Part shown: piece by piece, positions 1 to 64,000 of the stretch | Layout: each line of letters opens with the position of its first letter | How positions within the stretch are numbered: the first letter of the stretch is position 1 | Assembly: GCA_026388185.1 (NCBI GenBank) | Contig: JAPLKG010000003.1 | Span: 86,871 to 150,870 of the forward strand | DNA length: 64,000 bases | Source of the DNA: Candidatus Eisenbacteria bacterium | Lineage (GTDB): Bacteria; Eisenbacteria; RBG-16-71-46; JAFGJU01 | Direction of reading: 5' to 3' | Translations under genes and position numbers: made by a program | Notes under the pieces: generated by a model | The model's input: the letters and a program-made list of their open reading frames with translations, nothing else | Databases searched by the model: none | What the model was told of the DNA's origin: nothing

Positions 1-135
1 AGCGAACAGAGGAAGATGCGTCACTCAGCATGGCGGCGCCGGCTTGGGGACGTCGGCTTGCGGACATCGGTCTGATGATCGGAGGTGAATCGCTATCTCA
101 GATCAAGAATCCGGGTGACGCCGGAGAGATCTGTC

Positions 136-2793
136 TTATCTGAGGACCACCAGTTTGACCGCCCGGGACGTCCGGTCCGTCTCGAGGCGGCAAAGGTATA
201 TCCCGCCCGCGACCTGGGAACCGCGCCTGTCTCGCCCGTCCCAACGCACTTCGTACAAGCCGGCTGGAAGTACCTTGTCCACCAATCGCTTGACGAGACG
301 TCCGCTCACATCACAAATAAAGAGATGTGCCGGACCCTCGTTTGCCGCAACGGAAAACTTGATGGTCGTGAGCGGATTGAAGGGATTGGGATAGGCGGCG
401 AGGAGACTTGTAGGAACCTCCGGCGGCGATTGTTCGGACACGGACGTGAGCTGTGCGTTGGTGAGGGCGACATCGTCGATGTACCAGCCTCTGTACGTCT
501 CGGCGACGTCGGTCCCGAATCTGAATCTCACTCTCGCCGGACCCGGGTAGCCGGAGAGGATGAACCGCTCGTATTTCCAGACGCCCGAGATGCCCGAGAA
601 ACACGGAGTCCCGGCCGGGAAAGGACTGTAGCATTCTGGGCACGCCTTCATTGTGTAGGGATAGCCGCCGGACGGAGTGATGATTTGCCACGGCCCTCCG
701 GCCACCGAGATTTCGACCACGCCGCCGTCCCAGGCGACAGAGGCGTTGTAGTATTCGGCTTCCATCCAGTGCCAAAAGGTGAGCTCGGTGCCTTCGGTGA
801 CATAGAACGGAGTGGTGTAGAGCGCGGCGTCCATCAGATTGGCGTAGTTGTCGAGAACCGTGCTGCCGCACTTCCAGCAGCTTGCATCGCCGGTCGTGTG
901 GTTCTTCTCAGTACTCAGATGCCACTGGTCTTCATACCCATCCTTAACGGCCGAGTGACCCCAGTCGTAGAAACCCACGGTGTCTCCCACGCCCACGAAG
1001 AACCTTCTGGAGACGGAATAGTCGGGCGAGCCGGAAATATTCATGTCAAGAATGATGCCGTGGGGAATGGGACAGGTTGACGAGAGAGAAAGCTCGAACG
1101 GTACCTCGGGAGATCTGATTTCATTCGCAGGAATCGCTCCGTACGCGCTTGTGTCCGAGATCAGAGTCACAAAAACATCAGACGTATGAAGTCCGGCTCG
1201 CACATCTTCCGCGTCGATACCGTAGTTGTTGAGTTCGACAGAGAGGTCTATCGTCTCGCCCGGATCGAGTATTCCGTCGCCGTTTCCCGAGCCGAGTGCG
1301 AGAGTATCATGCACCGCTTTGCCGCTGATCTTGATTGCGGGCAACGTCTCTACCGTCACCCCCATCTGAACCACACCGCCGGCGAGAGTGATGCCGTCCA
1401 TGGCAACCTGCGTGTCGTTGTCGGAATAGTCCCTGCTGTTCGGAGTAGAAGAATAGTCGAAGACATGGTTGGGGTTATTCGCCCCGCCGGAGCCCGGGAA
1501 GGGATCCCCCGTGTCGCCGGAATTCGTGTTGTTTTCGAGATCGCACTCGCCGTCAGCCTGTTCGACGGCCACGATGCAGTGCAGGACACACGCTCCGCAG
1601 CATTGGCTGTTATTGCCGAGGGCTTCTTCGTCCACGTGATAGACGACGAGTCCGGAACCCAAAAGGTAGGAGTCGAAGAGAGTCTGCTGCCGGTTCTCGA
1701 CCATGAAATACTCCCTCGAGTAGACGCCGTTCGTCCAGACGACGTAGGAGGTCGGCGACGTCTCGGCGTTCGGAAGAGAGACCGCCGCCACGTTCGTCGT
1801 GCACACCTGTGGCGTCACAAAACCCAGCTTGCTCTTCGACCACGCGTCAAAGTGTGTGGGCGTAAGCCCGCCGTTTCCCCACGAACCACCGGCCATGACG
1901 GACCAGTATCCTAACCCTCGTGCGTCGTAGCCGCTGTCGTAGAGGTCCGGCAGACCGAGCACGTGGCCGAACTCGTGACTAAACACTCCTATCTTGCCGT
2001 TGTCGGGCTCCATCGAGTAGGTGGAAACCTTCACCCCATCCACCGTGATCGGGCTCTTGGTGGACCACTGGTGCGAATGGATGTGGTTGGGATTGAGAGT
2101 TTCTTCGTATCCCTTCCCGGCGTGTACGACAAAAACTGCGTCCACGTAGCCGTCGTCGTCGCCGGAATTCGGGACGCCGTCGGGCCCGTCGTTGTCAAAC
2201 TGGGAGAAATCCACGTAAGCGTCTGCGGCCAGCACGGCGTCTTCCGCGAGCTTCCGCGCGTTATTGGGATACGCTCCGAGTAATCCGCGCTGCCCGTCAA
2301 CGTAGTAGGCGTAAGTCTGTGGCATCCGAAGCCATTGCGTGACCGCCCCTCCGACGGCAAACTGCCCGTAGGAGTTCTCGATGTAGTAGTCTCTCATGCT
2401 GCGCGTGGGATAACTGTCTTCACTAAAGAGCATCTCGCTGTAGTGTGACGGGGGGTAGGTGGCGGTACTGGCCGTGTTATCTGAGAAATCAACCAGTATT
2501 ACGATCGCGTTTCTTTCCACCGTCAGCGTGGCCGAAGTGCCCAGGAGTCGCTCGGGCGACGGAGACGCCTGGATAAGAGGTCGGACTGCGGGCGGGTGGT
2601 TCACGCCTCTGTCATAGGCTTCCCTCGCAATTCGGCCTTCTTCCTCAAGCCGTCCCTCGGCCTTGAGTCTATCCACGAGGTCGGGTCTTAAGGGCATCGA
2701 CAAGCATGAAGGGGCGAAAAACGCAGAAAGCGGGACGCACAGAAACGAGGTATACAAACAGAAGATGGACAGGATGAGTTTCCGCCGGCTCAT
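136..2793 (-). CDS. Secreted M6-type zinc metallopeptidase with C-terminal sorting module
   Basis: Probable extracellular protease of the immune-inhibitor-A (M6) type, 885 residues. An N-terminal hydrophobic signal (about residues 5-25) is followed by a peptidase core with HEFGH at about 273-277 and then GLPDLYD, the M6 signature in which the two His bind zinc and Glu is the base. The next third looks like beta-sandwich/jelly-roll modules. The last ~90 residues begin with YPNPFNP and end with a GGIYLCRL...VVLR pattern, the FlgD-like/type IX-style surface-sorting module. I chose the ATG at 2793 because GGAGGAG lies just upstream and a signal peptide follows; the 46 in-frame codons further upstream are Cys/Arg-rich and overlap the promoter. 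A consensus promoter lies at 2920-2948. It is transcribed away from the polysaccharide cluster. Confidence 0.9.
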   Translation of the reverse strand: MSRRKLILSIFCLYTSFLCVPLSAFFAPSCLSMPLRPDLVDRLKAEGRLEEEGRIAREAYDRGVNHPPAVRPLIQASPSPERLLGTSATLTVERNAIVILVDFSDNTASTATYPPSHYSEMLFSEDSYPTRSMRDYYIENSYGQFAVGGAVTQWLRMPQTYAYYVDGQRGLLGAYPNNARKLAEDAVLAADAYVDFSQFDNDGPDGVPNSGDDDGYVDAVFVVHAGKGYEETLNPNHIHSHQWSTKSPITVDGVKVSTYSMEPDNGKIGVFSHEFGHVLGLPDLYDSGYDARGLGYWSVMAGGSWGNGGLTPTHFDAWSKSKLGFVTPQVCTTNVAAVSLPNAETSPTSYVVWTNGVYSREYFMVENRQQTLFDSYLLGSGLVVYHVDEEALGNNSQCCGACVLHCIVAVEQADGECDLENNTNSGDTGDPFPGSGGANNPNHVFDYSSTPNSRDYSDNDTQVAMDGITLAGGVVQMGVTVETLPAIKISGKAVHDTLALGSGNGDGILDPGETIDLSVELNNYGIDAEDVRAGLHTSDVFVTLISDTSAYGAIPANEIRSPEVPFELSLSSTCPIPHGIILDMNISGSPDYSVSRRFFVGVGDTVGFYDWGHSAVKDGYEDQWHLSTEKNHTTGDASCWKCGSTVLDNYANLMDAALYTTPFYVTEGTELTFWHWMEAEYYNASVAWDGGVVEISVAGGPWQIITPSGGYPYTMKACPECYSPFPAGTPCFSGISGVWKYERFILSGYPGPARVRFRFGTDVAETYRGWYIDDVALTNAQLTSVSEQSPPEVPTSLLAAYPNPFNPLTTIKFSVAANEGPAHLFICDVSGRLVKRLVDKVLPAGLYEVRWDGRDRRGSQVAGGIYLCRLETDRTSRAVKLVVLR

Positions 2794-2919
2794 CACTCCT
2801 CCGTCCGAGGACGAACGCACGGTTGGTGGCTTCCAGTCTGGTGGCACAATACCGAATAAACAATCAGCACGCTCGCAGAGACAGCCGCGGCAACAGTTAC
2901 CGCGACGCTCATCCTTGCT

Positions 2920-2948
2920 ATCATACCGCAAGTTGCGGCCTCTGTCAA
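2920..2948 (-). promoter_or_regulatory. Sigma-70 promoter for the M6 peptidase
   Basis: On the minus strand TTGACA (2948-2943) and TATGAT (2925-2920) are separated by exactly 17 bases. Predicted start of transcription is near 2913, giving a leader of about 120 bases before the ATG at 2793. Confidence 0.7.
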
Positions 2949-3143
2949 CCGAAAGAAACGGCGTAACCTATCGGTCGAAGTGACTAAGAGTGCTTTTGGG
3001 GCTGGCTTCCTGCCACCCTCATAACATCTGTCTGGACATGGGCGGGACTCTTGAAGTACATTCAGCAAGGACATGGCTGGTTTGTGGTCCGGTATGGGAA
3101 GTGTGCTTTATCAGGAAGAGCGACATCGAACTAGCGAGAAACG
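2949..3143. other. Divergent intergenic region, no gene seen
   Basis: The gap between the M6 peptidase and the deacetylase is about 350 bases. Apart from the minus-strand promoter, I see only a weak sigma-54-like match on the plus strand (GG at 3000-3001, GC at 3012-3013, poor -24 flanks). No RNA gene or repeat is evident. Confidence 0.4.
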
Positions 3144-4151
3144 GTGAGCAAGATAAAAGGCTTCATTAGAAGCTCTTTGTTGAAGATTGACTTCAGTGGA
3201 TTGGTCCAACGAGTCAGAGGCCCCGGCATCGTCATTCTCAGGTATCATTCCGTTAGAACCGATCCCGAGGCCTGTCGAAACACCATCGGCCTGGGCATCA
3301 TTCATCCTGCCCACGTGTTTGAGCAACAAATGCAGTTTCTATCGCGGAACTACGAGATCTTGAACATGGAGGATGTGTTCCGCTTCGTTACGGGCGACAG
3401 GTCCGTAGACAGGAAATCCGTTGTCGTGTCGTTTGACGACGGCTTTGACGATAACCATAACGTGGCGGCTGCAATCATGGCGAAACACGGAATCAGGGGG
3501 ACATTCTACGTGACGGTCGATAATGTCGACCGCAGAAAGCCGCTCTGGTTCGTCAGGCTTCGCACGGCATTCTACGGAACCGCTTCTCCAGCGTGGACGT
3601 GCTTCACTACCCGAAAGGAGTTCCCTCTCGACAATGAAGCCGACAGGAACAGGGCCTTTGTTCATGCCTGCCGCCTCTGCGCCCCTCTTTCGGGATCGGA
3701 AAAAGAGGCCTTTCTGGTGAGAGTGGAGGGAGACATCGGAACAACGAACCGACAAGACGAATGCTTCATGCTCGAATGGGATCACGTACGCTCCTTATCC
3801 TCGGCGGGTCACACAATCGGATCTCACACAATGACCCATCCGAATATGGCATACGTCGAAAACGCGGATACGCTGAAGTTTGAGCTTCAGTCTTCAAAGA
3901 ATCGACTTGAGGCCATACTTCAGAAACCGGTTCAGGATTTTTCTTATCCGTCGCCAATCTTGGAGCCCCATTGGAACGAGAGAACAGCAAAAGCCGTCCG
4001 AGAGGCCGGCTACAAGACGGCAGTCACATGCGTTCCGGGGGTGGTTCGGGAAGGAAGCGATCCCTTGTGTTTGAGAAGAATATCGGTGCCTTTCGACTTG
4101 AGCGAATTCGCATGGAAGATAGAGGGCAGTCTTGCTGGATTCAGGATCTGA
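3144..4151 (+). CDS. Polysaccharide deacetylase family protein (NodB domain)
   Basis: Carbohydrate esterase family 4 enzyme predicted to remove N- or O-acetyl groups from an envelope or exported sugar. The 335-residue product shows the NodB motif 1 SFDDGFDD near residue 95 (catalytic and metal-binding Asp pair), motif 2 HTMTHPN near residue 230 (metal His) and a later FSYPSP stretch matching motif 3. No signal peptide is evident, so it probably acts on cytoplasmic lipid-linked sugar precursors. The start is GTG without a strong ribosome-binding site. It leads a run of plus-strand genes (deacetylase, acyltransferase, CapK-like ligase) with gaps of 12 and 31 bases, which suggests one transcript for a modified polysaccharide or glycolipid. 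Confidence 0.88.
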   Translation: MSKIKGFIRSSLLKIDFSGLVQRVRGPGIVILRYHSVRTDPEACRNTIGLGIIHPAHVFEQQMQFLSRNYEILNMEDVFRFVTGDRSVDRKSVVVSFDDGFDDNHNVAAAIMAKHGIRGTFYVTVDNVDRRKPLWFVRLRTAFYGTASPAWTCFTTRKEFPLDNEADRNRAFVHACRLCAPLSGSEKEAFLVRVEGDIGTTNRQDECFMLEWDHVRSLSSAGHTIGSHTMTHPNMAYVENADTLKFELQSSKNRLEAILQKPVQDFSYPSPILEPHWNERTAKAVREAGYKTAVTCVPGVVREGSDPLCLRRISVPFDLSEFAWKIEGSLAGFRI

Positions 4152-4163
4152 CATACGGAAACC

Positions 4164-5204
4164 ATGAATAACGACTATAGGCTCGAATACTATTCAACAG
4201 ATTCAGACGTATCCCTCCGGGAGTTTTGGCAACGCTCGTGGATGCCCCCACCCGTCGAGAAAAGTGCAACTTGGTTCCCTTGGATCGTGCGCGAGAATCC
4301 TAACACACCTGAGGGTTATGCCCCGCTATTGCTGGCGAAACAAGGGGAGAGGACCGTGGGCCAACTTGTACTGATGCCTACCCTGCTATTCCATCGGGGT
4401 AGGACTTACAGCGCCTGCTGGGGGAGAGATATGTATGTCGAAAAGGAGCACCGGCGAAACAAGATCGCCAGTCGTCTTTACGACAGGTGGGTTGACGACT
4501 TTGAGGTCGCCCTGGCCTCCGGACAATCGCCGGAGGCGCGAGAGCTCCAGAACAAGTACGGCTGGACCGTTATCAGTCTAATCCATCAGTATGAGAAGCT
4601 CTTTTTCAGGCCTCGGTATCTGGCCGATTCCCTGAAGAACGGAATATATATCGCCGGGAAACGGCTTCTCGCAATGATGTTCTCGGAGGCCTATCGCCTC
4701 AGACCATCTGCGACTCCTGACGTAGAGGTTAAGGTCGGACGAACGTTCGACCCTCGCGTTGACCAACTTTGGTCGGCATGCAGGGAGCAATATTCCAACA
4801 TCTGCATGAGAGATCATGCAACGTTGCGTTGGCGCTTTGAGAGGCATCCGTACGCGAACTACTTCGTGTTCGAGGCGTTCGATAAACGCGGCACGTACGG
4901 AGGGTATTGCGTAGGAAGGATCGAGGACGACACTGCCTTCCTGATCGATTTCCTGACGGAAAGGGAGGGAATGGGCCGCCAAATGCGGAGGGCTTTGATT
5001 CACGCCGCGGAATCACATTTCAGGAGCCTTGGAGTCGTACGCGTGGTTTGCCGTTGCCTCTCCCCGGACTTCGAAGCCAGTCTACGTGAGGCGGGGTACC
5101 TGCCGACGCTGTACACCGGTGCCATGGCGATAAAGAGTCGGCTTGAAAACTTCCCAAGAGATGAATGGTACGTGACCGCGGCGGACTCGGATCTCGATCG
5201 TTAG
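4164..5204 (+). CDS. GNAT-superfamily acyltransferase, possibly double domain
   Basis: Predicted acyl-CoA-dependent N- or O-acyltransferase, 346 residues. The N-terminal half has a GNAT motif-A-like stretch (MYVEKEHRRNKIASRLYD, about residues 91-108) where Arg/Asn/Gly-type residues would bind the CoA pyrophosphate. The C-terminal half has a second GNAT-like fold (GGYCVGRIEDDTAFLIDFL, then a helix ending in AAESHFRSLGV). It starts 12 bases after the deacetylase and is followed by a CapK-like ligase, so it probably acylates an amino sugar in the same pathway. The acceptor cannot be told from sequence. FemAB-like double-GNAT proteins are an alternative description. Confidence 0.75.
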   Translation: MNNDYRLEYYSTDSDVSLREFWQRSWMPPPVEKSATWFPWIVRENPNTPEGYAPLLLAKQGERTVGQLVLMPTLLFHRGRTYSACWGRDMYVEKEHRRNKIASRLYDRWVDDFEVALASGQSPEARELQNKYGWTVISLIHQYEKLFFRPRYLADSLKNGIYIAGKRLLAMMFSEAYRLRPSATPDVEVKVGRTFDPRVDQLWSACREQYSNICMRDHATLRWRFERHPYANYFVFEAFDKRGTYGGYCVGRIEDDTAFLIDFLTEREGMGRQMRRALIHAAESHFRSLGVVRVVCRCLSPDFEASLREAGYLPTLYTGAMAIKSRLENFPRDEWYVTAADSDLDR

Positions 5205-5235
5205 CGGGCCGGGCAGAGCGCGGGAATCCAGTAGG

Positions 5236-6642
5236 ATGTTTCTGACAATGCAAACCGAGAAATTTGAGGCAGACTTCTTCTCAATAATCGTAAGGAACGT
5301 TGTTGCTCCCTTGTGGGCGATGAAGGAACGCACCCCCTATCTCAAACACCTTAAGTATCTGGAAGAATCGCAGTTCCGTCCCCTGAATGAAGTAAGAGAG
5401 GATCAATGGAGAAGGTTCAAGAGGCTTCTCAGGCATGCGTACGACAACACAGAGTACTACTTTGAAAAGATGGAGAGCGTGGGCGCTACTCCGGATGACA
5501 TCAGATCGTGGGACGACCTGCACAGGCTGCCTTTTCTCACAAAAGACAATATTAGGGCAGACAAGAACAGAATGGTCGCGAAGAACATCTCCAGAAGTAA
5601 GCTCGTATCGAAAAAGACCTCGGGTTCCACCGGTGTTTCTCTTGAGCTTTTTTGGGACGAAGACAGCCGCCAGTGGAAGAGGGCATGTACCATACGACAC
5701 GATAGGTGGACGGGTTGGAACCTGGGGGAAAAGGTCGGAGCGATCTGGGGAAATCCAGGCCACCTGAGAAGCTGGCGCGGACGCCTGAGAAACCTTCTCC
5801 TGGAGAGGTATTCCTACCTGGACACCCTGGAAATGGATGAAGAGGACATAGCGGATTTCTGCCACCGGATAAAGAAAGGCAGGCCCACTCTCCTCTTCGG
5901 GCACGCTCATTCGCTGTATCTGGTCGCCAGATTCCTCAATTCGAAAGGCCCGGCAGACATCAGACCCAAGGGAGTGATTAGTACTGCCATGGTCCTTCAC
6001 GATCACGAACGCAGGGAAATAGAAAAAGCTTTCGGTTGCAGCGTGACCAACCGATACGGGTGTGAAGAGGTCAGCCTCATAGCTTCCGAATGTGAACAAC
6101 ACGATGGACTCCACACAAATGTGGACACACTGATTGTGGAGATCGTCCAACAGGGCAAAGCCGTTCTTCCCGGTCAGCCTGGCGTCATAGTAGTCACGGA
6201 CCTGACGAACTACGGCATGCCGTTCATAAGATATGCAATCGGTGACGTGGGTGTCGCTTCGGACAGGGCGTGCAGGTGCGGGCGCACACTTCCGCTCATG
6301 GAATCCCTCCAGGGGCGCGTCGCCGACTACGTCACCACGCCGGAGGGGAAATTTGTGTCCGGCATATCGCTCACGGAGAACTTCGCGATGTTGCTCAGTG
6401 GGATAAAGCAGTTTCAGATCGTGCAGGAGCGGATAGATCATCTGGTCCTGAGGATCGTCAGGGCCCAGGATTTCACCGAGGTCACCGAACACGAGATCGC
6501 GCGCCTGGTGAAAGAGCGTTTCGGCGAGAAGATGGGGTACTCCATCCAGTACGTCGAGAGCATTCCCTCGGAGAGATCGGGCAAATATCGTTTCTGCATC
6601 TCGAAGATAGAGAATCCCTTTTTCACGGTCGGTGGTGCCTGA
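5236..6642 (+). CDS. CapK/PaaK-like adenylate-forming ligase
   Basis: Member of the phenylacetate-CoA ligase/CapK branch of the ANL superfamily, 468 residues. It would activate a carboxylic acid as an acyl-adenylate; in capsule clusters CapK-like proteins are linked to decorating sugars with acyl or amino-acyl groups. Visible motifs are the phosphate-binding TSGSTG near residue 131, an RYGCEE stretch near 272 corresponding to the A5 motif, and TDLTNYGMPFIRYAIGD near 320-336 (A7/A8 region with the ribose-binding Asp). The ATG at 5236 has no strong ribosome-binding site and a second ATG lies at 5248. It is the third gene of the deacetylase-acyltransferase-ligase run. Confidence 0.85.
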   Translation: MFLTMQTEKFEADFFSIIVRNVVAPLWAMKERTPYLKHLKYLEESQFRPLNEVREDQWRRFKRLLRHAYDNTEYYFEKMESVGATPDDIRSWDDLHRLPFLTKDNIRADKNRMVAKNISRSKLVSKKTSGSTGVSLELFWDEDSRQWKRACTIRHDRWTGWNLGEKVGAIWGNPGHLRSWRGRLRNLLLERYSYLDTLEMDEEDIADFCHRIKKGRPTLLFGHAHSLYLVARFLNSKGPADIRPKGVISTAMVLHDHERREIEKAFGCSVTNRYGCEEVSLIASECEQHDGLHTNVDTLIVEIVQQGKAVLPGQPGVIVVTDLTNYGMPFIRYAIGDVGVASDRACRCGRTLPLMESLQGRVADYVTTPEGKFVSGISLTENFAMLLSGIKQFQIVQERIDHLVLRIVRAQDFTEVTEHEIARLVKERFGEKMGYSIQYVESIPSERSGKYRFCISKIENPFFTVGGA

Positions 6643-6765
6643 GGAGGTCTTTCTTCAAGTTGCAGGTTGCATCGCAGTACTGGATCTCGCATCGGCCGTA
6701 ACACGATTCCTCGGCAGGAAGGCGTGTAACCCCAGGTGGCGTCACGAGAACGCCCAGGGTCATTC

Positions 6766-6781
6766 TGGCGTGGAATTTGCT
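6766..6781 (+). promoter_or_regulatory. Sigma-54 promoter (-24/-12)
   Basis: The sequence TGGCGTG-N4-TTGCT matches the RpoN consensus TGGCACG-N4-TTGCW, with GG at 6767-6768 and GC at 6779-6780 exactly 10 bases apart. Predicted start near 6792 lies about 60 bases before the ATG at 6855. It implies control by a bacterial enhancer-binding protein, which is not encoded in this window. Confidence 0.65.
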
Positions 6782-6854
6782 AGTAAAACGTGGTAATATA
6801 GGCACTAGCCTTCATTGGTGTCGTTTTTTCAGTGGGGACTCAAGCCAATCCGAA

Positions 6855-9023
6855 ATGAAAACGAAGACGTGTGTTTCTGATCCAAATCGATCCGACGAAA
6901 CGCTGCGCCGGCTCGCCCAATTGAGAGAAACGGTTTCTCGCTGCGATTGCGAGTCCTGCCGCAAGCCACGTCGGACGAGGAAGGCCTTCTTCCGTTCCTC
7001 GTTGGTGTTCGCCCTATTGCTTCTGACAACGGCAGGCGGAAGTCTGGCCGCGACCGACCCGGTTCCTTCCACCTATTATCAAAATCTTGTCGAGCTCTTT
7101 AACCGTAAGTCCATGAGCGTATCGAAACCGAGTGCACTTCTCGTTGAAAGCAACAACTGGCAAAGCGAGAGGGTCATTTTCCGTGACGTGACGTATGGCA
7201 CAGAGATGTGGAAACTGACAAACGACCCCGACTTCAGCAGACACAATAACGGCATAAACAAGACTCCGTGGAACTGCGACGGATCCCGTATTGCCTTCGT
7301 GTCGCCGCGCCGCGCGCCGGGCGAGCTATACGACGGAGACCCGGATTGGTACATTATGAACGGTGATGGCAGCGGATTTCGCCGTCTCCTGCCTTACGGG
7401 GTTACCAATGCCTCGTACATTCCTCCATACACAAGAATTGCGGCCTGGGACAGGGTGAATGCATCTTTTATATACTTCGGGTACTTTGACGGTCTCTACA
7501 AGGTGAATTTGGCATCGGGGGACCTGATGACACTCGAAGAGAGCTTTCCAGAGACGACCAGAAGAAAAGAAATAGACACCTATCTCTCGGAAAACAACAG
7601 GGTGATGGTGATTGACCGCAACCAATACATCCGGGATGGTTCATTTTATCCTAACGTATACATGGTAGACCTCAACAAGGCAAAAGGAGCACCGGGTAGA
7701 CTTGTCTCCTACAACTTGCACTTCAACCTCACGGGTATCACGGGCCACTCCGTTTCAAACGAATGCTGCTACCATGATGACGGCACGACGTTTATGAGAA
7801 CGGCTGACGATAGCTGGCAACTCACGTACGAAGCTCCCGAGGGTGGCGAAGCCCTGATGTTCGAGATTCCTTACAGTGGAAATAGAGATAGTATTACAGT
7901 CATGATGAGTCGACCTGATCCTGCTCTACCTTATTACTCTCACCCTGCTTGGGGAATGAACAATGAAGTGGTCTATTATGATTCAGACGGGGACAATGAC
8001 TATGGTTTAATACTTAGAAATAACAGGACTAAGACCTTTCTACGACAATTGGTAGCCATGCCTTATGCTGGTGGAGGTCATACCGCTTGGGATGGCTACG
8101 ATTCAACCTGGGTATTTACAGCCCCTACTATTGGATATACTTGGGGAGGTACGATTGTTAAAGCTAGAACTGATATGACATATGCTGCCCCAATTGCAAA
8201 TACCTATTCATTTATAAATGGGGGTGCTGGAGATTACTCAGCAAATCCTAGACCTGCCCAGAGTCCTGATGCGACAAAGGCGTTTTTCACGTCAAGCATG
8301 CTTCAGACCTCCGACGACAGAGTTGACATGTATGTTGCCGTGTCGAGACACCCCTACCCTCCTGCGAACGTCAGAGCATTGTCTCTATCGCAGAATCAGG
8401 TCACACTGGCCTGGAACCGTCCGCAAGTCGCCCGAGAGATCAAGGGGTTTCACGTATATCGCTCCGTTGATTCAGACAACAACTTCCTCGAAATCTCCCC
8501 GGCCGTGATAACTGATCAGGAATACGTGGATAACACTGTTTCTGCCGGACATTCGTACTACTATGCCGTGACTTCTGAGGAAAACTCGGGATTGGAATCC
8601 GATTATCTTTCCAATGTGCTGATGGTGACCGTCTCGAGTGGCTCGGCTACCTGGAACAACTACCGTGCAGAAGGTCTGACTGGATGGGACACCACGCATC
8701 CCGGAAAGGCAAACAGTCTGTCTGTCTCGCAGGTTTCTGCCGGCGTATATCAACTGACTTGGCAGGGTCCCACTGATAAGGACGTCCGTTACTACAACAT
8801 CTACTATTCGGTGGCAGGAGCCCCGGCATGCACTCCACAAAGATTGATCGCATCACCTGGCGCCGCGGCGACCAAGTTCGTAGACTGGCAAGCCAATTCC
8901 AGTTACTCTCCTTATTACGCTGTGACGGCAATGGACAGGGCGGGAAACGAATCGCTCCCGACCTACTTTCCTTCCTCAGGTTCCGACACAACCCCACCGG
9001 CCCCGGTCGGGGATCTTCGCTAG
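6855..9023 (+). CDS. Secreted FN3-repeat protein with TolB-like N-terminal region
   Basis: Exported protein of unknown function, 722 residues. Residues ~40-65 form a signal/membrane segment preceded by a basic, Cys-containing cytoplasmic stretch. The following ~400 residues resemble TolB/WD40-type propeller repeats (PWNCDGSRIAFVS, then PDWYIMNGDGSGFR), and two fibronectin-III domains follow. It ends abruptly at PPAPVGDLR, which normally opens another FN3 domain, and it lacks the C-terminal sorting module of its relatives, so the C-terminus looks truncated. Bases ~7870-8270 have strikingly A/T-rich third codon positions, unlike both flanks. I chose the ATG at 6855 because the in-frame TTG at 6777 lies inside the sigma-54 promoter; no strong ribosome-binding site is visible. 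Confidence 0.75.
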   Translation: MKTKTCVSDPNRSDETLRRLAQLRETVSRCDCESCRKPRRTRKAFFRSSLVFALLLLTTAGGSLAATDPVPSTYYQNLVELFNRKSMSVSKPSALLVESNNWQSERVIFRDVTYGTEMWKLTNDPDFSRHNNGINKTPWNCDGSRIAFVSPRRAPGELYDGDPDWYIMNGDGSGFRRLLPYGVTNASYIPPYTRIAAWDRVNASFIYFGYFDGLYKVNLASGDLMTLEESFPETTRRKEIDTYLSENNRVMVIDRNQYIRDGSFYPNVYMVDLNKAKGAPGRLVSYNLHFNLTGITGHSVSNECCYHDDGTTFMRTADDSWQLTYEAPEGGEALMFEIPYSGNRDSITVMMSRPDPALPYYSHPAWGMNNEVVYYDSDGDNDYGLILRNNRTKTFLRQLVAMPYAGGGHTAWDGYDSTWVFTAPTIGYTWGGTIVKARTDMTYAAPIANTYSFINGGAGDYSANPRPAQSPDATKAFFTSSMLQTSDDRVDMYVAVSRHPYPPANVRALSLSQNQVTLAWNRPQVAREIKGFHVYRSVDSDNNFLEISPAVITDQEYVDNTVSAGHSYYYAVTSEENSGLESDYLSNVLMVTVSSGSATWNNYRAEGLTGWDTTHPGKANSLSVSQVSAGVYQLTWQGPTDKDVRYYNIYYSVAGAPACTPQRLIASPGAAATKFVDWQANSSYSPYYAVTAMDRAGNESLPTYFPSSGSDTTPPAPVGDLR

Positions 9024-9128
9024 CGCCTTCGTACACCCTATTTCGCAAGACTCCAATCTTCACTCAGCGAGCAAACGATTGAGTTGCGTGCCTCCAGCGC
9101 ACCTGTTAGTCTCCCGAAGAGTTATGAT

Positions 9129-10658
9129 ATGCGAACATGGACTAACGTAGCATCCAACTGGGCCTTCTATATTCTGAATATTGGAGTCGCATTCTATCTG
9201 TCCCCTTTCATGGTGCGCATGCTCGGCGACTCTCAATTCGGAGCCTGGAATATTCTCGTATCGCTTACAGGATACATGGGTCTGGTGGACCTCGGCGTCA
9301 GGTCGGCCGTGGTCAAGTATGCTGCAGAATATTGGACAAAGAAGGATTATGCAAGGCTGACCTCACAATTCTATTCTTCGTTTCTTTCTCTTGTTATTGG
9401 CGGCTCTGCTCTACTGATAGTTGCTTTGGCTGTCCGCGATCATCTTGCTCTATGGTTGCACATAGGTGGTTCTCTCGGGGAACCATTTGCTGCTTCCATC
9501 CTCCCGAGCGCGTTGGCTGTGATTTTTTCCATAGGCAGCGGGCTAATAAGTGGCTACATGTACGGCGTCGGTCGGTATGACATTTCCAATCTGGCCGGTA
9601 CGATCACGCTTGTTCTTAGAACCACGGGAATTGTACTTGTTCTTTCACGCGGAGGCGGCCTTCCGGAGCTTGCCTGGGTGGTGGCTATCACAGCGATCTT
9701 GAGTTGTCCCGTGTCGTTTCTAATGCTTCGCCCCCTCATCCCATCTCTCAGGTTTTCAACCGCTTCTTTCAGTCTGGAAAGCTGGTTGGAGGTTGTTCGT
9801 TATGGTCTCTTCGCGTTCCTGGCCCAAATAGCGGCAAGAGTCTCGCAAGAGACCGGCAACATCATAGTGGGGGTTGGAGTCTCCACCACGGCTACCGCTT
9901 ACTACGCCATAGGCTTGAGCCTCGCTGGGTATCTGAGAGCCTTCACTTCTTCGGCCGCAGTCGTAGCCATCCCGCTTACCAGTGGAATGGCTGCGCTCAA
10001 AGACATGGCAGGAACGCGGCGAGTCACAATTTTGGGGACAAGATTTGCAGTAGGTTTTGCATTGTGTGGGTTTGTCAGCTTCTTCTTCTTGGGGCGCGAC
10101 TTCCTCCTGATCTGGTTGGGAGAGCGGTTTGCAGCCAACACGTGGCCCACCGGTCTTGTGTTGCTCCTCGCACTTGTATTCCTCTCAGCTCAGCAGTTCT
10201 CGTACGCAATGCTTTTTGGCCGGGGCAAAGCAAAGCTCCCTGCCTTCGCGATGGTGGCCTCTGCCATTGCAAACGTCTTGTTAGGCGTTTTCCTTGTTCA
10301 CAGGGTGGGCGCAATAGGGGTCGCGCTTGGCAGTTTGATTCCTGCGGCTGTAATAGAATTTGGGTTTATCTCATGCTACTTTGCTCCTAAGGAACTGGGA
10401 ACTACGCGGCTCTCTTACCTCAAACAGACATGGGTCGGGCCGCTCATTTGCGTTTTCCCATGTGTGTTGAGCGGCCTATTGGCACGAAGCCTTGTCGAAG
10501 TCTCCGATTTCCCGAGATTGATACAAGCGGGACTATTCTTGCTGGGCGGCTACTTCATTCCCGCATGGTGGATATGTCTGGAAAAGGAAGAGCGAACCTC
10601 AATCGGCACCAAGGTGACAACCCAGCTCAGGCGCGTGGCAACGATCGTCTCAAGATAG
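9129..10658 (+). CDS. Oligosaccharide flippase, Wzx/MATE-like
   Basis: Integral membrane polysaccharide flippase of about 509 residues that would move lipid-linked oligosaccharide across the inner membrane. The N-terminus (NWAFYILNIGVAFYLSPFMV) and the pattern of about 12-14 hydrophobic helices are those of the Polysacc_synt/MVF group; GLVDLGVRSAVVKYAAEY near residue 60 is a typical conserved segment. The longest frame would start at a TTG at 9084; I prefer the ATG at 9129, which begins just before the first membrane segment and has a GAAGAG-like site upstream. It closes the export-type sugar cluster that begins at 3144. Confidence 0.88.
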   Translation: MRTWTNVASNWAFYILNIGVAFYLSPFMVRMLGDSQFGAWNILVSLTGYMGLVDLGVRSAVVKYAAEYWTKKDYARLTSQFYSSFLSLVIGGSALLIVALAVRDHLALWLHIGGSLGEPFAASILPSALAVIFSIGSGLISGYMYGVGRYDISNLAGTITLVLRTTGIVLVLSRGGGLPELAWVVAITAILSCPVSFLMLRPLIPSLRFSTASFSLESWLEVVRYGLFAFLAQIAARVSQETGNIIVGVGVSTTATAYYAIGLSLAGYLRAFTSSAAVVAIPLTSGMAALKDMAGTRRVTILGTRFAVGFALCGFVSFFFLGRDFLLIWLGERFAANTWPTGLVLLLALVFLSAQQFSYAMLFGRGKAKLPAFAMVASAIANVLLGVFLVHRVGAIGVALGSLIPAAVIEFGFISCYFAPKELGTTRLSYLKQTWVGPLICVFPCVLSGLLARSLVEVSDFPRLIQAGLFLLGGYFIPAWWICLEKEERTSIGTKVTTQLRRVATIVSR

Positions 10659-10812
10659 GACATCTCGGACCTCTGTTGCAAAACCACCCCCGCCGGCGTG
10701 CAGAAGGCATCGGAAGAACCCTCGCGAAAGCGGCGCTCACTCGCTACGCAGGGAGCGACGCTTCAACGACCTGGCATACGAGGAGTTACGCCGACCAGCT
10801 CAGCACGCTCCG

Positions 10813-10828
10813 TGGCACAGTTCCTGCT
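10813..10828 (+). promoter_or_regulatory. Sigma-54 promoter upstream of the c-di-GMP riboswitch
   Basis: TGGCACA-N4-CTGCT matches the RpoN consensus, with GG at 10814-10815 and GC at 10826-10827 separated by 10 bases. The predicted start near 10839 falls about 28 bases before the riboswitch P1 stem, the geometry expected for a riboswitch leader. Confidence 0.65.
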
Positions 10829-10866
10829 CCCCAAAGGACTTGGCTATCGGCTCTTTCATAGGCTAC

Positions 10867-10972
10867 GTTTCCTTGAAAAGAGCAAACCAGTCGAAAGACT
10901 GGGACGCAGAGCACCGGGGCTGTGAAGAGGCGAAGTCGTCGCCCCTTCTGTTCGCCGAGCCGCCAAGGGAAC
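10867..10972 (+). promoter_or_regulatory. Cyclic-di-GMP-I (GEMM) riboswitch
   Basis: The conserved GEMM-I core is visible: GCAAACC, a GUC-GAAA-GAC hairpin (GAAA tetraloop), then GGGACGCAGAGC, an internal hairpin (GGCGA/TCGCC) and a GCCGAGCC stretch near the 3' end. P1 is formed by GTTTCCTTG (10867-10875) with CAAGGGAAC (10964-10972). The 3' arm of P1 is also the 5' arm of the terminator that follows, so ligand-stabilised P1 should block termination. That predicts an ON switch for the FN3 gene pair at 11031-12676. The core identity is direct from sequence; the switching direction is inference. Confidence 0.85.
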
Positions 10973-11006
10973 TTTACACAAGTTCTTCTGGCGGCTTTTT
11001 TCTTTG
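10959..11006 (+). terminator. Riboswitch-controlled intrinsic terminator
   Basis: GCCGCCA (10959-10965) pairs with TGGCGGC (10989-10995), with inner pairing GGAACTT/AAGTTC, followed by a run of six T. It lies 25 bases before the ATG at 11031, so it acts as an attenuator of that gene rather than as the end of the flippase gene. Confidence 0.85.
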
Positions 11007-11030
11007 GCTCGCCGGGAGGAGGATGACGCG

Positions 11031-11651
11031 ATGAACTTTTCCACTAGAGTACTAATGGGATTGACGACTCTCTTGGTGCTTGCAGCTTCAACGGTAATGT
11101 GCGCCGTGGGCGAAGCAGCGGACTGGAATGCCATCACGCTGACGTGGACGGCCCCCGGCGACGACGGGTCGACGGGTCTGGCCTCGCAATACGACATCCG
11201 GTACTCCGTGTCAAGCATCAGCGGCACTGACACCACAACGTGGTGGAGCCAGGCGACGCAATGTACCGGTGAACCCACTCCCCATACCGCAGGCACCACC
11301 GAGACCTTCATGATCACAGGATTACAGGCGTCCAAGACCTATTACTTGATGGTCAAGACTGCAGACGAGGTGCCCAACTGGTCTGGGTTCTCTAACGTGG
11401 CGGTGCGTGCCACTACCGCAGCGCCCGATACCATCGCTCCGGCCGCGGTGAGAAACCTTGCCCGCCTGGAGCAGAATTTTGGACGGTACGAAGATTTTTT
11501 GCTTGTGCTCGCGGACGCATGTGCTAGTGTGGCTCCCGAGACGCAAGGGAGGGTCAGTTTAGCTCAGGAAGAGACTGAAGTCCTGAGCGGCTGGCCTATT
11601 CTGTTAGAAGAGCCTGCGAGAGACTACAAAACATTCGGCGGAGTCGTGTAA
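11031..11651 (+). CDS. Secreted FN3-domain protein under c-di-GMP control
   Basis: Small exported protein (206 residues) with an N-terminal signal peptide and one fibronectin-III domain of the TWTAPGDDGSTG...YDIRYS type, ending with ADEVPNWSGFSN. The last ~65 residues after AAVRNLA are unrelated to FN3 and contain no sorting module. The ATG at 11031 is preceded by GGGAGGAGG at good spacing. Its stop overlaps the next start (TAATG), so the pair is translationally coupled. Sigma-54 promoter, GEMM-I riboswitch and terminator upstream suggest production when c-di-GMP is high, consistent with a matrix or adhesion role; that role is inference. Confidence 0.8.
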   Translation: MNFSTRVLMGLTTLLVLAASTVMCAVGEAADWNAITLTWTAPGDDGSTGLASQYDIRYSVSSISGTDTTTWWSQATQCTGEPTPHTAGTTETFMITGLQASKTYYLMVKTADEVPNWSGFSNVAVRATTAAPDTIAPAAVRNLARLEQNFGRYEDFLLVLADACASVAPETQGRVSLAQEETEVLSGWPILLEEPARDYKTFGGVV

Positions 11652-12676
11652 TGCGTGCCTTGAGAGGTAGACGTCTTCTCATAGCATTGGTGCTGGCAGT
11701 GTCTCCGATCTTGTCGGCGACGAGCGCAACGTTTTGCCATGCGGCCTGGCCCACTCTCGCCTCCGTCAGCGCGACGAGCGCGACGTTCAAGTGGACTGCT
11801 CCAGGTGATGACGGAACCGTAGGAAGGGCAAGCCAGTACGATCTGCGTTTCTCGAGAAACCAGATTCAAGGCACGGATTCGCTGGGCTGGTGGATCGCGC
11901 CTACCACAGCGACATGTGCGGGTCTCCCGGTGCCCGGCGAACCAGGAAACACGGACAGCTTCGTCGTGGCCGGCCTCGCGCCGGGTAACACCTACTATTT
12001 CATTTTGAGAACCGCCGACGAAGTGCCGAACTGGTCCTTTTTCTCAAACATAGCAGTCGTAACGACTGCCGCCTCGCCGGACACAAACACGCCGGGTGAC
12101 GAGACTCCCCCACCTCCAGTCGCTGGACTTACGGCCACGACAGTGGCGGGCGGCATCATGCTTACCTGGAGCCAGTCTTCTGCCGCCGACGTTGAAGGCT
12201 ATTTGATCTACCGCAGTTATTCCCAGTACGAATACGAAGCGATAACTGCGGAATTAGTGTACGCGACTACTTATCTAGACAAGGACGTCATTGCGGGCCT
12301 GAGCTACAGCTACAGCGTGACGGCCGTTGACAATTCCGGCAACGAAAGCGCCCTCGCGGAGGCAACCTCCGCAACTGCTCCGTCTGTTCCGCCCGTTGCG
12401 ACCAGGCTTTTGGCTCCATTCCCAGATCCGTGTCTGAGCGAGGTCGTATTGAGATACGAGATCGCCGATGACGAGATCCTGGGGACGATTAGGATTTTTG
12501 ACATACATGGGAGACTTGTGCGTGGTCTAAGTGAAGGCAGGATGGAACCGGGTCAGTACGCGGTGATCTGGGACTTGAAGACCGACAACGGAGAGAGGGT
12601 GGCTCCCGGCATATACTTCTGCGTACTTGGCTCGAGGGAACTGAGCAGCGCAAGGAAAATCGCCGTATTGAAGTAG
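11651..12676 (+). CDS. Secreted FN3 protein with C-terminal sorting module
   Basis: Exported 341-residue protein, paralogous to the gene before it. A signal peptide is followed by an FN3 domain (KWTAPGDDGTVG...YDLRFS; ADEVPNWSFFSN), a second FN3 domain (LTWSQSSAADVEGYLIYRS) and a C-terminal FlgD-like sorting module (IRIFDIHGRLVRGL ... APGIYFCVL). The start codon overlaps the stop of the upstream gene. It probably shares the sigma-54/c-di-GMP leader and may form a surface fibre or adhesin with the upstream protein. Confidence 0.83.
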   Translation: MRALRGRRLLIALVLAVSPILSATSATFCHAAWPTLASVSATSATFKWTAPGDDGTVGRASQYDLRFSRNQIQGTDSLGWWIAPTTATCAGLPVPGEPGNTDSFVVAGLAPGNTYYFILRTADEVPNWSFFSNIAVVTTAASPDTNTPGDETPPPPVAGLTATTVAGGIMLTWSQSSAADVEGYLIYRSYSQYEYEAITAELVYATTYLDKDVIAGLSYSYSVTAVDNSGNESALAEATSATAPSVPPVATRLLAPFPDPCLSEVVLRYEIADDEILGTIRIFDIHGRLVRGLSEGRMEPGQYAVIWDLKTDNGERVAPGIYFCVLGSRELSSARKIAVLK

Positions 12677-12724
12677 AGCTCCGAAGGCGATCCTGCCCGT
12701 CTTAGAGATCACCGCTCGCTGGAA

Positions 12725-13711
12725 CTACGAACCCGCGATTATTACCACGCTAGCCGCGGCTGACAAGAGGGTGGCCAATCCTGCAAAGCTAAACACGGTC
12801 CCGAGGACACTTCTCTTTCTGGGGACCGTGATGGTGTCACCTGACCTGAGGTCCGGATTGCCCGAAGTCAAACCTTCCTTGAGGAATTTTTCCAGGTTTA
12901 CCTTGAACACGGTGGATGCCGTGGCCGCCCTGCGCACGATCGTCACCTTTTTCAGGTCGGCCGTCTCTGTGGGGCCGCCTGAAGCCACAACGGCGCCCAC
13001 AAGATCCCTCACCATGGCGACATCGTAGGTGCCAGACATTTTTACCTCGCCCAAGATATAGATTACGTAACCTTCGGGAGAGGCGGTGGTCCTGCTTGGG
13101 ACCCTGATCGTATCGCCCGGCTGCAGTTTCACTTGCTCCCTTGCGTCGCCGCTCAGCATTCTCCTGACATCAACCGTGATCGTCTCACCCGTGCCGGCAC
13201 GAATAATCTGCACTGCGTTGAGAAGGGCGCCCGCAGTTGGTCCGCCGGCCTCGCTAAGAACGTCCCAGATCGAAGGAATGGCGGAGAAAGTATACTTGCC
13301 GGGTTTGGCAACCTCCCCTATCACAAATATCTTGCGACTGTTGTACGCGACAACAGTCACGACGGTTTCGTTCACACGGAAGACCGCCAGCCTTCTGCTC
13401 AGATCCTTAGAAAGCTGGGAAGGAGTGAGACCTGCCGCCTTCACGTCTCCCAACAAGGAAAAAGCTATCGTCCCTTCGGGGGTCACGATAAAGGTCCCGG
13501 ACAAATCGGGGCGCTCGCGTGTCACGACCGAAAGAACGTCGCTTGGGCCGATCACATATTCCGGTTCGTCTGCCGCCTCACAAAAGCTCGGCGCGAAAAT
13601 TCCGACAGTCTTGGTGAAGCACGGAAGCACCGGGGCCACGGCTTGCATGAATGGAAGCGACAACATCCAGAAGACCAGGCTCGCAGAGAGGATGATCGGA
13701 AATCTTCTCAT
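12725..13711 (-). CDS. Wza-like polysaccharide export protein (SLBB domains)
   Basis: Outer-membrane/periplasmic polysaccharide exporter, 328 residues. After a signal peptide there is a Poly_export domain (YVIGPSDVLSVVTRERPDLSG, then VTPEGTIAFSLLG) at about residues 52-125, and two SLBB domains starting at KIFVIGEVAKPGKY and YVIYILGEVKMSGTY, each ending in an AGG/SGGPT motif. The C-terminus has a hydrophobic helix. The ATG at 13711 follows GGGGGAGAAAG. It is convergent with the FN3 pair and divergent from the GTPase; a consensus promoter is at 13814-13842. It fits the flippase cluster as the outer-membrane step, although polymerase and co-polymerase genes are not in this window. Confidence 0.9.
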   Translation of the reverse strand: MRRFPIILSASLVFWMLSLPFMQAVAPVLPCFTKTVGIFAPSFCEAADEPEYVIGPSDVLSVVTRERPDLSGTFIVTPEGTIAFSLLGDVKAAGLTPSQLSKDLSRRLAVFRVNETVVTVVAYNSRKIFVIGEVAKPGKYTFSAIPSIWDVLSEAGGPTAGALLNAVQIIRAGTGETITVDVRRMLSGDAREQVKLQPGDTIRVPSRTTASPEGYVIYILGEVKMSGTYDVAMVRDLVGAVVASGGPTETADLKKVTIVRRAATASTVFKVNLEKFLKEGLTSGNPDLRSGDTITVPRKRSVLGTVFSFAGLATLLSAAASVVIIAGS

Positions 13712-13813
13712 GGGTCTTTCTCCCCCGCCTACCCGCCTACGGAAACACTCAATCTCAGAAGGGCGCGTGCGCGCGACAAAATCCAGAGATGCGCAAGCAG
13801 GTCAACGGGCGGC

Positions 13814-13842
13814 ATTCTAGCATCGCCCCCCCACCCTGTCAA
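13814..13842 (-). promoter_or_regulatory. Sigma-70 promoter for the Wza-like gene
   Basis: On the minus strand TTGACA (13842-13837) and TAGAAT (13819-13814) are 17 bases apart. Predicted start is near 13807, giving a ~95-base leader. Confidence 0.65.
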
Positions 13843-13939
13843 ACACATAAAAGGGGCAACGACACGGGGACGAAGGCGTCACTCGTTGGCAAAGGTGATC
13901 GCCTTGCCGAGCGAGAGACAAAACAACGAGGTAAACATC

Positions 13940-13968
13940 TTGACGTCTGGCGAATAATATTGTGGAAT
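13940..13968 (+). promoter_or_regulatory. Possible sigma-70 promoter for the GTPase
   Basis: TTGACG (13940-13945) and TGGAAT (13963-13968) are separated by 17 bases, about 100 bases before the proposed ATG at 14071. The -10 box is imperfect. Confidence 0.4.
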
Positions 13969-14070
13969 AGATTCGGCATGAGATGGATGCCACCGTGCTG
14001 TGAACGTGAACGCCAATCCCTTCGGTCTAGAAGCAACCGATTCTCTGGAGTGCTCGATCTAGCGGACATC

Positions 14071-15168
14071 ATGCCTGCGAATTTACCTCCTCAGTATCAT
14101 GAAGTTGAGAGAAAATTCAGAGAGGCCAAGGAGCCGGCTGAAAAGCTGGCCTTCTTGCGCGAGATGTTTGCCGTCTTGCCGAAGCACAAGGGTACCGACA
14201 AGCTTCAGGCCGATCTCAAGAGAAGAATCTCCAAGTTACAGGACAGCCTCCAGAAATCTCACAAGGTAGGAAGAAGACCGTACGCTTTCTCCGTCGAACG
14301 AGAAGGGGCCGCACAAATTGTGCTTCTCGGCGTTCCCAACTCCGGCAAGTCTAGTATTTTGAGGGCATTAACGCATGCCGAGCCCGAGGTCGCCGCGTAT
14401 CCGTTCACCACAAGAAAACCCACGCCCGGTATGATGCCGTTCGAGGACATTCAGATACAACTCGTCGACATGCCGCCGATCGTCGAGGAAGGAGTTGAAC
14501 ACTGGTTTCCTCAACTGGTGCGAAGTGCGGACGCGGCCCTCATAGTGGCGGACGTGACTTCCCCAACGTTGTTCGAGGATATCGAACTGATTCATAGCGA
14601 AATGGGGCGATACGGCATTTCGCTGGTAGGCAGACTGCCGGGGAAATCGCAGGAGAGTGCGTCCGCGGAGCGTGCGTCGGAGCATGCGCCTACGACCGTG
14701 GATGCGCCGCCGGAGGCTCGCTCTGCGTCTTCACAGGAGCCCACGGGGGAGGTCGCGGCGAGCGAAGCCAAGGCCGTTAGGAAGGCGCTCGTGGTCGCCA
14801 ACAAAGTAGATGTGACGGTGCAATCTGAGACTCTGACGCTAGTTAAGGAGTACCTGGGACAGAGCATGAAAGTAGTCCCGTTCTCTGCTCTCACTGGAGA
14901 GGGCACCGGCACCCTTGGCTCGCAGGTTTTTGAGATGTTGGCCCTTGTAAGGGTATACACAAAGGTGCCCGGCAAGAAGCCTGACTTGAACAGGCCATTT
15001 GTGTTGCCGGGTGGAAGCACCATACTTGACGTGGCCAGGCTGGTCCACAAGGATTTCGCTGCGAATCTGAGATTTGCCAAGACATGGGGTGCGGGGGTCT
15101 TCGACGGCCAGTTCGTCGAGAGAGACCACGTCGTGAGCGATAAAGACGTGGTAGAACTGCACTTGTGA
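14071..15168 (+). CDS. DRG/Obg-type GTPase with TGS domain
   Basis: Translation-linked GTPase of the DRG/Obg group, 365 residues, about the length of eukaryotic and archaeal DRG proteins. An N-terminal helical region (1-65) precedes G1 GVPNSGKS (87-94), the PFTT switch-I segment (111-114), a G3 site that reads DMPP (133-136) instead of DxxG, G4 NKVD (244-247) and G5 SAL near 272, with a C-terminal TGS domain from ~295. Between G3 and G4 a ~45-residue Ala/Glu/Ser-rich low-complexity linker (190-235) is inserted. I chose the ATG at 14071 because the longer frame upstream is basic and overlaps likely promoter DNA. Confidence 0.85.
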   Translation: MPANLPPQYHEVERKFREAKEPAEKLAFLREMFAVLPKHKGTDKLQADLKRRISKLQDSLQKSHKVGRRPYAFSVEREGAAQIVLLGVPNSGKSSILRALTHAEPEVAAYPFTTRKPTPGMMPFEDIQIQLVDMPPIVEEGVEHWFPQLVRSADAALIVADVTSPTLFEDIELIHSEMGRYGISLVGRLPGKSQESASAERASEHAPTTVDAPPEARSASSQEPTGEVAASEAKAVRKALVVANKVDVTVQSETLTLVKEYLGQSMKVVPFSALTGEGTGTLGSQVFEMLALVRVYTKVPGKKPDLNRPFVLPGGSTILDVARLVHKDFAANLRFAKTWGAGVFDGQFVERDHVVSDKDVVELHL

Positions 15169-15183
15169 GGATTGCCAAATAGC

Positions 15184-15212
15184 TTGACAGTTGGCCTTCG
15201 GAGGAGTATAAT
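15184..15212 (+). promoter_or_regulatory. Perfect-consensus sigma-70 promoter
   Basis: TTGACA (15184-15189) and TATAAT (15207-15212) are separated by exactly 17 bases. Predicted start near 15219 gives a ~100-base leader before the ATG at 15320. This is the strongest-looking promoter in the window. Confidence 0.8.
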
Positions 15213-15319
15213 ATCAGAGTGTTCCATCCCGTTTTGTGGTCAGCCGTCGGATTTTCCTATCCTCTCGGCTAGGGGTTTGTGGGGGTGCTCTTGCCTCCAA
15301 CGCTGAAAGGAGCGTGCCT

Positions 15320-17056
15320 ATGAGAGCGTGTGCGAACGTGTTCTGTGTTGTCCTCTCTGTCTTTCTTGGGATTCTTCTTCTGCCGACCCTCGTCGCTGCC
15401 AGCCCATCGGTGGTCAATGCGACGGCAGCGCTTAATTATGTTGGGGGTGAGCCCGGCAACCAGACGTATCGTTTGGACTACACAGTCGAGAATGTTGACG
15501 TACAACCGTCTCTCTCAGGCTTTGTTGTCTTCTTCGACAGCGACGGTCTCAATCGCTCGGACTTCGTCTCTTACGAAGCCCCTGCCGGCTGGGAAGACGT
15601 GTTTGTTACACCCGAGGCACCGGACGGCTCATGGAACCTGGAGTGGGACGAGCTTTACGGAACTAATCGGATTCTTCCCGGAGGGACCCTGGGCGGCTTC
15701 TCGATAACATTCACCTGGAACGATCCCAACTCTCTGCCCAGCGTCCAGTTCTTCGAGGCCTGGAACGGCGACGCCCACGAGGGCTACACGGTCGTTGTAC
15801 CTGGTTCAAGCCTCCTGGGCGGCATCGAAGGCACGATTGTAACGGTCTGCGGGGGCACGTGCGGCGGTGGTCAAACAACGGCGCCCGCGGCCGGTGTGAC
15901 TGTTGACCTCTTCACAACTGACAACGTGCTGCTTGAAGGCATCCCAACAGACGTGAACGGTCACTATTCCTTCATAGGATTGGCAATCGGCGATTACAAC
16001 ATAACGGTTGTTACTCCGGCCGGCTTTGTGGCCGATCAAGAGACCAAGACGACTTCTGTTTCCATGGGGCAGCCCACCGTCGTTGACTTCCAGCTTAGTT
16101 GTCTGCAGATCAAACCCGACGCCCGAAGCCACGGTTACTGGAAGCACCAGCTCAACTCCTTCTCGTGCGGCAAGTGCGGGAAGTGCGGCAGGGATAAGAC
16201 CCCCGAGAGCCGTCTCGATTACTTGTGTCACAAGTGCGGGAAGTGCGGCAACTGCGGCAAAGGTGAGGCCTACCAGACCTTTGACAATTACTTGTGTAGC
16301 CAGTGCAGCAGGTGCGGGAGGTGCGGCAAGGGTAAGGAACACGAGACCCTTGACGATATGCTCTACTACATCGAAGAGATCGACGCTCACTTCAACAGGA
16401 ACCTGCTAAATCCAGTGAAGATGATCTTGATCGACCCAGAAACTGGAGAAGCTGATCAGCTGAAAGTGCTGGACAAGCTACTTACGGTGAACAGATACAG
16501 CACGATGCGTGATAAGGCCAAGATGCAGGCGCTTGCCCTGTTGCTCAACGTTGTTTCGCTCAAGATCTCTCAGGCTCAAGTCATCAGTGCCGACGGTGCC
16601 AACGTAAGTCAGGCAGTTACGTATGTGAATGAGCTCATCATGGACATGGTAACGTCAAATGATGAGAGAGCGAAGGACATTGCCGAGTACATCAACAACG
16701 GCAGGAGGGTGCCGTCTGGCTGGATCCCGACCAGTACGCCTGTCATCTACTACGAGCGTGACCGGTACGGATCGATAGACTATCTGGGCAAGGGATTCCC
16801 GAACCCATTCTCCAGCACCGCGAGCATTTCCTTCGGTCTCAAGGGTGACGGTGCGGTTCCTGTTGACCTCAAGGTGTTCGACGTGACTGGTAGAGTGGTT
16901 AAGACTCTCGTGAGCGATGCTCTCCAGCCTGGCCAGCACTCGGTGTCCTGGAACGGAATGAGTGAAGAAGGTGCAAAGGTAAGCTCAGGCATCTACTTCT
17001 ACGAACTTAAGACGCCGACGGGTGTCGCGACAGGGAAATTGGTTTACAGGAGGTAG
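15320..17056 (+). CDS. Secreted protein with cysteine-ladder repeats and sorting module
   Basis: Exported surface protein of 578 residues, function unknown. Order: signal peptide (1-27); a ~150-residue N-terminal domain of unknown family (GFVVFFDSDGLNRSDF ... PAGWEDVFV ... GGFSITFTWND); a CNA-B/carboxypeptidase-like beta-sandwich (AGVTVDLFTTDNVLLEGI ... GLAIGDYNITVVTPAGFVADQET); SHGYWKHQ near 269; three Cys-rich repeats of about 22 residues (CGKCGKCG-type, about 280-345); a helical region; and a C-terminal FlgD-like module (PNPFSSTASISF ... SSGIYFYEL). The ATG at 15320 follows AAAGGAG. Regularly spaced CxxC units could bind metal or form disulfides. The perfect promoter upstream suggests high expression. 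Confidence 0.85.
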   Translation: MRACANVFCVVLSVFLGILLLPTLVAASPSVVNATAALNYVGGEPGNQTYRLDYTVENVDVQPSLSGFVVFFDSDGLNRSDFVSYEAPAGWEDVFVTPEAPDGSWNLEWDELYGTNRILPGGTLGGFSITFTWNDPNSLPSVQFFEAWNGDAHEGYTVVVPGSSLLGGIEGTIVTVCGGTCGGGQTTAPAAGVTVDLFTTDNVLLEGIPTDVNGHYSFIGLAIGDYNITVVTPAGFVADQETKTTSVSMGQPTVVDFQLSCLQIKPDARSHGYWKHQLNSFSCGKCGKCGRDKTPESRLDYLCHKCGKCGNCGKGEAYQTFDNYLCSQCSRCGRCGKGKEHETLDDMLYYIEEIDAHFNRNLLNPVKMILIDPETGEADQLKVLDKLLTVNRYSTMRDKAKMQALALLLNVVSLKISQAQVISADGANVSQAVTYVNELIMDMVTSNDERAKDIAEYINNGRRVPSGWIPTSTPVIYYERDRYGSIDYLGKGFPNPFSSTASISFGLKGDGAVPVDLKVFDVTGRVVKTLVSDALQPGQHSVSWNGMSEEGAKVSSGIYFYELKTPTGVATGKLVYRR

Positions 17057-17061
17057 TATGG

Positions 17062-17093
17062 TGGAGGGGGCGGCATTACGACTGCCCCCTCCA
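17062..17093. repeat. Perfect 10-bp inverted repeat
   Basis: TGGAGGGGGC (17062-17071) and GCCCCCTCCA (17084-17093) form a perfect hairpin 6 bases after the stop at 17056. No T-run follows, so it may be a pause or mRNA-stabilising hairpin between 15320-17056 and 17161-17733 rather than a terminator. Confidence 0.6.
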
Positions 17094-17160
17094 ATCTTGC
17101 TCGTGTTCAACGTTGGTCCGTTCTTGGTTCAGGGTCCCCACCGGGAGAGGGGTTGATACT

Positions 17161-17733
17161 ATGACCAAAATGCTACCGTTTCTTCTGACTGTGCTATTGG
17201 TAGGGTTTCTTCTGGTTCCTCTATCAGCTGATGCCTTACCTGAGACAGACGTTCAGTACAAGCTGTACCATCAGGGGGACTCTGGTTGGGTGAGGCATAA
17301 CCCGGGCGATCCGTTCCCGTCTGGGGGAAACGTGTGGAAGTACGAGTACTCGGCGGCGAACTACCAGTTTGCGTACGGTGTTGAGCAGTTCATCATTTTC
17401 TTTAACTCTAACAACGTTCTCAGGTCAACATATTCATCTGCGCAGGCGCCGACGGGCTGGGCGGCGATCACATACTTTCAACCGATTGCGCCTAACAACA
17501 ACTGGAAGGTGAGGTTTAGGCCGTCGTCGAGTTCATACTACATTGCGCTGGGCAGTTCGCTTGCTGGGTATGTTGTACAGTTCACGTGGGCCGTTTCCGA
17601 TACAGTGCCTGGGTCGCAGAACTATGATTTGAAGACTAGTTCCACTTCTGACGCTGATGTGACGCACGAGGCGCCACCGGACATGACTTCTGTGGAGGCG
17701 ACCACCTGGGGAAGGATAAAGGCACTTTTCTAG
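17161..17733 (+). CDS. Secreted single-domain protein related to the upstream surface protein
   Basis: Exported 190-residue protein: a signal peptide (1-26) followed by one domain that resembles the N-terminal domain of the 15320-17056 product. Shared landmarks are GVEQFIIFFNSNNVLRS versus GFVVFFDSDGLNRSDF, APTGW versus APAGW, and LAGYVVQFTWAVSDTVPGS versus LGGFSITFTWNDPNSLPS. The C-terminus ends VEATTWGRIKALF, possibly a short surface-retention tail. The ATG at 17161 is preceded by GAGAGGGG. It lies 104 bases after the larger protein with only a hairpin between, so the two are probably co-transcribed. Function is unknown. Confidence 0.75.
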   Translation: MTKMLPFLLTVLLVGFLLVPLSADALPETDVQYKLYHQGDSGWVRHNPGDPFPSGGNVWKYEYSAANYQFAYGVEQFIIFFNSNNVLRSTYSSAQAPTGWAAITYFQPIAPNNNWKVRFRPSSSSYYIALGSSLAGYVVQFTWAVSDTVPGSQNYDLKTSSTSDADVTHEAPPDMTSVEATTWGRIKALF

Positions 17734-17786
17734 AGGTAAGCGACTGCTAGGCTTTGCTTCAGACAGGTATGCCTCGCCTGAAAGTG

Positions 17787-17827
17787 AGAGGCAGGAGCGC
17801 AAAACCACTCCTGCCTCTTCTTTGTTT
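17787..17827 (+). terminator. Intrinsic terminator after the surface-protein pair
   Basis: AGAGGCAGGAG (17787-17797) pairs perfectly with CTCCTGCCTCT (17808-17818), followed by TCTTTGTTT. It lies between two convergent genes and would end transcription from the left. Confidence 0.85.
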
Positions 17828-17892
17828 CCCAAGCAGCCCCGAGCCCGCACGGCGCTGGAGCGAGTCGAGCACGGCAGCCCCGAAACCTCCGA

Positions 17893-20800
17893 CTAGCGCA
17901 GCAACACCATCTTACGCAAGGCCGTCTTGCTCCCGGCCTCAAGCCTGCATACGTAGATTCCTGAAGCCACGGCCATTCCAGATTCGTCTTCCCCGTTCCA
18001 CGTGGCGTTGTGCCTGCCTGCAGACATGCTCTCCTGCACGAGTGTTCTCACGACTTTGCCGGATATGTCGTAGATTCTCAGGGAAACCCTGGCCTGTTCG
18101 TCCAACCCGAATTCTATACGAGTCACGGGATTGAACGGATTCGGATGATTCTCCAGCAGACCAAACTTGGCGACCTCCGCAATCGGATTCACGCCCATGG
18201 GGCTACTTATGGTGAAGATGGCATCGCTGATATCTTCCGCAGTGTTCAGAGAGCCGTCGTACGCGACAATCTTCACGACACAACTGTCCGAAGGCGTGTC
18301 CGGAACCGTCCAGGCATAGACAGAATCGTTCGCCTCTCCCGTCGCAACTGTGTATGGGAAGGTCGCGCCGGCGTTGATAGAGTAGTAGATGCTCACTGAA
18401 TCGACGCCGATGTTGTCCGAGGCAATCCACCTGATGGTATCCGGAGAATCTGAGTAGAAGACCTCGCCGCCGTTCGGCCTGACCACTGTTATGGACGGCG
18501 ATGTTGTGTCTGGTGGAGGAGCTATGGTGAAGAGGGCATCGCTCACGTCTTCTGTCTCATTGAGGGAGCTGTCGTACGCGACCACCTTGACCACGCAACT
18601 GTCCGAAGGTGTGTCCGGAACCGTCCACGTGAAGGTGGAGTCGTTCGCCTCCCGCGTGGCAATCGTGTAGGGGAAGGAGGCTCCGCCGTCGGTAGAATAG
18701 TATATGCTGACAGAATCCACGGTCGCGTTATCACCGGCAATCCACCCGATCTGCTGCTCAGTGTCGACTTCCCATTCCTCACCGCCATTAGGAGAGGTCA
18801 CGGCGATGCTCGGCGGCTGATAGTCCTGGGGCGCGAGGAGCCAGTCCACGACTCTCTTAATGACTGTCGCGCGGTTATTAGGAGCCGTACCGTTTGCAAC
18901 CGCCTCGAACGGGAAAGCAAAGAACACAACCTTGTACGCCGCGGTTCCCGAGGCGGGATACCGCAAGGCGCCAGGATTGGAGGTCGAGTTTGTCAAGATC
19001 GCACCGGCATTGGGCCCGGGAGTGACGTCGTCGGAGTAGTTGTAGAAGGGATAACTCGTGGTCAAACTCAGACCGTTTGATATCGGATCGCCGGAAACAC
19101 CCGTCTCGGAGGTGCTGGCGACATCCGGGATGAAATCCTGGACGTGGAGGTAGTTCTGTGCGAACGTTTCGAATCTCTCAGTCAAGTAGTCCTGCGACGA
19201 GAAGAAAAGCGTGCCACCGGCGTTCAGATAGCTCTGCAAGTTCGTCTCGTCCAGACCCGTGAGCGTGACGCTCGACTGCAAAGACGTGAACCAGATCACG
19301 ATTTCTCTCTTGTTTAGCTCGGAGAGCGACGGCGAACCCTGTGTTTTCACTACCCAATTCGCGTAGGTGTAGCCGTTCGCATCCAGGGCCGCCTTGTAGT
19401 AGCTCTCGTAGGAGGACCCGCCATCATCGTCGACGAGAAGAATCGGCGCCACACCAACCTGAATTGTGACAGTCGCCGTCGTATCGTAGCTCGCCCCGAT
19501 GATGGTCAGTGTGAACGTCACCACGTGGGCGGGGGGAGTGCCCGACGAGGCGGTGAAAGCGTAAGACGTATTGCTCGTGGCCTTCCCATCCAGAGCCATG
19601 TCCGAATACGTAGAGTAGTTATTGGAAATCGTGATGTACGAATCCGTTGTGGAAAGGAACGCAGATACATTGGTTACGGGCAGACCCCAGTTTTTCAACG
19701 TCACAGGCATCGTTACGCTCTCGCCGGCATCGACCACGCCGTTGTTGTTGCCGGTCGGATCGTGGATCACGTGCGAGTAATACTTCACGATCGGCCCGTC
19801 CAGCCAGCCCAGGTGCCCGGGAGTGAAGGCGCAGAGGAGTGTATCCGTTTGCTGCAACCTCATCATGCACCCCACTGCTTGAGAGTTGCAGTATTGGCAA
19901 TTGCCGTTGTTGATGCCGTGGCTGCAAAGACCACAGCTCGTGCACCCACCGTAGCCGGCCTGATAGTACTCATCGCAGGCCCAGAAAACATGACCAGTCT
20001 CGTGGGAGAAGACGCCGTTGAAATCAGGCCAACCGTCGTTTCTATAGAGAAGGTTTACGTACCCGCCAAAGTAGGCCCACGCAAAGTAGTTATCCGTAAA
20101 GCGAGTAGAAGCGGGCGAGGGATTGTACTCGATGAACGCTGAGAAGGCCCAGTCGGTACCGTAATTTGATCTCGCCCACGTATCGTAAGCACGCACCCTG
20201 TCCAGGTGAGAACCTGAGGAGTAGCCGAAGCTCGCCATTATTTCTGCGATCCAGTCGGGCGCGTCAGAGGAAGAATGAAGTATGGGCTCGTAGCCGGTCT
20301 GGCATCGCACGTCCGTGCCTGGGTAGTAGTAGACCGTAAAAGAGAGGGGTTTCCCGTAGCGGGCGGCCTTGTTGGACCACCAAGAAAGACCTGACGTCGC
20401 GCTGTTGACGGCGTAAGTCACGGCGCTGGTCGTCCACGTGTATGTGTTCGGGTCCATCGAGCCGTCGCTTTCCACAAAGAACAGAGTCACCGTGACCGTG
20501 CCAATCATGTCATCACTGTTGCCCAGGGCGGCGAGCGCAGGGCTGAGACCGGAGAGCCCCTTTACTCCCTTGTCAGCATCAAAACCGACTGAACGAAGGT
20601 TCTCGAGGTACGCGTCTACGTCAAGAGGCGGGGCATCCCACGCGTCATTTATGAGCGGTGTCAACTCCGTCTCTCCTCGCAGCTCTTGTGCCTCTCTCGC
20701 CTCTTCCATCTCCTGTCTTAGTTGACCCGAGACGACCGAGTTGAAGAACCGCACATGTGCGAGCGTGACTTCATCCATTCCCGCAAGCATTGCCTCTGGA

Positions 20801-21105
20801 ACGGGCTCTGTAAAGACGCCCTTTACTCCCGGCAACGCCGCGACCGTAGAAGAAAGCTCGGGCGGCACCCAACCCAACATCACCCCTGGAGGAAAGGCCA
20901 CCGCAACGCGTGCACCGGTGCCCTGGACGGCGTCCCTGACGGATGCGAATGTTCGCGCGTCGTCTGTGGTCAGAAGCACCAGCGAGTAACCAACCATCCA
21001 GTCTTGGGAGACCTGTTGTGAGCTTACAGAGGCAGAAGCACTGAGAGGCAGGAGACAAGCGACACATAGAAGCACACTCGTGGAGAGACGCAACACCCGA
21101 CGCAC
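17893..21105 (-). CDS. Large secreted metallopeptidase-like protein with Ig-like repeats and sorting module
   Basis: Exported 1070-residue protein, probably a protease. After a signal peptide, a ~150-residue propeptide-like region precedes a catalytic domain with HETGHVFWACDEY near residue 368; HExxH followed by DE is like the M64 and related gluzincin families. A Cys-rich stretch (CTSCGLCSHG ... CQYC ... CMM) follows directly. Further on are a beta-sandwich, a segment like a ThuA/GATase-type domain (ILLVDDDGG ... LNAGGTLFFSSQDYL), two tandem PNGGE Ig-like repeats nearly identical to each other, and a FlgD-like sorting module (HPNPFNPVTRIEFGL ... ASGIYVCRL). The start is GTG behind GGAGGTGTAAC. 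Confidence 0.82.
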   Translation of the reverse strand: MRRVLRLSTSVLLCVACLLPLSASASVSSQQVSQDWMVGYSLVLLTTDDARTFASVRDAVQGTGARVAVAFPPGVMLGWVPPELSSTVAALPGVKGVFTEPVPEAMLAGMDEVTLAHVRFFNSVVSGQLRQEMEEAREAQELRGETELTPLINDAWDAPPLDVDAYLENLRSVGFDADKGVKGLSGLSPALAALGNSDDMIGTVTVTLFFVESDGSMDPNTYTWTTSAVTYAVNSATSGLSWWSNKAARYGKPLSFTVYYYPGTDVRCQTGYEPILHSSSDAPDWIAEIMASFGYSSGSHLDRVRAYDTWARSNYGTDWAFSAFIEYNPSPASTRFTDNYFAWAYFGGYVNLLYRNDGWPDFNGVFSHETGHVFWACDEYYQAGYGGCTSCGLCSHGINNGNCQYCNSQAVGCMMRLQQTDTLLCAFTPGHLGWLDGPIVKYYSHVIHDPTGNNNGVVDAGESVTMPVTLKNWGLPVTNVSAFLSTTDSYITISNNYSTYSDMALDGKATSNTSYAFTASSGTPPAHVVTFTLTIIGASYDTTATVTIQVGVAPILLVDDDGGSSYESYYKAALDANGYTYANWVVKTQGSPSLSELNKREIVIWFTSLQSSVTLTGLDETNLQSYLNAGGTLFFSSQDYLTERFETFAQNYLHVQDFIPDVASTSETGVSGDPISNGLSLTTSYPFYNYSDDVTPGPNAGAILTNSTSNPGALRYPASGTAAYKVVFFAFPFEAVANGTAPNNRATVIKRVVDWLLAPQDYQPPSIAVTSPNGGEEWEVDTEQQIGWIAGDNATVDSVSIYYSTDGGASFPYTIATREANDSTFTWTVPDTPSDSCVVKVVAYDSSLNETEDVSDALFTIAPPPDTTSPSITVVRPNGGEVFYSDSPDTIRWIASDNIGVDSVSIYYSINAGATFPYTVATGEANDSVYAWTVPDTPSDSCVVKIVAYDGSLNTAEDISDAIFTISSPMGVNPIAEVAKFGLLENHPNPFNPVTRIEFGLDEQARVSLRIYDISGKVVRTLVQESMSAGRHNATWNGEDESGMAVASGIYVCRLEAGSKTALRKMVLLR

Positions 21106-21161
21106 GTTACACCTCCGTTTTGCATCTGTCTATTCACTGCTAACGCCAAGGAATCACACAG

Positions 21162-21190
21162 ATTATACCACTAAAGCCCGCGATTTACCA
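21162..21190 (-). promoter_or_regulatory. Possible sigma-70 promoter for the large peptidase
   Basis: A perfect minus-strand TATAAT occupies 21167-21162, 17 bases downstream of a weak -35 (TGGTAA). It would give a ~50-base leader to the GTG at 21105. Confidence 0.45.
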
Positions 21191-21284
21191 GCGAAAAACG
21201 AATTGCAGTGGATCAATTGTATGGATGCCTCACCAGGAGACGATAGCCTACGAGTCGTCCTGATTTCAAGGAGTCGTGCCGATC

Positions 21285-22430
21285 TCAGGATGAACGAGCA
21301 AGAGGTTCAGCGCCAGCCTTTCCTAACGAAGACATAATCTCGACTGCCGCGGCAAGCACGGTCGTCTCTGCCAGCTCCTCCATCTTGGAACCGGGGGCGG
21401 TGAGCGCTCTCACTCGGTCTGTGCGCGGTGCCCAGCGAAGGGGATCGGTGGGTCCGAAAAGCGCGAGCGTGGGACAACCTACGGCCGCAGCAACGTGAAG
21501 GACCCCGGTGTCATTGCAGATGAATAGCGAGAGTCTCTTAATGAGGGCGGCGACTCTGCCGATGCTCTCGCCGGTTAGGACTGCGGGAACAAATTCCAGC
21601 TCCTTCAGCATGGCGTCAACCAGCTCTGAATCGGACGGACCTCCTATCACGACTATCTGAGCTCCCTGGTCTGTGTGCAGTGCCTTCGCGACGCCGGCAA
21701 ACCTCGAAGCCGGCCACCGATTATTCGTCTTCCCTGCTCCCGGATGGACGCCGACAATGACCACCCGGCCTCCCGGGCGAAGCGAACGTTCTAACATAAA
21801 CTTGACCGCGAACTTTTCGTCCTCTTCGGTCGGCACCATTATCGGAGAGAGGTCCGCCGTCGTCACTCCAAAACGTTCGAGGAGCCTGAGGCCGAGCTTC
21901 GTCTGGTGCTCGCCTTCATCACCAAGCGGAACCGTGACGTGAAACGCTCTGTCAACAAACGCCAGGCCGTAGCTCTCGCCGCTGTAGCTGACCCTGTATC
22001 GAGCCGAGCTGGCGAGGCAGAGCAGAGAACTCGTGACGGAGAAAGAAACAGTCGAGAGCACGACGCAGATGTCGAAATCCCTCCTCCGGAGGGCACGGAT
22101 GAATCTGATTAGGGCGAGGGGACTTTTTCTGAAGGCCCTCTTATCGTAGACAAGGACTTCGTCCACGTGTGGATTGTTGCGCACGACGGCCTCGTTCTCA
22201 CGGCTAGCGAGAAGCGTCAGCCGGCTCTTGGGCAGGCTCTGCCTCAGCGCTCTCAGGCAGGGAGTGGCAAGAAGCATGTCACCCATCTGATTCTGTTGGC
22301 GAACGACGAGTATCCTTGCGTTTGGACCGCAGAGTTCAAAGGGGTTCTCACTGATGGTGTGAGTCTTCAATAATCTGAAGAAGAGCGCAGCCAAAGTCAG
22401 CCTGAGTCTTCTGGATGGTCTGCTTCCCAA
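21285..22430 (-). CDS. Glycosyltransferase family 9 (heptosyltransferase-like)
   Basis: GT-B fold transferase of about 381 residues, probably adding a heptose or similar sugar to a lipopolysaccharide core or surface glycan. The N-terminal domain begins ILVVRQQNQMGDMLLATP near residue 39, the GT9 acceptor-side signature; the C-terminal domain has GVHPGAGKTNNRWP (about 229-242) and ICNDTGVLHVAAAVGCPTLALFGPTDP (about 310-336), which bind the nucleotide sugar. The TTG at 22430 is the most upstream start in frame and is uncertain; no ATG precedes the catalytic domain. A TTGACA-N17-TACGGT promoter lies about 160 bases upstream. Confidence 0.85.
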   Translation of the reverse strand: MGSRPSRRLRLTLAALFFRLLKTHTISENPFELCGPNARILVVRQQNQMGDMLLATPCLRALRQSLPKSRLTLLASRENEAVVRNNPHVDEVLVYDKRAFRKSPLALIRFIRALRRRDFDICVVLSTVSFSVTSSLLCLASSARYRVSYSGESYGLAFVDRAFHVTVPLGDEGEHQTKLGLRLLERFGVTTADLSPIMVPTEEDEKFAVKFMLERSLRPGGRVVIVGVHPGAGKTNNRWPASRFAGVAKALHTDQGAQIVVIGGPSDSELVDAMLKELEFVPAVLTGESIGRVAALIKRLSLFICNDTGVLHVAAAVGCPTLALFGPTDPLRWAPRTDRVRALTAPGSKMEELAETTVLAAAVEIMSSLGKAGAEPLARSS

Positions 22431-22588
22431 CGGCCTGCTTCCCCACGCTCCATTTCACGATGGTTCACGGCGATGCCCGAGACACATCGGCACGCCTCGG
22501 TTCCCACTTTCCTCACCGGCTCCCCGTTGCACCAGACATCGCTCGCGACGTGATTCGGCGCTTTCCCACGGCGACGGGGGCCTTTTTT

Positions 22589-22617
22589 ACCGTAACGGAC
22601 GCTATTGCCGTTGTCAA
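22589..22617 (-). promoter_or_regulatory. Possible promoter for the glycosyltransferase
   Basis: Minus-strand TTGACA (22617-22612) and TACGGT (22594-22589) are 17 bases apart. The -10 is weak. It would separate the glycosyltransferase from the module array upstream. Confidence 0.4.
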
Positions 22618-22725
22618 GCCGGCGTCTCGTTGGCTACCAGTGATCGGAGCGGCGCCCGGGCAACCAAGCCAACAGGGGCAGGTGTCGGGTGATTACCATC
22701 ACTGCACACGGGCACGACTCCCGGC

Positions 22726-22914
22726 TTACCCCTGCACAATCCAGCCTCGCCCGGTCTCCTCTCCATCACCCATCGCAACCGCCACAATCGCACACGCGAT
22801 CCAGTCCGACAACTTATTCGTCTCCCTCGCACGCTCACACCACAGATTGACACCCGCCGACACGCAAGCGGGTACCACCAACGACAGCAGCACAACAACA
22901 ATCAGCTTCTTCAC
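22726..22914 (-). CDS. Small membrane peptide of module 3
   Basis: A 62-residue protein of unknown function: a basic start (MKKL), a hydrophobic segment up to about residue 22, and a second hydrophobic stretch (SDWIACAIVAVAMG, about 36-49). It is homologous to the peptide at 24775-24972 (shared ETxKLxDW core). The start is GTG behind a very strong AAAGGAGGTGA site. It begins 16 bases after the stop of the 22931-23500 gene, the same spacing as in module 1, so the pair is an operon. Signal-peptide cleavage after SAG is possible. Confidence 0.65.
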   Translation of the reverse strand: MKKLIVVVLLSLVVPACVSAGVNLWCERARETNKLSDWIACAIVAVAMGDGEETGRGWIVQG

Positions 22915-22930
22915 GGCAACTCACCTCCTT

Positions 22931-23500
22931 TCACCTGGTCTCTCGGTAGGTAGTGTCCTCGATCGCCCCGACCACCTCGAACTCAACTATGTCCTCCATC
23001 CGAAAACTACCCTCAGCAAACTTAACCACACCGCACGGCCGCCCTGCGTCCTCCTTACTCCAAACCGACTTTCTCGTCACGACCACCGGCTTCTTCCTCG
23101 CGTCATACACCTCCGTCTGCATCAGGTCGGGCGTGAACAAACATGCCTCACTCTCGTAGCGCTTCCCGCCCTTGTCGATCAACACAATCCTAGTGCTCTT
23201 GGTGAACACTACCTTTTCAACCGCACCAAACTTTATCGAGAAACCCAACCACACACCCGGCTCAGCAACCATAACCCCGTACATCTTCGCAGCCTCTACC
23301 CCAGCCGGTATCTTCGACAGCACATCAGCAAGCCTAACCAGGCGCCACGCCTTAAACTCAGAATACATCTCCCATCCACCACCGCCAGCCATCCACACCA
23401 CCGCACCCTTCTCCCCCACACGGAAACCACCATCACCACACGGCGCCCACAACACCATTAGGCAAACAACGATCAACACCGCTCCCATCGCTCTCCTCAT
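22931..23500 (-). CDS. Secreted protein of unknown family, module 3
   Basis: A 189-residue exported protein; no family recognised. A signal peptide (1-25) is followed by a variable ~50 residues and a conserved core shared with 24014-24592 and 24989-25555: VEKVVFTKSTRI, YESEACLFTPDLMQTEVYDAR, VVVTRKSVW, VKFAEGSF, DIVEFEVVGAI. The core looks all-beta. The ATG at 23500 follows GGAGGGAG. Codon use favours GTG, GGT and TTG, unlike the flanking genes, and the coding strand is strongly G-rich. It is paired with the small membrane peptide downstream. Confidence 0.7.
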   Translation of the reverse strand: MRRAMGAVLIVVCLMVLWAPCGDGGFRVGEKGAVVWMAGGGGWEMYSEFKAWRLVRLADVLSKIPAGVEAAKMYGVMVAEPGVWLGFSIKFGAVEKVVFTKSTRIVLIDKGGKRYESEACLFTPDLMQTEVYDARKKPVVVTRKSVWSKEDAGRPCGVVKFAEGSFRMEDIVEFEVVGAIEDTTYRETR

Positions 23501-23515
23501 CTCGCACTACTCCCT

Positions 23516-23535
23516 CCAACCCCGGTCCGATCAAC
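23516..23535. repeat. 20-base repeat shared with 25572-25591
   Basis: CCAACCCCGGTCCGATCAAC occurs here and at 25572-25591, each time just upstream of a secreted-protein gene (23500 and 25555). It is part of the duplicated upstream DNA of the module array. The remaining ~280 bases to 23817 hold no gene that I can support. Confidence 0.8.
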
Positions 23536-23817
23536 AACACCCTTGAACATGTGGGCTCCACCGCTCGAGATGACATCTGGATCCTAGCACTCGCAACCTG
23601 TGACCTGGTCGCACCAATCTTCTTGTATCGCACAACTCGTGCCAGGACGCAACTAATGTTGTGATATTGCCGCGATCCCTACCTACTCGCCCGTCAACGA
23701 GTTATGTGACCGAGTAAATGCCCGCACTCATCGCGACCCACGCCCGCCCACTCAGTTTTGCGACCAAAGTCACCAGTCAGCGTGGGAGAGGTACAACTCT
23801 GTGAAACGCAACGCAGT

Positions 23818-23988
23818 TCAGTGGGTACGAGATAGCCACGTTCTTGGCGACCTGGGTAACAGATTTTTGTCTTCTCTGATCTTGTTCCAAACAGAAGGGC
23901 GCGTTTGGCGAGAACCAAGCGCGCCCTGTTTGTTCGGATTCTGTCCCTCTCTTCTCTCGAAAAGGCCGGCCACCACAGCACGCTTCAT
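23818..23988 (-). pseudogene. Degenerate remnant of the small membrane peptide, module 2
   Basis: Downstream of the 24014-24592 gene the ribosome-binding region GAGAGGAGGTGGGTTGG is identical to that before the 24775-24972 peptide, and an ATG at 23988 opens with MKRAVVAGL, like MKKLIVVVL and VRKVILVVL in the other modules. After these ~9 codons the frame continues into unrelated sequence and through the hairpin at 23890-23931, ending at 23818 without the hydrophobic core or the ETxKLxDW motif. I read it as a deleted copy; a short functional peptide is not excluded. Confidence 0.5.
23890..23931 (-). terminator. Hairpin, likely terminator of module 2
   Basis: GGGCGCG-N-TTGG and CCAA-N-CGCGCCC pair around a short loop, flanked by AACA/TGTT. 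Read on the minus strand it lies about 80 bases after the stop at 24014. The T-run is weak (TTCTGTTTGG), and the structure is nearly symmetric, so it could act in both directions. Confidence 0.5.
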
Positions 23989-24013
23989 GCCAACCCACCT
24001 CCTCTCACTCCAG

Positions 24014-24592
24014 CTACATCCCTCCTCCGTCCGCGATCGCTCCAACAACCTCAAAACCCACTATGTCACCCAGCTTCACACTCCCCGCCCGGAACTTCAC
24101 CGCGCCACACGGCCCCCAACGGTCCGACCCGCACCACACAGCATTACGCGACACAACAACCGGCGACGTCCTCGAGTCATACACGCTCGTCTGCGACCGA
24201 TCCGGCCAGAAACACACCCCCTCACTCTCAACCCTCTTCCCCTCTCTGTCCCTCACAACGATCTTCGTGTTCCTAGTGAACGTCACACTCTTAACATGAA
24301 CAAGGTCCACTCGAAAAGCCAACCACACACCCTCATTCTTCGCTATCTCCTCAAACACCAGCCACCCAACAACCCTGTCCGGCCTCCCCTCAACAGACTT
24401 CCGGAGCCTCTCACGATCGAACAGCCGAAACCCGATCACCCTCCACGAGCTGTCCGGCGCCGCCCAACTCACTCTCTTCTCATCAGCTCTCCAAGCCTCG
24501 ACGTCGCCACACGGAACAACAAGCCCCAGGAACCCACCGACCACAAGAGCAACACCCACACACGCACACAACACAGAACGCGACAGTCCCAT
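24014..24592 (-). CDS. Secreted protein of unknown family, module 2
   Basis: A 192-residue exported paralogue of 22931-23500 and 24989-25555. A signal peptide (about 1-30) is followed by the shared core: VKSVTFTRNTKIVV, VESEGVCFWPDRSQTSVYDSR, VVVSRNAVWC, CGAVKFRAGSV and DIVGFEVVGAI. The ATG at 24592 follows GGAGGTGGCTCGAG; the longer frame upstream runs through duplicated DNA and is not used. Its downstream small membrane peptide is degenerate. Function unknown. Confidence 0.7.
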   Translation of the reverse strand: MGLSRSVLCACVGVALVVGGFLGLVVPCGDVEAWRADEKRVSWAAPDSSWRVIGFRLFDRERLRKSVEGRPDRVVGWLVFEEIAKNEGVWLAFRVDLVHVKSVTFTRNTKIVVRDREGKRVESEGVCFWPDRSQTSVYDSRTSPVVVSRNAVWCGSDRWGPCGAVKFRAGSVKLGDIVGFEVVGAIADGGGM

Positions 24593-24612
24593 CTCGAGCC
24601 ACCTCCCTCCAG

Positions 24613-24712
24613 CCCCCTGAGAATGCAAGCCGGCGCGATGAGTGCGCGCGATCGACCACCGCACGCCCATCACCAACTCGACCTTTCAGCGAGCCAAGAC
24701 GCGCCGGCCACC
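24613..24712. repeat. 100-base direct repeat, copy A
   Basis: About 100 bases beginning CCCCCTGAGAATGCAAGCC recur at 25597-25696 with roughly five mismatches and no gap. Copy A ends 20 bases upstream of the ATG at 24592, copy B 41 bases upstream of the ATG at 25555. It is either the duplicated promoter/leader of the secreted-protein genes or the homology that drove module duplication. Confidence 0.85.
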
Positions 24713-24774
24713 AATCACACGCTGCACCAGGAAGACTGGCTGACGCCAGTTTTCCTCATGCAACAGCCGCACGG

Positions 24775-24972
24775 TCAATACTGCCAATCAACCGGGATAC
24801 CGTCACCACTATCCGCCTGAATACAACGCACTACGAGGATCATCCCGCACCACAACCAGTCAGCTAACTTTCCGGTCTCCGCAGCATACTCGCACGCCAG
24901 CGGCAGCGCCACAGCCACACCAACCGGCACCAAAAACGACAGCAGCAGAACCACAAGAATCACCTTTCTCAC
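24775..24972 (-). CDS. Small membrane peptide of module 1
   Basis: A 65-residue protein homologous to that at 22726-22914: hydrophobic segment in the first ~25 residues (VILVVLLLSFLVP), a Glu/Thr/Lys-containing ETGKLADW core and a second hydrophobic stretch (WLWCGMILVV). The start is GTG behind GAGAGGAGGTGGG, 16 bases after the stop of the 24989-25555 gene. Function unknown; conservation of the gene pair suggests a joint role at the membrane. Confidence 0.62.
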   Translation of the reverse strand: MRKVILVVLLLSFLVPVGVAVALPLACEYAAETGKLADWLWCGMILVVRCIQADSGDGIPVDWQY

Positions 24973-24988
24973 ACCAACCCACCTCCTC

Positions 24989-25555
24989 TCACTCAGTATC
25001 TCGATACGTGCTGTCCCCGACCGCACCCACCACCTCAAACTCGACGACGTCCTTAGGACGCACACTGCCCTCAGCGAACTTCGCAGTCCCTAGAGCCGTC
25101 GTATCGGCAGCCCGACAGTACACAGAGTGCATCGTCACAACCACGCTCATCTTCCGCGTGTCATACACCTGGCTCTGCGCCTCATCCGGACAGAAGAACA
25201 ACCCCTCACTCTCGTGACGATTCCCCTTCCTATCCACCACAACGATCTTCGCACCCTTCGTGAACACCACCTTCCGCACACTCCTAAACCCCACACCAAA
25301 CTTCAGCCACTCACCAGGCTCCTTAACCATCAACTCAATCAGCCTAAGCCCCTCCTGACCAGCAGGTCTCTCAGGCATCACCATGGGCAATTTCTCAACA
25401 GCCCACCTACCGAAACCACCAACCGCCCACCCCTCTCCGGCCGGAACCCACACCTTCGCACCCTTCTCACTCACGTAGAACCTGGCATCACACAACGACA
25501 CAAGCGACGCCACCACCAACGGCGTCACAATCAACATCAGCCCCAGCTTCCTCAT
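24989..25555 (-). CDS. Secreted protein of unknown family, module 1
   Basis: A 188-residue exported paralogue of the two genes that follow it. A signal peptide (1-24, ending CDA) is followed by FYVSEKGAKVWVPAGEGW, closely matching the module 3 protein (FRVGEKGAVVWMAGGGGW), and the shared core: VRKVVFTKGAKIVVVD, HESEGLFFCPDEAQSQVYDTR, TAKFAEGSV, DVVEFEVVGAV. The ATG at 25555 follows GGAAGGAGTGAGG. It heads the array. A promoter pointing this way lies far upstream at 26306-26334. Confidence 0.7.
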   Translation of the reverse strand: MRKLGLMLIVTPLVVASLVSLCDARFYVSEKGAKVWVPAGEGWAVGGFGRWAVEKLPMVMPERPAGQEGLRLIELMVKEPGEWLKFGVGFRSVRKVVFTKGAKIVVVDRKGNRHESEGLFFCPDEAQSQVYDTRKMSVVVTMHSVYCRAADTTALGTAKFAEGSVRPKDVVEFEVVGAVGDSTYRDTE

Positions 25556-25571
25556 CCCTCACTCCTTCCTA

Positions 25572-25696
25572 CCAACCCCGGTCCGATCAACCAACACCCC
25601 CTGAGAATGCAAGCCGGCGCGACGAGCACGCGCGATCGACCACCGCACGCCCATCACCAACTCGACCTTTCAGCGAGCCAAGACACGCCGGCAACC
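25572..25696. repeat. Duplicated upstream DNA of module 1 (repeat copy B)
   Basis: Contains the 20-base element shared with 23516-23535 and, from 25597, copy B of the 100-base direct repeat (see 24613-24712). It lies immediately upstream of the first secreted-protein gene of the array. Confidence 0.85.
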
Positions 25697-26305
25697 AGCC
25701 ACACGCAACGCAACAATGCGCCACGAAACAAGCTGTGCTCCACGAGATCGCGCCAGGCAACAGAACCTCGCCGCAAAAGATCGTGCCGCACGAAGCTCGC
25801 ACCCTACTCGGTGCGACAATATCACTTATTTAGAGTACCCCGTAGAACAGATGCTTCCTCAGCAACCGCCACGCGGCTAGCAGAGCCGTTCTCCAGGCAC
25901 GAGTCACCCACGCCGGGCTCGCGCCGTCCCACCACATCAGCACCGGTCACACACCTCCCTAGGCGTCACGCCAAGAGATCGCTTGGATTCACCTGCACAG
26001 TGGCCGCGTGCGTCTCCCCGTCTCCTTATCCCCCTTCCCTCTCTGTCCGCTCCACCTGTTCTGTCGACTGAGCGGGTCAGGGGCGGGGCAGGGTGACCTT
26101 AAAGAGCGGCGACGATGGAGGTCTTGGGACGGTAAACTCGGAAGTCCCTCGTGTGCGCATCATCCGTGCTCTCTTACCGCAATCGCTCTGGTTGCAGTTG
26201 CGGGGTCACCCTTTGAACCCCGGTTGCTGTGGAACACCAACCGCTGTCAAGCACTTCAAAACTGTCTTCAATGCAGAAAATGACCTCGTTTGATCTGCCG
26301 AGCAT
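25697..26305. other. Long intergenic region without a supported gene
   Basis: No reading frame on either strand has a plausible ribosome-binding site, codon use or recognisable product. Open frames on the plus strand are products of the C/A-rich composition. A small hairpin GGGGT/ACCCC (minus strand, near 26203-26222) is visible. If the promoter at 26306-26334 is active, this stretch is a ~740-base leader of the module array. Confidence 0.4.
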
Positions 26306-26334
26306 ATTATTGCACATACGCAAATACTTGTCAA
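26306..26334 (-). promoter_or_regulatory. Sigma-70 promoter pointing toward the module array
   Basis: Minus-strand TTGACA (26334-26329) and AATAAT (26311-26306) are 17 bases apart. The nearest supported gene in that direction starts at 25555, so the transcript would have an unusually long leader or carry an unrecognised RNA. Confidence 0.5.
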
Positions 26335-26540
26335 TAGGAAAGTGCCGCGCCCCGTGTCGCCTTCGCGTGCGGCCGGTTTTGCCCACTCGGCTGACGACGC
26401 GAATGAGCGCAATGGCTAAAACCAACGCCTCGGGCAAGCCCGCGGTGTCTCCGCTGAACCCACAGCACGCCACCGAGCCGACTACGCCCTTGCCGACGCC
26501 GACACCGCCTGCAAATGACTCCAGTCGGCACGGCCAACTG

Positions 26541-26569
26541 TTGCCGAAACTCGTCATTAGCGATACAAT
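26541..26569 (+). promoter_or_regulatory. Sigma-70 promoter for the corrinoid-activation-like gene
   Basis: TTGCCG (26541-26546) and TACAAT (26564-26569) are 17 bases apart. The predicted start near 26576 favours the downstream TTG at 26618 over the GTG at 26585 as translation start. Confidence 0.5.
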
Positions 26570-26617
26570 CCCATCGACCGCATCGTGCCGGGAGCGTCTC
26601 GTCCGTGGGGAGTAACC

Positions 26618-27289
26618 TTGGAAGAACCCAATCGCTATACCGATTTCTCTGTCAGTACGGACCTCGATGATGTATTGCGCCTGCTGGGCTACGGGCGGGA
26701 CAAGAAACCCGGCGGGGCACTGGCAAGGATGCTGGGGGGAGCGATACAAGAGGCAGAGGGACTTGCGCGACCCTCCGGGATAGCTTCCGTATTTGAGAAA
26801 CACAGCTTTCCTAAAGGCTCTTTTCTTTCCGCGCTCTTTGAAGAGGACAACTCGCCCGCCATAAAGATCGCCCTGGCGGTCTGCACGATCGGGCCGCTAC
26901 TCGAGGAAAGCGTTTCGAGATACTCCGATTCCGGACAACTTACCCGCGCTCTCGTGATTGACGCCGCGGGTTCATCGCTAACCGAGACAGTATGTGATTT
27001 CGTCAATGAGAGGATATGCCAGACGGCAGCGGGAGGCACACTTTATCCTGCTCCCAGGATAAGTCCCGGGTACGGACACTGGAAAATCGAAGAGCAAGAA
27101 ATCATATTTGGGCTTCTTCCGGCCGAGTCGGTTGGAGTCTCTCTCACAGAATCGTATATGATGATCCCGAGAAAATCCGTGTCTTTTGCCGTGAAACTGC
27201 TCGGCGAATCGTCACCCGAGGGATCAACCTCGGCGTGTAAACGATGCGGAAGAAGTGATTGCCAATTCAGACGCGAGCCCCGAGGATAA
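26618..27289 (+). CDS. MetH activation-domain-like protein (B12 methionine synthase activation)
   Basis: A ~223-residue stand-alone relative of the AdoMet-binding activation domain of cobalamin-dependent methionine synthase. The signature RISPGYGHWKIEEQ (compare RxSPGYP in MetH) near residue 150 and the following YMMIPRKSVSFAVKL match the reductive-activation fold; a C-terminal CKRCGRSDCQFRR adds a CxxC...C cluster seen in such stand-alone proteins. It probably reactivates or serves a corrinoid protein, and the MttB-family methyltransferase 94 bases downstream supports this. The TTG at 26618 follows GTGGGGAG; a GTG at 26585 is the alternative. No corrinoid-binding protein is encoded next to it. 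Confidence 0.7.
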   Translation: MEEPNRYTDFSVSTDLDDVLRLLGYGRDKKPGGALARMLGGAIQEAEGLARPSGIASVFEKHSFPKGSFLSALFEEDNSPAIKIALAVCTIGPLLEESVSRYSDSGQLTRALVIDAAGSSLTETVCDFVNERICQTAAGGTLYPAPRISPGYGHWKIEEQEIIFGLLPAESVGVSLTESYMMIPRKSVSFAVKLLGESSPEGSTSACKRCGRSDCQFRREPRG

Positions 27290-27383
27290 GCAGCCCGCGA
27301 GAACGAGCAGAGTGCTGAGACCGGTTGCCCGCGGATGCCGTTTCCCGATGACAACTGAGGAACGTGACTCCAGGAGGTACGAC

Positions 27384-28841
27384 GTGAACAGCGCAAGAAC
27401 CCCGCTTGTTGAATTTCTGTCCGGCGGCGACATTACGCCAATAATCGAAGAGGCCAAGTATCTCTTGGAGCAAACGGGCGTTTTTGTCGAGAACGAAGAG
27501 GCCTTACGACTTCTCAAAGACGCGGGCGCAACGTCTGACACCGAGAGAAAAAGGGTGCTCTTCCCTCCCGAGCTTGTCGAGAAATGCCTCGAGACCTGCC
27601 CGCGCCGAATCGAAATCTACGACAGGCAGGGGAACCCTGCGCTTGACCTCTCCGGAAACAACACGTATTTCGATCCAGGGTCTGCAGCCCTCAAGATTTT
27701 CGATTTCGAGAAGGGCGTGAGCAGACCTCCGCTCGTGGACGACGCCATAAAGCTCGGAAGACTGGCGGACAGTCTGGCCCACATCCGCGCACAGAGCACC
27801 GCCATCGTTCCGAGCGACGTCCCCGAGGAGATGTCGGACAGATTGAGACTGTACGTGGCACTGCGATGTTCCACCAAACCCGTCATCACCGGGACCTTCG
27901 TCAAGGAGAGCTTCGCCGTGATGAAGGAAATGCTCGTCGCTGTCAGAGGAAGCGAGGCGGCGCTCAAGGCAAAGCCATTGGCGATTTTCGACGCGTGTCC
28001 GTCTCCACCCCTCAAGTGGAGTGATCTGACGTGTCAGAGTCTCATCGATTGCAGCAAGTCGGGGATCCCCTCGGAACTGGTTTCCATGCCGTTGTCCGGC
28101 GCCACCTCTCCCGTTACACTCGCCGGCTCGCTCGTCCAGCACACTGCAGAGAATTTGAGCGGAATTGTGATTCACCAGCTTGCGCGTCCGGGCTCACCTA
28201 TCATTTACGGCGGCTCGCCCGCTTTCTTCGACATGCGCAACGGCACGACCCCCATGGGAGCGATCGAGACGATGATGATTGATTGTGCCTTCTCTCAGGT
28301 AGGAAAGTCCCTCGGCGTTCCCACTCACGCATACATGGGATTGAGTGATTCGAGAACCGTTGACTATCAGGCGGGGCTCGAGAGCGGCCTCGGAGCAGTA
28401 CTCGCCATGCTGGCCGGCATCAATGTCGTCTCTGGCGTAGGGATGATGGAATTCGAGAAATGCCAGAGCCTGGAGAAGCTCTTTCTGGATAACGACATTT
28501 GCGGAATGGCTTACAGGCTCAGGGATGGTATAACGGTGAATGAGGAAACCCTGGCCCGAGAGGTCTTCAAGGAAGCGACTCTCGACACTTCTTTCCTCAG
28601 ATCCAAGCACACTCTGAAATGGTTCAAGAAGGAAGGTTTCTTCCCCGGAGCGGGTATCGATCGTTCAGCCGGAACAGAAGGTAAGCCCGTCACCGCCTTC
28701 GAGAGAGCGTCGGCGGAGGTGAAGAGGATCCTCGAGACTCATATCGTTCCCCCCATGCCCCAAGAGGTTCTTTCTCAACTGAAGAGCATCGTGGACAGAG
28801 ACCTCTCGGCCCACGGAATCAAGAGAGAGTGGAAGTTCTGA
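27384..28841 (+). CDS. MttB-family (trimethylamine methyltransferase-like) protein
   Basis: Predicted methyltransferase that would pass a methyl group from a quaternary or tertiary amine to a corrinoid protein. The 485-residue product is full-length for the family; landmarks include YLLEQTGVFVENEEALRLL near the start, a TIM-barrel core with ITGTFVKESF, GGSPAFFDMRNGTTPMGAIE and GLESGLGAVLAMLAGINVVSGVGMME. There is no in-frame amber codon, so it belongs to the non-pyrrolysine group, whose members demethylate compounds such as glycine betaine or proline betaine. The GTG at 27384 follows CAGGAGGT; the longer frame from 27255 overlaps the upstream gene and is less likely. The substrate cannot be assigned. 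Confidence 0.88.
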   Translation: MNSARTPLVEFLSGGDITPIIEEAKYLLEQTGVFVENEEALRLLKDAGATSDTERKRVLFPPELVEKCLETCPRRIEIYDRQGNPALDLSGNNTYFDPGSAALKIFDFEKGVSRPPLVDDAIKLGRLADSLAHIRAQSTAIVPSDVPEEMSDRLRLYVALRCSTKPVITGTFVKESFAVMKEMLVAVRGSEAALKAKPLAIFDACPSPPLKWSDLTCQSLIDCSKSGIPSELVSMPLSGATSPVTLAGSLVQHTAENLSGIVIHQLARPGSPIIYGGSPAFFDMRNGTTPMGAIETMMIDCAFSQVGKSLGVPTHAYMGLSDSRTVDYQAGLESGLGAVLAMLAGINVVSGVGMMEFEKCQSLEKLFLDNDICGMAYRLRDGITVNEETLAREVFKEATLDTSFLRSKHTLKWFKKEGFFPGAGIDRSAGTEGKPVTAFERASAEVKRILETHIVPPMPQEVLSQLKSIVDRDLSAHGIKREWKF

Positions 28842-28854
28842 GACGGGACGGAAC

Positions 28855-30231
28855 CTAGGAGGGCTCGGGCACAGCGTCAGGCACAACGTCAGGCACAGTG
28901 CTCAGACGCGTATTAAGCCTATTTCTTATTTCTTCCCTGTGGTGCATGAGGGTTCTGTATTGCATCTGGAAAATCAAGAGCGGAAGCATGCTCTTCCATT
29001 TCTTGTACGCGCGCAATACTCGCTTCGCTATCTTCTTCCGCGAATAAAACTCTCTCCATGCCCAGTGGTAGCCTTCCTGTAGCTTCTCCGGCGAAATCCT
29101 CTTGGGCTCGTATACTACCTCGTCAACCCCGTACTTGCTCCAATCACGATTGAATATCCTGCCCTCACCATCGAGCTTGGAAAATAGCTCGGTGCCGGGA
29201 AACGGCGTGAGTATACTGAACTGGGCCGCGTCTACTGCAATCTTGTCGGCAAACTCGACGGTCTCTTCGAAAACCGTCTCTTCGTCGGAATCGAATCCGA
29301 CTATGAAGGCACCTTCCACCATGATGCCGTGGTCGTGGAGATAATCGATTTTCGCTCGAAATTCCTGCGGGCGAAGCCATTTTTTCTTGGCCTCTTTCAA
29401 CGAAGACGGATTCGAAGACTCCAATCCTATGAAGAGCGCCTTGCACCCGCTCTTTGCCATGAGCGGCACCATGCCAGGCATGTCCACGACGTCAAGCGAG
29501 GACTGACCCGCCCACATGATATGCAGTGGGACGAGCTTCTGGAAGAGCTCCACGGAGTACTTTTCATCGCCCGCAATGTTGTCGTCCAGGAATCCAAAGA
29601 AACGACTCCATCCGGAAGAACCTCTGAGGAATTCGATTTCTTTAACCACCTCTTCGACGGGTCTCATTCTGTAGCTGCGACCGAAAAACCGAGAGACGGA
29701 ACAAAAGCTACAGTTGAACTTGCATCCCCTGAATACCTGGATGGTGTTCTTGAACAAGTAGCCTTTGTTGTCGAGCAATTCCCTTCGTGCAATCGGCATG
29801 TTTACGAGGGAGGGCCTGACGTCCTGGGTGTAGATCGACTGCAGTCTATTGTCGCGGAAGTCGTCAAGCACGCGCGACCAGATTGTCTCAGCTTCGCCCA
29901 CCACGACGGCGTCCGCATAGCGTGCAGCTTCGTCGGGCAGAGCCGTCGGATGAATCCCGCCGATCACCACCTTCGCACCGCGCTTTCTCATCTCCGTGGC
30001 GATCTCATACGCTCGCGGAGCCTGGGCGGTCATTGCCGTGATACCGACGAGGTCTGCCATCTTCTTGTCATAATCCCAGTGTTCGATGTTCTCATCCACT
30101 ATTTCGACGTCCACTCCGGGAGGAGTAAGCGCGGCAATGATCGGAAGGTTCAGGGGAGGAAACGCAAAGATCTTTTGCTTTGTGAGGCCGAAGTCACGAT
30201 TGAACGACGGCGAGATTAGCGTCAGTTTCAT
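28855..30231 (-). CDS. B12-binding-domain radical SAM protein
   Basis: Class B radical SAM enzyme of 458 residues. The N-terminal ~150 residues form a cobalamin-binding-like domain (VVIGGIHPTALPDEA); the radical SAM domain starts with FRGCKFNCSFC (CX3CX2C, about residue 168), which holds the 4Fe-4S cluster that cleaves AdoMet. The family includes methylases and methylthiotransferases of lipids, antibiotics and tetrapyrroles; the substrate here is unknown. The C-terminus ends in a small repeat (VPDVVPDAVPEP). I chose the ATG at 30231 because a perfect -35/-10 pair at 30271-30299 places transcription start near 30264. It is convergent with the MttB gene, 13 bases apart. Confidence 0.88.
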   Translation of the reverse strand: MKLTLISPSFNRDFGLTKQKIFAFPPLNLPIIAALTPPGVDVEIVDENIEHWDYDKKMADLVGITAMTAQAPRAYEIATEMRKRGAKVVIGGIHPTALPDEAARYADAVVVGEAETIWSRVLDDFRDNRLQSIYTQDVRPSLVNMPIARRELLDNKGYLFKNTIQVFRGCKFNCSFCSVSRFFGRSYRMRPVEEVVKEIEFLRGSSGWSRFFGFLDDNIAGDEKYSVELFQKLVPLHIMWAGQSSLDVVDMPGMVPLMAKSGCKALFIGLESSNPSSLKEAKKKWLRPQEFRAKIDYLHDHGIMVEGAFIVGFDSDEETVFEETVEFADKIAVDAAQFSILTPFPGTELFSKLDGEGRIFNRDWSKYGVDEVVYEPKRISPEKLQEGYHWAWREFYSRKKIAKRVLRAYKKWKSMLPLLIFQMQYRTLMHHREEIRNRLNTRLSTVPDVVPDAVPEPS

Positions 30232-30270
30232 TGGGTTCCCGTTGTTTGCTGAAATCAATATTTTCGCACC

Positions 30271-30299
30271 ATATTACTCTTCCTACTACGGTGTGTCAA
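30271..30299 (-). promoter_or_regulatory. Sigma-70 promoter for the radical SAM gene
   Basis: Minus-strand TTGACA (30299-30294) and TAATAT (30276-30271) are 17 bases apart; the predicted leader is about 33 bases. Confidence 0.7.
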
Positions 30300-30386
30300 T
30301 GAGAGAACAAACAAGAAACGGTTGGACACGCTCTTGGGGCGCCCCCAAAGAGTTCGACGGTCTCGGTCCTCGAACGCCGTTTTCTG

Positions 30387-30415
30387 TTGACAGGCGTTGT
30401 TGACTTACCTAGTCT
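30387..30415 (+). promoter_or_regulatory. Sigma-70 promoter for the four-gene membrane operon
   Basis: TTGACA (30387-30392) and TAGTCT (30410-30415) are 17 bases apart. The predicted start near 30422 supports the ATG at 30472 over an upstream TTG at 30397, which lies inside the promoter. Confidence 0.55.
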
Positions 30416-30471
30416 TTGAGGGTCTTCTCATTCTTGTTTTTTCGTCTGGGGTTCTGCAGCACGGAGAACGC

Positions 30472-31806
30472 ATGGCTCCCTGTAGCGGGAAGCGAAACAG
30501 GAAGCGTAATTGCCGCCCACGAGTCCTTAGGCTTGCTCTTGTCTTTCCATTAGCATTTCTCACAATAGCATTTATTCTTGTCCGGCCCGGCTCTCTCGTT
30601 TTTGCCAGCGCCACCGCAACCACGACAGGTTCAGCAAAGGCGAGCCCCGGCCCCACGGCAGTCGTTCCGGAATCCATCCTGGTCCCGCCCCCTGCCCCTC
30701 CCACGAGCGTCGAAGCCTTCGACTCCCCGAGCGATCAAGGCGGAATGATGACCATCCACTGGACAAAATCAGTGGATGATATTCCTATCACGGGAAGAGT
30801 CAGGGGATACGTCATAGCGAGGTCGGAGGCGCCAGACGGCAAGTTCGAACCAGTGAGCACCGTTGCTTTGCAGATCGAAGAGTATTTGGACACTTCTGTC
30901 CAGGACCAGGTTCCTTACTACTACAAGGTGGCCGCAATCGGTGACGGAGAGGTCTTGAGTTTCTCCGGCGTCGTAGGCCCCGCGGTGTCAAAGCAGCAGT
31001 GGTTCAGTACGCGCAAGGCGAACTTGCTCGTAATATCTCTCATCATCGCAGTGGCCATACTGTTGTACGTGTATCAAGCCAAAGCCGGAAAGAAGCTGTA
31101 CATACGAAGAATCGCCGGCATCGAGGCGGTTGAAGAAGCGGTCGGAAGAGCGACGGAGATGGGAAAACCCATTCTTTTCATTCCCGGCATCCAGGACATG
31201 GACAACGTTCAAACCGTAGCGGGCCTTAGCATTCTTGCGAGTGTGGGAAAGCTGGCGGCGCAATACGAAACGAAGCTGGACGTGCCCGTCAGCCGCTCGC
31301 TGGTCATGAGCACTGCCAGGGAAACTCTCAAGCAGGCGTACCTGAGCGTCGGTAGACCCGACCTCTACAACGACGACTCCGTTTATTACATCACGGACGA
31401 GCAGTTCGGTTACGTCGCCGCCGTCGACGGAATAATGGTTAGGGAAAAGCCCGCCGCTTGCTTCTACATGGGGGCCTTCTTTGCGGAATCGCTCATCCTT
31501 GCCGAAACCGGGAACTCGATAGGCGCAATTCAGATCGCCGGCACCGCCATGCCCACTCAGTTGCCGTTTTTTGTGGCAGCGTGCGACTACACGCTCATCG
31601 GCGAGGAACTCTTCGCGGCAAGCGCGTACCTTTCCAAGGACGAAAGAATGATCGGAAGCCTGAAGGGTCAGGACGTGGGCAAGGGCATTGCAATGTTCTT
31701 CATAATCCTTGGGACGCTTGTGGCAACCGTCGGAGCTCTCACTGAAAACGGGACGGTCGTCGGCATTAGCGACTGGTTGAAGAACCTTTTCTCTTTGAAC
31801 TTCTGA
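30472..31806 (+). CDS. Membrane protein with FN3-like domain, DUF6754-like (operon gene 1)
   Basis: A 444-residue membrane protein of unknown function that resembles, as I recall it, the DUF6754 family. Order: first membrane segment or signal (about residues 15-45), Pro/Thr-rich linker, an extracytoplasmic FN3-like domain (TIHWTKSVDDIPITGRVRGYVI ... YYYKVAAIGDG), a second membrane helix (NLLVISLIIAVAILLYVYQ), a cytoplasmic ~200-residue conserved domain (GKPILFIPGIQDMDNVQTVAG ... FFAESLILAETGNSIGAIQIAGTAMPTQLPFFVAACDYTLIGEELFAASAYLS) and C-terminal hydrophobic segments. The ATG at 30472 follows CGGAGAACGC. It is the first of four same-strand membrane genes with no known function. Confidence 0.75.
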   Translation: MAPCSGKRNRKRNCRPRVLRLALVFPLAFLTIAFILVRPGSLVFASATATTTGSAKASPGPTAVVPESILVPPPAPPTSVEAFDSPSDQGGMMTIHWTKSVDDIPITGRVRGYVIARSEAPDGKFEPVSTVALQIEEYLDTSVQDQVPYYYKVAAIGDGEVLSFSGVVGPAVSKQQWFSTRKANLLVISLIIAVAILLYVYQAKAGKKLYIRRIAGIEAVEEAVGRATEMGKPILFIPGIQDMDNVQTVAGLSILASVGKLAAQYETKLDVPVSRSLVMSTARETLKQAYLSVGRPDLYNDDSVYYITDEQFGYVAAVDGIMVREKPAACFYMGAFFAESLILAETGNSIGAIQIAGTAMPTQLPFFVAACDYTLIGEELFAASAYLSKDERMIGSLKGQDVGKGIAMFFIILGTLVATVGALTENGTVVGISDWLKNLFSLNF

Positions 31807-31889
31807 CGTGAACGCGCGCAGAACCGTGAGCACCACTGGAGTGACACATTGGAGATGAGATCAACACTCGCTAGGTTCTTGAAGCGACC

Positions 31890-32573
31890 ATGAGAGTACA
31901 AGTTCCTCTTGTCATAACCTTCGTCGTTGGCTTCGCCCTGATAGCAGCCATCTTCGTGCCGCACGATCCATTCCACACGATGGATCAGAATTTCTCCATC
32001 TATTTTGATCTCATTGCAGTGTTCGCCTTCATTCTTGGCGGCGGCAACCTCCTCAAGATTCACGGAAACAAGATCTGGAGGCGCGCGAGGGATTGGAAGT
32101 ACAGCATCGTGACCGTCGCGGGATTCATGGTGATGATGATCGTGGGCACCTTCAAGATCGGCGGGCCGCCGGGACTCACGGGCGACGTGACCGCAGACGG
32201 GAGCTGGTTCAAGTTCCTGTACGACGCTATGTTTGTGCCGCTCCAATCGACCATGTTTTCTCTACTCGCCTTCTTTGTTGCGTCGGCCTCATACAGGGCC
32301 TTCCGCGCAAAGACCAGGGAAGCAACGATTCTCCTGGTCGCGGCGTTCATCATACTGATAGGCCGGACACCGCTCGGTCATTCCCTGACTGCCTGGCTCC
32401 CTCAGCCTTTGCAGTTCCTTCACATACCGAACCTGAGCAACTGGATCCTCTCGTTTCCTAACATGGCCGGGCAGCGAGCCATCATGATCGGAATAGCCCT
32501 CGGCATCATCTCGACTTCGCTCAAGCTGGTCTTGGGAATCGAACGCTCCTACCTCGGCGGAGAAGGAAAATAG
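31890..32573 (+). CDS. Polytopic membrane protein, operon gene 2
   Basis: A 227-residue protein with about six hydrophobic helices (for example VPLVITFVVGFALIAAIFV and FDLIAVFAFILGGGNLLKI) and no recognised family. Between helices 3 and 4 is a short loop PPGLTGDVTADGSWFKFLYD, and near the C-terminus LSNWILSFPNMAGQRAIMIGIAL. It lies 83 bases after gene 1 and 51 bases before gene 3; the ribosome-binding site is weak. The pattern of one multi-domain and several polytopic proteins suggests a membrane complex. Confidence 0.65.
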   Translation: MRVQVPLVITFVVGFALIAAIFVPHDPFHTMDQNFSIYFDLIAVFAFILGGGNLLKIHGNKIWRRARDWKYSIVTVAGFMVMMIVGTFKIGGPPGLTGDVTADGSWFKFLYDAMFVPLQSTMFSLLAFFVASASYRAFRAKTREATILLVAAFIILIGRTPLGHSLTAWLPQPLQFLHIPNLSNWILSFPNMAGQRAIMIGIALGIISTSLKLVLGIERSYLGGEGK

Positions 32574-32624
32574 AGATGCGAGAGGCGTGTCACACAGCAT
32601 TTAGATGGCGTGAAAGACTCTGTG

Positions 32625-33533
32625 ATGTCGGAGAGCGAAAATAGGATGGCGAAGGGCAAGCGCGACATAATCGACATACTGAACTCGATAGACAGGCGAA
32701 TCATTTTCTTCCTCATCGCTCTCGCCGTCATCATTCCTCTCGTATTCCATTTGGTCTTCACCATACGTACCTCTCCCATCGTGGAGGCAATCTTCGACAA
32801 GATGGAGGCGCTCCCCCCGGGCTCGAAAGTGCTCGTGAGCTTTGATTACAGCCCGAGCACGGCTCCGGAAAACCAGCCGATGGCCGAGGCCATAGCGCGC
32901 CACGCGCTCCAGAAAGACTTGAAACTCTATTTCATGGCCGTGTGGGCGACCGGGCCGCCGCAAACCGACGTCCTGATTGCCAACGTAATCAACACGGATT
33001 TCCCCAACAAGGTTTACGGCAAGGATTGGATAAACCTGGGCTTCAAGGCGGGAAACCAGGGACTCATCAACGCAATACTTCTCGACTTGAAGGCCATGTA
33101 CACGACAGACGTTCACGGCACTCCAATCGACAACTTCGAGATGATGAAGGACGTTCAGAATCTCACTGACATGTCACTCATCGTCTGCATCGGAAGCGGC
33201 TTCCCCGGCGTGAGGGAGTGGGTGCAGTTCGCGGGCGACCCCGGAGACATACCGGTCGCAGCCGGGGTCACCGCCGTCGAGGCGCCCCTGCTCTACCCTT
33301 ACTACCCGAGGCAGTTGCTCGGCCTAATGGGCGGGCTTCAGGGCGCGGCGGAATACGAGGCGACCCTCGTCAAAACATATCCGCAGTACCAGGGCAAGGC
33401 CAATTGCGCGCAGGCCGTCCAGTTGATGGGACCGCAGACCATCGCGCATCTTGTGATAATAGCTTTTGTGATAATAGGCAACGTCGCCTTCTTCGGCGAA
33501 CGAAGAAAACGGGCTCGAGCTAAGAAAGGTTAG
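32625..33533 (+). CDS. Bitopic membrane protein with large extracytoplasmic domain, operon gene 3
   Basis: A ~302-residue protein, no family recognised. After a short basic N-terminus there is one membrane helix (about 25-45, RRIIFFLIALAVIIPLVFH), then a ~210-residue soluble alpha/beta domain (VLVSFDYSPSTAPENQPMAEAIARH; KVYGKDWINLGFKAGNQGLINAIL; LIVCIGSGFPGVREWVQF) and a second helix near the C-terminus (IAHLVIIAFVIIGNVAFF) with a basic tail. The soluble part alternates beta strand and helix like a Rossmann or GATase-like fold, but no catalytic motif is obvious. GTG 32610 and ATG 32646 are alternative starts. Confidence 0.65.
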   Translation: MSESENRMAKGKRDIIDILNSIDRRIIFFLIALAVIIPLVFHLVFTIRTSPIVEAIFDKMEALPPGSKVLVSFDYSPSTAPENQPMAEAIARHALQKDLKLYFMAVWATGPPQTDVLIANVINTDFPNKVYGKDWINLGFKAGNQGLINAILLDLKAMYTTDVHGTPIDNFEMMKDVQNLTDMSLIVCIGSGFPGVREWVQFAGDPGDIPVAAGVTAVEAPLLYPYYPRQLLGLMGGLQGAAEYEATLVKTYPQYQGKANCAQAVQLMGPQTIAHLVIIAFVIIGNVAFFGERRKRARAKKG

Positions 33534-33536
33534 GAA

Positions 33537-34208
33537 ATGGCCCACACCGTTGAACTCTGGTTGGGTGCGCTGCTCACGCTGATGATATTCAGCTTCCTTT
33601 ACAAGGACAACCCATTCTACAAGTTCGCAGAGCATCTCTTCGTGGGCGTCTCCGCCGCCTACTGGATGGTGATAGGCATCTGGACGACGCTAATGCCCAA
33701 CCTCGTCGCCCGCATCTGGCCGTCCGCCGTGAAGAGCATCGTCAACATGCCCGAGGACGCGAGACCTCAGTATCACTTCATCATCCCCGCGGTCTTCGGT
33801 CTTCTCATGCTGACGCGACTTGTGGAAAAAATCAGTTGGCTTTCGCGGTGGGCGATGGCCTTCGTCATCGGTTACGCCGCGGGGACGAATTTCACCAGAT
33901 ACCTTCAGTCCGATTTCGTGGGACAGATATACAACACAATGCTCCCGCTCGTCGTGAAAACAAACGGAGGAATCTCGATCGGCGCCATCCTTTCGTCGGT
34001 GGTACTCCTGGTCGGCGTCATATCCGCGCTCATTTACTTCTTCTTCTCCAAGGAGCACTCTGGAGCGTTCGGTGCCGCGTCCCGCCTCGGAATATGGTTC
34101 CTGATGGTCACGTTCGGCGCCGCATTCGGTTACACGGTGATGGCAAGAATTTCGCTACTCACGGGAAGGATGCAGTATCTCGGTGACTGGCTGGCGACGA
34201 TGTTCTAG
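33537..34208 (+). CDS. Polytopic membrane protein, operon gene 4
   Basis: A 223-residue protein with about six membrane helices (AHTVELWLGALLTLMIFSFLY first; KFAEHLFVGVSAAYWMVIGI second). The conserved-looking NPFYKFAEHLFVGVSAAY and RLLTGRMQYLGDW-type stretches have no function I recognise. It starts 3 bases after gene 3 with AAAGGTTAGGAA upstream, so translation is probably coupled. It ends the operon. Confidence 0.65.
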   Translation: MAHTVELWLGALLTLMIFSFLYKDNPFYKFAEHLFVGVSAAYWMVIGIWTTLMPNLVARIWPSAVKSIVNMPEDARPQYHFIIPAVFGLLMLTRLVEKISWLSRWAMAFVIGYAAGTNFTRYLQSDFVGQIYNTMLPLVVKTNGGISIGAILSSVVLLVGVISALIYFFFSKEHSGAFGAASRLGIWFLMVTFGAAFGYTVMARISLLTGRMQYLGDWLATMF

Positions 34209-34323
34209 GAAAGCATGCGCCGGAGGAGCGAACCGACGTTTGGGCGGGCCAGCGAAGCAAGCTAACGTGACAGTGCGAGCCGTAGCGTAGACCGGATACT
34301 TGAGGCCGCTGAAGAGCGTGCCT

Positions 34324-35199
34324 CTACGGCAGGTCTTCTACCAGCTCCATGTATGCGTCAGGCCGCCTGTCCCTGTAGAACTGCCAGGTTCTCCTCACTT
34401 CCAGGATAAGATCGAGGTCGAGATCGGCGACGACAAGCTCGTCTTTGTCCTTGCTGCCCTGAACGAGTATCTGTCCTCGCGGGTCGCAGAAGTAGCTCGA
34501 ACCGTAGAATTCTCCTATGTTCCAGGGAGCCTCGACGCCCACCCTGTTGATTGCGCCCACAAAGTACCCGTTGGCCACCGCATGCGCGGGTTGCTCCAGC
34601 TTCCAGAGATATTCCGACAGACCGGCGACCGTCGCCGAAGGGTTGAAAACAATCTCGGCTCCGGCAAGACCTAAGATGCGCGCGCCTTCGGGAAAGTGTC
34701 TATCGTAGCAGATGTAGGCGGCAACCTTGCCGTACGCGGTCTCGAAGACCGGATAGCCCAGATTGCCGGGACGGAAATAGAACTTCTCCCAGAACCCGGG
34801 CAGGCAGTGAGGGATGTGCGTCTTTCTATATTTCCCGAGGAACTTCCCGTCGGCGTCTATAATTGCAGCCGTGTTGTAAAAGACTCCTGTAATCTCCTCT
34901 TCATAAACGGGAACGACAATAACCATGCCATTCTCTTTCGCCACCTTCTGCATCAGCTTAGTCGTCTCGCCGTCAGGCACCCGTTCAACGGCGTCGTACC
35001 ATTTGATGTCCTGCTCGGCCGGGAAGTACGGAAGCGTGAAGAGCTCCTGGAAGCAGAGCACCCTGACGCCTCGCTTGGCAGCATCTTCGATGAGGGGCAT
35101 CTGCTTATCGAGCATTGCCTTCTTGATGGCGGGGATTGTCTTTCCCGAGGTGTTCACGCATTTACACTGTATGAGACCACATCTAACGATTCTTGCCAT
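34324..35199 (-). CDS. Nitrilase-superfamily amidohydrolase (N-carbamoylputrescine amidase/ureidopropionase-like)
   Basis: Cytoplasmic C-N hydrolase of 291 residues. The Glu-Lys-Cys catalytic triad is visible: Glu in LCFQELF (about residue 52), Lys in YRKTHIPH (about 129) and Cys in AAYICYDRHFPEG (about 164). Overall length and motifs match N-carbamoylputrescine amidase and beta-ureidopropionase, so a role in polyamine or pyrimidine breakdown is likely, but the exact substrate is not certain. The ATG at 35199 follows GGAGGGAACC and overlaps the stop of the zinc-ribbon gene (TAATG), which indicates translational coupling. Confidence 0.88.
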   Translation of the reverse strand: MARIVRCGLIQCKCVNTSGKTIPAIKKAMLDKQMPLIEDAAKRGVRVLCFQELFTLPYFPAEQDIKWYDAVERVPDGETTKLMQKVAKENGMVIVVPVYEEEITGVFYNTAAIIDADGKFLGKYRKTHIPHCLPGFWEKFYFRPGNLGYPVFETAYGKVAAYICYDRHFPEGARILGLAGAEIVFNPSATVAGLSEYLWKLEQPAHAVANGYFVGAINRVGVEAPWNIGEFYGSSYFCDPRGQILVQGSKDKDELVVADLDLDLILEVRRTWQFYRDRRPDAYMELVEDLP

Positions 35200-35495
35200 T
35201 AGGTTCCCTCCTGGTCTTTGCCGAATAGTTGGTCCAGTTTCTTCCTAGCCGAGCCCTCTCTCGAGACTCCGCCCTTCCCGGGTCGACCCGAGAATCTAAA
35301 ATACTCGCAGAAGTTGGCGCGATCCTTCTCTTTCACCCACTCTGCCTGCGGCTCCCTGCACTTGTTGTGAGCCCCCTCGTCGTAGAAGATGCAGTTGAGG
35401 CACACTTTCACGTCTCTGCCGCATGAAGAGCAGACGTCCGTCCTCACCGGCTTACGATTTTCGAGCTCAGCCCCGCAGAAATGACAAAACGGCAT
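35199..35495 (-). CDS. Zinc-ribbon protein coupled to the amidase
   Basis: A 98-residue cytoplasmic protein with two zinc-ribbon knuckles (CHFCG, CSSCG) and further Cys pairs (CLNCIFY, NKCREP, FCEYF), probably two bound metals. The spacing is like a small conserved family often described only as zinc-ribbon or DUF proteins. Its stop overlaps the start of the amidase gene, so both are made together. Function unknown; a regulatory or assembly partner is possible. Confidence 0.75.
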   Translation of the reverse strand: MPFCHFCGAELENRKPVRTDVCSSCGRDVKVCLNCIFYDEGAHNKCREPQAEWVKEKDRANFCEYFRFSGRPGKGGVSREGSARKKLDQLFGKDQEGT

Positions 35496-35561
35496 CGTGC
35501 AGTCCAGTTAGATCGTGTAGCCCCAGTAGAGGATCGGCAAAACAGGCCCTGGCGAGAGACC

Positions 35562-36116
35562 TTATTGCGTCTGGCGAAGGATTTTCCGGAACGTCCGTGA
35601 GAAATCTTCCTTGAGGGATTCGTCAAACTCCCCCAGCCACTTCCTGATGTAGCCTTTATCATAGCGCCGGTTCTTGAGGAGAATGCATTTCACGTCTTCC
35701 AAATCCCTCGCTCTGCCGGCGATTATCTTGTGTATAACAACATCCTCAAGAGCTGCAAACTTGACCACTGACCGACCGAATGTTACGTCAACAGCTCGTT
35801 CAATAGCCTGCTTCTCGTAGAGGGAGAATGAGAAGATAAAGTTCACTCTTATTCCTGTCTTGTCATACATTACGGGTAGCACCATCGTCTTTGAGACAAA
35901 TTCCGCCGGATTATCAACCAGAGTTCTAAGACCAAGTTTCCGGGTAACGCCTCGCAGTTTCTTCAAGCCCTCGGTTCCCATACCCAAGGTAATATCGATG
36001 TCCTTTGTCAGCCGAGGCTCGCCGTAGAGAAGCACTGCTTGACCCCCTATTACCATGTAGGGTATCCGTTGTCTCTTAAACTCGTTCGCTATTCTTGTGA
36101 GTAGTCCTTGAAACAC
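35562..36116 (-). CDS. AbiEii-like nucleotidyltransferase (toxin-like)
   Basis: A ~184-residue nucleotidyltransferase-fold protein. The signature GGQAVLLYGEPRLTKDIDITL near residue 25-45 holds the DxD metal-binding acidic pair, as in AbiEii/MenT-type and MNT enzymes that add nucleotides to RNA or proteins. ALEDVVIHKIIAGRARDLEDV later in the chain is typical of the family. The start is GTG 36116 behind AAGGCGG; a GTG at 36161 is the alternative. It overlaps the preceding small gene by about 40 bases, the arrangement of a coupled toxin-antitoxin pair. The toxin role is inference. Confidence 0.78.
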   Translation of the reverse strand: MFQGLLTRIANEFKRQRIPYMVIGGQAVLLYGEPRLTKDIDITLGMGTEGLKKLRGVTRKLGLRTLVDNPAEFVSKTMVLPVMYDKTGIRVNFIFSFSLYEKQAIERAVDVTFGRSVVKFAALEDVVIHKIIAGRARDLEDVKCILLKNRRYDKGYIRKWLGEFDESLKEDFSRTFRKILRQTQ

Positions 36117-36306
36117 AGTTGACCGCCTTCGCAATTCTGATCGCAACGTCCAACCCCTCACACGGGTGCCTCAGTGGAAGAATCCCGAGTGCAACTGCTT
36201 CTTCATACATTGCTTCAACAATGCGGAAATTCTTGGCAACGTCCGTTCGCTCTCGCCTGAGCAGCTCTCTCTCTAGCATCTGAAGTCGTTTGGGATTTTG
36301 TATCAC
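36076..36306 (-). CDS. Small partner (antitoxin-like) of the nucleotidyltransferase
   Basis: A 76-residue, charged, helical protein with the pattern RIVEAMYEEAVALGILPLRHPCEGLDVAIRIAKAVN, as seen in small genes that commonly precede AbiEii-like nucleotidyltransferases. No DNA-binding motif is obvious. The GTG at 36306 follows CGAGGAGG, and a TTGACA promoter lies at 36421-36449. Its 3' end overlaps the toxin-like gene. Confidence 0.68.
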   Translation of the reverse strand: MIQNPKRLQMLERELLRRERTDVAKNFRIVEAMYEEAVALGILPLRHPCEGLDVAIRIAKAVNCVSRTTHKNSERV

Positions 36307-36420
36307 GGGGCCTCCTCGACCGTTTCTCCTGCTGTTGACGATGCGCCTAACGGCATCTGTCTCTCGGGTCTGTAATGGAATCCGAGGCTCAACAACGCCC
36401 CACCTTTACGGCACGCCTCT

Positions 36421-36449
36421 AGAATACACGTCAGCGCAACGGGTGTCAA
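36421..36449 (-). promoter_or_regulatory. Sigma-70 promoter for the nucleotidyltransferase pair
   Basis: Minus-strand TTGACA (36449-36444) and TATTCT (36426-36421) are 17 bases apart, about 110 bases before the GTG at 36306. Confidence 0.55.
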
Positions 36450-36576
36450 TCGGGCGCGCTGATTGGGCAAGAGACAGATGGTTTGCCGTAGGTCGCTGGT
36501 TAGTAGCGGGCCCCCGCTACCAACCCGAGACCGCGGTGCGTCGAGCCTCGCCTGAGCGGATCGGGTCACGCAGACA

Positions 36577-36610
36577 GAAGCCCCCGAACCCAGGCAGGTT
36601 CAGGGGCTTC
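36577..36610. repeat. Inverted repeat, possible terminator
   Basis: GAAGCCCC-N-GAACC and GGTTC-N-GGGGCTTC form a strong hairpin about 70 bases downstream of the lipoprotein-like gene that ends at 36680 (minus strand). No clear T-run follows on either strand. The rest of 36307-36679 shows no gene. Confidence 0.55.
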
Positions 36611-36679
36611 AGCTACATTCTTGGGTACAAGTTGTCGCCGCGAGCGGCAGGCCGTGATGACCGCCACGCAGGGTCTACG

Positions 36680-37594
36680 CTATTCCGGGCAAACGGTGTT
36701 GTACTGATGCGTGTCCCAGCAGGACTTCTCGCCGTTTCTGTAATCCGGCCAATCTATGCTCCCGGAGCCGTCCGGGTGCCACGAGATGATTCCCCTTGTG
36801 CCGGCTTTAGCATCGACGAAATCGACTGAAAAGACTGTGGGTAACTCAAGATAGGTGAGAGTAGAGCCTTCTTCGGGTATGCCAGGTTTGTTCACGAGGA
36901 ACACCAGCTTATGCTCGTTGCCTTCGCGGTTTTTCCAGTCGATCCTGATGCTCAGGACGCCAGGCGTGGAGAGGGCTTCGGCAGCGCCTGCCATTACCAC
37001 TCCAGGCGTCATGGTGAGCAGCTCCACTGTGGGTTCGTAGAATTGCCAGTAGCCTGAGCTGTCGTCCTTTTGCACCTCTCCCTCGAACCAGAGTAAGTGA
37101 TCCAGAGGAGCCGACGGATCGGTGCTCGAGACTTCCATTTTCCAGGCTGTGTAGCTTCCCATGTCCTTACCGTTCAGGAAAATGCTGTACTCGACTGCGT
37201 TGTTCACGAAGATGTACGTCCAGAGCCACGAACCGTCGTCCTGGGGCTGAGGCACAGAGTGAACGGCAACGCCGAACGCCGCAACGGGCTCAACAAGAGC
37301 TGCACAGACTACAAGGTTGAGGAAATACACTCGCACGGCTGCGTTGAAGAAATTGAGTTTCGATTCGAGGCCTGCCACCGGTTGGATTTCTTTGTACCCC
37401 CCGTCCTTTATCGCCTGCGCATCGACCTGGGCGGATTCGAAGACAGACAAGTCCATTGACATCGTCGAGATGGAGGGTAACGGTGGTGCTGCGGCCGGCT
37501 CGGGCGAGTTGACATTGCCCTCCCTGGAGCAATCGGCCAGGAGCAGGCAAAGGAAAGCGAGCGGAACAAGAACTGCGGTGAGACGTCTCCTCAT
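36680..37594 (-). CDS. Exported lipoprotein-like protein of unknown family
   Basis: A 304-residue secreted protein. The N-terminal signal ends at LLLADC; Cys22 could be lipidated although Asp at -1 is atypical of a lipobox. The mature part has a Ser/Pro linker, a hydrophobic helix-like stretch (VRVYFLNLVVCAALVEPVAAFGV) and a beta-rich C-terminal half with a DGSGSIDWPDY stretch that may bind calcium. No family is recognised. The ATG at 37594 follows GGAGGTTC. A sigma-54-like promoter is located at 37656-37671. Confidence 0.7.
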   Translation of the reverse strand: MRRRLTAVLVPLAFLCLLLADCSREGNVNSPEPAAAPPLPSISTMSMDLSVFESAQVDAQAIKDGGYKEIQPVAGLESKLNFFNAAVRVYFLNLVVCAALVEPVAAFGVAVHSVPQPQDDGSWLWTYIFVNNAVEYSIFLNGKDMGSYTAWKMEVSSTDPSAPLDHLLWFEGEVQKDDSSGYWQFYEPTVELLTMTPGVVMAGAAEALSTPGVLSIRIDWKNREGNEHKLVFLVNKPGIPEEGSTLTYLELPTVFSVDFVDAKAGTRGIISWHPDGSGSIDWPDYRNGEKSCWDTHQYNTVCPE

Positions 37595-37655
37595 GATAGA
37601 ACCTCCTTCGGTTAGTTGGTGACAGTGCCTTCAATCGGTGCCAGAGACACCTCTA

Positions 37656-37671
37656 CGCAGGTTTCGCGCCA
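37656..37671 (-). promoter_or_regulatory. Sigma-54 promoter upstream of the lipoprotein-like gene
   Basis: Read on the minus strand, TGGCGCG-N4-CTGCG has GG (37670-37669) and GC (37658-37657) exactly 10 bases apart. Predicted start near 37645 is about 50 bases before the ATG. The remainder of the 37595-37919 gap shows no gene. Confidence 0.5.
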
Positions 37672-37919
37672 GCCGCCGTTGGCACAACCAATTGCTATTA
37701 CAGCAGATAGGGTTTTTGGCGGAGACGCGAAAAGTGTGGTCGAAAATCACAGAAGTGATGATGGATAGACACTGGATGCCTCACACCCAGCACGATAGCC
37801 ACGCCGCTGCCGGCGATTGCCAAATAGATCGAGCGTCGCTAATTGCCTGCACGCCCAGTCCTAATCGCGGTCGAAACGGCTTGGGTCGCCCGTGGACACG
37901 CCTCCTGCGTCTCCTCTTG

Positions 37920-38831
37920 TCAAGCCGGTTTGGGCATGATCACATGGATGGCTTTGGGGACCAGCTTTATTTCTACCGGCGTGTGACCAATCACTTCGCC
38001 ATCCGCCTGGACCAATGGGGAACGCCGGATGGCATCAATGCGTGCGCTTTGCTTGACCGTCCAGTGTGATAACTTCGCCCCAGGCTTGCCCGGTCGACTG
38101 AACAGGTCCCACACCAGCCTCATGTAATCGCCCAGGTGGCGCGCCGTGACAACGTAGACCTCAAGCTGACCGTCGCTGAGGGTTTCAGGCGGGCCAAAAA
38201 GAAAGAGCGGCTTGTCCAGCAAGGTGGTGTTGGAAATCATCACCTCGGCAGCGCGGAGCGACTGGGGCTGACCGTCTAGCGTTAACGTATACCACTGTAG
38301 CTTAAAGATGCTCGACCGTTTGACCATCGCCAGGGCGTAGGCCAGACGACCAAAGAGTTTCTTGTTCGCCGACTTGGTGTCTTTCGCCATCTCCGAACTA
38401 ATGCCCACGCTGACATTTGAAAAGAAATGGCGCTCGCCCACCTGCAGCGCATCCACCTCCATTACGGCGTGATCACTGACCAGCAGCTCCACTGCCTCGT
38501 CCAGTTTCAAAGGAATAAGTAAGGCTCGCGCTAAGTTATTGCCGGTGCCCAGTGGAAGAATGCCTAACGGAACCGGACTGTGTACCAGACCATTCGCGAC
38601 GCCGACCAGTGTACCGTCGCCGCCGACCGCGATCACGAGAGATGCGCCGCGTTCGCAAGCCGCACGGCAGAGCGCGGCGACATCCTCCTTGCCGGTTGTC
38701 TCGTAGATTTCAGGCGTCCACTGGGGCGGAATGAAATGGCGCGCCAACGCCGCGCGAACCTCATCGGCCTGGCCTTCTTTTCCGGCCTTGGGATTGAAAA
38801 CTACAAAGACTTTTTGACTGGAATTGCCCAT
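37920..38831 (-). CDS. Diacylglycerol kinase-family lipid kinase (YegS-like)
   Basis: Predicted lipid kinase of 303 residues with the DAGK catalytic domain: VFNPKAGKEG near residue 11 and the nucleotide-binding GGDGTLVGVANGL near 69, followed by LGILPLGTGNNLARAL. The C-terminal domain is the beta-sandwich typical of YegS/Rv2252 proteins. It would phosphorylate diacylglycerol or a related lipid at the inner membrane face. It follows the small membrane protein and the prolyl oligopeptidase on the same strand and may share their transcript. Confidence 0.9.
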   Translation of the reverse strand: MGNSSQKVFVVFNPKAGKEGQADEVRAALARHFIPPQWTPEIYETTGKEDVAALCRAACERGASLVIAVGGDGTLVGVANGLVHSPVPLGILPLGTGNNLARALLIPLKLDEAVELLVSDHAVMEVDALQVGERHFFSNVSVGISSEMAKDTKSANKKLFGRLAYALAMVKRSSIFKLQWYTLTLDGQPQSLRAAEVMISNTTLLDKPLFLFGPPETLSDGQLEVYVVTARHLGDYMRLVWDLFSRPGKPGAKLSHWTVKQSARIDAIRRSPLVQADGEVIGHTPVEIKLVPKAIHVIMPKPA

Positions 38832-38953
38832 GGACGAAAGTACCGTGTGGATGGCGAATGCAGCCTGAATTTTCTCTGCCAGCGTCGAGCTGCCCCCGCG
38901 CAGCGCTGGCCCATAGTCTGATCACGATCAAGTGAGCATTACGGAGGGCCATT

Positions 38954-39154
38954 TCACTTACCGGCTACCGGGCCCTGGGGCAGTTCTCTTTGCCCCATCA
39001 TAACTGAAACCAATAGAGCTTGCTGCTGCTGGAGGGCATCGACTTTGCCCTCCAATTTCTCTAAGGTTCCGTGGAAAAGGATATAGCTTATAAGTAACCC
39101 GGCAACCACTCCCAGAGCGAGTTTCGATAACCAGTCAATGACTGTTTTGTTCAT
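38954..39154 (-). CDS. Small membrane protein with coiled coil
   Basis: A 66-residue protein: one membrane helix (SKLALGVVAGLLISYILF, about 9-26) followed by a short predicted coiled coil (LEKLEGKVDALQQQQALL). The ATG at 39154 follows GGAGGAGACTC. It sits 71 bases after the prolyl oligopeptidase stop. Function unknown; bitopic topology with the coiled coil outside is likely. Confidence 0.65.
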   Translation of the reverse strand: MNKTVIDWLSKLALGVVAGLLISYILFHGTLEKLEGKVDALQQQQALLVSVMMGQRELPQGPVAGK

Positions 39155-39225
39155 CGAGAGTCTCCTCCACGATTCAGAATTGTCGCGTCCGCAAGAGGCC
39201 ACCTTTTGACCCGTGAGCGCGGCTC

Positions 39226-41280
39226 CTACTTCCCGGGCGATGGCTGGAAACCCGGAACCCCAAACTGCCAGAATAGAAACGCCCATATGTCGGTCATTTG
39301 CTCCTGGATCTGCGTCTTCGTGGTACCAATGCCGTGTCCGGCTTCGTAATCGACTCTAAGTACCACGGGCTTGCCGCTCGCAGTCGCAGCCTGCAACCGT
39401 GCGGCCATCTTCGCCGACTCCCAGGGTTCGACGCGCGGATCGTTGATCCCGTGTATCAACATCACCGCGGGGTAGTTCACTCCGTTGACGACATGATGAT
39501 ACGAGCTCATTTCGTATAGAGCCTTGAAACCTTCCTCTGTTTTCGTGCTGCCAAACTCCGGAATGTTCGGGATGCCGTTTGGTGTGGTCTCCGCCCTCAA
39601 CATGTCCAAAGCTCCCACCTCCAGAATCGCGACACCAAACAGCTCGGGTCGCTCCGTAATCGCCCTGCCGATCAAAATGCCGCCCGCACTTCCACCCATA
39701 CCGGCCAGCTTCTGCGGCGACGTGTACTTGTTCTGAATCAGATACTCGGCGCAGGCGATGAAGTCTTTCCACGTGTTGGGCTTGGTGACCTGAAACCCGG
39801 CTCTGTACCAATCTTCACCATATTCGCCGCCGCCACGCACGTGCGCCACGGCGTAGACCCCACCCCCCTCGAGCCATGCAAGAAGCCTGGGACTGAACCA
39901 GGGGTCTTCCGTCATGCCGTAGGAGCCGTACCCGTAAAGAAGTGTGGGGTTGGAGCCATCGAGCTTGATACCGCGCTTGTAGATGATGGAGAGAGGAATC
40001 ATGGTGCCGTCGTGGCTCTTGGCTCTGACTTCCACGGATTCGACATTCTCGGGCGCGTCGAACGTGCCGAGAGGCTGAATGCCCGTATTGGCTACGTTAT
40101 TCGTTTTTGGATCGTACTCGTATATCTGCATCGCCTTCGTCCAAGCGGCCATGACCAGCAACACCCCGTCGCAACGAGGGTCAGTCTTCGCCAGGCTCAC
40201 CGAACCATCGAACGGGAGTTGTACCTGCTCCGGCGCGCCACCGAACGGAACGCGCAGAAGCCAGCCAACCACGCCGTCTCTCAACTGAACGTACAGGGCG
40301 TCTTTGGCGCAGGTCAGACCGGCCACCACGGCTTCGCCGGCCGGCACTATCGTCTCCGCCTTTGTGATGTCAAGGTGGGACAGGCTGGTCTTGATGACCT
40401 TGAATCGCGAAGCGTCCTTGTGCGTCAACAGAAAGAGATTGTCTCCGCTCGCAGTCACGCCGGTCACGCCATCTTCCACGTCGCACGCCTTCTGCCACAG
40501 CGTGCTCCCCGCGTCTACGGCCGCAAGCGGCGCCACGTAGATGGTGATTTCATTTTGGGTACCATGTGCTATCACGCCGGCGGCGTATTCCGAACCGGGC
40601 TCCGTAACGACAAACGGTATGTCCGAAGGCAACATCTTGGCCGAGGGACACGTCTCAAAGCCAAAGACAGCTTGTTCTTTGTCTGGATCGGTTCCCAAAG
40701 TGTGAAGGTAAACGCGGCTCTTCTGATAGCGCTCCGTTGGATCGGCGCCGGATTCCAGTTTCTGGAGCCGGTTATAGAAGAACGACTTCCCGTCCGGGCG
40801 CCAATTCACTTCGCCAAACTGCGCGCGGTCAATGGGGGTATCCACTTCTTTTCCCGTGGACGTATCGATCACGTGAATGACGGCTTCCTCCGAGCCGGCG
40901 GCAGAGATCCCATAGGCGACGTACTTACCGTCCCAGGACGGTTGAAAGTAGTTGATTGCGTGTGGCTTCCCGGTCGCCTTTGCAAAACTCTCGGGATCGA
41001 CAAGCAGAACTTCCTCCCCGGTCAGACCCGTACGCACGTACAGCTTGTAAGTATTGTCTGTAGGAAGTCGCTTCGTGTAGAAGTAGAGACCGTTGGGCAG
41101 CTTCCGCACGTCCCAGATCCTTGCCGAGACCGCACCGTCTATGGTCTTGATTCTGTCGAGCAGCTCTTCGCGCCCAGGAATCTTGTCCAGCAAGCTGCGC
41201 GTGAAATCACTCTGCGCTTTGAGCCACGCCTGCACTTCTGAGTTCGAAAGGTCCTCCATGTAGCGATACGGATCGTCCAC
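39226..41280 (-). CDS. Prolyl oligopeptidase (S9A), body of a frameshifted gene
   Basis: Serine peptidase cleaving after proline in short peptides. The ~684 residues in this frame carry the N-terminal beta-propeller and the alpha/beta-hydrolase domain with GGSAGG near residue 530 (nucleophile Ser), the Asp in INDPRVEPWE and the catalytic His in EAGHGIG near the C-terminus. The frame opens only at a GTG (41280) inside the conserved DDPYRYMEDL segment, so the true N-terminus is missing from it. Reading further upstream in this frame gives ENPPEAPVKNVTDTYYGTA, typical of the family, while the signal peptide lies in another frame (see 41281-41465). A single-base indel near 41320-41370 would join them; it may be an assembly error or a real mutation. 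Confidence 0.88.
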   Translation of the reverse strand: MDDPYRYMEDLSNSEVQAWLKAQSDFTRSLLDKIPGREELLDRIKTIDGAVSARIWDVRKLPNGLYFYTKRLPTDNTYKLYVRTGLTGEEVLLVDPESFAKATGKPHAINYFQPSWDGKYVAYGISAAGSEEAVIHVIDTSTGKEVDTPIDRAQFGEVNWRPDGKSFFYNRLQKLESGADPTERYQKSRVYLHTLGTDPDKEQAVFGFETCPSAKMLPSDIPFVVTEPGSEYAAGVIAHGTQNEITIYVAPLAAVDAGSTLWQKACDVEDGVTGVTASGDNLFLLTHKDASRFKVIKTSLSHLDITKAETIVPAGEAVVAGLTCAKDALYVQLRDGVVGWLLRVPFGGAPEQVQLPFDGSVSLAKTDPRCDGVLLVMAAWTKAMQIYEYDPKTNNVANTGIQPLGTFDAPENVESVEVRAKSHDGTMIPLSIIYKRGIKLDGSNPTLLYGYGSYGMTEDPWFSPRLLAWLEGGGVYAVAHVRGGGEYGEDWYRAGFQVTKPNTWKDFIACAEYLIQNKYTSPQKLAGMGGSAGGILIGRAITERPELFGVAILEVGALDMLRAETTPNGIPNIPEFGSTKTEEGFKALYEMSSYHHVVNGVNYPAVMLIHGINDPRVEPWESAKMAARLQAATASGKPVVLRVDYEAGHGIGTTKTQIQEQMTDIWAFLFWQFGVPGFQPSPGK

Positions 41281-41465
41281 CGCGGTGCCGTAATAAGTAT
41301 CCGTGACGTTCTTGACAGGTGCCTCAGGAGGATTCTCGCCGGCGGCGGACGCGAAACCGCCGAGCCCGCCGACAGCGCGAGCAGACAGATCGAGGTCATG
41401 AGTACGAATGTGAGAAACGATTTGGCCGAGCGCCGTGGCTCGATAGAGGACAGAAGCCGCTTCAT
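41281..41465 (-). other. Signal-peptide-coding 5' part of the prolyl oligopeptidase, out of frame
   Basis: From the ATG at 41465 (preceded by GGAGGTTAC) the sequence encodes MKRLLSSIEPRR followed by a good signal peptide (FVLMTSICLLALSAGSAV) and then drifts into Arg/Pro-rich nonsense (RPPPARILLRHLSRT) that is the shifted reading of the peptidase N-terminus. The arrangement indicates one gene 39226-41465 whose product is meant for export. Confidence 0.75.
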
Positions 41466-41553
41466 TTTTGTAACCTCCGTGCTAGGGATTGAGCAACCTT
41501 ACGGGTCATTGTCACGATCCGGTTCTCTTGCGGCAACCTCACATTCAGCGAAA

Positions 41554-41724
41554 TCACCTCAAGTATGCGCCCAGGAGATACGGCCATATTATCAATGCCA
41601 GAACGGCCTTCCAGAATGGAAGACTTGCGAAACCCACCGTGAAGAGCCAACCGATGAACCAGATTGGGCCAGCGATACTGCCCGCCACGGCGGAGTTCCT
41701 ACAGCTTTTCTGATCGTCTGCCAT
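41554..41724 (-). CDS. Small two-helix membrane protein
   Basis: A 56-residue protein beginning MADDQKSCRN with two hydrophobic helices (AGPIWFIGWLFTVGFA and AVLALIIWPYLLGAYL). The ATG at 41724 follows AAAAGGAGGCG, an excellent ribosome-binding site, and a promoter lies at 41781-41808. Similar short two-helix proteins with a WFIGWLF motif are widespread in bacteria, function unknown. It leads the minus-strand run with the prolyl oligopeptidase, 88 bases downstream. Confidence 0.75.
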   Translation of the reverse strand: MADDQKSCRNSAVAGSIAGPIWFIGWLFTVGFASLPFWKAVLALIIWPYLLGAYLR

Positions 41725-41780
41725 TTGCGCCTCCTTTTGGGAAGTACTCGCGCAACACTAATCATGCGAAACCGGCTCCT

Positions 41781-41808
41781 ATTGTACACAGAGATACCCC
41801 GGAATCAA
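41781..41808 (-). promoter_or_regulatory. Sigma-70 promoter for the small membrane protein/peptidase run
   Basis: Minus-strand TTGATT (41808-41803) and TACAAT (41786-41781) are 16 bases apart, about 50 bases before the ATG at 41724. Confidence 0.5.
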
Positions 41809-41931
41809 CACAAGGTTTCGCAATGGTTCACAGCATTACCTACACCCGGCACCGCCAGATTGGCCGGCTGTCGGCCGGCCCATTACCTCTGTCCGGCTCT
41901 ATTCACACGGCGAGCCCGCTGCCGAACTTCG

Positions 41932-41960
41932 TTGACAAGTGCGCGATCAACGGACAGAAT
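41932..41960 (+). promoter_or_regulatory. Sigma-70 promoter for the methyltransferase
   Basis: TTGACA (41932-41937) and CAGAAT (41955-41960) are 17 bases apart, about 105 bases before the ATG at 42071. The leader contains three imperfect copies of ATGATTGTC (about 41999-42050). No gene is seen in the rest of 41725-42070. Confidence 0.45.
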
Positions 41961-42070
41961 CCGACTAGCGATGAGTAGTCCAGAACTCGTGGTTGTTTCG
42001 TGATTGTTACCTGGTGATCCTATGATTGTCGCATGATTGTCAAATGATCGTCGAAGGAGGCAGTTGCTTT

Positions 42071-43243
42071 ATGGTCAGCAAGAGACATGCTAGTGCCGAG
42101 CCATCCCCCACCGTGTCACCAATCGCCATCAGGGAGATGGCGACCGCGTTTCAAAGAAGTCGCGTGCTGCTGACGGCTTTCGAATTGGGCATCTTCACGG
42201 CACTGGACGGCGCGAGCAGGTCCTCAAGTCAAGTCGCCGCGACCTTGCGAGCTGAGAAACGCGCCACAGACCGCCTCATGAACGCGCTCTGCGCGATGGG
42301 ATTCCTTCGGAAGCGAGGCGGACGCTTTTCGAACACCCCTCACGCGTCACGATTTCTGGTAAAGGGAAAGCCCGAGTACATGGCGGGTCTCATGCATACC
42401 GTGCACCTGTGGAACACCTGGAGCACGCTCACTCAAGCCGTTCGGCGTGGTACGTCTGTAGCGACTCGTCCGGCAGACGAGAGCGCAGCGAAATGGCGGA
42501 CGGCCTTCATCGCGGCCATGCATGACCGCGCAAGCAAGGTCGCTTTGTCCGTCGTCGAGATGCTGGACCTGTCTCATGTGTCGCGCGTCCTCGACGTCGG
42601 AGGCGGCTCCGGCGCTTACTCCATGGCCTTCGCGCGGGCCAAGAAAGGGCTCAGCGCCACGGTGTTCGACCTGCCTGACATTATTCCTCTGACAGAAGAG
42701 TACGTCAGGAGGGAGGAACGTCTAGACAAGGGGGGGAGTTCCCGAAACAGGAAGAAAAGTCTGCTGGACAGGAAGAGAAGTCTCTCGGACGGGGACGCGG
42801 GTCTCTCGGACAGGATTGATTTTGTGTCAGGAGACTATACGGTTGACGATTTCGGCAAGGGCTCGCGTCGCGCCGGCGCAGGAACCGGACAGCAGGCAGA
42901 CGCCGGCCGAACCGAGTCCCGGGGCTACGACCTTGTGTTTCTGTCAGCGACAATCCACAGCAATTCCGTTGCGGAAAACCGAAGGTTGATGCGGAAATGC
43001 GCAAAGGTACTCAATCCCGGCGGCCAGGTCGTGGTGCAGGATTTCATTGTGAACGAAGACAGAACGGGACCCGCCCCGGCCGTGCTCTTCACTTTGAACA
43101 TGTTGGTCAATACAGAGGCCGGAGACACCTACACGGAAACCGAAGTCAGGGCGTGGATGAAGGCGGCCGGTCTACACAGGATTGCCAGAAAGGACACGGA
43201 GTTCGGCACGACGCTGATAGTCGGAAAGAGAACGCATAGATGA
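42071..43243 (+). CDS. SAM-dependent O-methyltransferase-like protein with low-complexity inserts
   Basis: A 390-residue methyltransferase with an N-terminal winged-helix dimerisation domain (LLTAFELGIFTALDG ... ADRLMNALCAMGFL-type) and a C-terminal AdoMet-binding Rossmann fold (RVLDVGGGSGAYSMAF, motif I; VFDLPDII, motif II; NPGGQVVVQDFIV). It resembles hydroxyneurosporene/polyketide O-methyltransferases; the substrate is unknown. Two in-frame inserts are odd: a Lys/Arg/Ser/Asp repeat (DRKRSLSDGDAGLSDR, about residues 235-255) and a Gly/Ala/Arg stretch (RRAGAGTGQQADAGR). The ATG at 42071 is preceded by AAGGAGG at good distance. Confidence 0.82.
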   Translation: MVSKRHASAEPSPTVSPIAIREMATAFQRSRVLLTAFELGIFTALDGASRSSSQVAATLRAEKRATDRLMNALCAMGFLRKRGGRFSNTPHASRFLVKGKPEYMAGLMHTVHLWNTWSTLTQAVRRGTSVATRPADESAAKWRTAFIAAMHDRASKVALSVVEMLDLSHVSRVLDVGGGSGAYSMAFARAKKGLSATVFDLPDIIPLTEEYVRREERLDKGGSSRNRKKSLLDRKRSLSDGDAGLSDRIDFVSGDYTVDDFGKGSRRAGAGTGQQADAGRTESRGYDLVFLSATIHSNSVAENRRLMRKCAKVLNPGGQVVVQDFIVNEDRTGPAPAVLFTLNMLVNTEAGDTYTETEVRAWMKAAGLHRIARKDTEFGTTLIVGKRTHR

Positions 43244-43327
43244 GAGTGGCGGGCTTGAAGGAAGTCTAGTCGCAAGCTGCTTCCATTGGCCTACTGCATC
43301 TTCGCCGCGAGTCACCGTCACTTCAGT

Positions 43328-44503
43328 CTACATCTTCGCCGCCAGAGCTTTCCCCAGCTCAGCGATCTTCTGGAACTCCTGGTCCGCCGGCGGCCCGTTC
43401 ACCTCGACCGCCCCCAGGACCTCGAGCCCCGTCGGGCCTAGAATCTCTGCCGCCTGCTTCAAGGCTCCCCCGCCCCAACCGAACGAGCTGAGGATGACGG
43501 CATATTTCGTGGGCGGCCGCAGCGCCTTCACGAGGTGAGAAGCATAGATGGCGAGCGGATGCATTCCGGCAAGCACGGTCGGCGTGCCGAGGACAATGGC
43601 GCTGGAATCGACGAGGTCTCTCGCTATATCGCCAATATCAGCTATGGTAAGGTTGTGTAGGCACACTTCGACGCCCTCTGACAGTAGCGTCTCGACCATC
43701 GCTTTTATCATGGTTTCCGTCGAGTTCCACATGCTGACGTAGACAACGATTGCTTTGCGTTCGGTCTGCCCCGCGGTCCATTTGCCGTAAGCCTCGATGA
43801 TTTTCGCCGGATTCCTGTGGATGGGGCCATGACTCGGGGCGATGACCTTCACGTCCCTGGCCTTCACTTTCTGGAGGGCCTTTGAACCCGCGCTCCTGAA
43901 GGGCATCATTATCTCGCCGAAATATCTCTTCGCGAAAGTCATCAGCTCTGGAACGTCGTCTTCATAAGTCCCGAACGCGGTATGGGCTCCGAAGAAATCA
44001 CAGGAAAACAGTACTTTGTCCTCCACGATGTACGTGAACATCGTCTCCGGCCAATGAAGCCAGGGAGCGTCGATGAATTCGAGGGTCTTCCCTCCCAGCT
44101 CGATGCGGTCTCCCTCCTTGACCTTCCTTATTCTATCATCGGGCACCTTGTAGTAGATTTGGGCCATCTTGGCGCCCTTCTCCGTGGTGACAAGCAGGGC
44201 CTTCGGTGCCGCCTGCATCACGTAAGGGATGGAGCCCGCGTGGTCCGGCTCGGCATGGTTCATGACGACGAAATCCAGTTTCGCGATGTCCGTGATTTGA
44301 GCGATCTTCGCGTGCAGCTCTTTCTCAAAGCCGGGATTGGCGGTGTCTATGAGGACGGTCTTGTCCTTCCCCTTCACGAGGTAGGAATTGTAAGTCGTCC
44401 CCTGCGGAAGCGGGATGAGGGCGTCAAACATTCTGCGGTTCCAGTCCTTCACTCCCACCCAGAAGACGTCCGTGGCGATTTCAGGGACATTGTAAGTCTT
44501 CAT
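43328..44503 (-). CDS. fprA: A-type flavodiiron protein (FprA)
   Basis: Cytoplasmic O2- or NO-reducing flavoprotein of 391 residues. The metallo-beta-lactamase-like half carries HAEPDH (His83, Glu85, Asp87, His88) and later WLHWPETMF, SCDFFGAH and SHGPIHR, which hold the di-iron centre. The C-terminal flavodoxin domain starts AIVVYVSMWNSTETM and binds FMN. The ATG at 44503 follows GGGAGGTGACC; a GTG at 44512 is an alternative. It is the last gene of the minus-strand redox operon and probably protects the oxygen-sensitive iron-sulfur enzymes upstream. Confidence 0.93.
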   Translation of the reverse strand: MKTYNVPEIATDVFWVGVKDWNRRMFDALIPLPQGTTYNSYLVKGKDKTVLIDTANPGFEKELHAKIAQITDIAKLDFVVMNHAEPDHAGSIPYVMQAAPKALLVTTEKGAKMAQIYYKVPDDRIRKVKEGDRIELGGKTLEFIDAPWLHWPETMFTYIVEDKVLFSCDFFGAHTAFGTYEDDVPELMTFAKRYFGEIMMPFRSAGSKALQKVKARDVKVIAPSHGPIHRNPAKIIEAYGKWTAGQTERKAIVVYVSMWNSTETMIKAMVETLLSEGVEVCLHNLTIADIGDIARDLVDSSAIVLGTPTVLAGMHPLAIYASHLVKALRPPTKYAVILSSFGWGGGALKQAAEILGPTGLEVLGAVEVNGPPADQEFQKIAELGKALAAKM

Positions 44504-44672
44504 TTCGGTCACCTCCCGATTTACCCAACTGATCCCCTTGCCTTACTCGGCACTCCGCTCCACGAGATTACCCTCTCTCGCTTGCAGCCGCATACACGCG
44601 CCGCCCGGCTGACGTGCAAATGGCGCCGGCTCACACATCGGACCCGGAAGCTCAACGCGCAGCTTTAAGTCT

Positions 44673-46253
44673 CTACTTGAGGATCTCGTCGACCTCTTTC
44701 TTGTCCACGTCCATCACGTACTGGATTCCGCTGACATTCGCGGCCTCGTGTGTCAGAGCCGCTATGTCGTCACGTGTTATGTGGTCGATGGAGAACTTCC
44801 TGCTTCCGGCCATGAGCTGGCGCAACCCCTGAGCAAGTCTCTCGTAGTACGTGTAAAGTCCGAGAGCCCCCGCGGGAATTCTCTCGAATTCGGCGTTGCC
44901 TAATTCCTTGCGCAGCGAACTCGCCGTCACGAAAATCTCGTCCAGCGAATTGCCAAAGCGTGCGATGTAGACCGGGATCCGGCCTTCCTGGATCGCGCGG
45001 CCGATTGTTTTACCTACCATCGCGGCTGCGATGGGGGCGCGTGCCATGCCGACTAGCTTCACGTACGGAGCGCCCATTGCAATGCCCTTGAAGATTTGGT
45101 CTTCGAATGTGGTTCCACCGGCGACTGCCAACGTGGGAACGTAGCGACCCTTGTCGGCAAGGCGTTTCGCATACTGGTAGAGGAGCGAATGAAGCTCAAC
45201 GGGCGGGATTCCCCACTCGTTCATCATCCGCCACGGGCTCATGCCTGTTCCACCGCCTGCTCCGTCAGCCGTGAGGAGATCTATCTTGCACTTGGATGCG
45301 AACGCCACTGCCCGCGCCAAGTCTGCGGGCCGATAAGCACCCGTCTTGAGGAAGACGTACTTCGCGCCCGCCTTGCGCAGTTCCTCTACTCGCTTAACGA
45401 AAGCTTCCTCGGTGACCATGCCGACGCGCGAATGACGCTCGAACTCTTTGAACGCGCCGTGTTCAAAGGCCTTGATCACGTCGGGATCGGTCGGATTCGG
45501 TAGAACTATGTAGCCCCGCTCGTAGAGGAGTTGCGCCTTCTTGAGATCCGTGATTTTTACTTCGCCGCCGATGTCCTTCGCGCCCTGGCCCCACTTTAGT
45601 TCGACAATCTGAACACCCAACTTCTCAATCGCGTATTCCTGCACGCCGAGACGAGTGTCTTCAAGGTTTGCCTGCACGATTGTGGCTCCGTAGCCGTCGC
45701 GCATGTTGTCTTTGTAGAGTTTGACGCGATTCTTCAAATCTACGGTATCAACCACACGGCCGTTCTTGATTACGGCCTGAGGATCCATGCCCACGACGTT
45801 CTCGCCGATCGTCAGACCGGTGCCGGCAAGCGCCGAGCCGATTGCGAGACCTTCCCAGTTGTTCTTCGCCACGTTGGTCGAGCCGATACCGGGAATGATC
45901 CACGGATAGCGGAACTTTATCCCCTTGTCATGGCCTATGCGAACCTCGATGTTCACGGCCGGGAAGATGGCCTTATCGCTGTCCGCTTCGATGCCAAACG
46001 CTCCGACCGCCGTACCCATGACGTTGAAATGAGAATAGTCGATGGGATAGGTCTTCTCGCCGGCGGTCGTAATGATTCCAAAGGGCTGCGGGTAGATGAC
46101 CTCGTGGCCTCTGTAGGCGGACTTGCCGATCTCGCACATGCCGATGCATCCGTCCACGCAGGTGACGCACATGCCGGAAGCCGGCACTACGGAACCTTCG
46201 GTTCTGTTCTTCGTGAGGGTTGCAGCCGAGGCGTTTATTCTCGAGAATGCCAT
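44673..46253 (-). CDS. GltB-type FMN-binding glutamate synthase domain protein
   Basis: Stand-alone synthase domain (FMN-binding, archaeal type) of glutamate synthase, 526 residues, which forms glutamate from 2-oxoglutarate and ammonia or glutamine-derived ammonia. The TIM-barrel signature DGAGGGTGMSPWRMM near residue 325 and VAGGTTFEDQIFKGIAMGA near 375 bind FMN. The N-terminal CVTCVDGCIGMCEIG (about 29-43) is a Cys cluster typical of this subgroup. There is no glutaminase domain. The ATG at 46253 follows AAGGAGGAG. It follows NuoG-like and NuoF-GltD genes in the same operon, which would supply electrons. Confidence 0.9.
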   Translation of the reverse strand: MAFSRINASAATLTKNRTEGSVVPASGMCVTCVDGCIGMCEIGKSAYRGHEVIYPQPFGIITTAGEKTYPIDYSHFNVMGTAVGAFGIEADSDKAIFPAVNIEVRIGHDKGIKFRYPWIIPGIGSTNVAKNNWEGLAIGSALAGTGLTIGENVVGMDPQAVIKNGRVVDTVDLKNRVKLYKDNMRDGYGATIVQANLEDTRLGVQEYAIEKLGVQIVELKWGQGAKDIGGEVKITDLKKAQLLYERGYIVLPNPTDPDVIKAFEHGAFKEFERHSRVGMVTEEAFVKRVEELRKAGAKYVFLKTGAYRPADLARAVAFASKCKIDLLTADGAGGGTGMSPWRMMNEWGIPPVELHSLLYQYAKRLADKGRYVPTLAVAGGTTFEDQIFKGIAMGAPYVKLVGMARAPIAAAMVGKTIGRAIQEGRIPVYIARFGNSLDEIFVTASSLRKELGNAEFERIPAGALGLYTYYERLAQGLRQLMAGSRKFSIDHITRDDIAALTHEAANVSGIQYVMDVDKKEVDEILK

Positions 46254-46325
46254 TGTGTTCTCCTCCTTCGATTCTCCCTAACCTAGCCTCTTCTTATCTC
46301 AATTGCTATCGTGTCGGTAACGGTT

Positions 46326-47003
46326 CTAATCCTTCTCCTTTTCGCAGGCTACACAGGGATCCATGTAGCACATCATATCGTCGAACTTCTCTTTTTCGAT
46401 ACAGGGTGGACTCAGGTTTGCACAGCCACCGCAAATTGCCTTTTCTGGTTCGGCAAACGTACACCTCAACTGGCAGGCCGGACAGACATACATGCAGCCT
46501 CCGCACAGCCGACAAACGTCCGACCGAATGTCAAACGGCGTGCCGATGGTGCGCTTCTCGCCGCGCCCCCTGAAGCCGATGGCCTTGGCCATCATCTGTT
46601 CCTCGCACATACGCGTGCACAGCCCACAGAGAATGCAGTCCTCGTGTTCTTGCCTGAAGCGCTGTTGACTCACTTCGTGCGCCGAGGCAAGGTCCTGGAT
46701 GATCTTCGATTGCGGGCAGGAGGCGAGAAGCAACTCCAGAATCATCTTGCGAGCCTTGACCACGCGCGACGAGGCAGTTCTCACGACGAGTCCCTCTTCC
46801 GCAGGGTAAGTACAGGATGAGACGAGCTTGGCCTTCGCCCCTTCACCGATCTCCACCACACAGAGTCGGCATGCTCCGTAGGGAGAAAGACCGTCCATGT
46901 AACAGAGAGTCGGGACGGGAAATCCCAAGAATCTGGCCGCTTCAAGCAGCGTCGTTCCGTTTTCAACAGATACTGGCAGCCCATTTATGTTAAGTGTGAT
47001 CAT
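46326..47003 (-). CDS. NuoG-like iron-sulfur protein (2Fe-2S plus 4Fe-4S)
   Basis: A 225-residue electron-transfer subunit. An N-terminal 2Fe-2S ferredoxin domain (TLCYMDGLSPYGACRLCVVEI) is followed by a helical linker, a 4Fe-4S motif (CILCGLCTRMC) and another Cys-rich motif (CRLCGGCMYVCPACQLRC, then CGGC). It resembles the N-terminal part of NuoG and the HoxU/HydA-type ferredoxin subunits. Its ATG overlaps the stop of the NuoF-GltD gene (ATGA), so the two are translationally coupled and probably form one complex. Confidence 0.88.
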   Translation of the reverse strand: MITLNINGLPVSVENGTTLLEAARFLGFPVPTLCYMDGLSPYGACRLCVVEIGEGAKAKLVSSCTYPAEEGLVVRTASSRVVKARKMILELLLASCPQSKIIQDLASAHEVSQQRFRQEHEDCILCGLCTRMCEEQMMAKAIGFRGRGEKRTIGTPFDIRSDVCRLCGGCMYVCPACQLRCTFAEPEKAICGGCANLSPPCIEKEKFDDMMCYMDPCVACEKEKD

Positions 47004-50000
47004 GCTGTTTTCCCCCCCGTCGCCGCGATTTCCTCTTCTTCAGCTTTGGGCTCCGTGAATTCCAGGTCGCACCTCAAGCACCTGAGGGCCTCACACCTGG
47101 CCTCTTCTACCGTAAGTGACATCTCTACCTCGGCAAAGCCCCTCTTTCTCCATTCAACCAGGGCGCGCGGAGTCTCCACACGCTTGGCGCTCAGACATTC
47201 CTCCGACACCTCGGCTGGCTCGACGTAAATGTCGGGCAACTTTATCCCAGTCGGCTGCTTTAGCTCTTCGCCGCGCAGGTAACGGTCTATCACCAAAGCC
47301 GCCCTTTTCCCGTCTGCGATGGCCTCCACAACAGTGTTTGGACCTCTCACCACATCTCCACCCGCAAACACACCGGGTTGATTAGTGCATAGGGTTTCGG
47401 GATCAACCTTGACCGTCTCCCACTCGGTAGTGTCGATCTTCATTGAACTGGCGACCGAGATACAGTCAACGTCTGATCCCTCGCTGATTGCGGAAATTAT
47501 CGTGTCCAGAGCTACTGTGAATTCGCTGCCCGGCACGGGTACGGGCTTGCGGCGACCGCTCGAATCCATGTCTCCCAACTCGTTTTTCAGAAGTTCAATG
47601 CCCGTGACGCGACCCTCTTCCGAAATGATTCTCACGGGAGAAGTGAGGGGTTCGAGCTTGACGCCTTCCTGGATGGCCGCCTCTATTTCTTCTTCAAAAC
47701 CGGGCATCTCTTCGCGTGTGCGGCGATAGTAGATCGTCACGCCACTCACCTCTTTCTGGCGAATCGCGACTCGGGCCGCGTCAATGGCAGAGTTTCCACC
47801 TCCGATGACGCCGACTCGTCCTTTCGCCTGCCTCTTGCCACGCAGGTTAAAATCCTTGAGGAATTCGATCGAAGGGAAAACACCCTTTGAGTTTTCGCCT
47901 TCGACCTTGAGCATCTTGCTCTTATGCGCACCCAGGGCTAGAAAGATGGCCCCGTAACCTTCCTGGAACAGACTATCAAGTGTGAAATTGGTGCCGAGGG
48001 CGGCATTGCACTTCACCGTAATGTTCTCGTCGAGAATGGACTCGATCTCTTTCTCGATTATCTCTTTTGGCAAACGGTAGGCCGGAATTGCGCCGAATAG
48101 CATACCACCCGGCTTACTTTCTTTCTCGAACACGGTTACCTTGTAGCCTCTGAGCGAGAGGTAATGCGCTGCCGTGAGGCCTGCGGGACCCGCTCCGACG
48201 ATCGCGATCTTCTGACTGTTTTCCGTCGCGAATGCCACCCTTTTCGGCTTGAAAACAGAAGGGTCCATTCGCTCCGTCACAAATCGCTTGAGAGGTCGAA
48301 TGGCGATGGCCTCGCCCCCGATCGTGCCGGAACGGCATCGGCCTTCGCAGGGATGGTTACAGACTCGTGCACATACCGACGGGAAGGGATTGGCCTCTCG
48401 TATGGCCTGATAAGCTTCCTCCTCCTCGCCCCTGGCTATGTGAGCAACGTATCGCCAGGCCTCGGTTCCAATGGGGCACGCAGATTGGCACGGCGCGCCA
48501 ACGAGATCCTTGCAGACACCCGCCGGGCAGTGTCTGTTCTTTATGTGTTCGATGTATTCGTCGCGAAAGTAGCGCAGAGTCGATAGCACGGGATTGGAAG
48601 CCGTTTGACCCAGCCCGCACATGGTCGTATCTTTGACCACGAGGGCAAGCTCTTCGAGAAGTTCGAGCTGCTCGAACGTACCTCTGCCGGCCGATATGTC
48701 GTCGAGGATTTCCCACATGCGCTGCGTGCCCTTCCTGCACGTGAAGCACTTGCCGCACGATTCATCCTTTAGAAACTTCATGTAGTACTTGGCGACATCC
48801 ACGACGCACGTGTTCTCGTCCATGACGATCATGCCGCCGGAGCCCATGATGGAGCCCGCTTCGGTCAGGCTATCGTAATCGATCGTGAGGTCAAACTTTC
48901 TCGCCGGGATGCATCCGCCGGAAGGACCGCCCGTCTGTACTGCCTTTATCTTGGCCCTTCCAGAAGGACCACCTCCTATTCTGTTTACGATCTCGTCTAC
49001 AGTTATGCCCATCGGGACTTCTACCAGGCCCGTGTTCTTTATCTTACCCACAAGACTGAATATCTTGGTGCCCGAGTTATTCTTTGTTCCCACCTTTGTG
49101 AATTCGGAAGCTCCAATTCTCATTATGAAAGGAATGTTTGCCCACGTTTCTACGTTGTTGATGACGGTGGGACGTCCGTCAATGCCTCTCTGTACAGGGT
49201 AAGGAGGACGCTGATAGGGCTCACCCACGTTGCCCTCAACCGATCTCATCAACGCGGTTTCTTCGCCGCAGACAAATGCACCGGCACCCCTTATCAGGCT
49301 TATGTCAAATGTGAACCCCGTCCCAAGAATGTCTTTCCCGAGAAGACCGAGCTCGCGCGCCTGGCGAAGCGCAATGAGTAGATGCTTGATCGCAAGCGGG
49401 TATTCGTGTCGAACGTAGACGACGCCGTCGGTCGCGCCCGTGGCATAGGCACCAATGATCATGCCTTCAATAATGCTGTGCGGATTGCCCTCGATGACGC
49501 TGCGGTCCATGTAAGCGCCGGGGTCGCCCTCGTCCGCATTGCAAACGAGGAACTTGCCCCCCTCGTTACCTTGCTTTGATAGAAGCTCCCACTTACGTCC
49601 TGTCGGGAATCCGGCGCCTCCACGGCCACGCAGACCTGACTTCTTGATTGCGTCTATGACCCATTCAGGCTTGCCTTTCTCGAGTACCTTGACCAGAGCG
49701 GAGTAGCCGCCTCGTTCAATGTAGTTGAAGACACGAATCGGATCGACCTTCTCGTTACTGCCCAGAATGTTTCGGATCTGTCCCTTGAAGAAGGGTAAGT
49801 CGCTTTCTTTCTCGACGGGTTTGCCGGTCTTCGGATCAACATAAAGCAGGTCCTGAAGTACTTCGCCCTTTGCCACGGCATCTATGATGCGCACCATGTT
49901 TTCAATGCTCACCCTGGGATAGAAAGTGCTCCGGGGTTCGATGAGCACCGAAGGATCCATCTGGCAAAAACCCTGACAACCCGTGATTCGCAGGTGAATC

Positions 50001-50179
50001 TTGTCCGTCAGACCTTTCGCCAGGATCTCCCGTTTTGCAATACGTATTAGGTCGTTGGCTCCACTTGCTTGCCCACAGGTACCGGCAGAAACGACCAACG
50101 TCGGAGTCTCCTGGTCACTGTCAGCAATGAGACGAGCCTGCAGTGTCCTGAAACTATCGATGGACTTGAGTCTTTCCAT
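47000..50179 (-). CDS. NuoF-GltD fusion (NADH-binding flavoprotein plus glutamate synthase small subunit)
   Basis: A 1059-residue fusion. Residues 1-120 form a thioredoxin-like 2Fe-2S region (Cys35, Cys68, Cys72). Residues ~150-440 are the NuoF FMN/NADH domain with GRGGAGFPTGRKW and CNADEGDPGA; SLBB and 4Fe-4S (ESCGKCFTCRKG, then TTMCGLGQ) follow to ~550. From ~565 the chain is GltD-like: CQSACPIGT and CARVCNHPCEGRCR (4Fe-4S), VGAGPAGLTAAHYL (FAD), GGGNSAIDAARVA (NADPH) and AGGDVVRGPNTVVEAIADGK. The C-terminus has CEALRCLRC. It could move electrons between NAD(H), NADP(H) and ferredoxin and feed the synthase encoded at 44673-46253. The ATG at 50179 is preceded by GGGAGAAAAC. Confidence 0.92.
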   Translation of the reverse strand: MERLKSIDSFRTLQARLIADSDQETPTLVVSAGTCGQASGANDLIRIAKREILAKGLTDKIHLRITGCQGFCQMDPSVLIEPRSTFYPRVSIENMVRIIDAVAKGEVLQDLLYVDPKTGKPVEKESDLPFFKGQIRNILGSNEKVDPIRVFNYIERGGYSALVKVLEKGKPEWVIDAIKKSGLRGRGGAGFPTGRKWELLSKQGNEGGKFLVCNADEGDPGAYMDRSVIEGNPHSIIEGMIIGAYATGATDGVVYVRHEYPLAIKHLLIALRQARELGLLGKDILGTGFTFDISLIRGAGAFVCGEETALMRSVEGNVGEPYQRPPYPVQRGIDGRPTVINNVETWANIPFIMRIGASEFTKVGTKNNSGTKIFSLVGKIKNTGLVEVPMGITVDEIVNRIGGGPSGRAKIKAVQTGGPSGGCIPARKFDLTIDYDSLTEAGSIMGSGGMIVMDENTCVVDVAKYYMKFLKDESCGKCFTCRKGTQRMWEILDDISAGRGTFEQLELLEELALVVKDTTMCGLGQTASNPVLSTLRYFRDEYIEHIKNRHCPAGVCKDLVGAPCQSACPIGTEAWRYVAHIARGEEEEAYQAIREANPFPSVCARVCNHPCEGRCRSGTIGGEAIAIRPLKRFVTERMDPSVFKPKRVAFATENSQKIAIVGAGPAGLTAAHYLSLRGYKVTVFEKESKPGGMLFGAIPAYRLPKEIIEKEIESILDENITVKCNAALGTNFTLDSLFQEGYGAIFLALGAHKSKMLKVEGENSKGVFPSIEFLKDFNLRGKRQAKGRVGVIGGGNSAIDAARVAIRQKEVSGVTIYYRRTREEMPGFEEEIEAAIQEGVKLEPLTSPVRIISEEGRVTGIELLKNELGDMDSSGRRKPVPVPGSEFTVALDTIISAISEGSDVDCISVASSMKIDTTEWETVKVDPETLCTNQPGVFAGGDVVRGPNTVVEAIADGKRAALVIDRYLRGEELKQPTGIKLPDIYVEPAEVSEECLSAKRVETPRALVEWRKRGFAEVEMSLTVEEARCEALRCLRCDLEFTEPKAEEEEIAATGGKTA

Positions 50180-50295
50180 GAACTAGTTTTCTCCCTGTCT
50201 GCTCACACTCTCTTATCCAGCAATTGACCTTCCATCCAGCTCTGACTATCTACCTCGTGCCAAGCAAGTCCTGGAGACGTTGCTCTCATGGACGC

Positions 50296-51144
50296 CTATA
50301 GATTGACGCCGTCCAGGTCAAGCATGTGCCCCTTGCATCCTCTCCGGGAGCAGATCTGAATCATTCCTCCCGGACGAACGATCATCGGCACCATCGGTGC
50401 GCCGCATTCCTGACAGTTCGAAGCCCCCACAAGTTCGGTGTGGCAATGCGGGCAAAAGAAATGAGCGATGGTATCCATTTCAATTTCGTGTTCATGTTCG
50501 AATGAATAACTGCCGTAGAGGCTGGAAAGTCTCAGCCAGCCGTGTTTGTCACCGAACGAGATGGTGACTCTGACGGAAGGATGTCCGTCGATGAGATGGT
50601 CGGGATCCATCAGACTGTGATTGCACCTGGGGCAACTCACTTCAACGGGGAAAATCCGAACGCCGGCAGTGGCAGCGTCTTCGCTAAAGTTGCTCCGTGC
50701 CTGGTCCAGAATTGTCTTTACCCTGGCCGAGCTGACGTTCGAGAAATAGCGGCCGTTAACAACCACTATGGGACCAAGGGCGCACGCGCCAAGGCAGTTG
50801 ACTGTCTCCAGGGAGAATTCCTTGTCAGCGGTCGTCTCGCCTGCTTCAACTCTCAACTGCCTTTCAAACTCTGTCGCTATTCGAGGTGCTCCACGAACGT
50901 GACAGGCCGTTCCCACGCACACAGAGCAGAGGTGTTTACCGCGCGGCTTCAGGCTGAACGCTCTGTAGAACGTCGCAATCCCGTATACGTCTACGAGGGA
51001 ACGACACGTGCGCTCGGCCACTGTCTTCAGTGCGTCCGGAGGAAGATAACCGTACCTCGTCTGGATGTCCTCGAGGATCGAGATCAATGCGCCCTGTTCA
51101 CTACCGTGCTTCGACACAATTGCTGTAATATCATCCTGCTTCAT
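50296..51144 (-). CDS. NuoE-like 2Fe-2S protein with C-terminal zinc ribbons
   Basis: A 282-residue protein. Residues 1-150 are a NuoE/HydC-type thioredoxin-like domain with the 2Fe-2S ligands Cys76, Cys81, Cys117 and Cys121 (CVGTAC ... CLGAC). The remaining ~130 residues, absent from standard NuoE, contain CPRCNHSL, CPHCHTEL, CQECGAPM and CSRRGC, suggesting one or two zinc ribbons. It sits upstream of the NuoF-GltD fusion, 116 bases apart, and would complete a NuoEFG-like electron-entry module. The ATG at 51144 has AAAGGTTGGG upstream; a TATCAT with TG extension at 51176-51181 (minus) may be an extra promoter. Confidence 0.9.
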   Translation of the reverse strand: MKQDDITAIVSKHGSEQGALISILEDIQTRYGYLPPDALKTVAERTCRSLVDVYGIATFYRAFSLKPRGKHLCSVCVGTACHVRGAPRIATEFERQLRVEAGETTADKEFSLETVNCLGACALGPIVVVNGRYFSNVSSARVKTILDQARSNFSEDAATAGVRIFPVEVSCPRCNHSLMDPDHLIDGHPSVRVTISFGDKHGWLRLSSLYGSYSFEHEHEIEMDTIAHFFCPHCHTELVGASNCQECGAPMVPMIVRPGGMIQICSRRGCKGHMLDLDGVNL

Positions 51145-51259
51145 GTCCCAACCTTTGTTGAATTACGTGCGAACAATGATACCACACCGGTGACTTTACT
51201 TGTATCCCCTAACATGCAATGCGCTGCCCCAGACGAACACAGTGAGGAACGATTCGCTT

Positions 51260-52585
51260 CTACGGGAAAATCCCCCGTTCTTTGTAAACCTTCTCGAGAC
51301 GCCCTAGTGCAACGATGTACGCGGCTGTACGCCAATCGATGCGCGGCTGCTTGGCAACTTCGTGCACGCGAGAGTACGCACCGACGATTATCTTCCGCAG
51401 TTTGGAATCCACTTCTTCGAGGTCCCAGGATTCACTTCGCTTGTTCTGGAGCCACTCGAAATAGCTCACGATCACGCCACCCGAGTTACACAGAATGTCG
51501 GGAATCAAGTCGATTCCTCTCTTCTGCAGAATTCGATCGCCGTCGGGGTCCGTCGGACCGTTTGCCCCCTCTGCAACGAGCTTCACGTTCAACATTTCTG
51601 CGGTATCGCAGTTGATTTGATTTTCCATCGCTGCGGGTATGAAAATGTCTGCTTTCGTCTGCATGAACGTGTCATGATCGATGGGTTCGGCCTTCGGATA
51701 ACCGCCGACGAGGCCGCGATGCTCTCTGACGTAGGCACAAATTTCTTTGGTGTCTATGCCCTCGGCATTACGAATGGCTCCACTGACGTCTTCTATGGCT
51801 ACCAGTTTTGCACCCAACGGAGCCAACAGACGGGCCGACCACGAGCCGACGTTCCCGAAACCTTGCACCATGAACGTGGCCCCGTTCAGGTCGAGCCGAT
51901 TGTCCCTGGCCCACTCTTGAATTGTGAAGACCACACCTTGCCCCGTCGCCTTGTCCCGTCCTATGCTCCCTCCCGACTCAATCGGTTTTCCCGTCACAAC
52001 GTGGATGGAACGATGCCGCTCACTGGAAGGTATTGTTGAGAGATACGTGTCGAGAAACCAGGCCATGATCTGGGCATTCGTATTCACGTCGGGCGCAGGA
52101 ATGTCATACTCGGGTCCAACATTACTGCCTAGGGCAAAAGTGAAACGCCTGGTGATCCGCTCGACCTCGTAAGTCGTGTATTTGCTAGGGTCAAAGCTTA
52201 TGCCACCCTTGGCTCCACCGAAAGGAATGTTTGTCAGCGCTCCCTTCCAGGTCATCCACGTTGCAAGAGCGCGAACTTCGTCGAGATCCACTGCGGGATG
52301 ATACCTGAGCCCTCCTTTGAAAGGGCCGACCACGTCGTTATGTTGCACCCGGTAGCCCGTGAACATCTCGATCCGGCCGTCATCCATTCTCACGGGAAAA
52401 TTCACCACGATTTCGTTGATTGTCTTGGAGAGGATTTTCCGTATGTCCGGATCCAATCCCATCAGGTCAGCTGCTTTGTTGAACTGATCCGTGACATTGT
52501 CGTAAAGAGTTCTCCGAGGCTTTCGCGGTTTCTTTACCCCTGCCGCATCAGGAGTGCTTCGCGTCTGTTTAGTCGGTTCAACCAT
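51260..52585 (-). CDS. gdhA: Glutamate dehydrogenase (Glu/Leu/Phe/Val family)
   Basis: NAD(P)-linked oxidative deamination of glutamate, or its reverse, 441 residues. Visible are PFKGGLRYHP (about 85-95), WKGALTNIPFGGAKGG with the catalytic lysines (about 112-127), the catalytic Asp in PAPDVNT (about 163) and the coenzyme site GFGNVGSWSA (about 237). The acidic residues in VAIEDVSG after the third strand suggest NAD preference, which is inference. The ATG at 52585 follows TTGGAGGAAACC. It heads the minus-strand nitrogen/redox operon. Confidence 0.93.
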   Translation of the reverse strand: MVEPTKQTRSTPDAAGVKKPRKPRRTLYDNVTDQFNKAADLMGLDPDIRKILSKTINEIVVNFPVRMDDGRIEMFTGYRVQHNDVVGPFKGGLRYHPAVDLDEVRALATWMTWKGALTNIPFGGAKGGISFDPSKYTTYEVERITRRFTFALGSNVGPEYDIPAPDVNTNAQIMAWFLDTYLSTIPSSERHRSIHVVTGKPIESGGSIGRDKATGQGVVFTIQEWARDNRLDLNGATFMVQGFGNVGSWSARLLAPLGAKLVAIEDVSGAIRNAEGIDTKEICAYVREHRGLVGGYPKAEPIDHDTFMQTKADIFIPAAMENQINCDTAEMLNVKLVAEGANGPTDPDGDRILQKRGIDLIPDILCNSGGVIVSYFEWLQNKRSESWDLEEVDSKLRKIIVGAYSRVHEVAKQPRIDWRTAAYIVALGRLEKVYKERGIFP

Positions 52586-52701
52586 GGTTTCCTCCAAGAG
52601 ATCTTACAAGGCCTTCCAGTTCTGTTAACCGTTCATAACACGTGCTCGTACTGTGTCCGTTGCATGAACCCGCGTACAAGAGCGCGACTCATGAACAGAT
52701 T

Positions 52702-52730
52702 ATTCTAATGGTTTTTCTCCTTTCCTGCAA
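52702..52730 (-). promoter_or_regulatory. Sigma-70 promoter for the gdhA-led operon
   Basis: Minus-strand TTGCAG (52730-52725) and TAGAAT (52707-52702) are 17 bases apart, about 115 bases before the ATG at 52585. The rest of the 52586-52994 gap shows an A/T-rich stretch (52680-52820) and no gene. Confidence 0.5.
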
Positions 52731-52994
52731 TCCATATCTGACAATCTCCTTATTTTACAAGGGATTACCGCTGACTACCGGAGTCACCACATCACACCCC
52801 AAATCACAGGAACAACCCCAATTGTTCTAATGGACGGCTCATGGCAAACCGATATTAGAGTTGGAGCGGGCCCCGGTGGGGAAGAACAGAGGGCCTTCAG
52901 GTCCACGGTGCTTCCAACTAGCGGAAAATGATAACGTTATGCGCCCGGCCGCGCAGCATTTTCGAGGGACGAGGTAGGTGAAGTCACTCCTGGT

Positions 52995-55040
52995 ATGAGC
53001 ACGGTTGCGAGACAAACAGACAACCTGAATTTGCCGGCGCAGGATGCGGAGATCGCGCTCAGACTGCTCGATAACGTGCCGATTCCGCTCGTTCTTCTCG
53101 GCAAAGATGGAACAATACAGTTCCTGAACAAGGCGATGGAGAGTCTATCTGGTCGTTCCCTCGCCGAAGTGAGAGAGACGTGTTTCGTCTCCACTTTCGT
53201 CGCGGAAAGGGATCAGGCCAGGGAAAAGGAGATTATCGAGGGCCTGTTCTGGCTCCAGGAGCCGGCTACTCACCGGTGCGCGATCGTCGCAAAGGGTGGT
53301 TGCGAGATTATCAAGAATTGGACGGCCATCTGCTTCTCCGATTCTCTTGGAAGGACTTCGGCAATAGGTCTGGTGGAGCGTCGCGACCCCGCGGCTCCAG
53401 ACGCCGTCGAGAGCTCCGAAGAGAGACTCCTTCGGGAAGATCTTCGCACGACCAAGGAGAGTCTGGACACTCTGCTTTCCCATTCGCCTGACGGCATACT
53501 CATAGTGAACGCGGCCACAGACGAGATGCTCGACGCCAATGACCAGGCCTGCAACATGCTTCGCGCTCAGAAGAACTCGCTCTTGGGAAGCAAATCATCC
53601 GAGGTATTCTCCCCCGAGTGGCAGTCAGACTACAAGAACTCCGTGCAAACAAAACTGCTCAAGAACGGAGACTACTTCCAGATGAGCGCTCTGGTGGCAA
53701 GACCGGAAGGTCAACGTCTACCAGTGGACGTCCTCGCAGCCCTCGCCGAAACAAACGGCACAAGACGTGTTCATGTGTTCCTGAGGGACGTCTCCAAGGA
53801 GCGCCGCGTACAGGGACAGCTCAGGTCGCAGGCGAGCCTGCTTCAAAACGTGAATGACGCCATCATTTCGGTGGACATGAATGACACCATCCTTTTCCTG
53901 AACAAGAAGGCCGAGAGTGTATACGGTCTGAACGCGGAAGACGCAATATGTCGTCCGCTCTACGACGTCATCAGATACGAATTTCTCAGCATCACGCATG
54001 AGGAAGAGCACAGACGCGCGATAAGGGAGAACGGATTCTGGAGGGGCGAAGTAGTCCATTATCACAAAGATGGGCATGCCATAAGCGTAGACACGTCGGT
54101 CTCGGTGGTGAGCGACGACGAAGGCAAGCCCGCCGGTCTTGTGATGGTCAACAGGGATATCACGGGGAGAAAGGAAGCCGAACGCAAGCTCAAGAGAAGG
54201 GGCGACGAGATGGCTGCTCTCTACGAAATAGGACAGGCAATCAGTGCACATTTGAATCTAAAAGACGCACTTTCCGTCATCCACGCCCAGGTCGGCAGGC
54301 TTATGAGAGCGCGGAATTTCTACATAGCCCTCTACGACGCCGCGAATGACGAGATTCACTTTCCTATCTACATAGACGAGCTGACCCAGAAAGGCGGCAC
54401 TTCCAGGAAGGCGGGCAAGGGTTACACGGAATACGTAATTCAGACCGGTCGGCCGTTGCTCCTCGGCAAAGAGACCGAAGAACAAATGGGGCGGGACGGG
54501 TACGAGGGAATAGGTCCTCAGGCGCTGAGCTGGCTCGGCGTGCCCCTGAGGCTGGGACAAAAGGTCATCGGCATGATGGCGGTCCAGAGCTATGCCAAGG
54601 CGGACCTCTATACCGACGATGACGTCAGAATACTCTCGGCCATCTCCGATCAGGCTGCCATCGCGATCGAGAACGCCAAGATGTTCGAGCAGGTGAGAGT
54701 ATCAGAAGAGACGTACCGCAATCTCATCGAAAGCATGAGCGAGGGTTACGTCGTGCTTCAGGACGAGAGAATCGTGTTTGCGAACCGCGCGTTTGCCGAA
54801 TTATCTTCGTACGGCAAAGAAGAGCTAACTAGCAGAAAGTTCAGCGAGCTTATCCATTCCACGTCGCACGCGGTCATGGATGAGCTCTACCAGGGAAAGC
54901 TCACGAAGCCTGAGGAAGAAGTCCTTTCAGAGCTTACGCTAGTCTCGAGGGACGGGAATCAATTCAAGCTTGGTTTCACATTCAAGAATTTGACTCACAA
55001 CGGGGCGCCGGCGCTGGTGGGAATCTGTCCAAAACGGTGA
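52995..55040 (+). CDS. Multi-PAS/GAF sensor protein without recognisable output domain
   Basis: A 681-residue cytoplasmic sensor. Domain order: PAS (about 20-130, IPLVLLGKDGTIQFLNKAMESLSGR), PAS (about 155-265), PAS (about 275-390, DAIISVDMNDTILFLNKKAESVYGL, with PAC tail ending MVNRDITGRKEAERKL), GAF (about 405-560, ending LSAISDQAAIAIENAKMFEQ) and PAS (565-680). No histidine kinase, GGDEF, EAL or DNA-binding domain follows, so the output must be through a partner or the protein is truncated. Its end overlaps the end of hflX by 59 bases on the opposite strand. Confidence 0.85.
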   Translation: MSTVARQTDNLNLPAQDAEIALRLLDNVPIPLVLLGKDGTIQFLNKAMESLSGRSLAEVRETCFVSTFVAERDQAREKEIIEGLFWLQEPATHRCAIVAKGGCEIIKNWTAICFSDSLGRTSAIGLVERRDPAAPDAVESSEERLLREDLRTTKESLDTLLSHSPDGILIVNAATDEMLDANDQACNMLRAQKNSLLGSKSSEVFSPEWQSDYKNSVQTKLLKNGDYFQMSALVARPEGQRLPVDVLAALAETNGTRRVHVFLRDVSKERRVQGQLRSQASLLQNVNDAIISVDMNDTILFLNKKAESVYGLNAEDAICRPLYDVIRYEFLSITHEEEHRRAIRENGFWRGEVVHYHKDGHAISVDTSVSVVSDDEGKPAGLVMVNRDITGRKEAERKLKRRGDEMAALYEIGQAISAHLNLKDALSVIHAQVGRLMRARNFYIALYDAANDEIHFPIYIDELTQKGGTSRKAGKGYTEYVIQTGRPLLLGKETEEQMGRDGYEGIGPQALSWLGVPLRLGQKVIGMMAVQSYAKADLYTDDDVRILSAISDQAAIAIENAKMFEQVRVSEETYRNLIESMSEGYVVLQDERIVFANRAFAELSSYGKEELTSRKFSELIHSTSHAVMDELYQGKLTKPEEEVLSELTLVSRDGNQFKLGFTFKNLTHNGAPALVGICPKR

Positions 55041-56313
55041 GCCCCTTCCTCCTGAGCCTGCCGATTTCCTTCTGATCCGCCCACAACAGTATGCGTATCT
55101 TGTCGGAGACAACCTTCTCTCGCACGAATTCGCACGAGCCTCTCAAATAGGATATCAGGCCTTCCTCCGCGAGGGGAATCTCGACGCTCGCCAGCGATTT
55201 CTGCGCCCTGCTGGTGTCGACTATCCGCCCTATGAGCGAGTCGAGGTTCTGTCCCTTCAGAGCGGAGATCTCGGTCGCCGATGAAAATTTTCCCTTGAGA
55301 CTCTGTACGACTTCGGGTTCTGCGACGTCCATCTTGTTGAGGGCGACGAATGCCGGCTTTTCGCCTGCACCTATTTCTGTGAGCACGCTCTCCACGATGC
55401 CAAGTTGTTCCTCGGCACGAGGAGAGCTGGAATCCACGACGTGGATCAGGAGGTCGGCCTGGAGCACCTCTTCAAGCGTGGCTCGAAATGAAGTCACAAG
55501 ATGATGCGGAAGTTTCCTGATGAAACCGACCGTGTCCGTAACGACGATCGGCGGCACTCTTCGGGAACGCAGTCTTCTCGTCCTTGCGTCGACGGTCGCG
55601 AACAGTCTGTCTTCTATGAAAGCGTCGGTTCCGGTGAGGGCTTTGAAGAGCGTAGATTTTCCCGCGTTGGTATAGCCCACGATCGCGACCCTGAAGACGT
55701 CCTCCCTCTGCTTGCGCTGGACGCACCTTTCCCGCTCCACGCCGGCAAGTTGTCTCTTCAGAGTCCCAATTCTCTCACGGACACGCCGTCTGTCCACTTC
55801 GAGCTGGGTCTCCCCGGGACCTCTTGTTCCTATTCCGCCCCCCAGACGCGAAAGATGTTTCCACAGGCGGGTAAGTCTCGGAAGTTGATACTCGAGTTGC
55901 GCGAGTTCCACTTGAACGCGCGCTTCGCGCGATCTGGCTCTCAGCGCAAAAATGTGCAGGATGACCTCGCTCCTGTCGACCACCTTGATCTGAAGAGTTT
56001 TCTCCAGATTCTTGACTTGACCCGGAGAAAGGTCCTCGTCGAAAACAACCACGTCAGCCGACGTGTCTTCGACGAGCGCCTTGAGCTCTTCCAGTTTTCC
56101 CTTTCCCAGGAACGCACCGGGAGTGATCGATTCCCTTCTTTGCATGAGGGTCCCGACTATAGTCCCTCCCGCGGTGTCCACGAGGAGCCCCAGCTCGTCG
56201 AGCGAATCGTCCGATCCCCTGACGTTGGAACCCTTGAGGCCGATGAGAATCGCTCTTTCGGATCTATTGTCTTCGGCTGTATTGTGGATGGGAGTCACCT
56301 CCGCGCGCCCCAT
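54982..56313 (-). CDS. hflX: GTPase HflX
   Basis: Ribosome-associated GTPase, 443 residues, that helps rescue or split stalled ribosomes. The N-terminal HflX domain (SITPGAFLGKGKLEEL; VVFDEDLSPGQVKNLE) and the linker GGGIGTRGPGETQLEVDRR precede the G domain with GYTNAGKST (G1), DTVGFI (G3), NKMD (G4) and SAL (G5). The ATG at 56313 has GGAGGTGACTCC further upstream. It ends inside the 3' end of the convergent PAS gene. Confidence 0.95.
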   Translation of the reverse strand: MGRAEVTPIHNTAEDNRSERAILIGLKGSNVRGSDDSLDELGLLVDTAGGTIVGTLMQRRESITPGAFLGKGKLEELKALVEDTSADVVVFDEDLSPGQVKNLEKTLQIKVVDRSEVILHIFALRARSREARVQVELAQLEYQLPRLTRLWKHLSRLGGGIGTRGPGETQLEVDRRRVRERIGTLKRQLAGVERERCVQRKQREDVFRVAIVGYTNAGKSTLFKALTGTDAFIEDRLFATVDARTRRLRSRRVPPIVVTDTVGFIRKLPHHLVTSFRATLEEVLQADLLIHVVDSSSPRAEEQLGIVESVLTEIGAGEKPAFVALNKMDVAEPEVVQSLKGKFSSATEISALKGQNLDSLIGRIVDTSRAQKSLASVEIPLAEEGLISYLRGSCEFVREKVVSDKIRILLWADQKEIGRLRRKGLTVLDRFPPAPAPRCESNS

Positions 56314-56342
56314 GCATTCGGAAATGTGTCAGATATCGGGCG

Positions 56343-57572
56343 TCAAGCTATGCGAGTCGGGGAAAGCTCTCTCGGAAAGTCCATTAGCACCTCGAACTTT
56401 CCGTCCGGTCGGGCGTAAACGACGTCCTCGATTCTGACGCCGATCCCCTTTGACGGATAGTAGAGACCCGGCTCCACGGTGAACACGGAACCGCGTTGAA
56501 TCAGGTCGACGTTCGTCTCGGGCCCCGCGAGGCGCATCTTTTCCTGCACCTCGAGACCTATGCCATGACCGAGCCCGTGCACGTAACCCTCTTCGATCCC
56601 GTCGTCCTGGCGGATCGTGCGATAGCCACGGCTCTCGAAGAAATCACAGACTCTTTCCTGATAGAGCCGCGCCGGAGAATCGATTCGGAGTGATTCGATG
56701 GACATTCTCTGTGCTTCACGCACGTCCTGGTATATCTTCTGGACTTCGTTCGGGACTTCCCCGACACAGTAGGTCCTGGTGATGTCGAAGGCGTAGCCGG
56801 CGCCTATCTCTCCGGGGAAAACGTCCATCACGATCGTACGTCCCGGTCTCACCTCGTCGTCGTCGTTGCCGTGGTTGTGAGGCACGGCCGAATCTCGTCC
56901 CATCGATATGATCGTGCCGCCCTCCTCGACCAGCCCGCGCTTGATAAGTTCCGTACGAAGGAGAGATCGCAGGTCGCCGATCTTGAGACGGCCGCCGTCC
57001 GCCTTTATCAGACGGTCGTCCTTTATGGGACAGGAGAAGAGAAGATCCCTGACCAAAGCGATGCTCTCGCACGTTCTTCTGGCCACGTCCCTCATTCTCT
57101 TGACTTCGTGCTCGTCCTTGGTGGTTCTGGCGACGTCAAAGACGCTCTTGTCCTCATCGAGCCCTATTTCCAGGCCGCTCATTCTCTGTTTCAGGAAGTC
57201 GACGATGGCCAGAAGGCGGCTGGCTTCGAATTTTCCGTAGAAGCAGACCTTCCCTCTCACGCCGAGCTTCTCCAGGGCGCTCCCTATCATCCTGGCCTCA
57301 CCCTTGAGCTCACTCTTCTCTTCTTCGACAAATCGCTTGAGACCTATCTCCGGCCAGGACATGCACGGAATGCCCGTCTCTCTCGCTTCATCTCTCTCCA
57401 TCGGATTATGCACGAGAAGAGCGCTCCCATCGTTCTTCATGACGTATACGGAACGCATCAGTTTGGTGGGCCCCGTCATGTAAGTCATCACGGGGTTATT
57501 TGTGCCTCCACCCAGAATCACGATCGCGCCTATGCCTCGTTCTTTCATCAGTTTGGGGATGTCACTTCTCAT
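56343..57572 (-). CDS. M24-family aminopeptidase (Xaa-Pro peptidase)
   Basis: Metallopeptidase of 409 residues removing N-terminal residues before proline. The N-terminal creatinase-like domain is followed by the pita-bread fold with the metal ligands in VMDVFPGEIGAGYAFDITRTY (two Asp), GLGHGIGLEVQE (His), FTVEPGLYYP (Glu) and VRIEDVVY (Glu). The ATG at 57572 follows GCGGAGGAGTT. It lies 29 bases upstream of hflX on the same strand, so the two may be co-transcribed. The gap 57573-57886 holds no gene I can support. Confidence 0.92.
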   Translation of the reverse strand: MRSDIPKLMKERGIGAIVILGGGTNNPVMTYMTGPTKLMRSVYVMKNDGSALLVHNPMERDEARETGIPCMSWPEIGLKRFVEEEKSELKGEARMIGSALEKLGVRGKVCFYGKFEASRLLAIVDFLKQRMSGLEIGLDEDKSVFDVARTTKDEHEVKRMRDVARRTCESIALVRDLLFSCPIKDDRLIKADGGRLKIGDLRSLLRTELIKRGLVEEGGTIISMGRDSAVPHNHGNDDDEVRPGRTIVMDVFPGEIGAGYAFDITRTYCVGEVPNEVQKIYQDVREAQRMSIESLRIDSPARLYQERVCDFFESRGYRTIRQDDGIEEGYVHGLGHGIGLEVQEKMRLAGPETNVDLIQRGSVFTVEPGLYYPSKGIGVRIEDVVYARPDGKFEVLMDFPRELSPTRIA

Positions 57573-57886
57573 AACTCCTCCGCGTTGAAGTACGGGCCGA
57601 GACACCGCGTGCAGCAGACAGGCTCATCGCGGTGCCCAAAAACTCGTTGAGCAGATTCGAAGGATGACTCATAATGGGTCGGAATCACGGTCGCAAGAAC
57701 GATCCGTCGCTATTGAATCGCAGGAAGTTCGTCTCACTGCCGGATACGTGTGCATACACCTGGTTGAGATAGGCTCCACAGACGGCGATTCTACTGGAAT
57801 TTACTGAGCTTGTAAACCTGAAAGCATGGCGGAGCGCAAACGTGCAAACCTGCTGACGCCTTTGCGCCCGAAACCGGAGGAAGATC

Positions 57887-59578
57887 ATGCGGGTCAACCG
57901 TAGGAGAATTCTGATAATTGGAGGCGGCGCCGTGGGTCCAAAGGCTGCCTCTCGTGCGCGAAGGCTCGATCCGGAAGCCGACATCAAGATAATCGAAAAG
58001 GGCGAGTACGTGTCCTACGGTGCCTGTGGGATGCCCTATTACGTCTCCGGTGACGTGCCGAATTCCGCGCAGTTACTTGCCAGAAGTCCCGAGTATTTCA
58101 GAGAGCAACTGGACGTGGAAGTTCTCACGGAAACACAGGTCATGTCCATCGACAGAGAACGAAGGCTGGCACATTGTGCCGATCTGACCGGAAGGCGGTT
58201 TCCCTTGCCCTACGACAATCTCGTGATTGCCACCGGGGCGGACCCCGTCATCCCACCCTTCGAAGGTCGAGAACTGGCCGGCATATTCAAGTTCAAGAAT
58301 CTTTCCGACGCCGTCGCAATCTCCGAATACGTCAAGAGGCAGGAACCCAGGAGAGCCGCGATCATCGGCGCGGGTCTAATAGGCCTCGAAATGGCGGAAG
58401 CCTTCAAGGCAAAGGGAATGGCCGTGACGATCGTGGAAATGCTCGACTGGCCGCTTCCCACTCTCGTGGACTTTGAAGTGGGAGCGCTGGTGGCCAAGCA
58501 CCTTGAAGAAAAGGGAGTGAGTCTAATTCTTTCGCAGAAAGCCCTGGGCTTCCAGGGGACGGCCGGAGGACGCGTCAAGAGGCTGAGTACCGAGGCCGAC
58601 ACAGTGGAATGCGACATCGCGCTCGTGGTTGTCGGAGTGCGGCCGAACACCGCTCTGGCTCGCGAAGCCGGCCTCGAGATCGGAGCCACCGGTGCGATCC
58701 GAGTGAACGAATTTCTTCAGACAAGCGACCCCGCAATCTATGCCGGTGGCGATTGCGTAGAATGCACCCATTTGCTCACCGGTAAAACAGTTTTCGTTCC
58801 CCTGGGTTCCACCGCCAACAAACATGGAAGAATCATCGGCACGAACGTCGCCGGCGGGCACGACGCCTTTCCCGGCATATTGGGGACTGCCATAGCCAAG
58901 GTCTTTGAAATGAGCGTGGGACGCACGGGCCTCACGGAACAAGAAGCGAAGGCGGCGGGATACGGGGTAGTTTCCTCCACGGTCACGACCAATGACAAGG
59001 CCGGCTATTACCCCGGCAGCAAGACGCTGACACTCAAACTGCTGGCGGAAGAGAAGACGGGCAAGATCATAGGGGCACAGTGCGCCGGTGAGGGCGAGAT
59101 TGCGAAGAGGATAGACGTGATAGCCACGGCCATGAGTTGCGGCATGAATGCTTCAAGGTTGGCCAATCTTGATCTCGCGTACGCTCCTCCTTTCAGCCCC
59201 GCAATGGATGCCGTCCATCACGCGGCCAACGTGGTCAGAAACAAGATCGACGGAATCGCAAAGGGTATTTCCCCGCGAGAGTTGAAGAAAAAGCTCAACG
59301 GTCAGGAGGATCTCCTGGTCCTTGATGTCCGCACCAAGACCGAATGGAACCGCGTGAGGATAGAGGATCCGAAGATCCAGCACGTTCCTTTGAGCGAACT
59401 CGCGCGCACCGGCCACGAGCTCTGCGAGGGCAAGGAGGTGGTCACGCTCTGCCATTCAAGCGTGAGGGCCTACCACGCTCAAAAAATGCTGGAGAGAAAG
59501 GGATGCAAGAACATCAAGTTCTTGGACGGAAGCCTGGCGGCCTGGCCATACAAGGTCAGAAAGCAACAACCTTCCTAG
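57887..59578 (+). CDS. CoA-disulfide reductase-like flavoprotein with rhodanese domain
   Basis: Pyridine nucleotide-disulfide oxidoreductase of 563 residues. FAD site IIGGGAVGPKAASRARRL at the N-terminus, redox Cys47 in SYGACGMPYY as in CoA-disulfide reductase and NADH oxidase, NAD(P)H site IIGAGLIGLEMAEAF near 167, and AGGDCVE near 289. A C-terminal rhodanese domain (from ~460) has active-site Cys in TLCHSSVRAYHAQ. Such Cdr-rhodanese fusions reduce CoA disulfide or per/polysulfides. Its stop overlaps the end of the ABC permease gene by 4 bases on the opposite strand. Confidence 0.92.
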   Translation: MRVNRRRILIIGGGAVGPKAASRARRLDPEADIKIIEKGEYVSYGACGMPYYVSGDVPNSAQLLARSPEYFREQLDVEVLTETQVMSIDRERRLAHCADLTGRRFPLPYDNLVIATGADPVIPPFEGRELAGIFKFKNLSDAVAISEYVKRQEPRRAAIIGAGLIGLEMAEAFKAKGMAVTIVEMLDWPLPTLVDFEVGALVAKHLEEKGVSLILSQKALGFQGTAGGRVKRLSTEADTVECDIALVVVGVRPNTALAREAGLEIGATGAIRVNEFLQTSDPAIYAGGDCVECTHLLTGKTVFVPLGSTANKHGRIIGTNVAGGHDAFPGILGTAIAKVFEMSVGRTGLTEQEAKAAGYGVVSSTVTTNDKAGYYPGSKTLTLKLLAEEKTGKIIGAQCAGEGEIAKRIDVIATAMSCGMNASRLANLDLAYAPPFSPAMDAVHHAANVVRNKIDGIAKGISPRELKKKLNGQEDLLVLDVRTKTEWNRVRIEDPKIQHVPLSELARTGHELCEGKEVVTLCHSSVRAYHAQKMLERKGCKNIKFLDGSLAAWPYKVRKQQPS

Positions 59579-60780
59579 ACCCGAAACATCACCTTCTCGT
59601 TCGAGAATAGTCTCACGGACAAGAAGATCGCCCCGACCGCAATGACGAGAGTCGACAGGGACGCCACGGCGATGTGGAGTATGTTGAAGCTGCCCATCAG
59701 CACCTCTTTCTCCAGAAAGAGCACGCCCACGAGCGGAACGGCGTAACCTTTCAGCCCAAATTCAAGACCCGGGAAAATGGTCACTACCGCGGCAAGCATT
59801 ATCACCATGTAGAAGTAGGAGGAATATGTTTGCCCCTCCTTGATGCTCTTTGCGAAGCAGCCGATGGCCATGAACGCAGCCGAAAGAAAAATCATCACCG
59901 GCACGAGGCTGAGAAGAAGAATCAAGACCGTGCCGGCCGAAACGCTCATCTTGCCTTCCGCAATGGCGCTCATGAAAGACAAGCCGCTGTACATGGTGAA
60001 GAGAAGCCCCACGAGACCCATGAGCGCCGTGGCAAGCGAGAAGAGCATGACAGCCGCGAATTTTCCGAGAACTATCTCCGTTCTCGAGGCAGAAGTCACA
60101 AGCACCGTCTCCAGCGTGCTCCTCTCCTTCTCCCCCACCGTCACGTCTATGGCCGTGTGCTGGGCGCCGGCAGACATAAGAATTATGAGCAAGAACGGCA
60201 CCATTGTTCCGATTGCAAATGCGCCCATCTCGCGGGCCGTCGCCACGTTACGGGGTTTGGCCTTGACCGTCTCCAGAATGGACACGTCCAGTCCTCTGCT
60301 CTCGAGTCTTTGTCTGACGACGCGGTTTCCATATTCAGCGAGCAGAGACGTGATCCTGTCTCTTCCGCCGATGGAGTTCATGTCGGCGCCATCGTAGAGC
60401 ACGTCAACTTCTGTGACGTGTCCCCCTTCGAGTGCGGTCTCGAATCCGTCGGGCACGACGAGTGCTACCCTGGCGACTCTCTGTCTTATCATCTGGCCCG
60501 GATCGTCCCCCCGGCTCCCCGACACAGAGAGGACGTCCACCTTGCCCTGCTCCTTGAGAAAGGCGAGCAGGCCGGAGGCTTTCTCTGCGTTCACGACGGC
60601 GACGGAGACGGCGGTTTCTTCTTGCTTTTCTCGCACCATTTGTTCGAAATAACCCATACCGGTGAACAGAGCCGGGTATATCACAAGTGGGAGGGCTATC
60701 ATGAGAAAGATGGTGCGACTGTCTCTGACCGAGTCTACGACTTCCTTCCAGAAAACCGTTCGAACGTTGCTAATTCTCAT
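59575..60780 (-). CDS. ABC-2 type transporter permease (NatB-like)
   Basis: Membrane subunit of 401 residues. One N-terminal helix (TIFLMIALPLVIYPALF), a ~150-residue extracytoplasmic domain, and about five C-terminal helices; the motif TVGEKERSTLETVLVTSASRTEIVLGK after the second helix is typical of NatB/ABC-2 exporters. It follows the ATPase gene by 39 bases. The natural substrate (sodium, lipid or peptide) cannot be told. Confidence 0.88.
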   Translation of the reverse strand: MRISNVRTVFWKEVVDSVRDSRTIFLMIALPLVIYPALFTGMGYFEQMVREKQEETAVSVAVVNAEKASGLLAFLKEQGKVDVLSVSGSRGDDPGQMIRQRVARVALVVPDGFETALEGGHVTEVDVLYDGADMNSIGGRDRITSLLAEYGNRVVRQRLESRGLDVSILETVKAKPRNVATAREMGAFAIGTMVPFLLIILMSAGAQHTAIDVTVGEKERSTLETVLVTSASRTEIVLGKFAAVMLFSLATALMGLVGLLFTMYSGLSFMSAIAEGKMSVSAGTVLILLLSLVPVMIFLSAAFMAIGCFAKSIKEGQTYSSYFYMVIMLAAVVTIFPGLEFGLKGYAVPLVGVLFLEKEVLMGSFNILHIAVASLSTLVIAVGAIFLSVRLFSNEKVMFRV

Positions 60781-60819
60781 GGAGTTCTTCTACCTCTCGT
60801 GACGATCCAATAGAGTCCA

Positions 60820-61554
60820 CTAGTTCGGGCTGACGAGCCTGATGAACACGTCTTCAAGGTCTGCGCCACCGTGAGCTTTGAGAAGCTCGGAAGGCGAACC
60901 CTTGGCCAGAAGTCTTCCCTTCTCGATTATCCCCACTTCGTCGCAGAGTCTTTCCGCTTCAGTCATGATGTGAGTTGAAAAGATGATCGACTTCCCGTCG
61001 GCCTTCCAACGTCGTATCAGATCGAAGGTCGCGCGTGCATTCACCACGTCCAGGCCGAGAGTCGGTTCATCCAGAATGAGCACGGACGGGTAGTGGATGA
61101 TAACCCTGGCCACCGATATCTTCTGCTTCATGCCGGTAGACATCTTGCCGACCCTTGTCTCCAGAACGTCGGCCAAGTCAAATTGAGTGCAAAGCTCATC
61201 GATCCTTGCCTCGAGTGCTTTGTTCCCGATGCCCGCAAGCCTGCCGAAATACGTCAGGGTCTCTCTGCCTGTAAGTCTGTCGTAGAGTTTGGTGTCACCG
61301 GACAAGAAACCTATTTTCTCCCTCACTTTCGAGGGCTCGCGCACTATGTCGTATCCGTCGACGATCGCCGTCCCGGAGGTCGGCGCCAGAATCGTGGCGA
61401 GCATGCGTAACGTCGTTGTCTTGCCGGCCCCGTTTCTTCCAAGAAGTCCGAAGACGGTTCCGGGCGGGCATTCAAAACTGAGCTCGTTGGCCGCCACGAC
61501 GTCTCCTCGCTTCCCGTCACGGAAGGTCTTTGTGAGAGCTTTCGCCTGAACCAA
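60820..61554 (-). CDS. ABC transporter ATP-binding protein (NatA-like)
   Basis: ATPase subunit of 244 residues with Walker A GRNGAGKTTT, signature MSTGMKQKISVAR, Walker B SVLILDEPTLGLDV and a switch His in STH. The TTG at 61554 follows GAGGAGGAACC at ideal spacing and places LVQAKALTKTF at the N-terminus, as in homologues; the longer frame upstream has no such support. It is 32 bases after the helicase gene and 39 before the permease, so the three are probably one transcript. Confidence 0.92.
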   Translation of the reverse strand: MVQAKALTKTFRDGKRGDVVAANELSFECPPGTVFGLLGRNGAGKTTTLRMLATILAPTSGTAIVDGYDIVREPSKVREKIGFLSGDTKLYDRLTGRETLTYFGRLAGIGNKALEARIDELCTQFDLADVLETRVGKMSTGMKQKISVARVIIHYPSVLILDEPTLGLDVVNARATFDLIRRWKADGKSIIFSTHIMTEAERLCDEVGIIEKGRLLAKGSPSELLKAHGGADLEDVFIRLVSPN

Positions 61555-61586
61555 GGTTCCTCCTCGTACAATTGAAACACGCCGTG

Positions 61587-64000
61587 TTATGGTTTCTTCG
61601 AGTCGGGGCAGATGCCGCTGTACGCACAATACTTGCAGGAAAGATGACCCGGCGCCGCGTCAAATCTCCGGGCCCTGATGCCCCTCGCAGCTTCTCCTAT
61701 TCTCTCTTCGGCCTCGGCAAGATCATCTTCTTCTACTGCGCGGCGCCCCACAAGACCCGTCTCCAGAAAATGCAGTTCGACAAAATCCGGCATTCTATCA
61801 AATGCTCTCTTGTACGCGAGAGCGTATATCTGAAGCTGTAGGCTGCCCTTCGTTTTTTTGTCCGCGTCCTTCTGAGTATGCACATCGGAAGACTTGAAGT
61901 CTACGATTCTTACTTCGCCTTCACTCTCGTCAATCCTGTCCCACCTTCCTATGACCCTGTTCTTGTCGACAAAAAAACAGAATTCCTTCTCCACGTGCGT
62001 CGGCATTCGGCCGCGCGCCTCCTCTTCCTCGAAGAACCTTCTCATTGCCCTCTCGCCGGCTTCGAACCGCTGTTCCTCATGCTCTCGCGTCAAGAATCCC
62101 TCGCTTACCCACGAGGCCTCGAAGACCACAAGAAGCTCGTCCAAGCTCATGCGGCGGCTCTCGCGTTTTCTCCGCAGGTACTCCTGAACCGCCTTGTGCA
62201 GGGCGCTGCCGTACACGACGGCGTGATGCCTCATGATGGGAACCCTGAGTATGTGGACGTACTTGTACTTGAGTGGGCAAGTCTCGTAGTCGTCCACCTG
62301 AAGATGACTCAGCGTAAGACTCTCTTCCGGCGAAAGGGGTCTCATTGCCGGAGGCAGTCTCTCCGGCGGCACGCCCGCATTTCGCTCGATGGCTTCAATC
62401 GCGGACGACTTGAACGGAGCCGGAGTCGTCTTGGGAAGGTCGAGCGCTTCCATCACAAACTGGCTCACCTTCTTCGGCCTGGTTCCTCCGTAGTCGCGAG
62501 CGCTCGTGAGATAGAGCTCTTCTTCGGCTCTCGTCATACCCACGTAGAAAAGTCTTCTTTCCTCCTGAAGATGAAAATCACCCGTCGGCAAAATGTCTTT
62601 GACGAGAGGTTCGGGCAGTTCGATGGGCTCCTTCCTGTGCGGAACCGGGAACCTCTGGGAGACCAGGCTCACCAGGAATACCACTCTGAATTCCAGTCCT
62701 TTTGCCTTGTGAATTGTGAGCGCGTTGACCGCGTCAACGTCAAGATCTGCCTCCGCAACCGCAGGATTATCTCCGGCCTCGGCCAGCATGTCCAGGTGGG
62801 CAACAAAATTGTGCACGTCGTCGTGGATCGACACCGAGGCGAATGCCCGCAACATGTCAAAGAACTTCGCGATGTTTCTGATCTGCTCGTCGGCCACGGA
62901 GGACGCCTCGCTGCTCAGCCTCCGCAAATAGCCCGTATCCGTGATGAAACCGTAGAGTATCTCTCCTGCCGGTTTCTCCCTCGAGAGCATCAAGTAACGT
63001 CTGATGTCCGACATCAGTCTCCGGACGTTCCGTTGCGTGTCTTCCGAGACTTCAGGGAGTTCAGTGGGATCGGCCACGGCGCGACCCGTTTCGCCCGCCA
63101 CTCCGGTCTGAGTCAGAAGCTCAAACACTTCGTGCAGGGTCAGATTTCTTCTTCTCGCAAAATTATTGAGCTTCACCAGATCGACCTGGTCCGTCCCATA
63201 TATTTCCGAACCCGCCAAGTAGTAGAGACTCGGGCTGTCGTCAAAGTCGGCTATCGAGTGAAGAAAGGAAATCAGAAGCCTCACCTCTTCTCTTCCGTAG
63301 AGTCCCCTGCTTCCCGAAAATCTGTGCGGCACGCCTCGCATGTTCAGGGCCCGGAGGAAAGGATCGGCGTCATTGTTCGAGCGAACGAGAATCGCGAAAT
63401 CCTTGTATGCGTACTTGCCCGATGCGACCTTTTCTTCGATCAGCTTTGCAACGACGTCCGCCTCGCTGGAGACCGCTTCAAGATGAAGATGCTCGGGAGG
63501 GCGAGCCTCGTCCTTCGTGGAAACCAATCTCTTGTCTATCGAGTTCTTGACCTCGAGCCTATCGGGGTTGTTGAATCTGATGAGTCTGTAGGCACAGTCA
63601 AGAATGGACTGAGGAGTTCTGTAGTTTGTGGTCAGCACAATCTGTTTAGCCTGCGGATATGCGTCCATGAATCCCAGAATGTTGCTGATCGCCGCCCCTC
63701 TGAATTTGTAAATGCTCTGGTCGTCGTCGCCGACGACGGTGACGTTTTCCCCTTCGCCGGCCAGAAGCTTCACGAGCTCGAACTGCGCGTAGTTTGTGTC
63801 CTGGAACTCATCCACCAGGATGTAGCGAAATCTCTCCCGGTATCGTCTGAGTACGGTCGGATGCGTACGAAAGAGTCTCAACGTAAGATTGACCTGATCG
63901 CCGAAGTCCACGTTTCCCTCTCTGGTCATCAGGTCCTGGTAAAGCTGATAACAGTCCGCTATCTCCAGTTCCTTCCGCGCCCTCTCGCGAAGCTCCTCGT
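61587..64000 (-). CDS. UvrD-like helicase with PD-(D/E)XK nuclease domain, partial at the window edge
   Basis: ATP-dependent DNA helicase-nuclease of the UvrD/AddA/AdnB type; the 5' end lies beyond 64000, and reading continues in frame to the edge (ELEIADCYQLYQDLMTREG). Visible motifs: VDEFQDTNYAQF (II), VVGDDDQSIYKFRGA (III), TTNYRT (IV), LTIHKAKGLEFRVVFL (V) and FYVGMTRAEEELYLT (VI). The C-terminal nuclease has DRID and RIVDFKSSD plus Cys pairs (ETCPLKYKY; CKYCAYSGIC) likely to hold a 4Fe-4S cluster as in AddB. It probably works in double-strand break repair. Walker A is off the window. Confidence 0.92.
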   Translation of the reverse strand, partial: EELRERARKELEIADCYQLYQDLMTREGNVDFGDQVNLTLRLFRTHPTVLRRYRERFRYILVDEFQDTNYAQFELVKLLAGEGENVTVVGDDDQSIYKFRGAAISNILGFMDAYPQAKQIVLTTNYRTPQSILDCAYRLIRFNNPDRLEVKNSIDKRLVSTKDEARPPEHLHLEAVSSEADVVAKLIEEKVASGKYAYKDFAILVRSNNDADPFLRALNMRGVPHRFSGSRGLYGREEVRLLISFLHSIADFDDSPSLYYLAGSEIYGTDQVDLVKLNNFARRRNLTLHEVFELLTQTGVAGETGRAVADPTELPEVSEDTQRNVRRLMSDIRRYLMLSREKPAGEILYGFITDTGYLRRLSSEASSVADEQIRNIAKFFDMLRAFASVSIHDDVHNFVAHLDMLAEAGDNPAVAEADLDVDAVNALTIHKAKGLEFRVVFLVSLVSQRFPVPHRKEPIELPEPLVKDILPTGDFHLQEERRLFYVGMTRAEEELYLTSARDYGGTRPKKVSQFVMEALDLPKTTPAPFKSSAIEAIERNAGVPPERLPPAMRPLSPEESLTLSHLQVDDYETCPLKYKYVHILRVPIMRHHAVVYGSALHKAVQEYLRRKRESRRMSLDELLVVFEASWVSEGFLTREHEEQRFEAGERAMRRFFEEEEARGRMPTHVEKEFCFFVDKNRVIGRWDRIDESEGEVRIVDFKSSDVHTQKDADKKTKGSLQLQIYALAYKRAFDRMPDFVELHFLETGLVGRRAVEEDDLAEAEERIGEAARGIRARRFDAAPGHLSCKYCAYSGICPDSKKP

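Follow-up and report, generated by a model that had tools for sequence, protein, structure and literature searches.

Two genes encoding secreted FN3 proteins reside in an exopolysaccharide locus of the window, i.e. the whole 64,000-nucleotide stretch of DNA analysed, and are preceded by a sigma-54 promoter-like sequence, a GEMM-I aptamer and a terminator hairpin, in this order (Table 1). The presence of two secreted FN3 proteins, proposed in the initial annotation, is supported, FN3 being assigned by Pfam searches, and the flippase and export protein genes at either side identify the locus as one of exopolysaccharide. Judging from their domains and from the locus, the FN3 proteins may have a surface or matrix role. 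Another secreted protein is predicted at positions 15236–17056 of the window; cysteine motifs of the CGKCGKCG type recur in it, and its tail is T9SS-like.

Table 1. Features of the locus (window coordinates)
Feature	Position	Strand	Evidence
Polysaccharide flippase gene (Wzx-like), upstream	9084–10658	+	Pfam Polysacc_synt 4.5e-12
Sigma-54 (-24/-12) promoter, very likely, TGGCACAGTTCCTGCT	10813–10828	+	Sequence; TGGCAYN6TGC conserved in relatives; RpoN in genome
Predicted transcription start	10839	+	12 nt after the -12 GC, from sigma-54 geometry
Leader GCUCUUU, complementary to aptamer junction AAAGAGC (10877–10883)	10850–10856	+	Window MFE folds
P1 5' arm, GUUUCCUUG	10867–10875	+	9/9 standard pairs with 10964–10972; covaries in relatives
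GEMM-I aptamer core (Rfam RF01051, c-di-GMP-I)	10871–10967	+	50.1 bits
cGAMP-type A, equivalent to Vc2 G20, at the ligand-selectivity position	10881	+	Rfam alignment
P2 hairpin, CCAGUC-GAAA-GACUGG	10887–10902	+	Sequence, Rfam alignment
G after the stacking adenine (Vc2 A48, own numbering), GCAGAGC variant	10909	+	Locus comparison
P3 stem-loop and junction strand (approximate)	10913–10958	+	
Intrinsic terminator	10959–11003	+	Arms 10959–10974 / 10980–10995, U-tract 10996–11003 (TTTTTTCT)
Putative ligand-pairing C (Vc2 C92)	10963	+	Assigned from its place immediately 5' of the P1 3' arm
P1 3' arm, CAAGGGAAC, common to the terminator 5' arm	10964–10972	+	Pairing, covariation
Ribosome-binding site, AGGAGG	11017–11022	+	Sequence
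FN3 protein 1, hydrophobic N-terminal signal-like sequence (MNFSTRV...)	11031–11651	+	Pfam fn3 2.8e-5, just under cut-off
FN3 protein 2, C-terminal FlgD-Ig/T9SS-like tail	11651–12676	+	Pfam fn3 5.1e-9, FlgD_ig 1.8e-6
Polysaccharide export protein gene (Wza-like), downstream	12725–13711	-	Pfam Poly_export 4.3e-21; NCBIfam TIGR03027 5.1e-40, below cut-off

Promoter, aptamer and terminator of the leader

In the promoter element the GG and GC dinucleotides are spaced 12 nt, as sigma-54 requires, and the consensus TGGCAYN6TGC is matched. This strict pattern is rare: the 128 kb of window strand contain 3 copies, and its background density in all fetched loci is 0.0029 per 100 nt. A perfect copy was found 57–80 nt upstream of the GEMM-I core in 11/11 loci of the host phylum (families f1 and f11) which carry an A at the Vc2 G20 position (hereafter, A20 loci); as the loci are related, the figure denotes strong conservation, not 11 independent events. 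RpoN is encoded in the genome of the window (G000). Geometry, conservation and RpoN support the sigma-54 promoter placed ahead of the riboswitch in the initial annotation, and the element is very likely such a promoter, with a predicted dependence on RpoN and an enhancer-binding protein (EBP). Also the start estimated in that annotation, about 28 nt before P1, agrees with the one in Table 1. The PEP_resp_reg model (NtrC-type family) has 16 strong matches in the genome, none over the model's own cut-off, so that no single one stands out as a PrsR-type activator.

The sole Rfam hit in the window is RF01051 (E 8e-7), which scores above the gathering threshold of 35. Hallmarks of the family are present, namely a GNRA-capped P2, the GCAAAC and GACGCA core, and a closing P1. 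The region is near certainly a GEMM-I riboswitch, with the position and anatomy first assigned to it. At model position 11, where the consensus is G, the window has A10881. This base had gone unnoticed in the first reading; in families f1 and f11, 11/11 GEMM-I loci have A here.

The P1 3' arm, engaged in nine pairs in the aptamer, lies inside the terminator hairpin (10959–10995), which measures -23.2 kcal/mol (ViennaRNA) and is directly followed by the U-tract; C10963 also pairs, with G10991, in the terminator. Changes in the P1 5' arm are matched in the shared arm and in the hairpin 3' arm across 11 loci (host phylum, seven; Nitrospirota, three; Gemmatimonadetes, one), which fall into five sequence types. 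Versions of the shared strand are CAAGGG.AC, CATGGAC/T (once CGTGGAC), CAAAGG, CAGGGA and CAGCA, and both partners follow. This covariation of the three strands supports a model in which P1 and the hairpin exclude each other and the ligand induces read-through. The double use of the P1 3' arm and the ON-switch layout, as annotated at first, are thus borne out by the shared strand, the U-tract and covariation; the element is likely a transcriptional ON switch, in which ligand binding would favour elongation.

As long as the terminator has not been transcribed, formation of P1 in the leader without ligand would cost 6.9 kcal/mol in the window, and 2.7 and 0.4 kcal/mol in sister loci (ViennaRNA). 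The leader GCUCUUU, which pairs with the aptamer junction in window folds, is kept in sister loci L018 and L019, the MFE folds of which do not include the helix. In the modelled ligand-free RNA, the GCUCUUU/AAAGAGC pairing is a possible anti-aptamer helix.

Two alternatives concern the way the leader is transcribed and controlled. The sigma-54 site may be a chance match, transcription coming from elsewhere, for example by read-through of the upstream flippase gene. In its favour, the flippase stop is only 154 nt from the -24 box, but the hypothesis is very improbable in view of the 11/11 perfect sites, in related and not independent loci, set against the low background, and of homologous FN3 genes which carry the site and no riboswitch (see below). 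It is somewhat less improbable, while still unlikely, that the GEMM aptamer is real and most members act through Rho-dependent or translational control via the shared-arm hairpin. A clear U-tract was found in only 3/8 loci linked to FN3 genes; L014, L016 and L017 have none, those of L018 and L019 are weak, and L017 also lacks the shared-arm hairpin. Against this, U-runs follow a strong GC hairpin in the window copy, L013, L015, L099 and L109, and the window hairpin ends ahead of the ribosome-binding site. The intrinsic terminator is the preferred reading.

Distribution of GEMM-I loci and sigma-54 sites

GEMM-I elements were searched for in 47 genomes of the host phylum. Nine carry them, and 12 loci pass. 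Family f1 accounts for six loci in three genomes and family f11 for five loci in five genomes, all A20; the single locus of family f10 (L010) is G20, and no sigma-54 site of the TGGCAYN6TGC form was found in the sequence read. A second GEMM-I of G000 (L001, C10:36730–36804, minus strand) is also A20. A third G000 hit (L003, 20.3 bits) was dropped, as by eye it resembles a group II intron. The idea that strict Rfam filters may hide GEMM elements in f10 was rejected, since no additional convincing copy came up with a model built on the 11 A20 aptamers.

A homologous FN3 gene follows the switch in 8/11 A20 loci, which are all the eight loci not of the C10 type. Homologues of FN3 protein 1 are found behind the switch in both f1 and f11, and in most of the eight loci a second FN3 gene is next; in the f11 locus L026 an XrtA-type deacetylase follows. 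Loci L001, L011 and L012 represent the second A20 GEMM-I of f1, and have a sigma-54 site and their own terminator. A conserved stretch, GAAGCGCAGCGACACA, follows these three aptamers, with no clear gene. An MFS-transporter-like ORF is located downstream of the C10-type GEMM-I in two sister genera.

Sigma-54 sites were found also before homologous FN3 genes lacking any riboswitch, in G039 and at a second G042 locus, and the form GGCAYN6TGC precedes homologous FN3 genes in family f10. The promoter is therefore more widely distributed than the riboswitch.

Among the matches listed, the A20 GEMM-I pattern is common in Firmicutes and other bacteria. The strict sigma-54 consensus precedes 1 of the 80 A20 loci listed by the cross-phylum scan (L066, Nitrospirota), and two further loci of these 80 have a looser form. 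Two A20-pattern loci, L102 and L127, also match the Rfam family c-di-GMP-I-GGC (RF03167).

The G in the GCAGAGC variant, G10909 in the window, is found in 9/11 A20 loci of the host phylum, L001 and L011 having A. It is shared by the Nitrospirota loci and by two more, of which one bears the label Planctomycetota and the other comes from Gemmatimonadetes (carriers include L109 and L125), and all other tabulated A20 loci have A. The feature, chosen after looking at the data and hence a lead rather than a test, may be a second sequence difference useful to tell the ligand class.

Hypr GGDEF enzymes and the ligand

Six GGDEF hits were found in G000. One of them, L005 (C2:75014–76057), features GHLRGS; its best PDB match is 6D9M (GacA; 2.3e-35). 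L005 has Ser at site 348, Phe at site 304, where Arg is usual, and an intact GGDEF, as Hypr GGDEF enzymes do (for the meaning of the two sites see PMC6456294). Its gene heads an XrtA-type EPS operon, in which chain-length, tyrosine-kinase and deacetylase genes are next. Orthologues of L005 were identified in 29/47 genomes of the phylum, all with Ser348, Tyr or Phe304 and GGDEF. In a tree of 97 domains and 163 columns, the site-348 column being included, the S348 domains of the host phylum and of Nitrospirota cluster with GacA in a single group (98/92), and the S348 row L039 falls inside it. By these residues and this branching, L005 is assigned to GacA-type Hypr GGDEF enzymes, predicted to be of the cGAMP synthase type. 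G000 also encodes a canonical D348 GGDEF, L004, and c-di-GMP is thus probably made. Asn occurs at site 348, with GGEEF, in L006 and L223, as in L245 and L259.

A Hypr orthologue is present in 6/8 phylum genomes with an A20 switch. None was found in G045 (78% complete), and in the sister genome G013, which has two A20 switches, searches for S348 GGDEF and for SMODS-type synthases gave no hit. SMODS (DncV-type) synthases, an alternative source of cGAMP, were found in none of the five genomes searched.

Outside the phylum, 31 A20 genomes taken from the matches listed, four of which from Nitrospirota, were searched for GGDEF domains. Among these matches, Ser348 GGDEF was found in 4/4 Nitrospirota genomes, and in 2/4 an FN3-like secreted protein is encoded directly downstream of the aptamer. 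If only the best GGDEF of each genome is considered, Hypr enzymes seem confined, among A20 genomes, to the host phylum; this reading is overturned by the further domains of these four. In 19 other A20 genomes Ser348 was not seen among the top-ranked GGDEF domains read (1–5 per genome); the domain of L320 reads GHPAGD, and is not Ser348. Given such genomes, A20 fits cGAMP but is no proof of it.

The base at the position of Vc2 G20 has been described as G in aptamers selective for c-di-GMP and as A in those selective for c-AMP-GMP (PMC9481103; cf. PMC7266159, PMC9262584), and a GEMM-I G20A biosensor has been used for c-AMP-GMP (PMC11352751). The initial annotation had c-di-GMP as ligand. This is probably wrong, because of the cGAMP-type base A10881 and of the GacA-clade Hypr GGDEF in the genome; on these sequence grounds, the main ligand would on balance be 3',3'-cGAMP.

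The same architecture might instead respond in the cell to c-di-GMP, or to both dinucleotides, A20 being tolerated in an ordinary c-di-GMP ON switch. The natural A aptamer of Desulfobacca binds c-AMP-GMP better, and kept most of its affinity for c-di-GMP, which is little reduced (PMC9481103); the equivalent change in Cd1, G11A, has no large effect (PMC9262584). The D348 GGDEF L004, the lack of a detected S348 GGDEF next to the two switches of G013, and the spread of A20 aptamers in genomes in which no Hypr enzyme was found point the same way. Agreement of the lower P2 pairs (G-C/C-G) with the consensus of RF01051 also counts against the cGAMP account. These points are opposed by the conservation of A20 in 11/11 loci, by the association with Hypr orthologues (6/8 genomes in the phylum and 4/4 in Nitrospirota), and by the only G20 aptamer of the phylum, L010, for which the sequence read shows no such sigma-54 site. 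Sensing of c-di-GMP thus appears rather unlikely, while deserving more weight than the alternatives discussed for the leader. The account that joins a sigma-54 promoter, a cGAMP-sensing A20 ON switch and a Hypr enzyme is favoured with fair, not high, confidence.

A putative two-input gate and related systems

According to the cGAMP account, some EBP would activate the sigma-54 promoter, and the leader would start at about 10839. The Hypr GGDEF of the genome would make 3',3'-cGAMP, to be bound by the A20 (GEMM-Ib-like) aptamer. Bound cGAMP would lock P1 (10867–10875/10964–10972), the terminator 5' arm would be occupied, and the polymerase would read into the FN3 genes; without ligand, the shared arm would join the hairpin 10959–10995, and transcription would stop. 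Expression of the FN3 genes would then obey an AND gate, requiring both EBP activation and cGAMP, at an exopolysaccharide locus. A sigma-54 promoter and a riboswitch in series would make a clean two-input gate.

cGAMP riboswitches and Hypr enzymes have been studied mainly in Geobacter and other Deltaproteobacteria. In the pilM (Gm0970) cGAMP riboswitch of Geobacter metallireducens, a GEMM-Ib element, aptamer and terminator are mutually exclusive, the terminator sequestering the C that would pair with the ligand (PMC9262584). The window element is alike in GEMM-I fold, transcriptional ON layout, sharing of the P1 3' arm and predicted sequestration of the C. It differs in residing in another phylum, in having a conserved sigma-54 promoter, and in its targets, FN3 rather than pilus genes. 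With the c-di-GMP-I riboswitches Vc2 and Cd1 it shares the Rfam family (RF01051) and the three-way junction; in contrast, it has A for their G20, and Vc2 and Cd1 have been described as OFF switches (PMC9262584). The Rfam label c-di-GMP-I should accordingly not be taken as a statement of ligand.

The GacA/GSU1937 cGAMP circuit of Geobacter sulfurreducens (PMC6456294, PMC8835794) is similar in its Ser348 GGDEF, which belongs to the same tree group, and in its riboswitch regulon of surface proteins; a Geobacter GEMM riboswitch upstream of the FN3 protein KN400_1971 has been reported (PMC13194489). The origin of Hypr enzymes has been placed in ancestral Deltaproteobacteria (PMC6456294). No description of the arrangement outside Geobacter-type organisms was found in the literature searched, which does not prove its absence. 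The A20 GEMM-I subtype, in most cases carrying G at the following pocket position, a sigma-54 promoter, mostly FN3 genes, and a GacA-clade Hypr enzyme may form a complete cGAMP circuit in at least two phyla outside Deltaproteobacteria (the host phylum and Nitrospirota), making EPS-linked surface proteins dependent on both EBP and cGAMP; for this wider proposal we hold the chances to be evenly balanced. If true, so conserved a link between aptamer and enzyme, both in the unrelated host phylum and in Nitrospirota, would broaden a view centred on Deltaproteobacteria, and make it testable.

In contrast to the GacA circuit, the enzyme described here heads an XrtA-type EPS operon and is kept by the majority of genomes in a phylum other than that of Geobacter. 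It is found, moreover, in lineages without detectable A20 GEMM. Nearly all family f10 genomes (G018–G037) have the Hypr orthologue, and no A20 GEMM was found in them; the effector of cGAMP in f10, if any, must be something else. Leaders of FN3 genes in this family (L202, L203, L205, L206, L220) feature a sigma-54 site and no GEMM, and mostly contain a CGGCGCCGCAYNCTGCA-like stretch.
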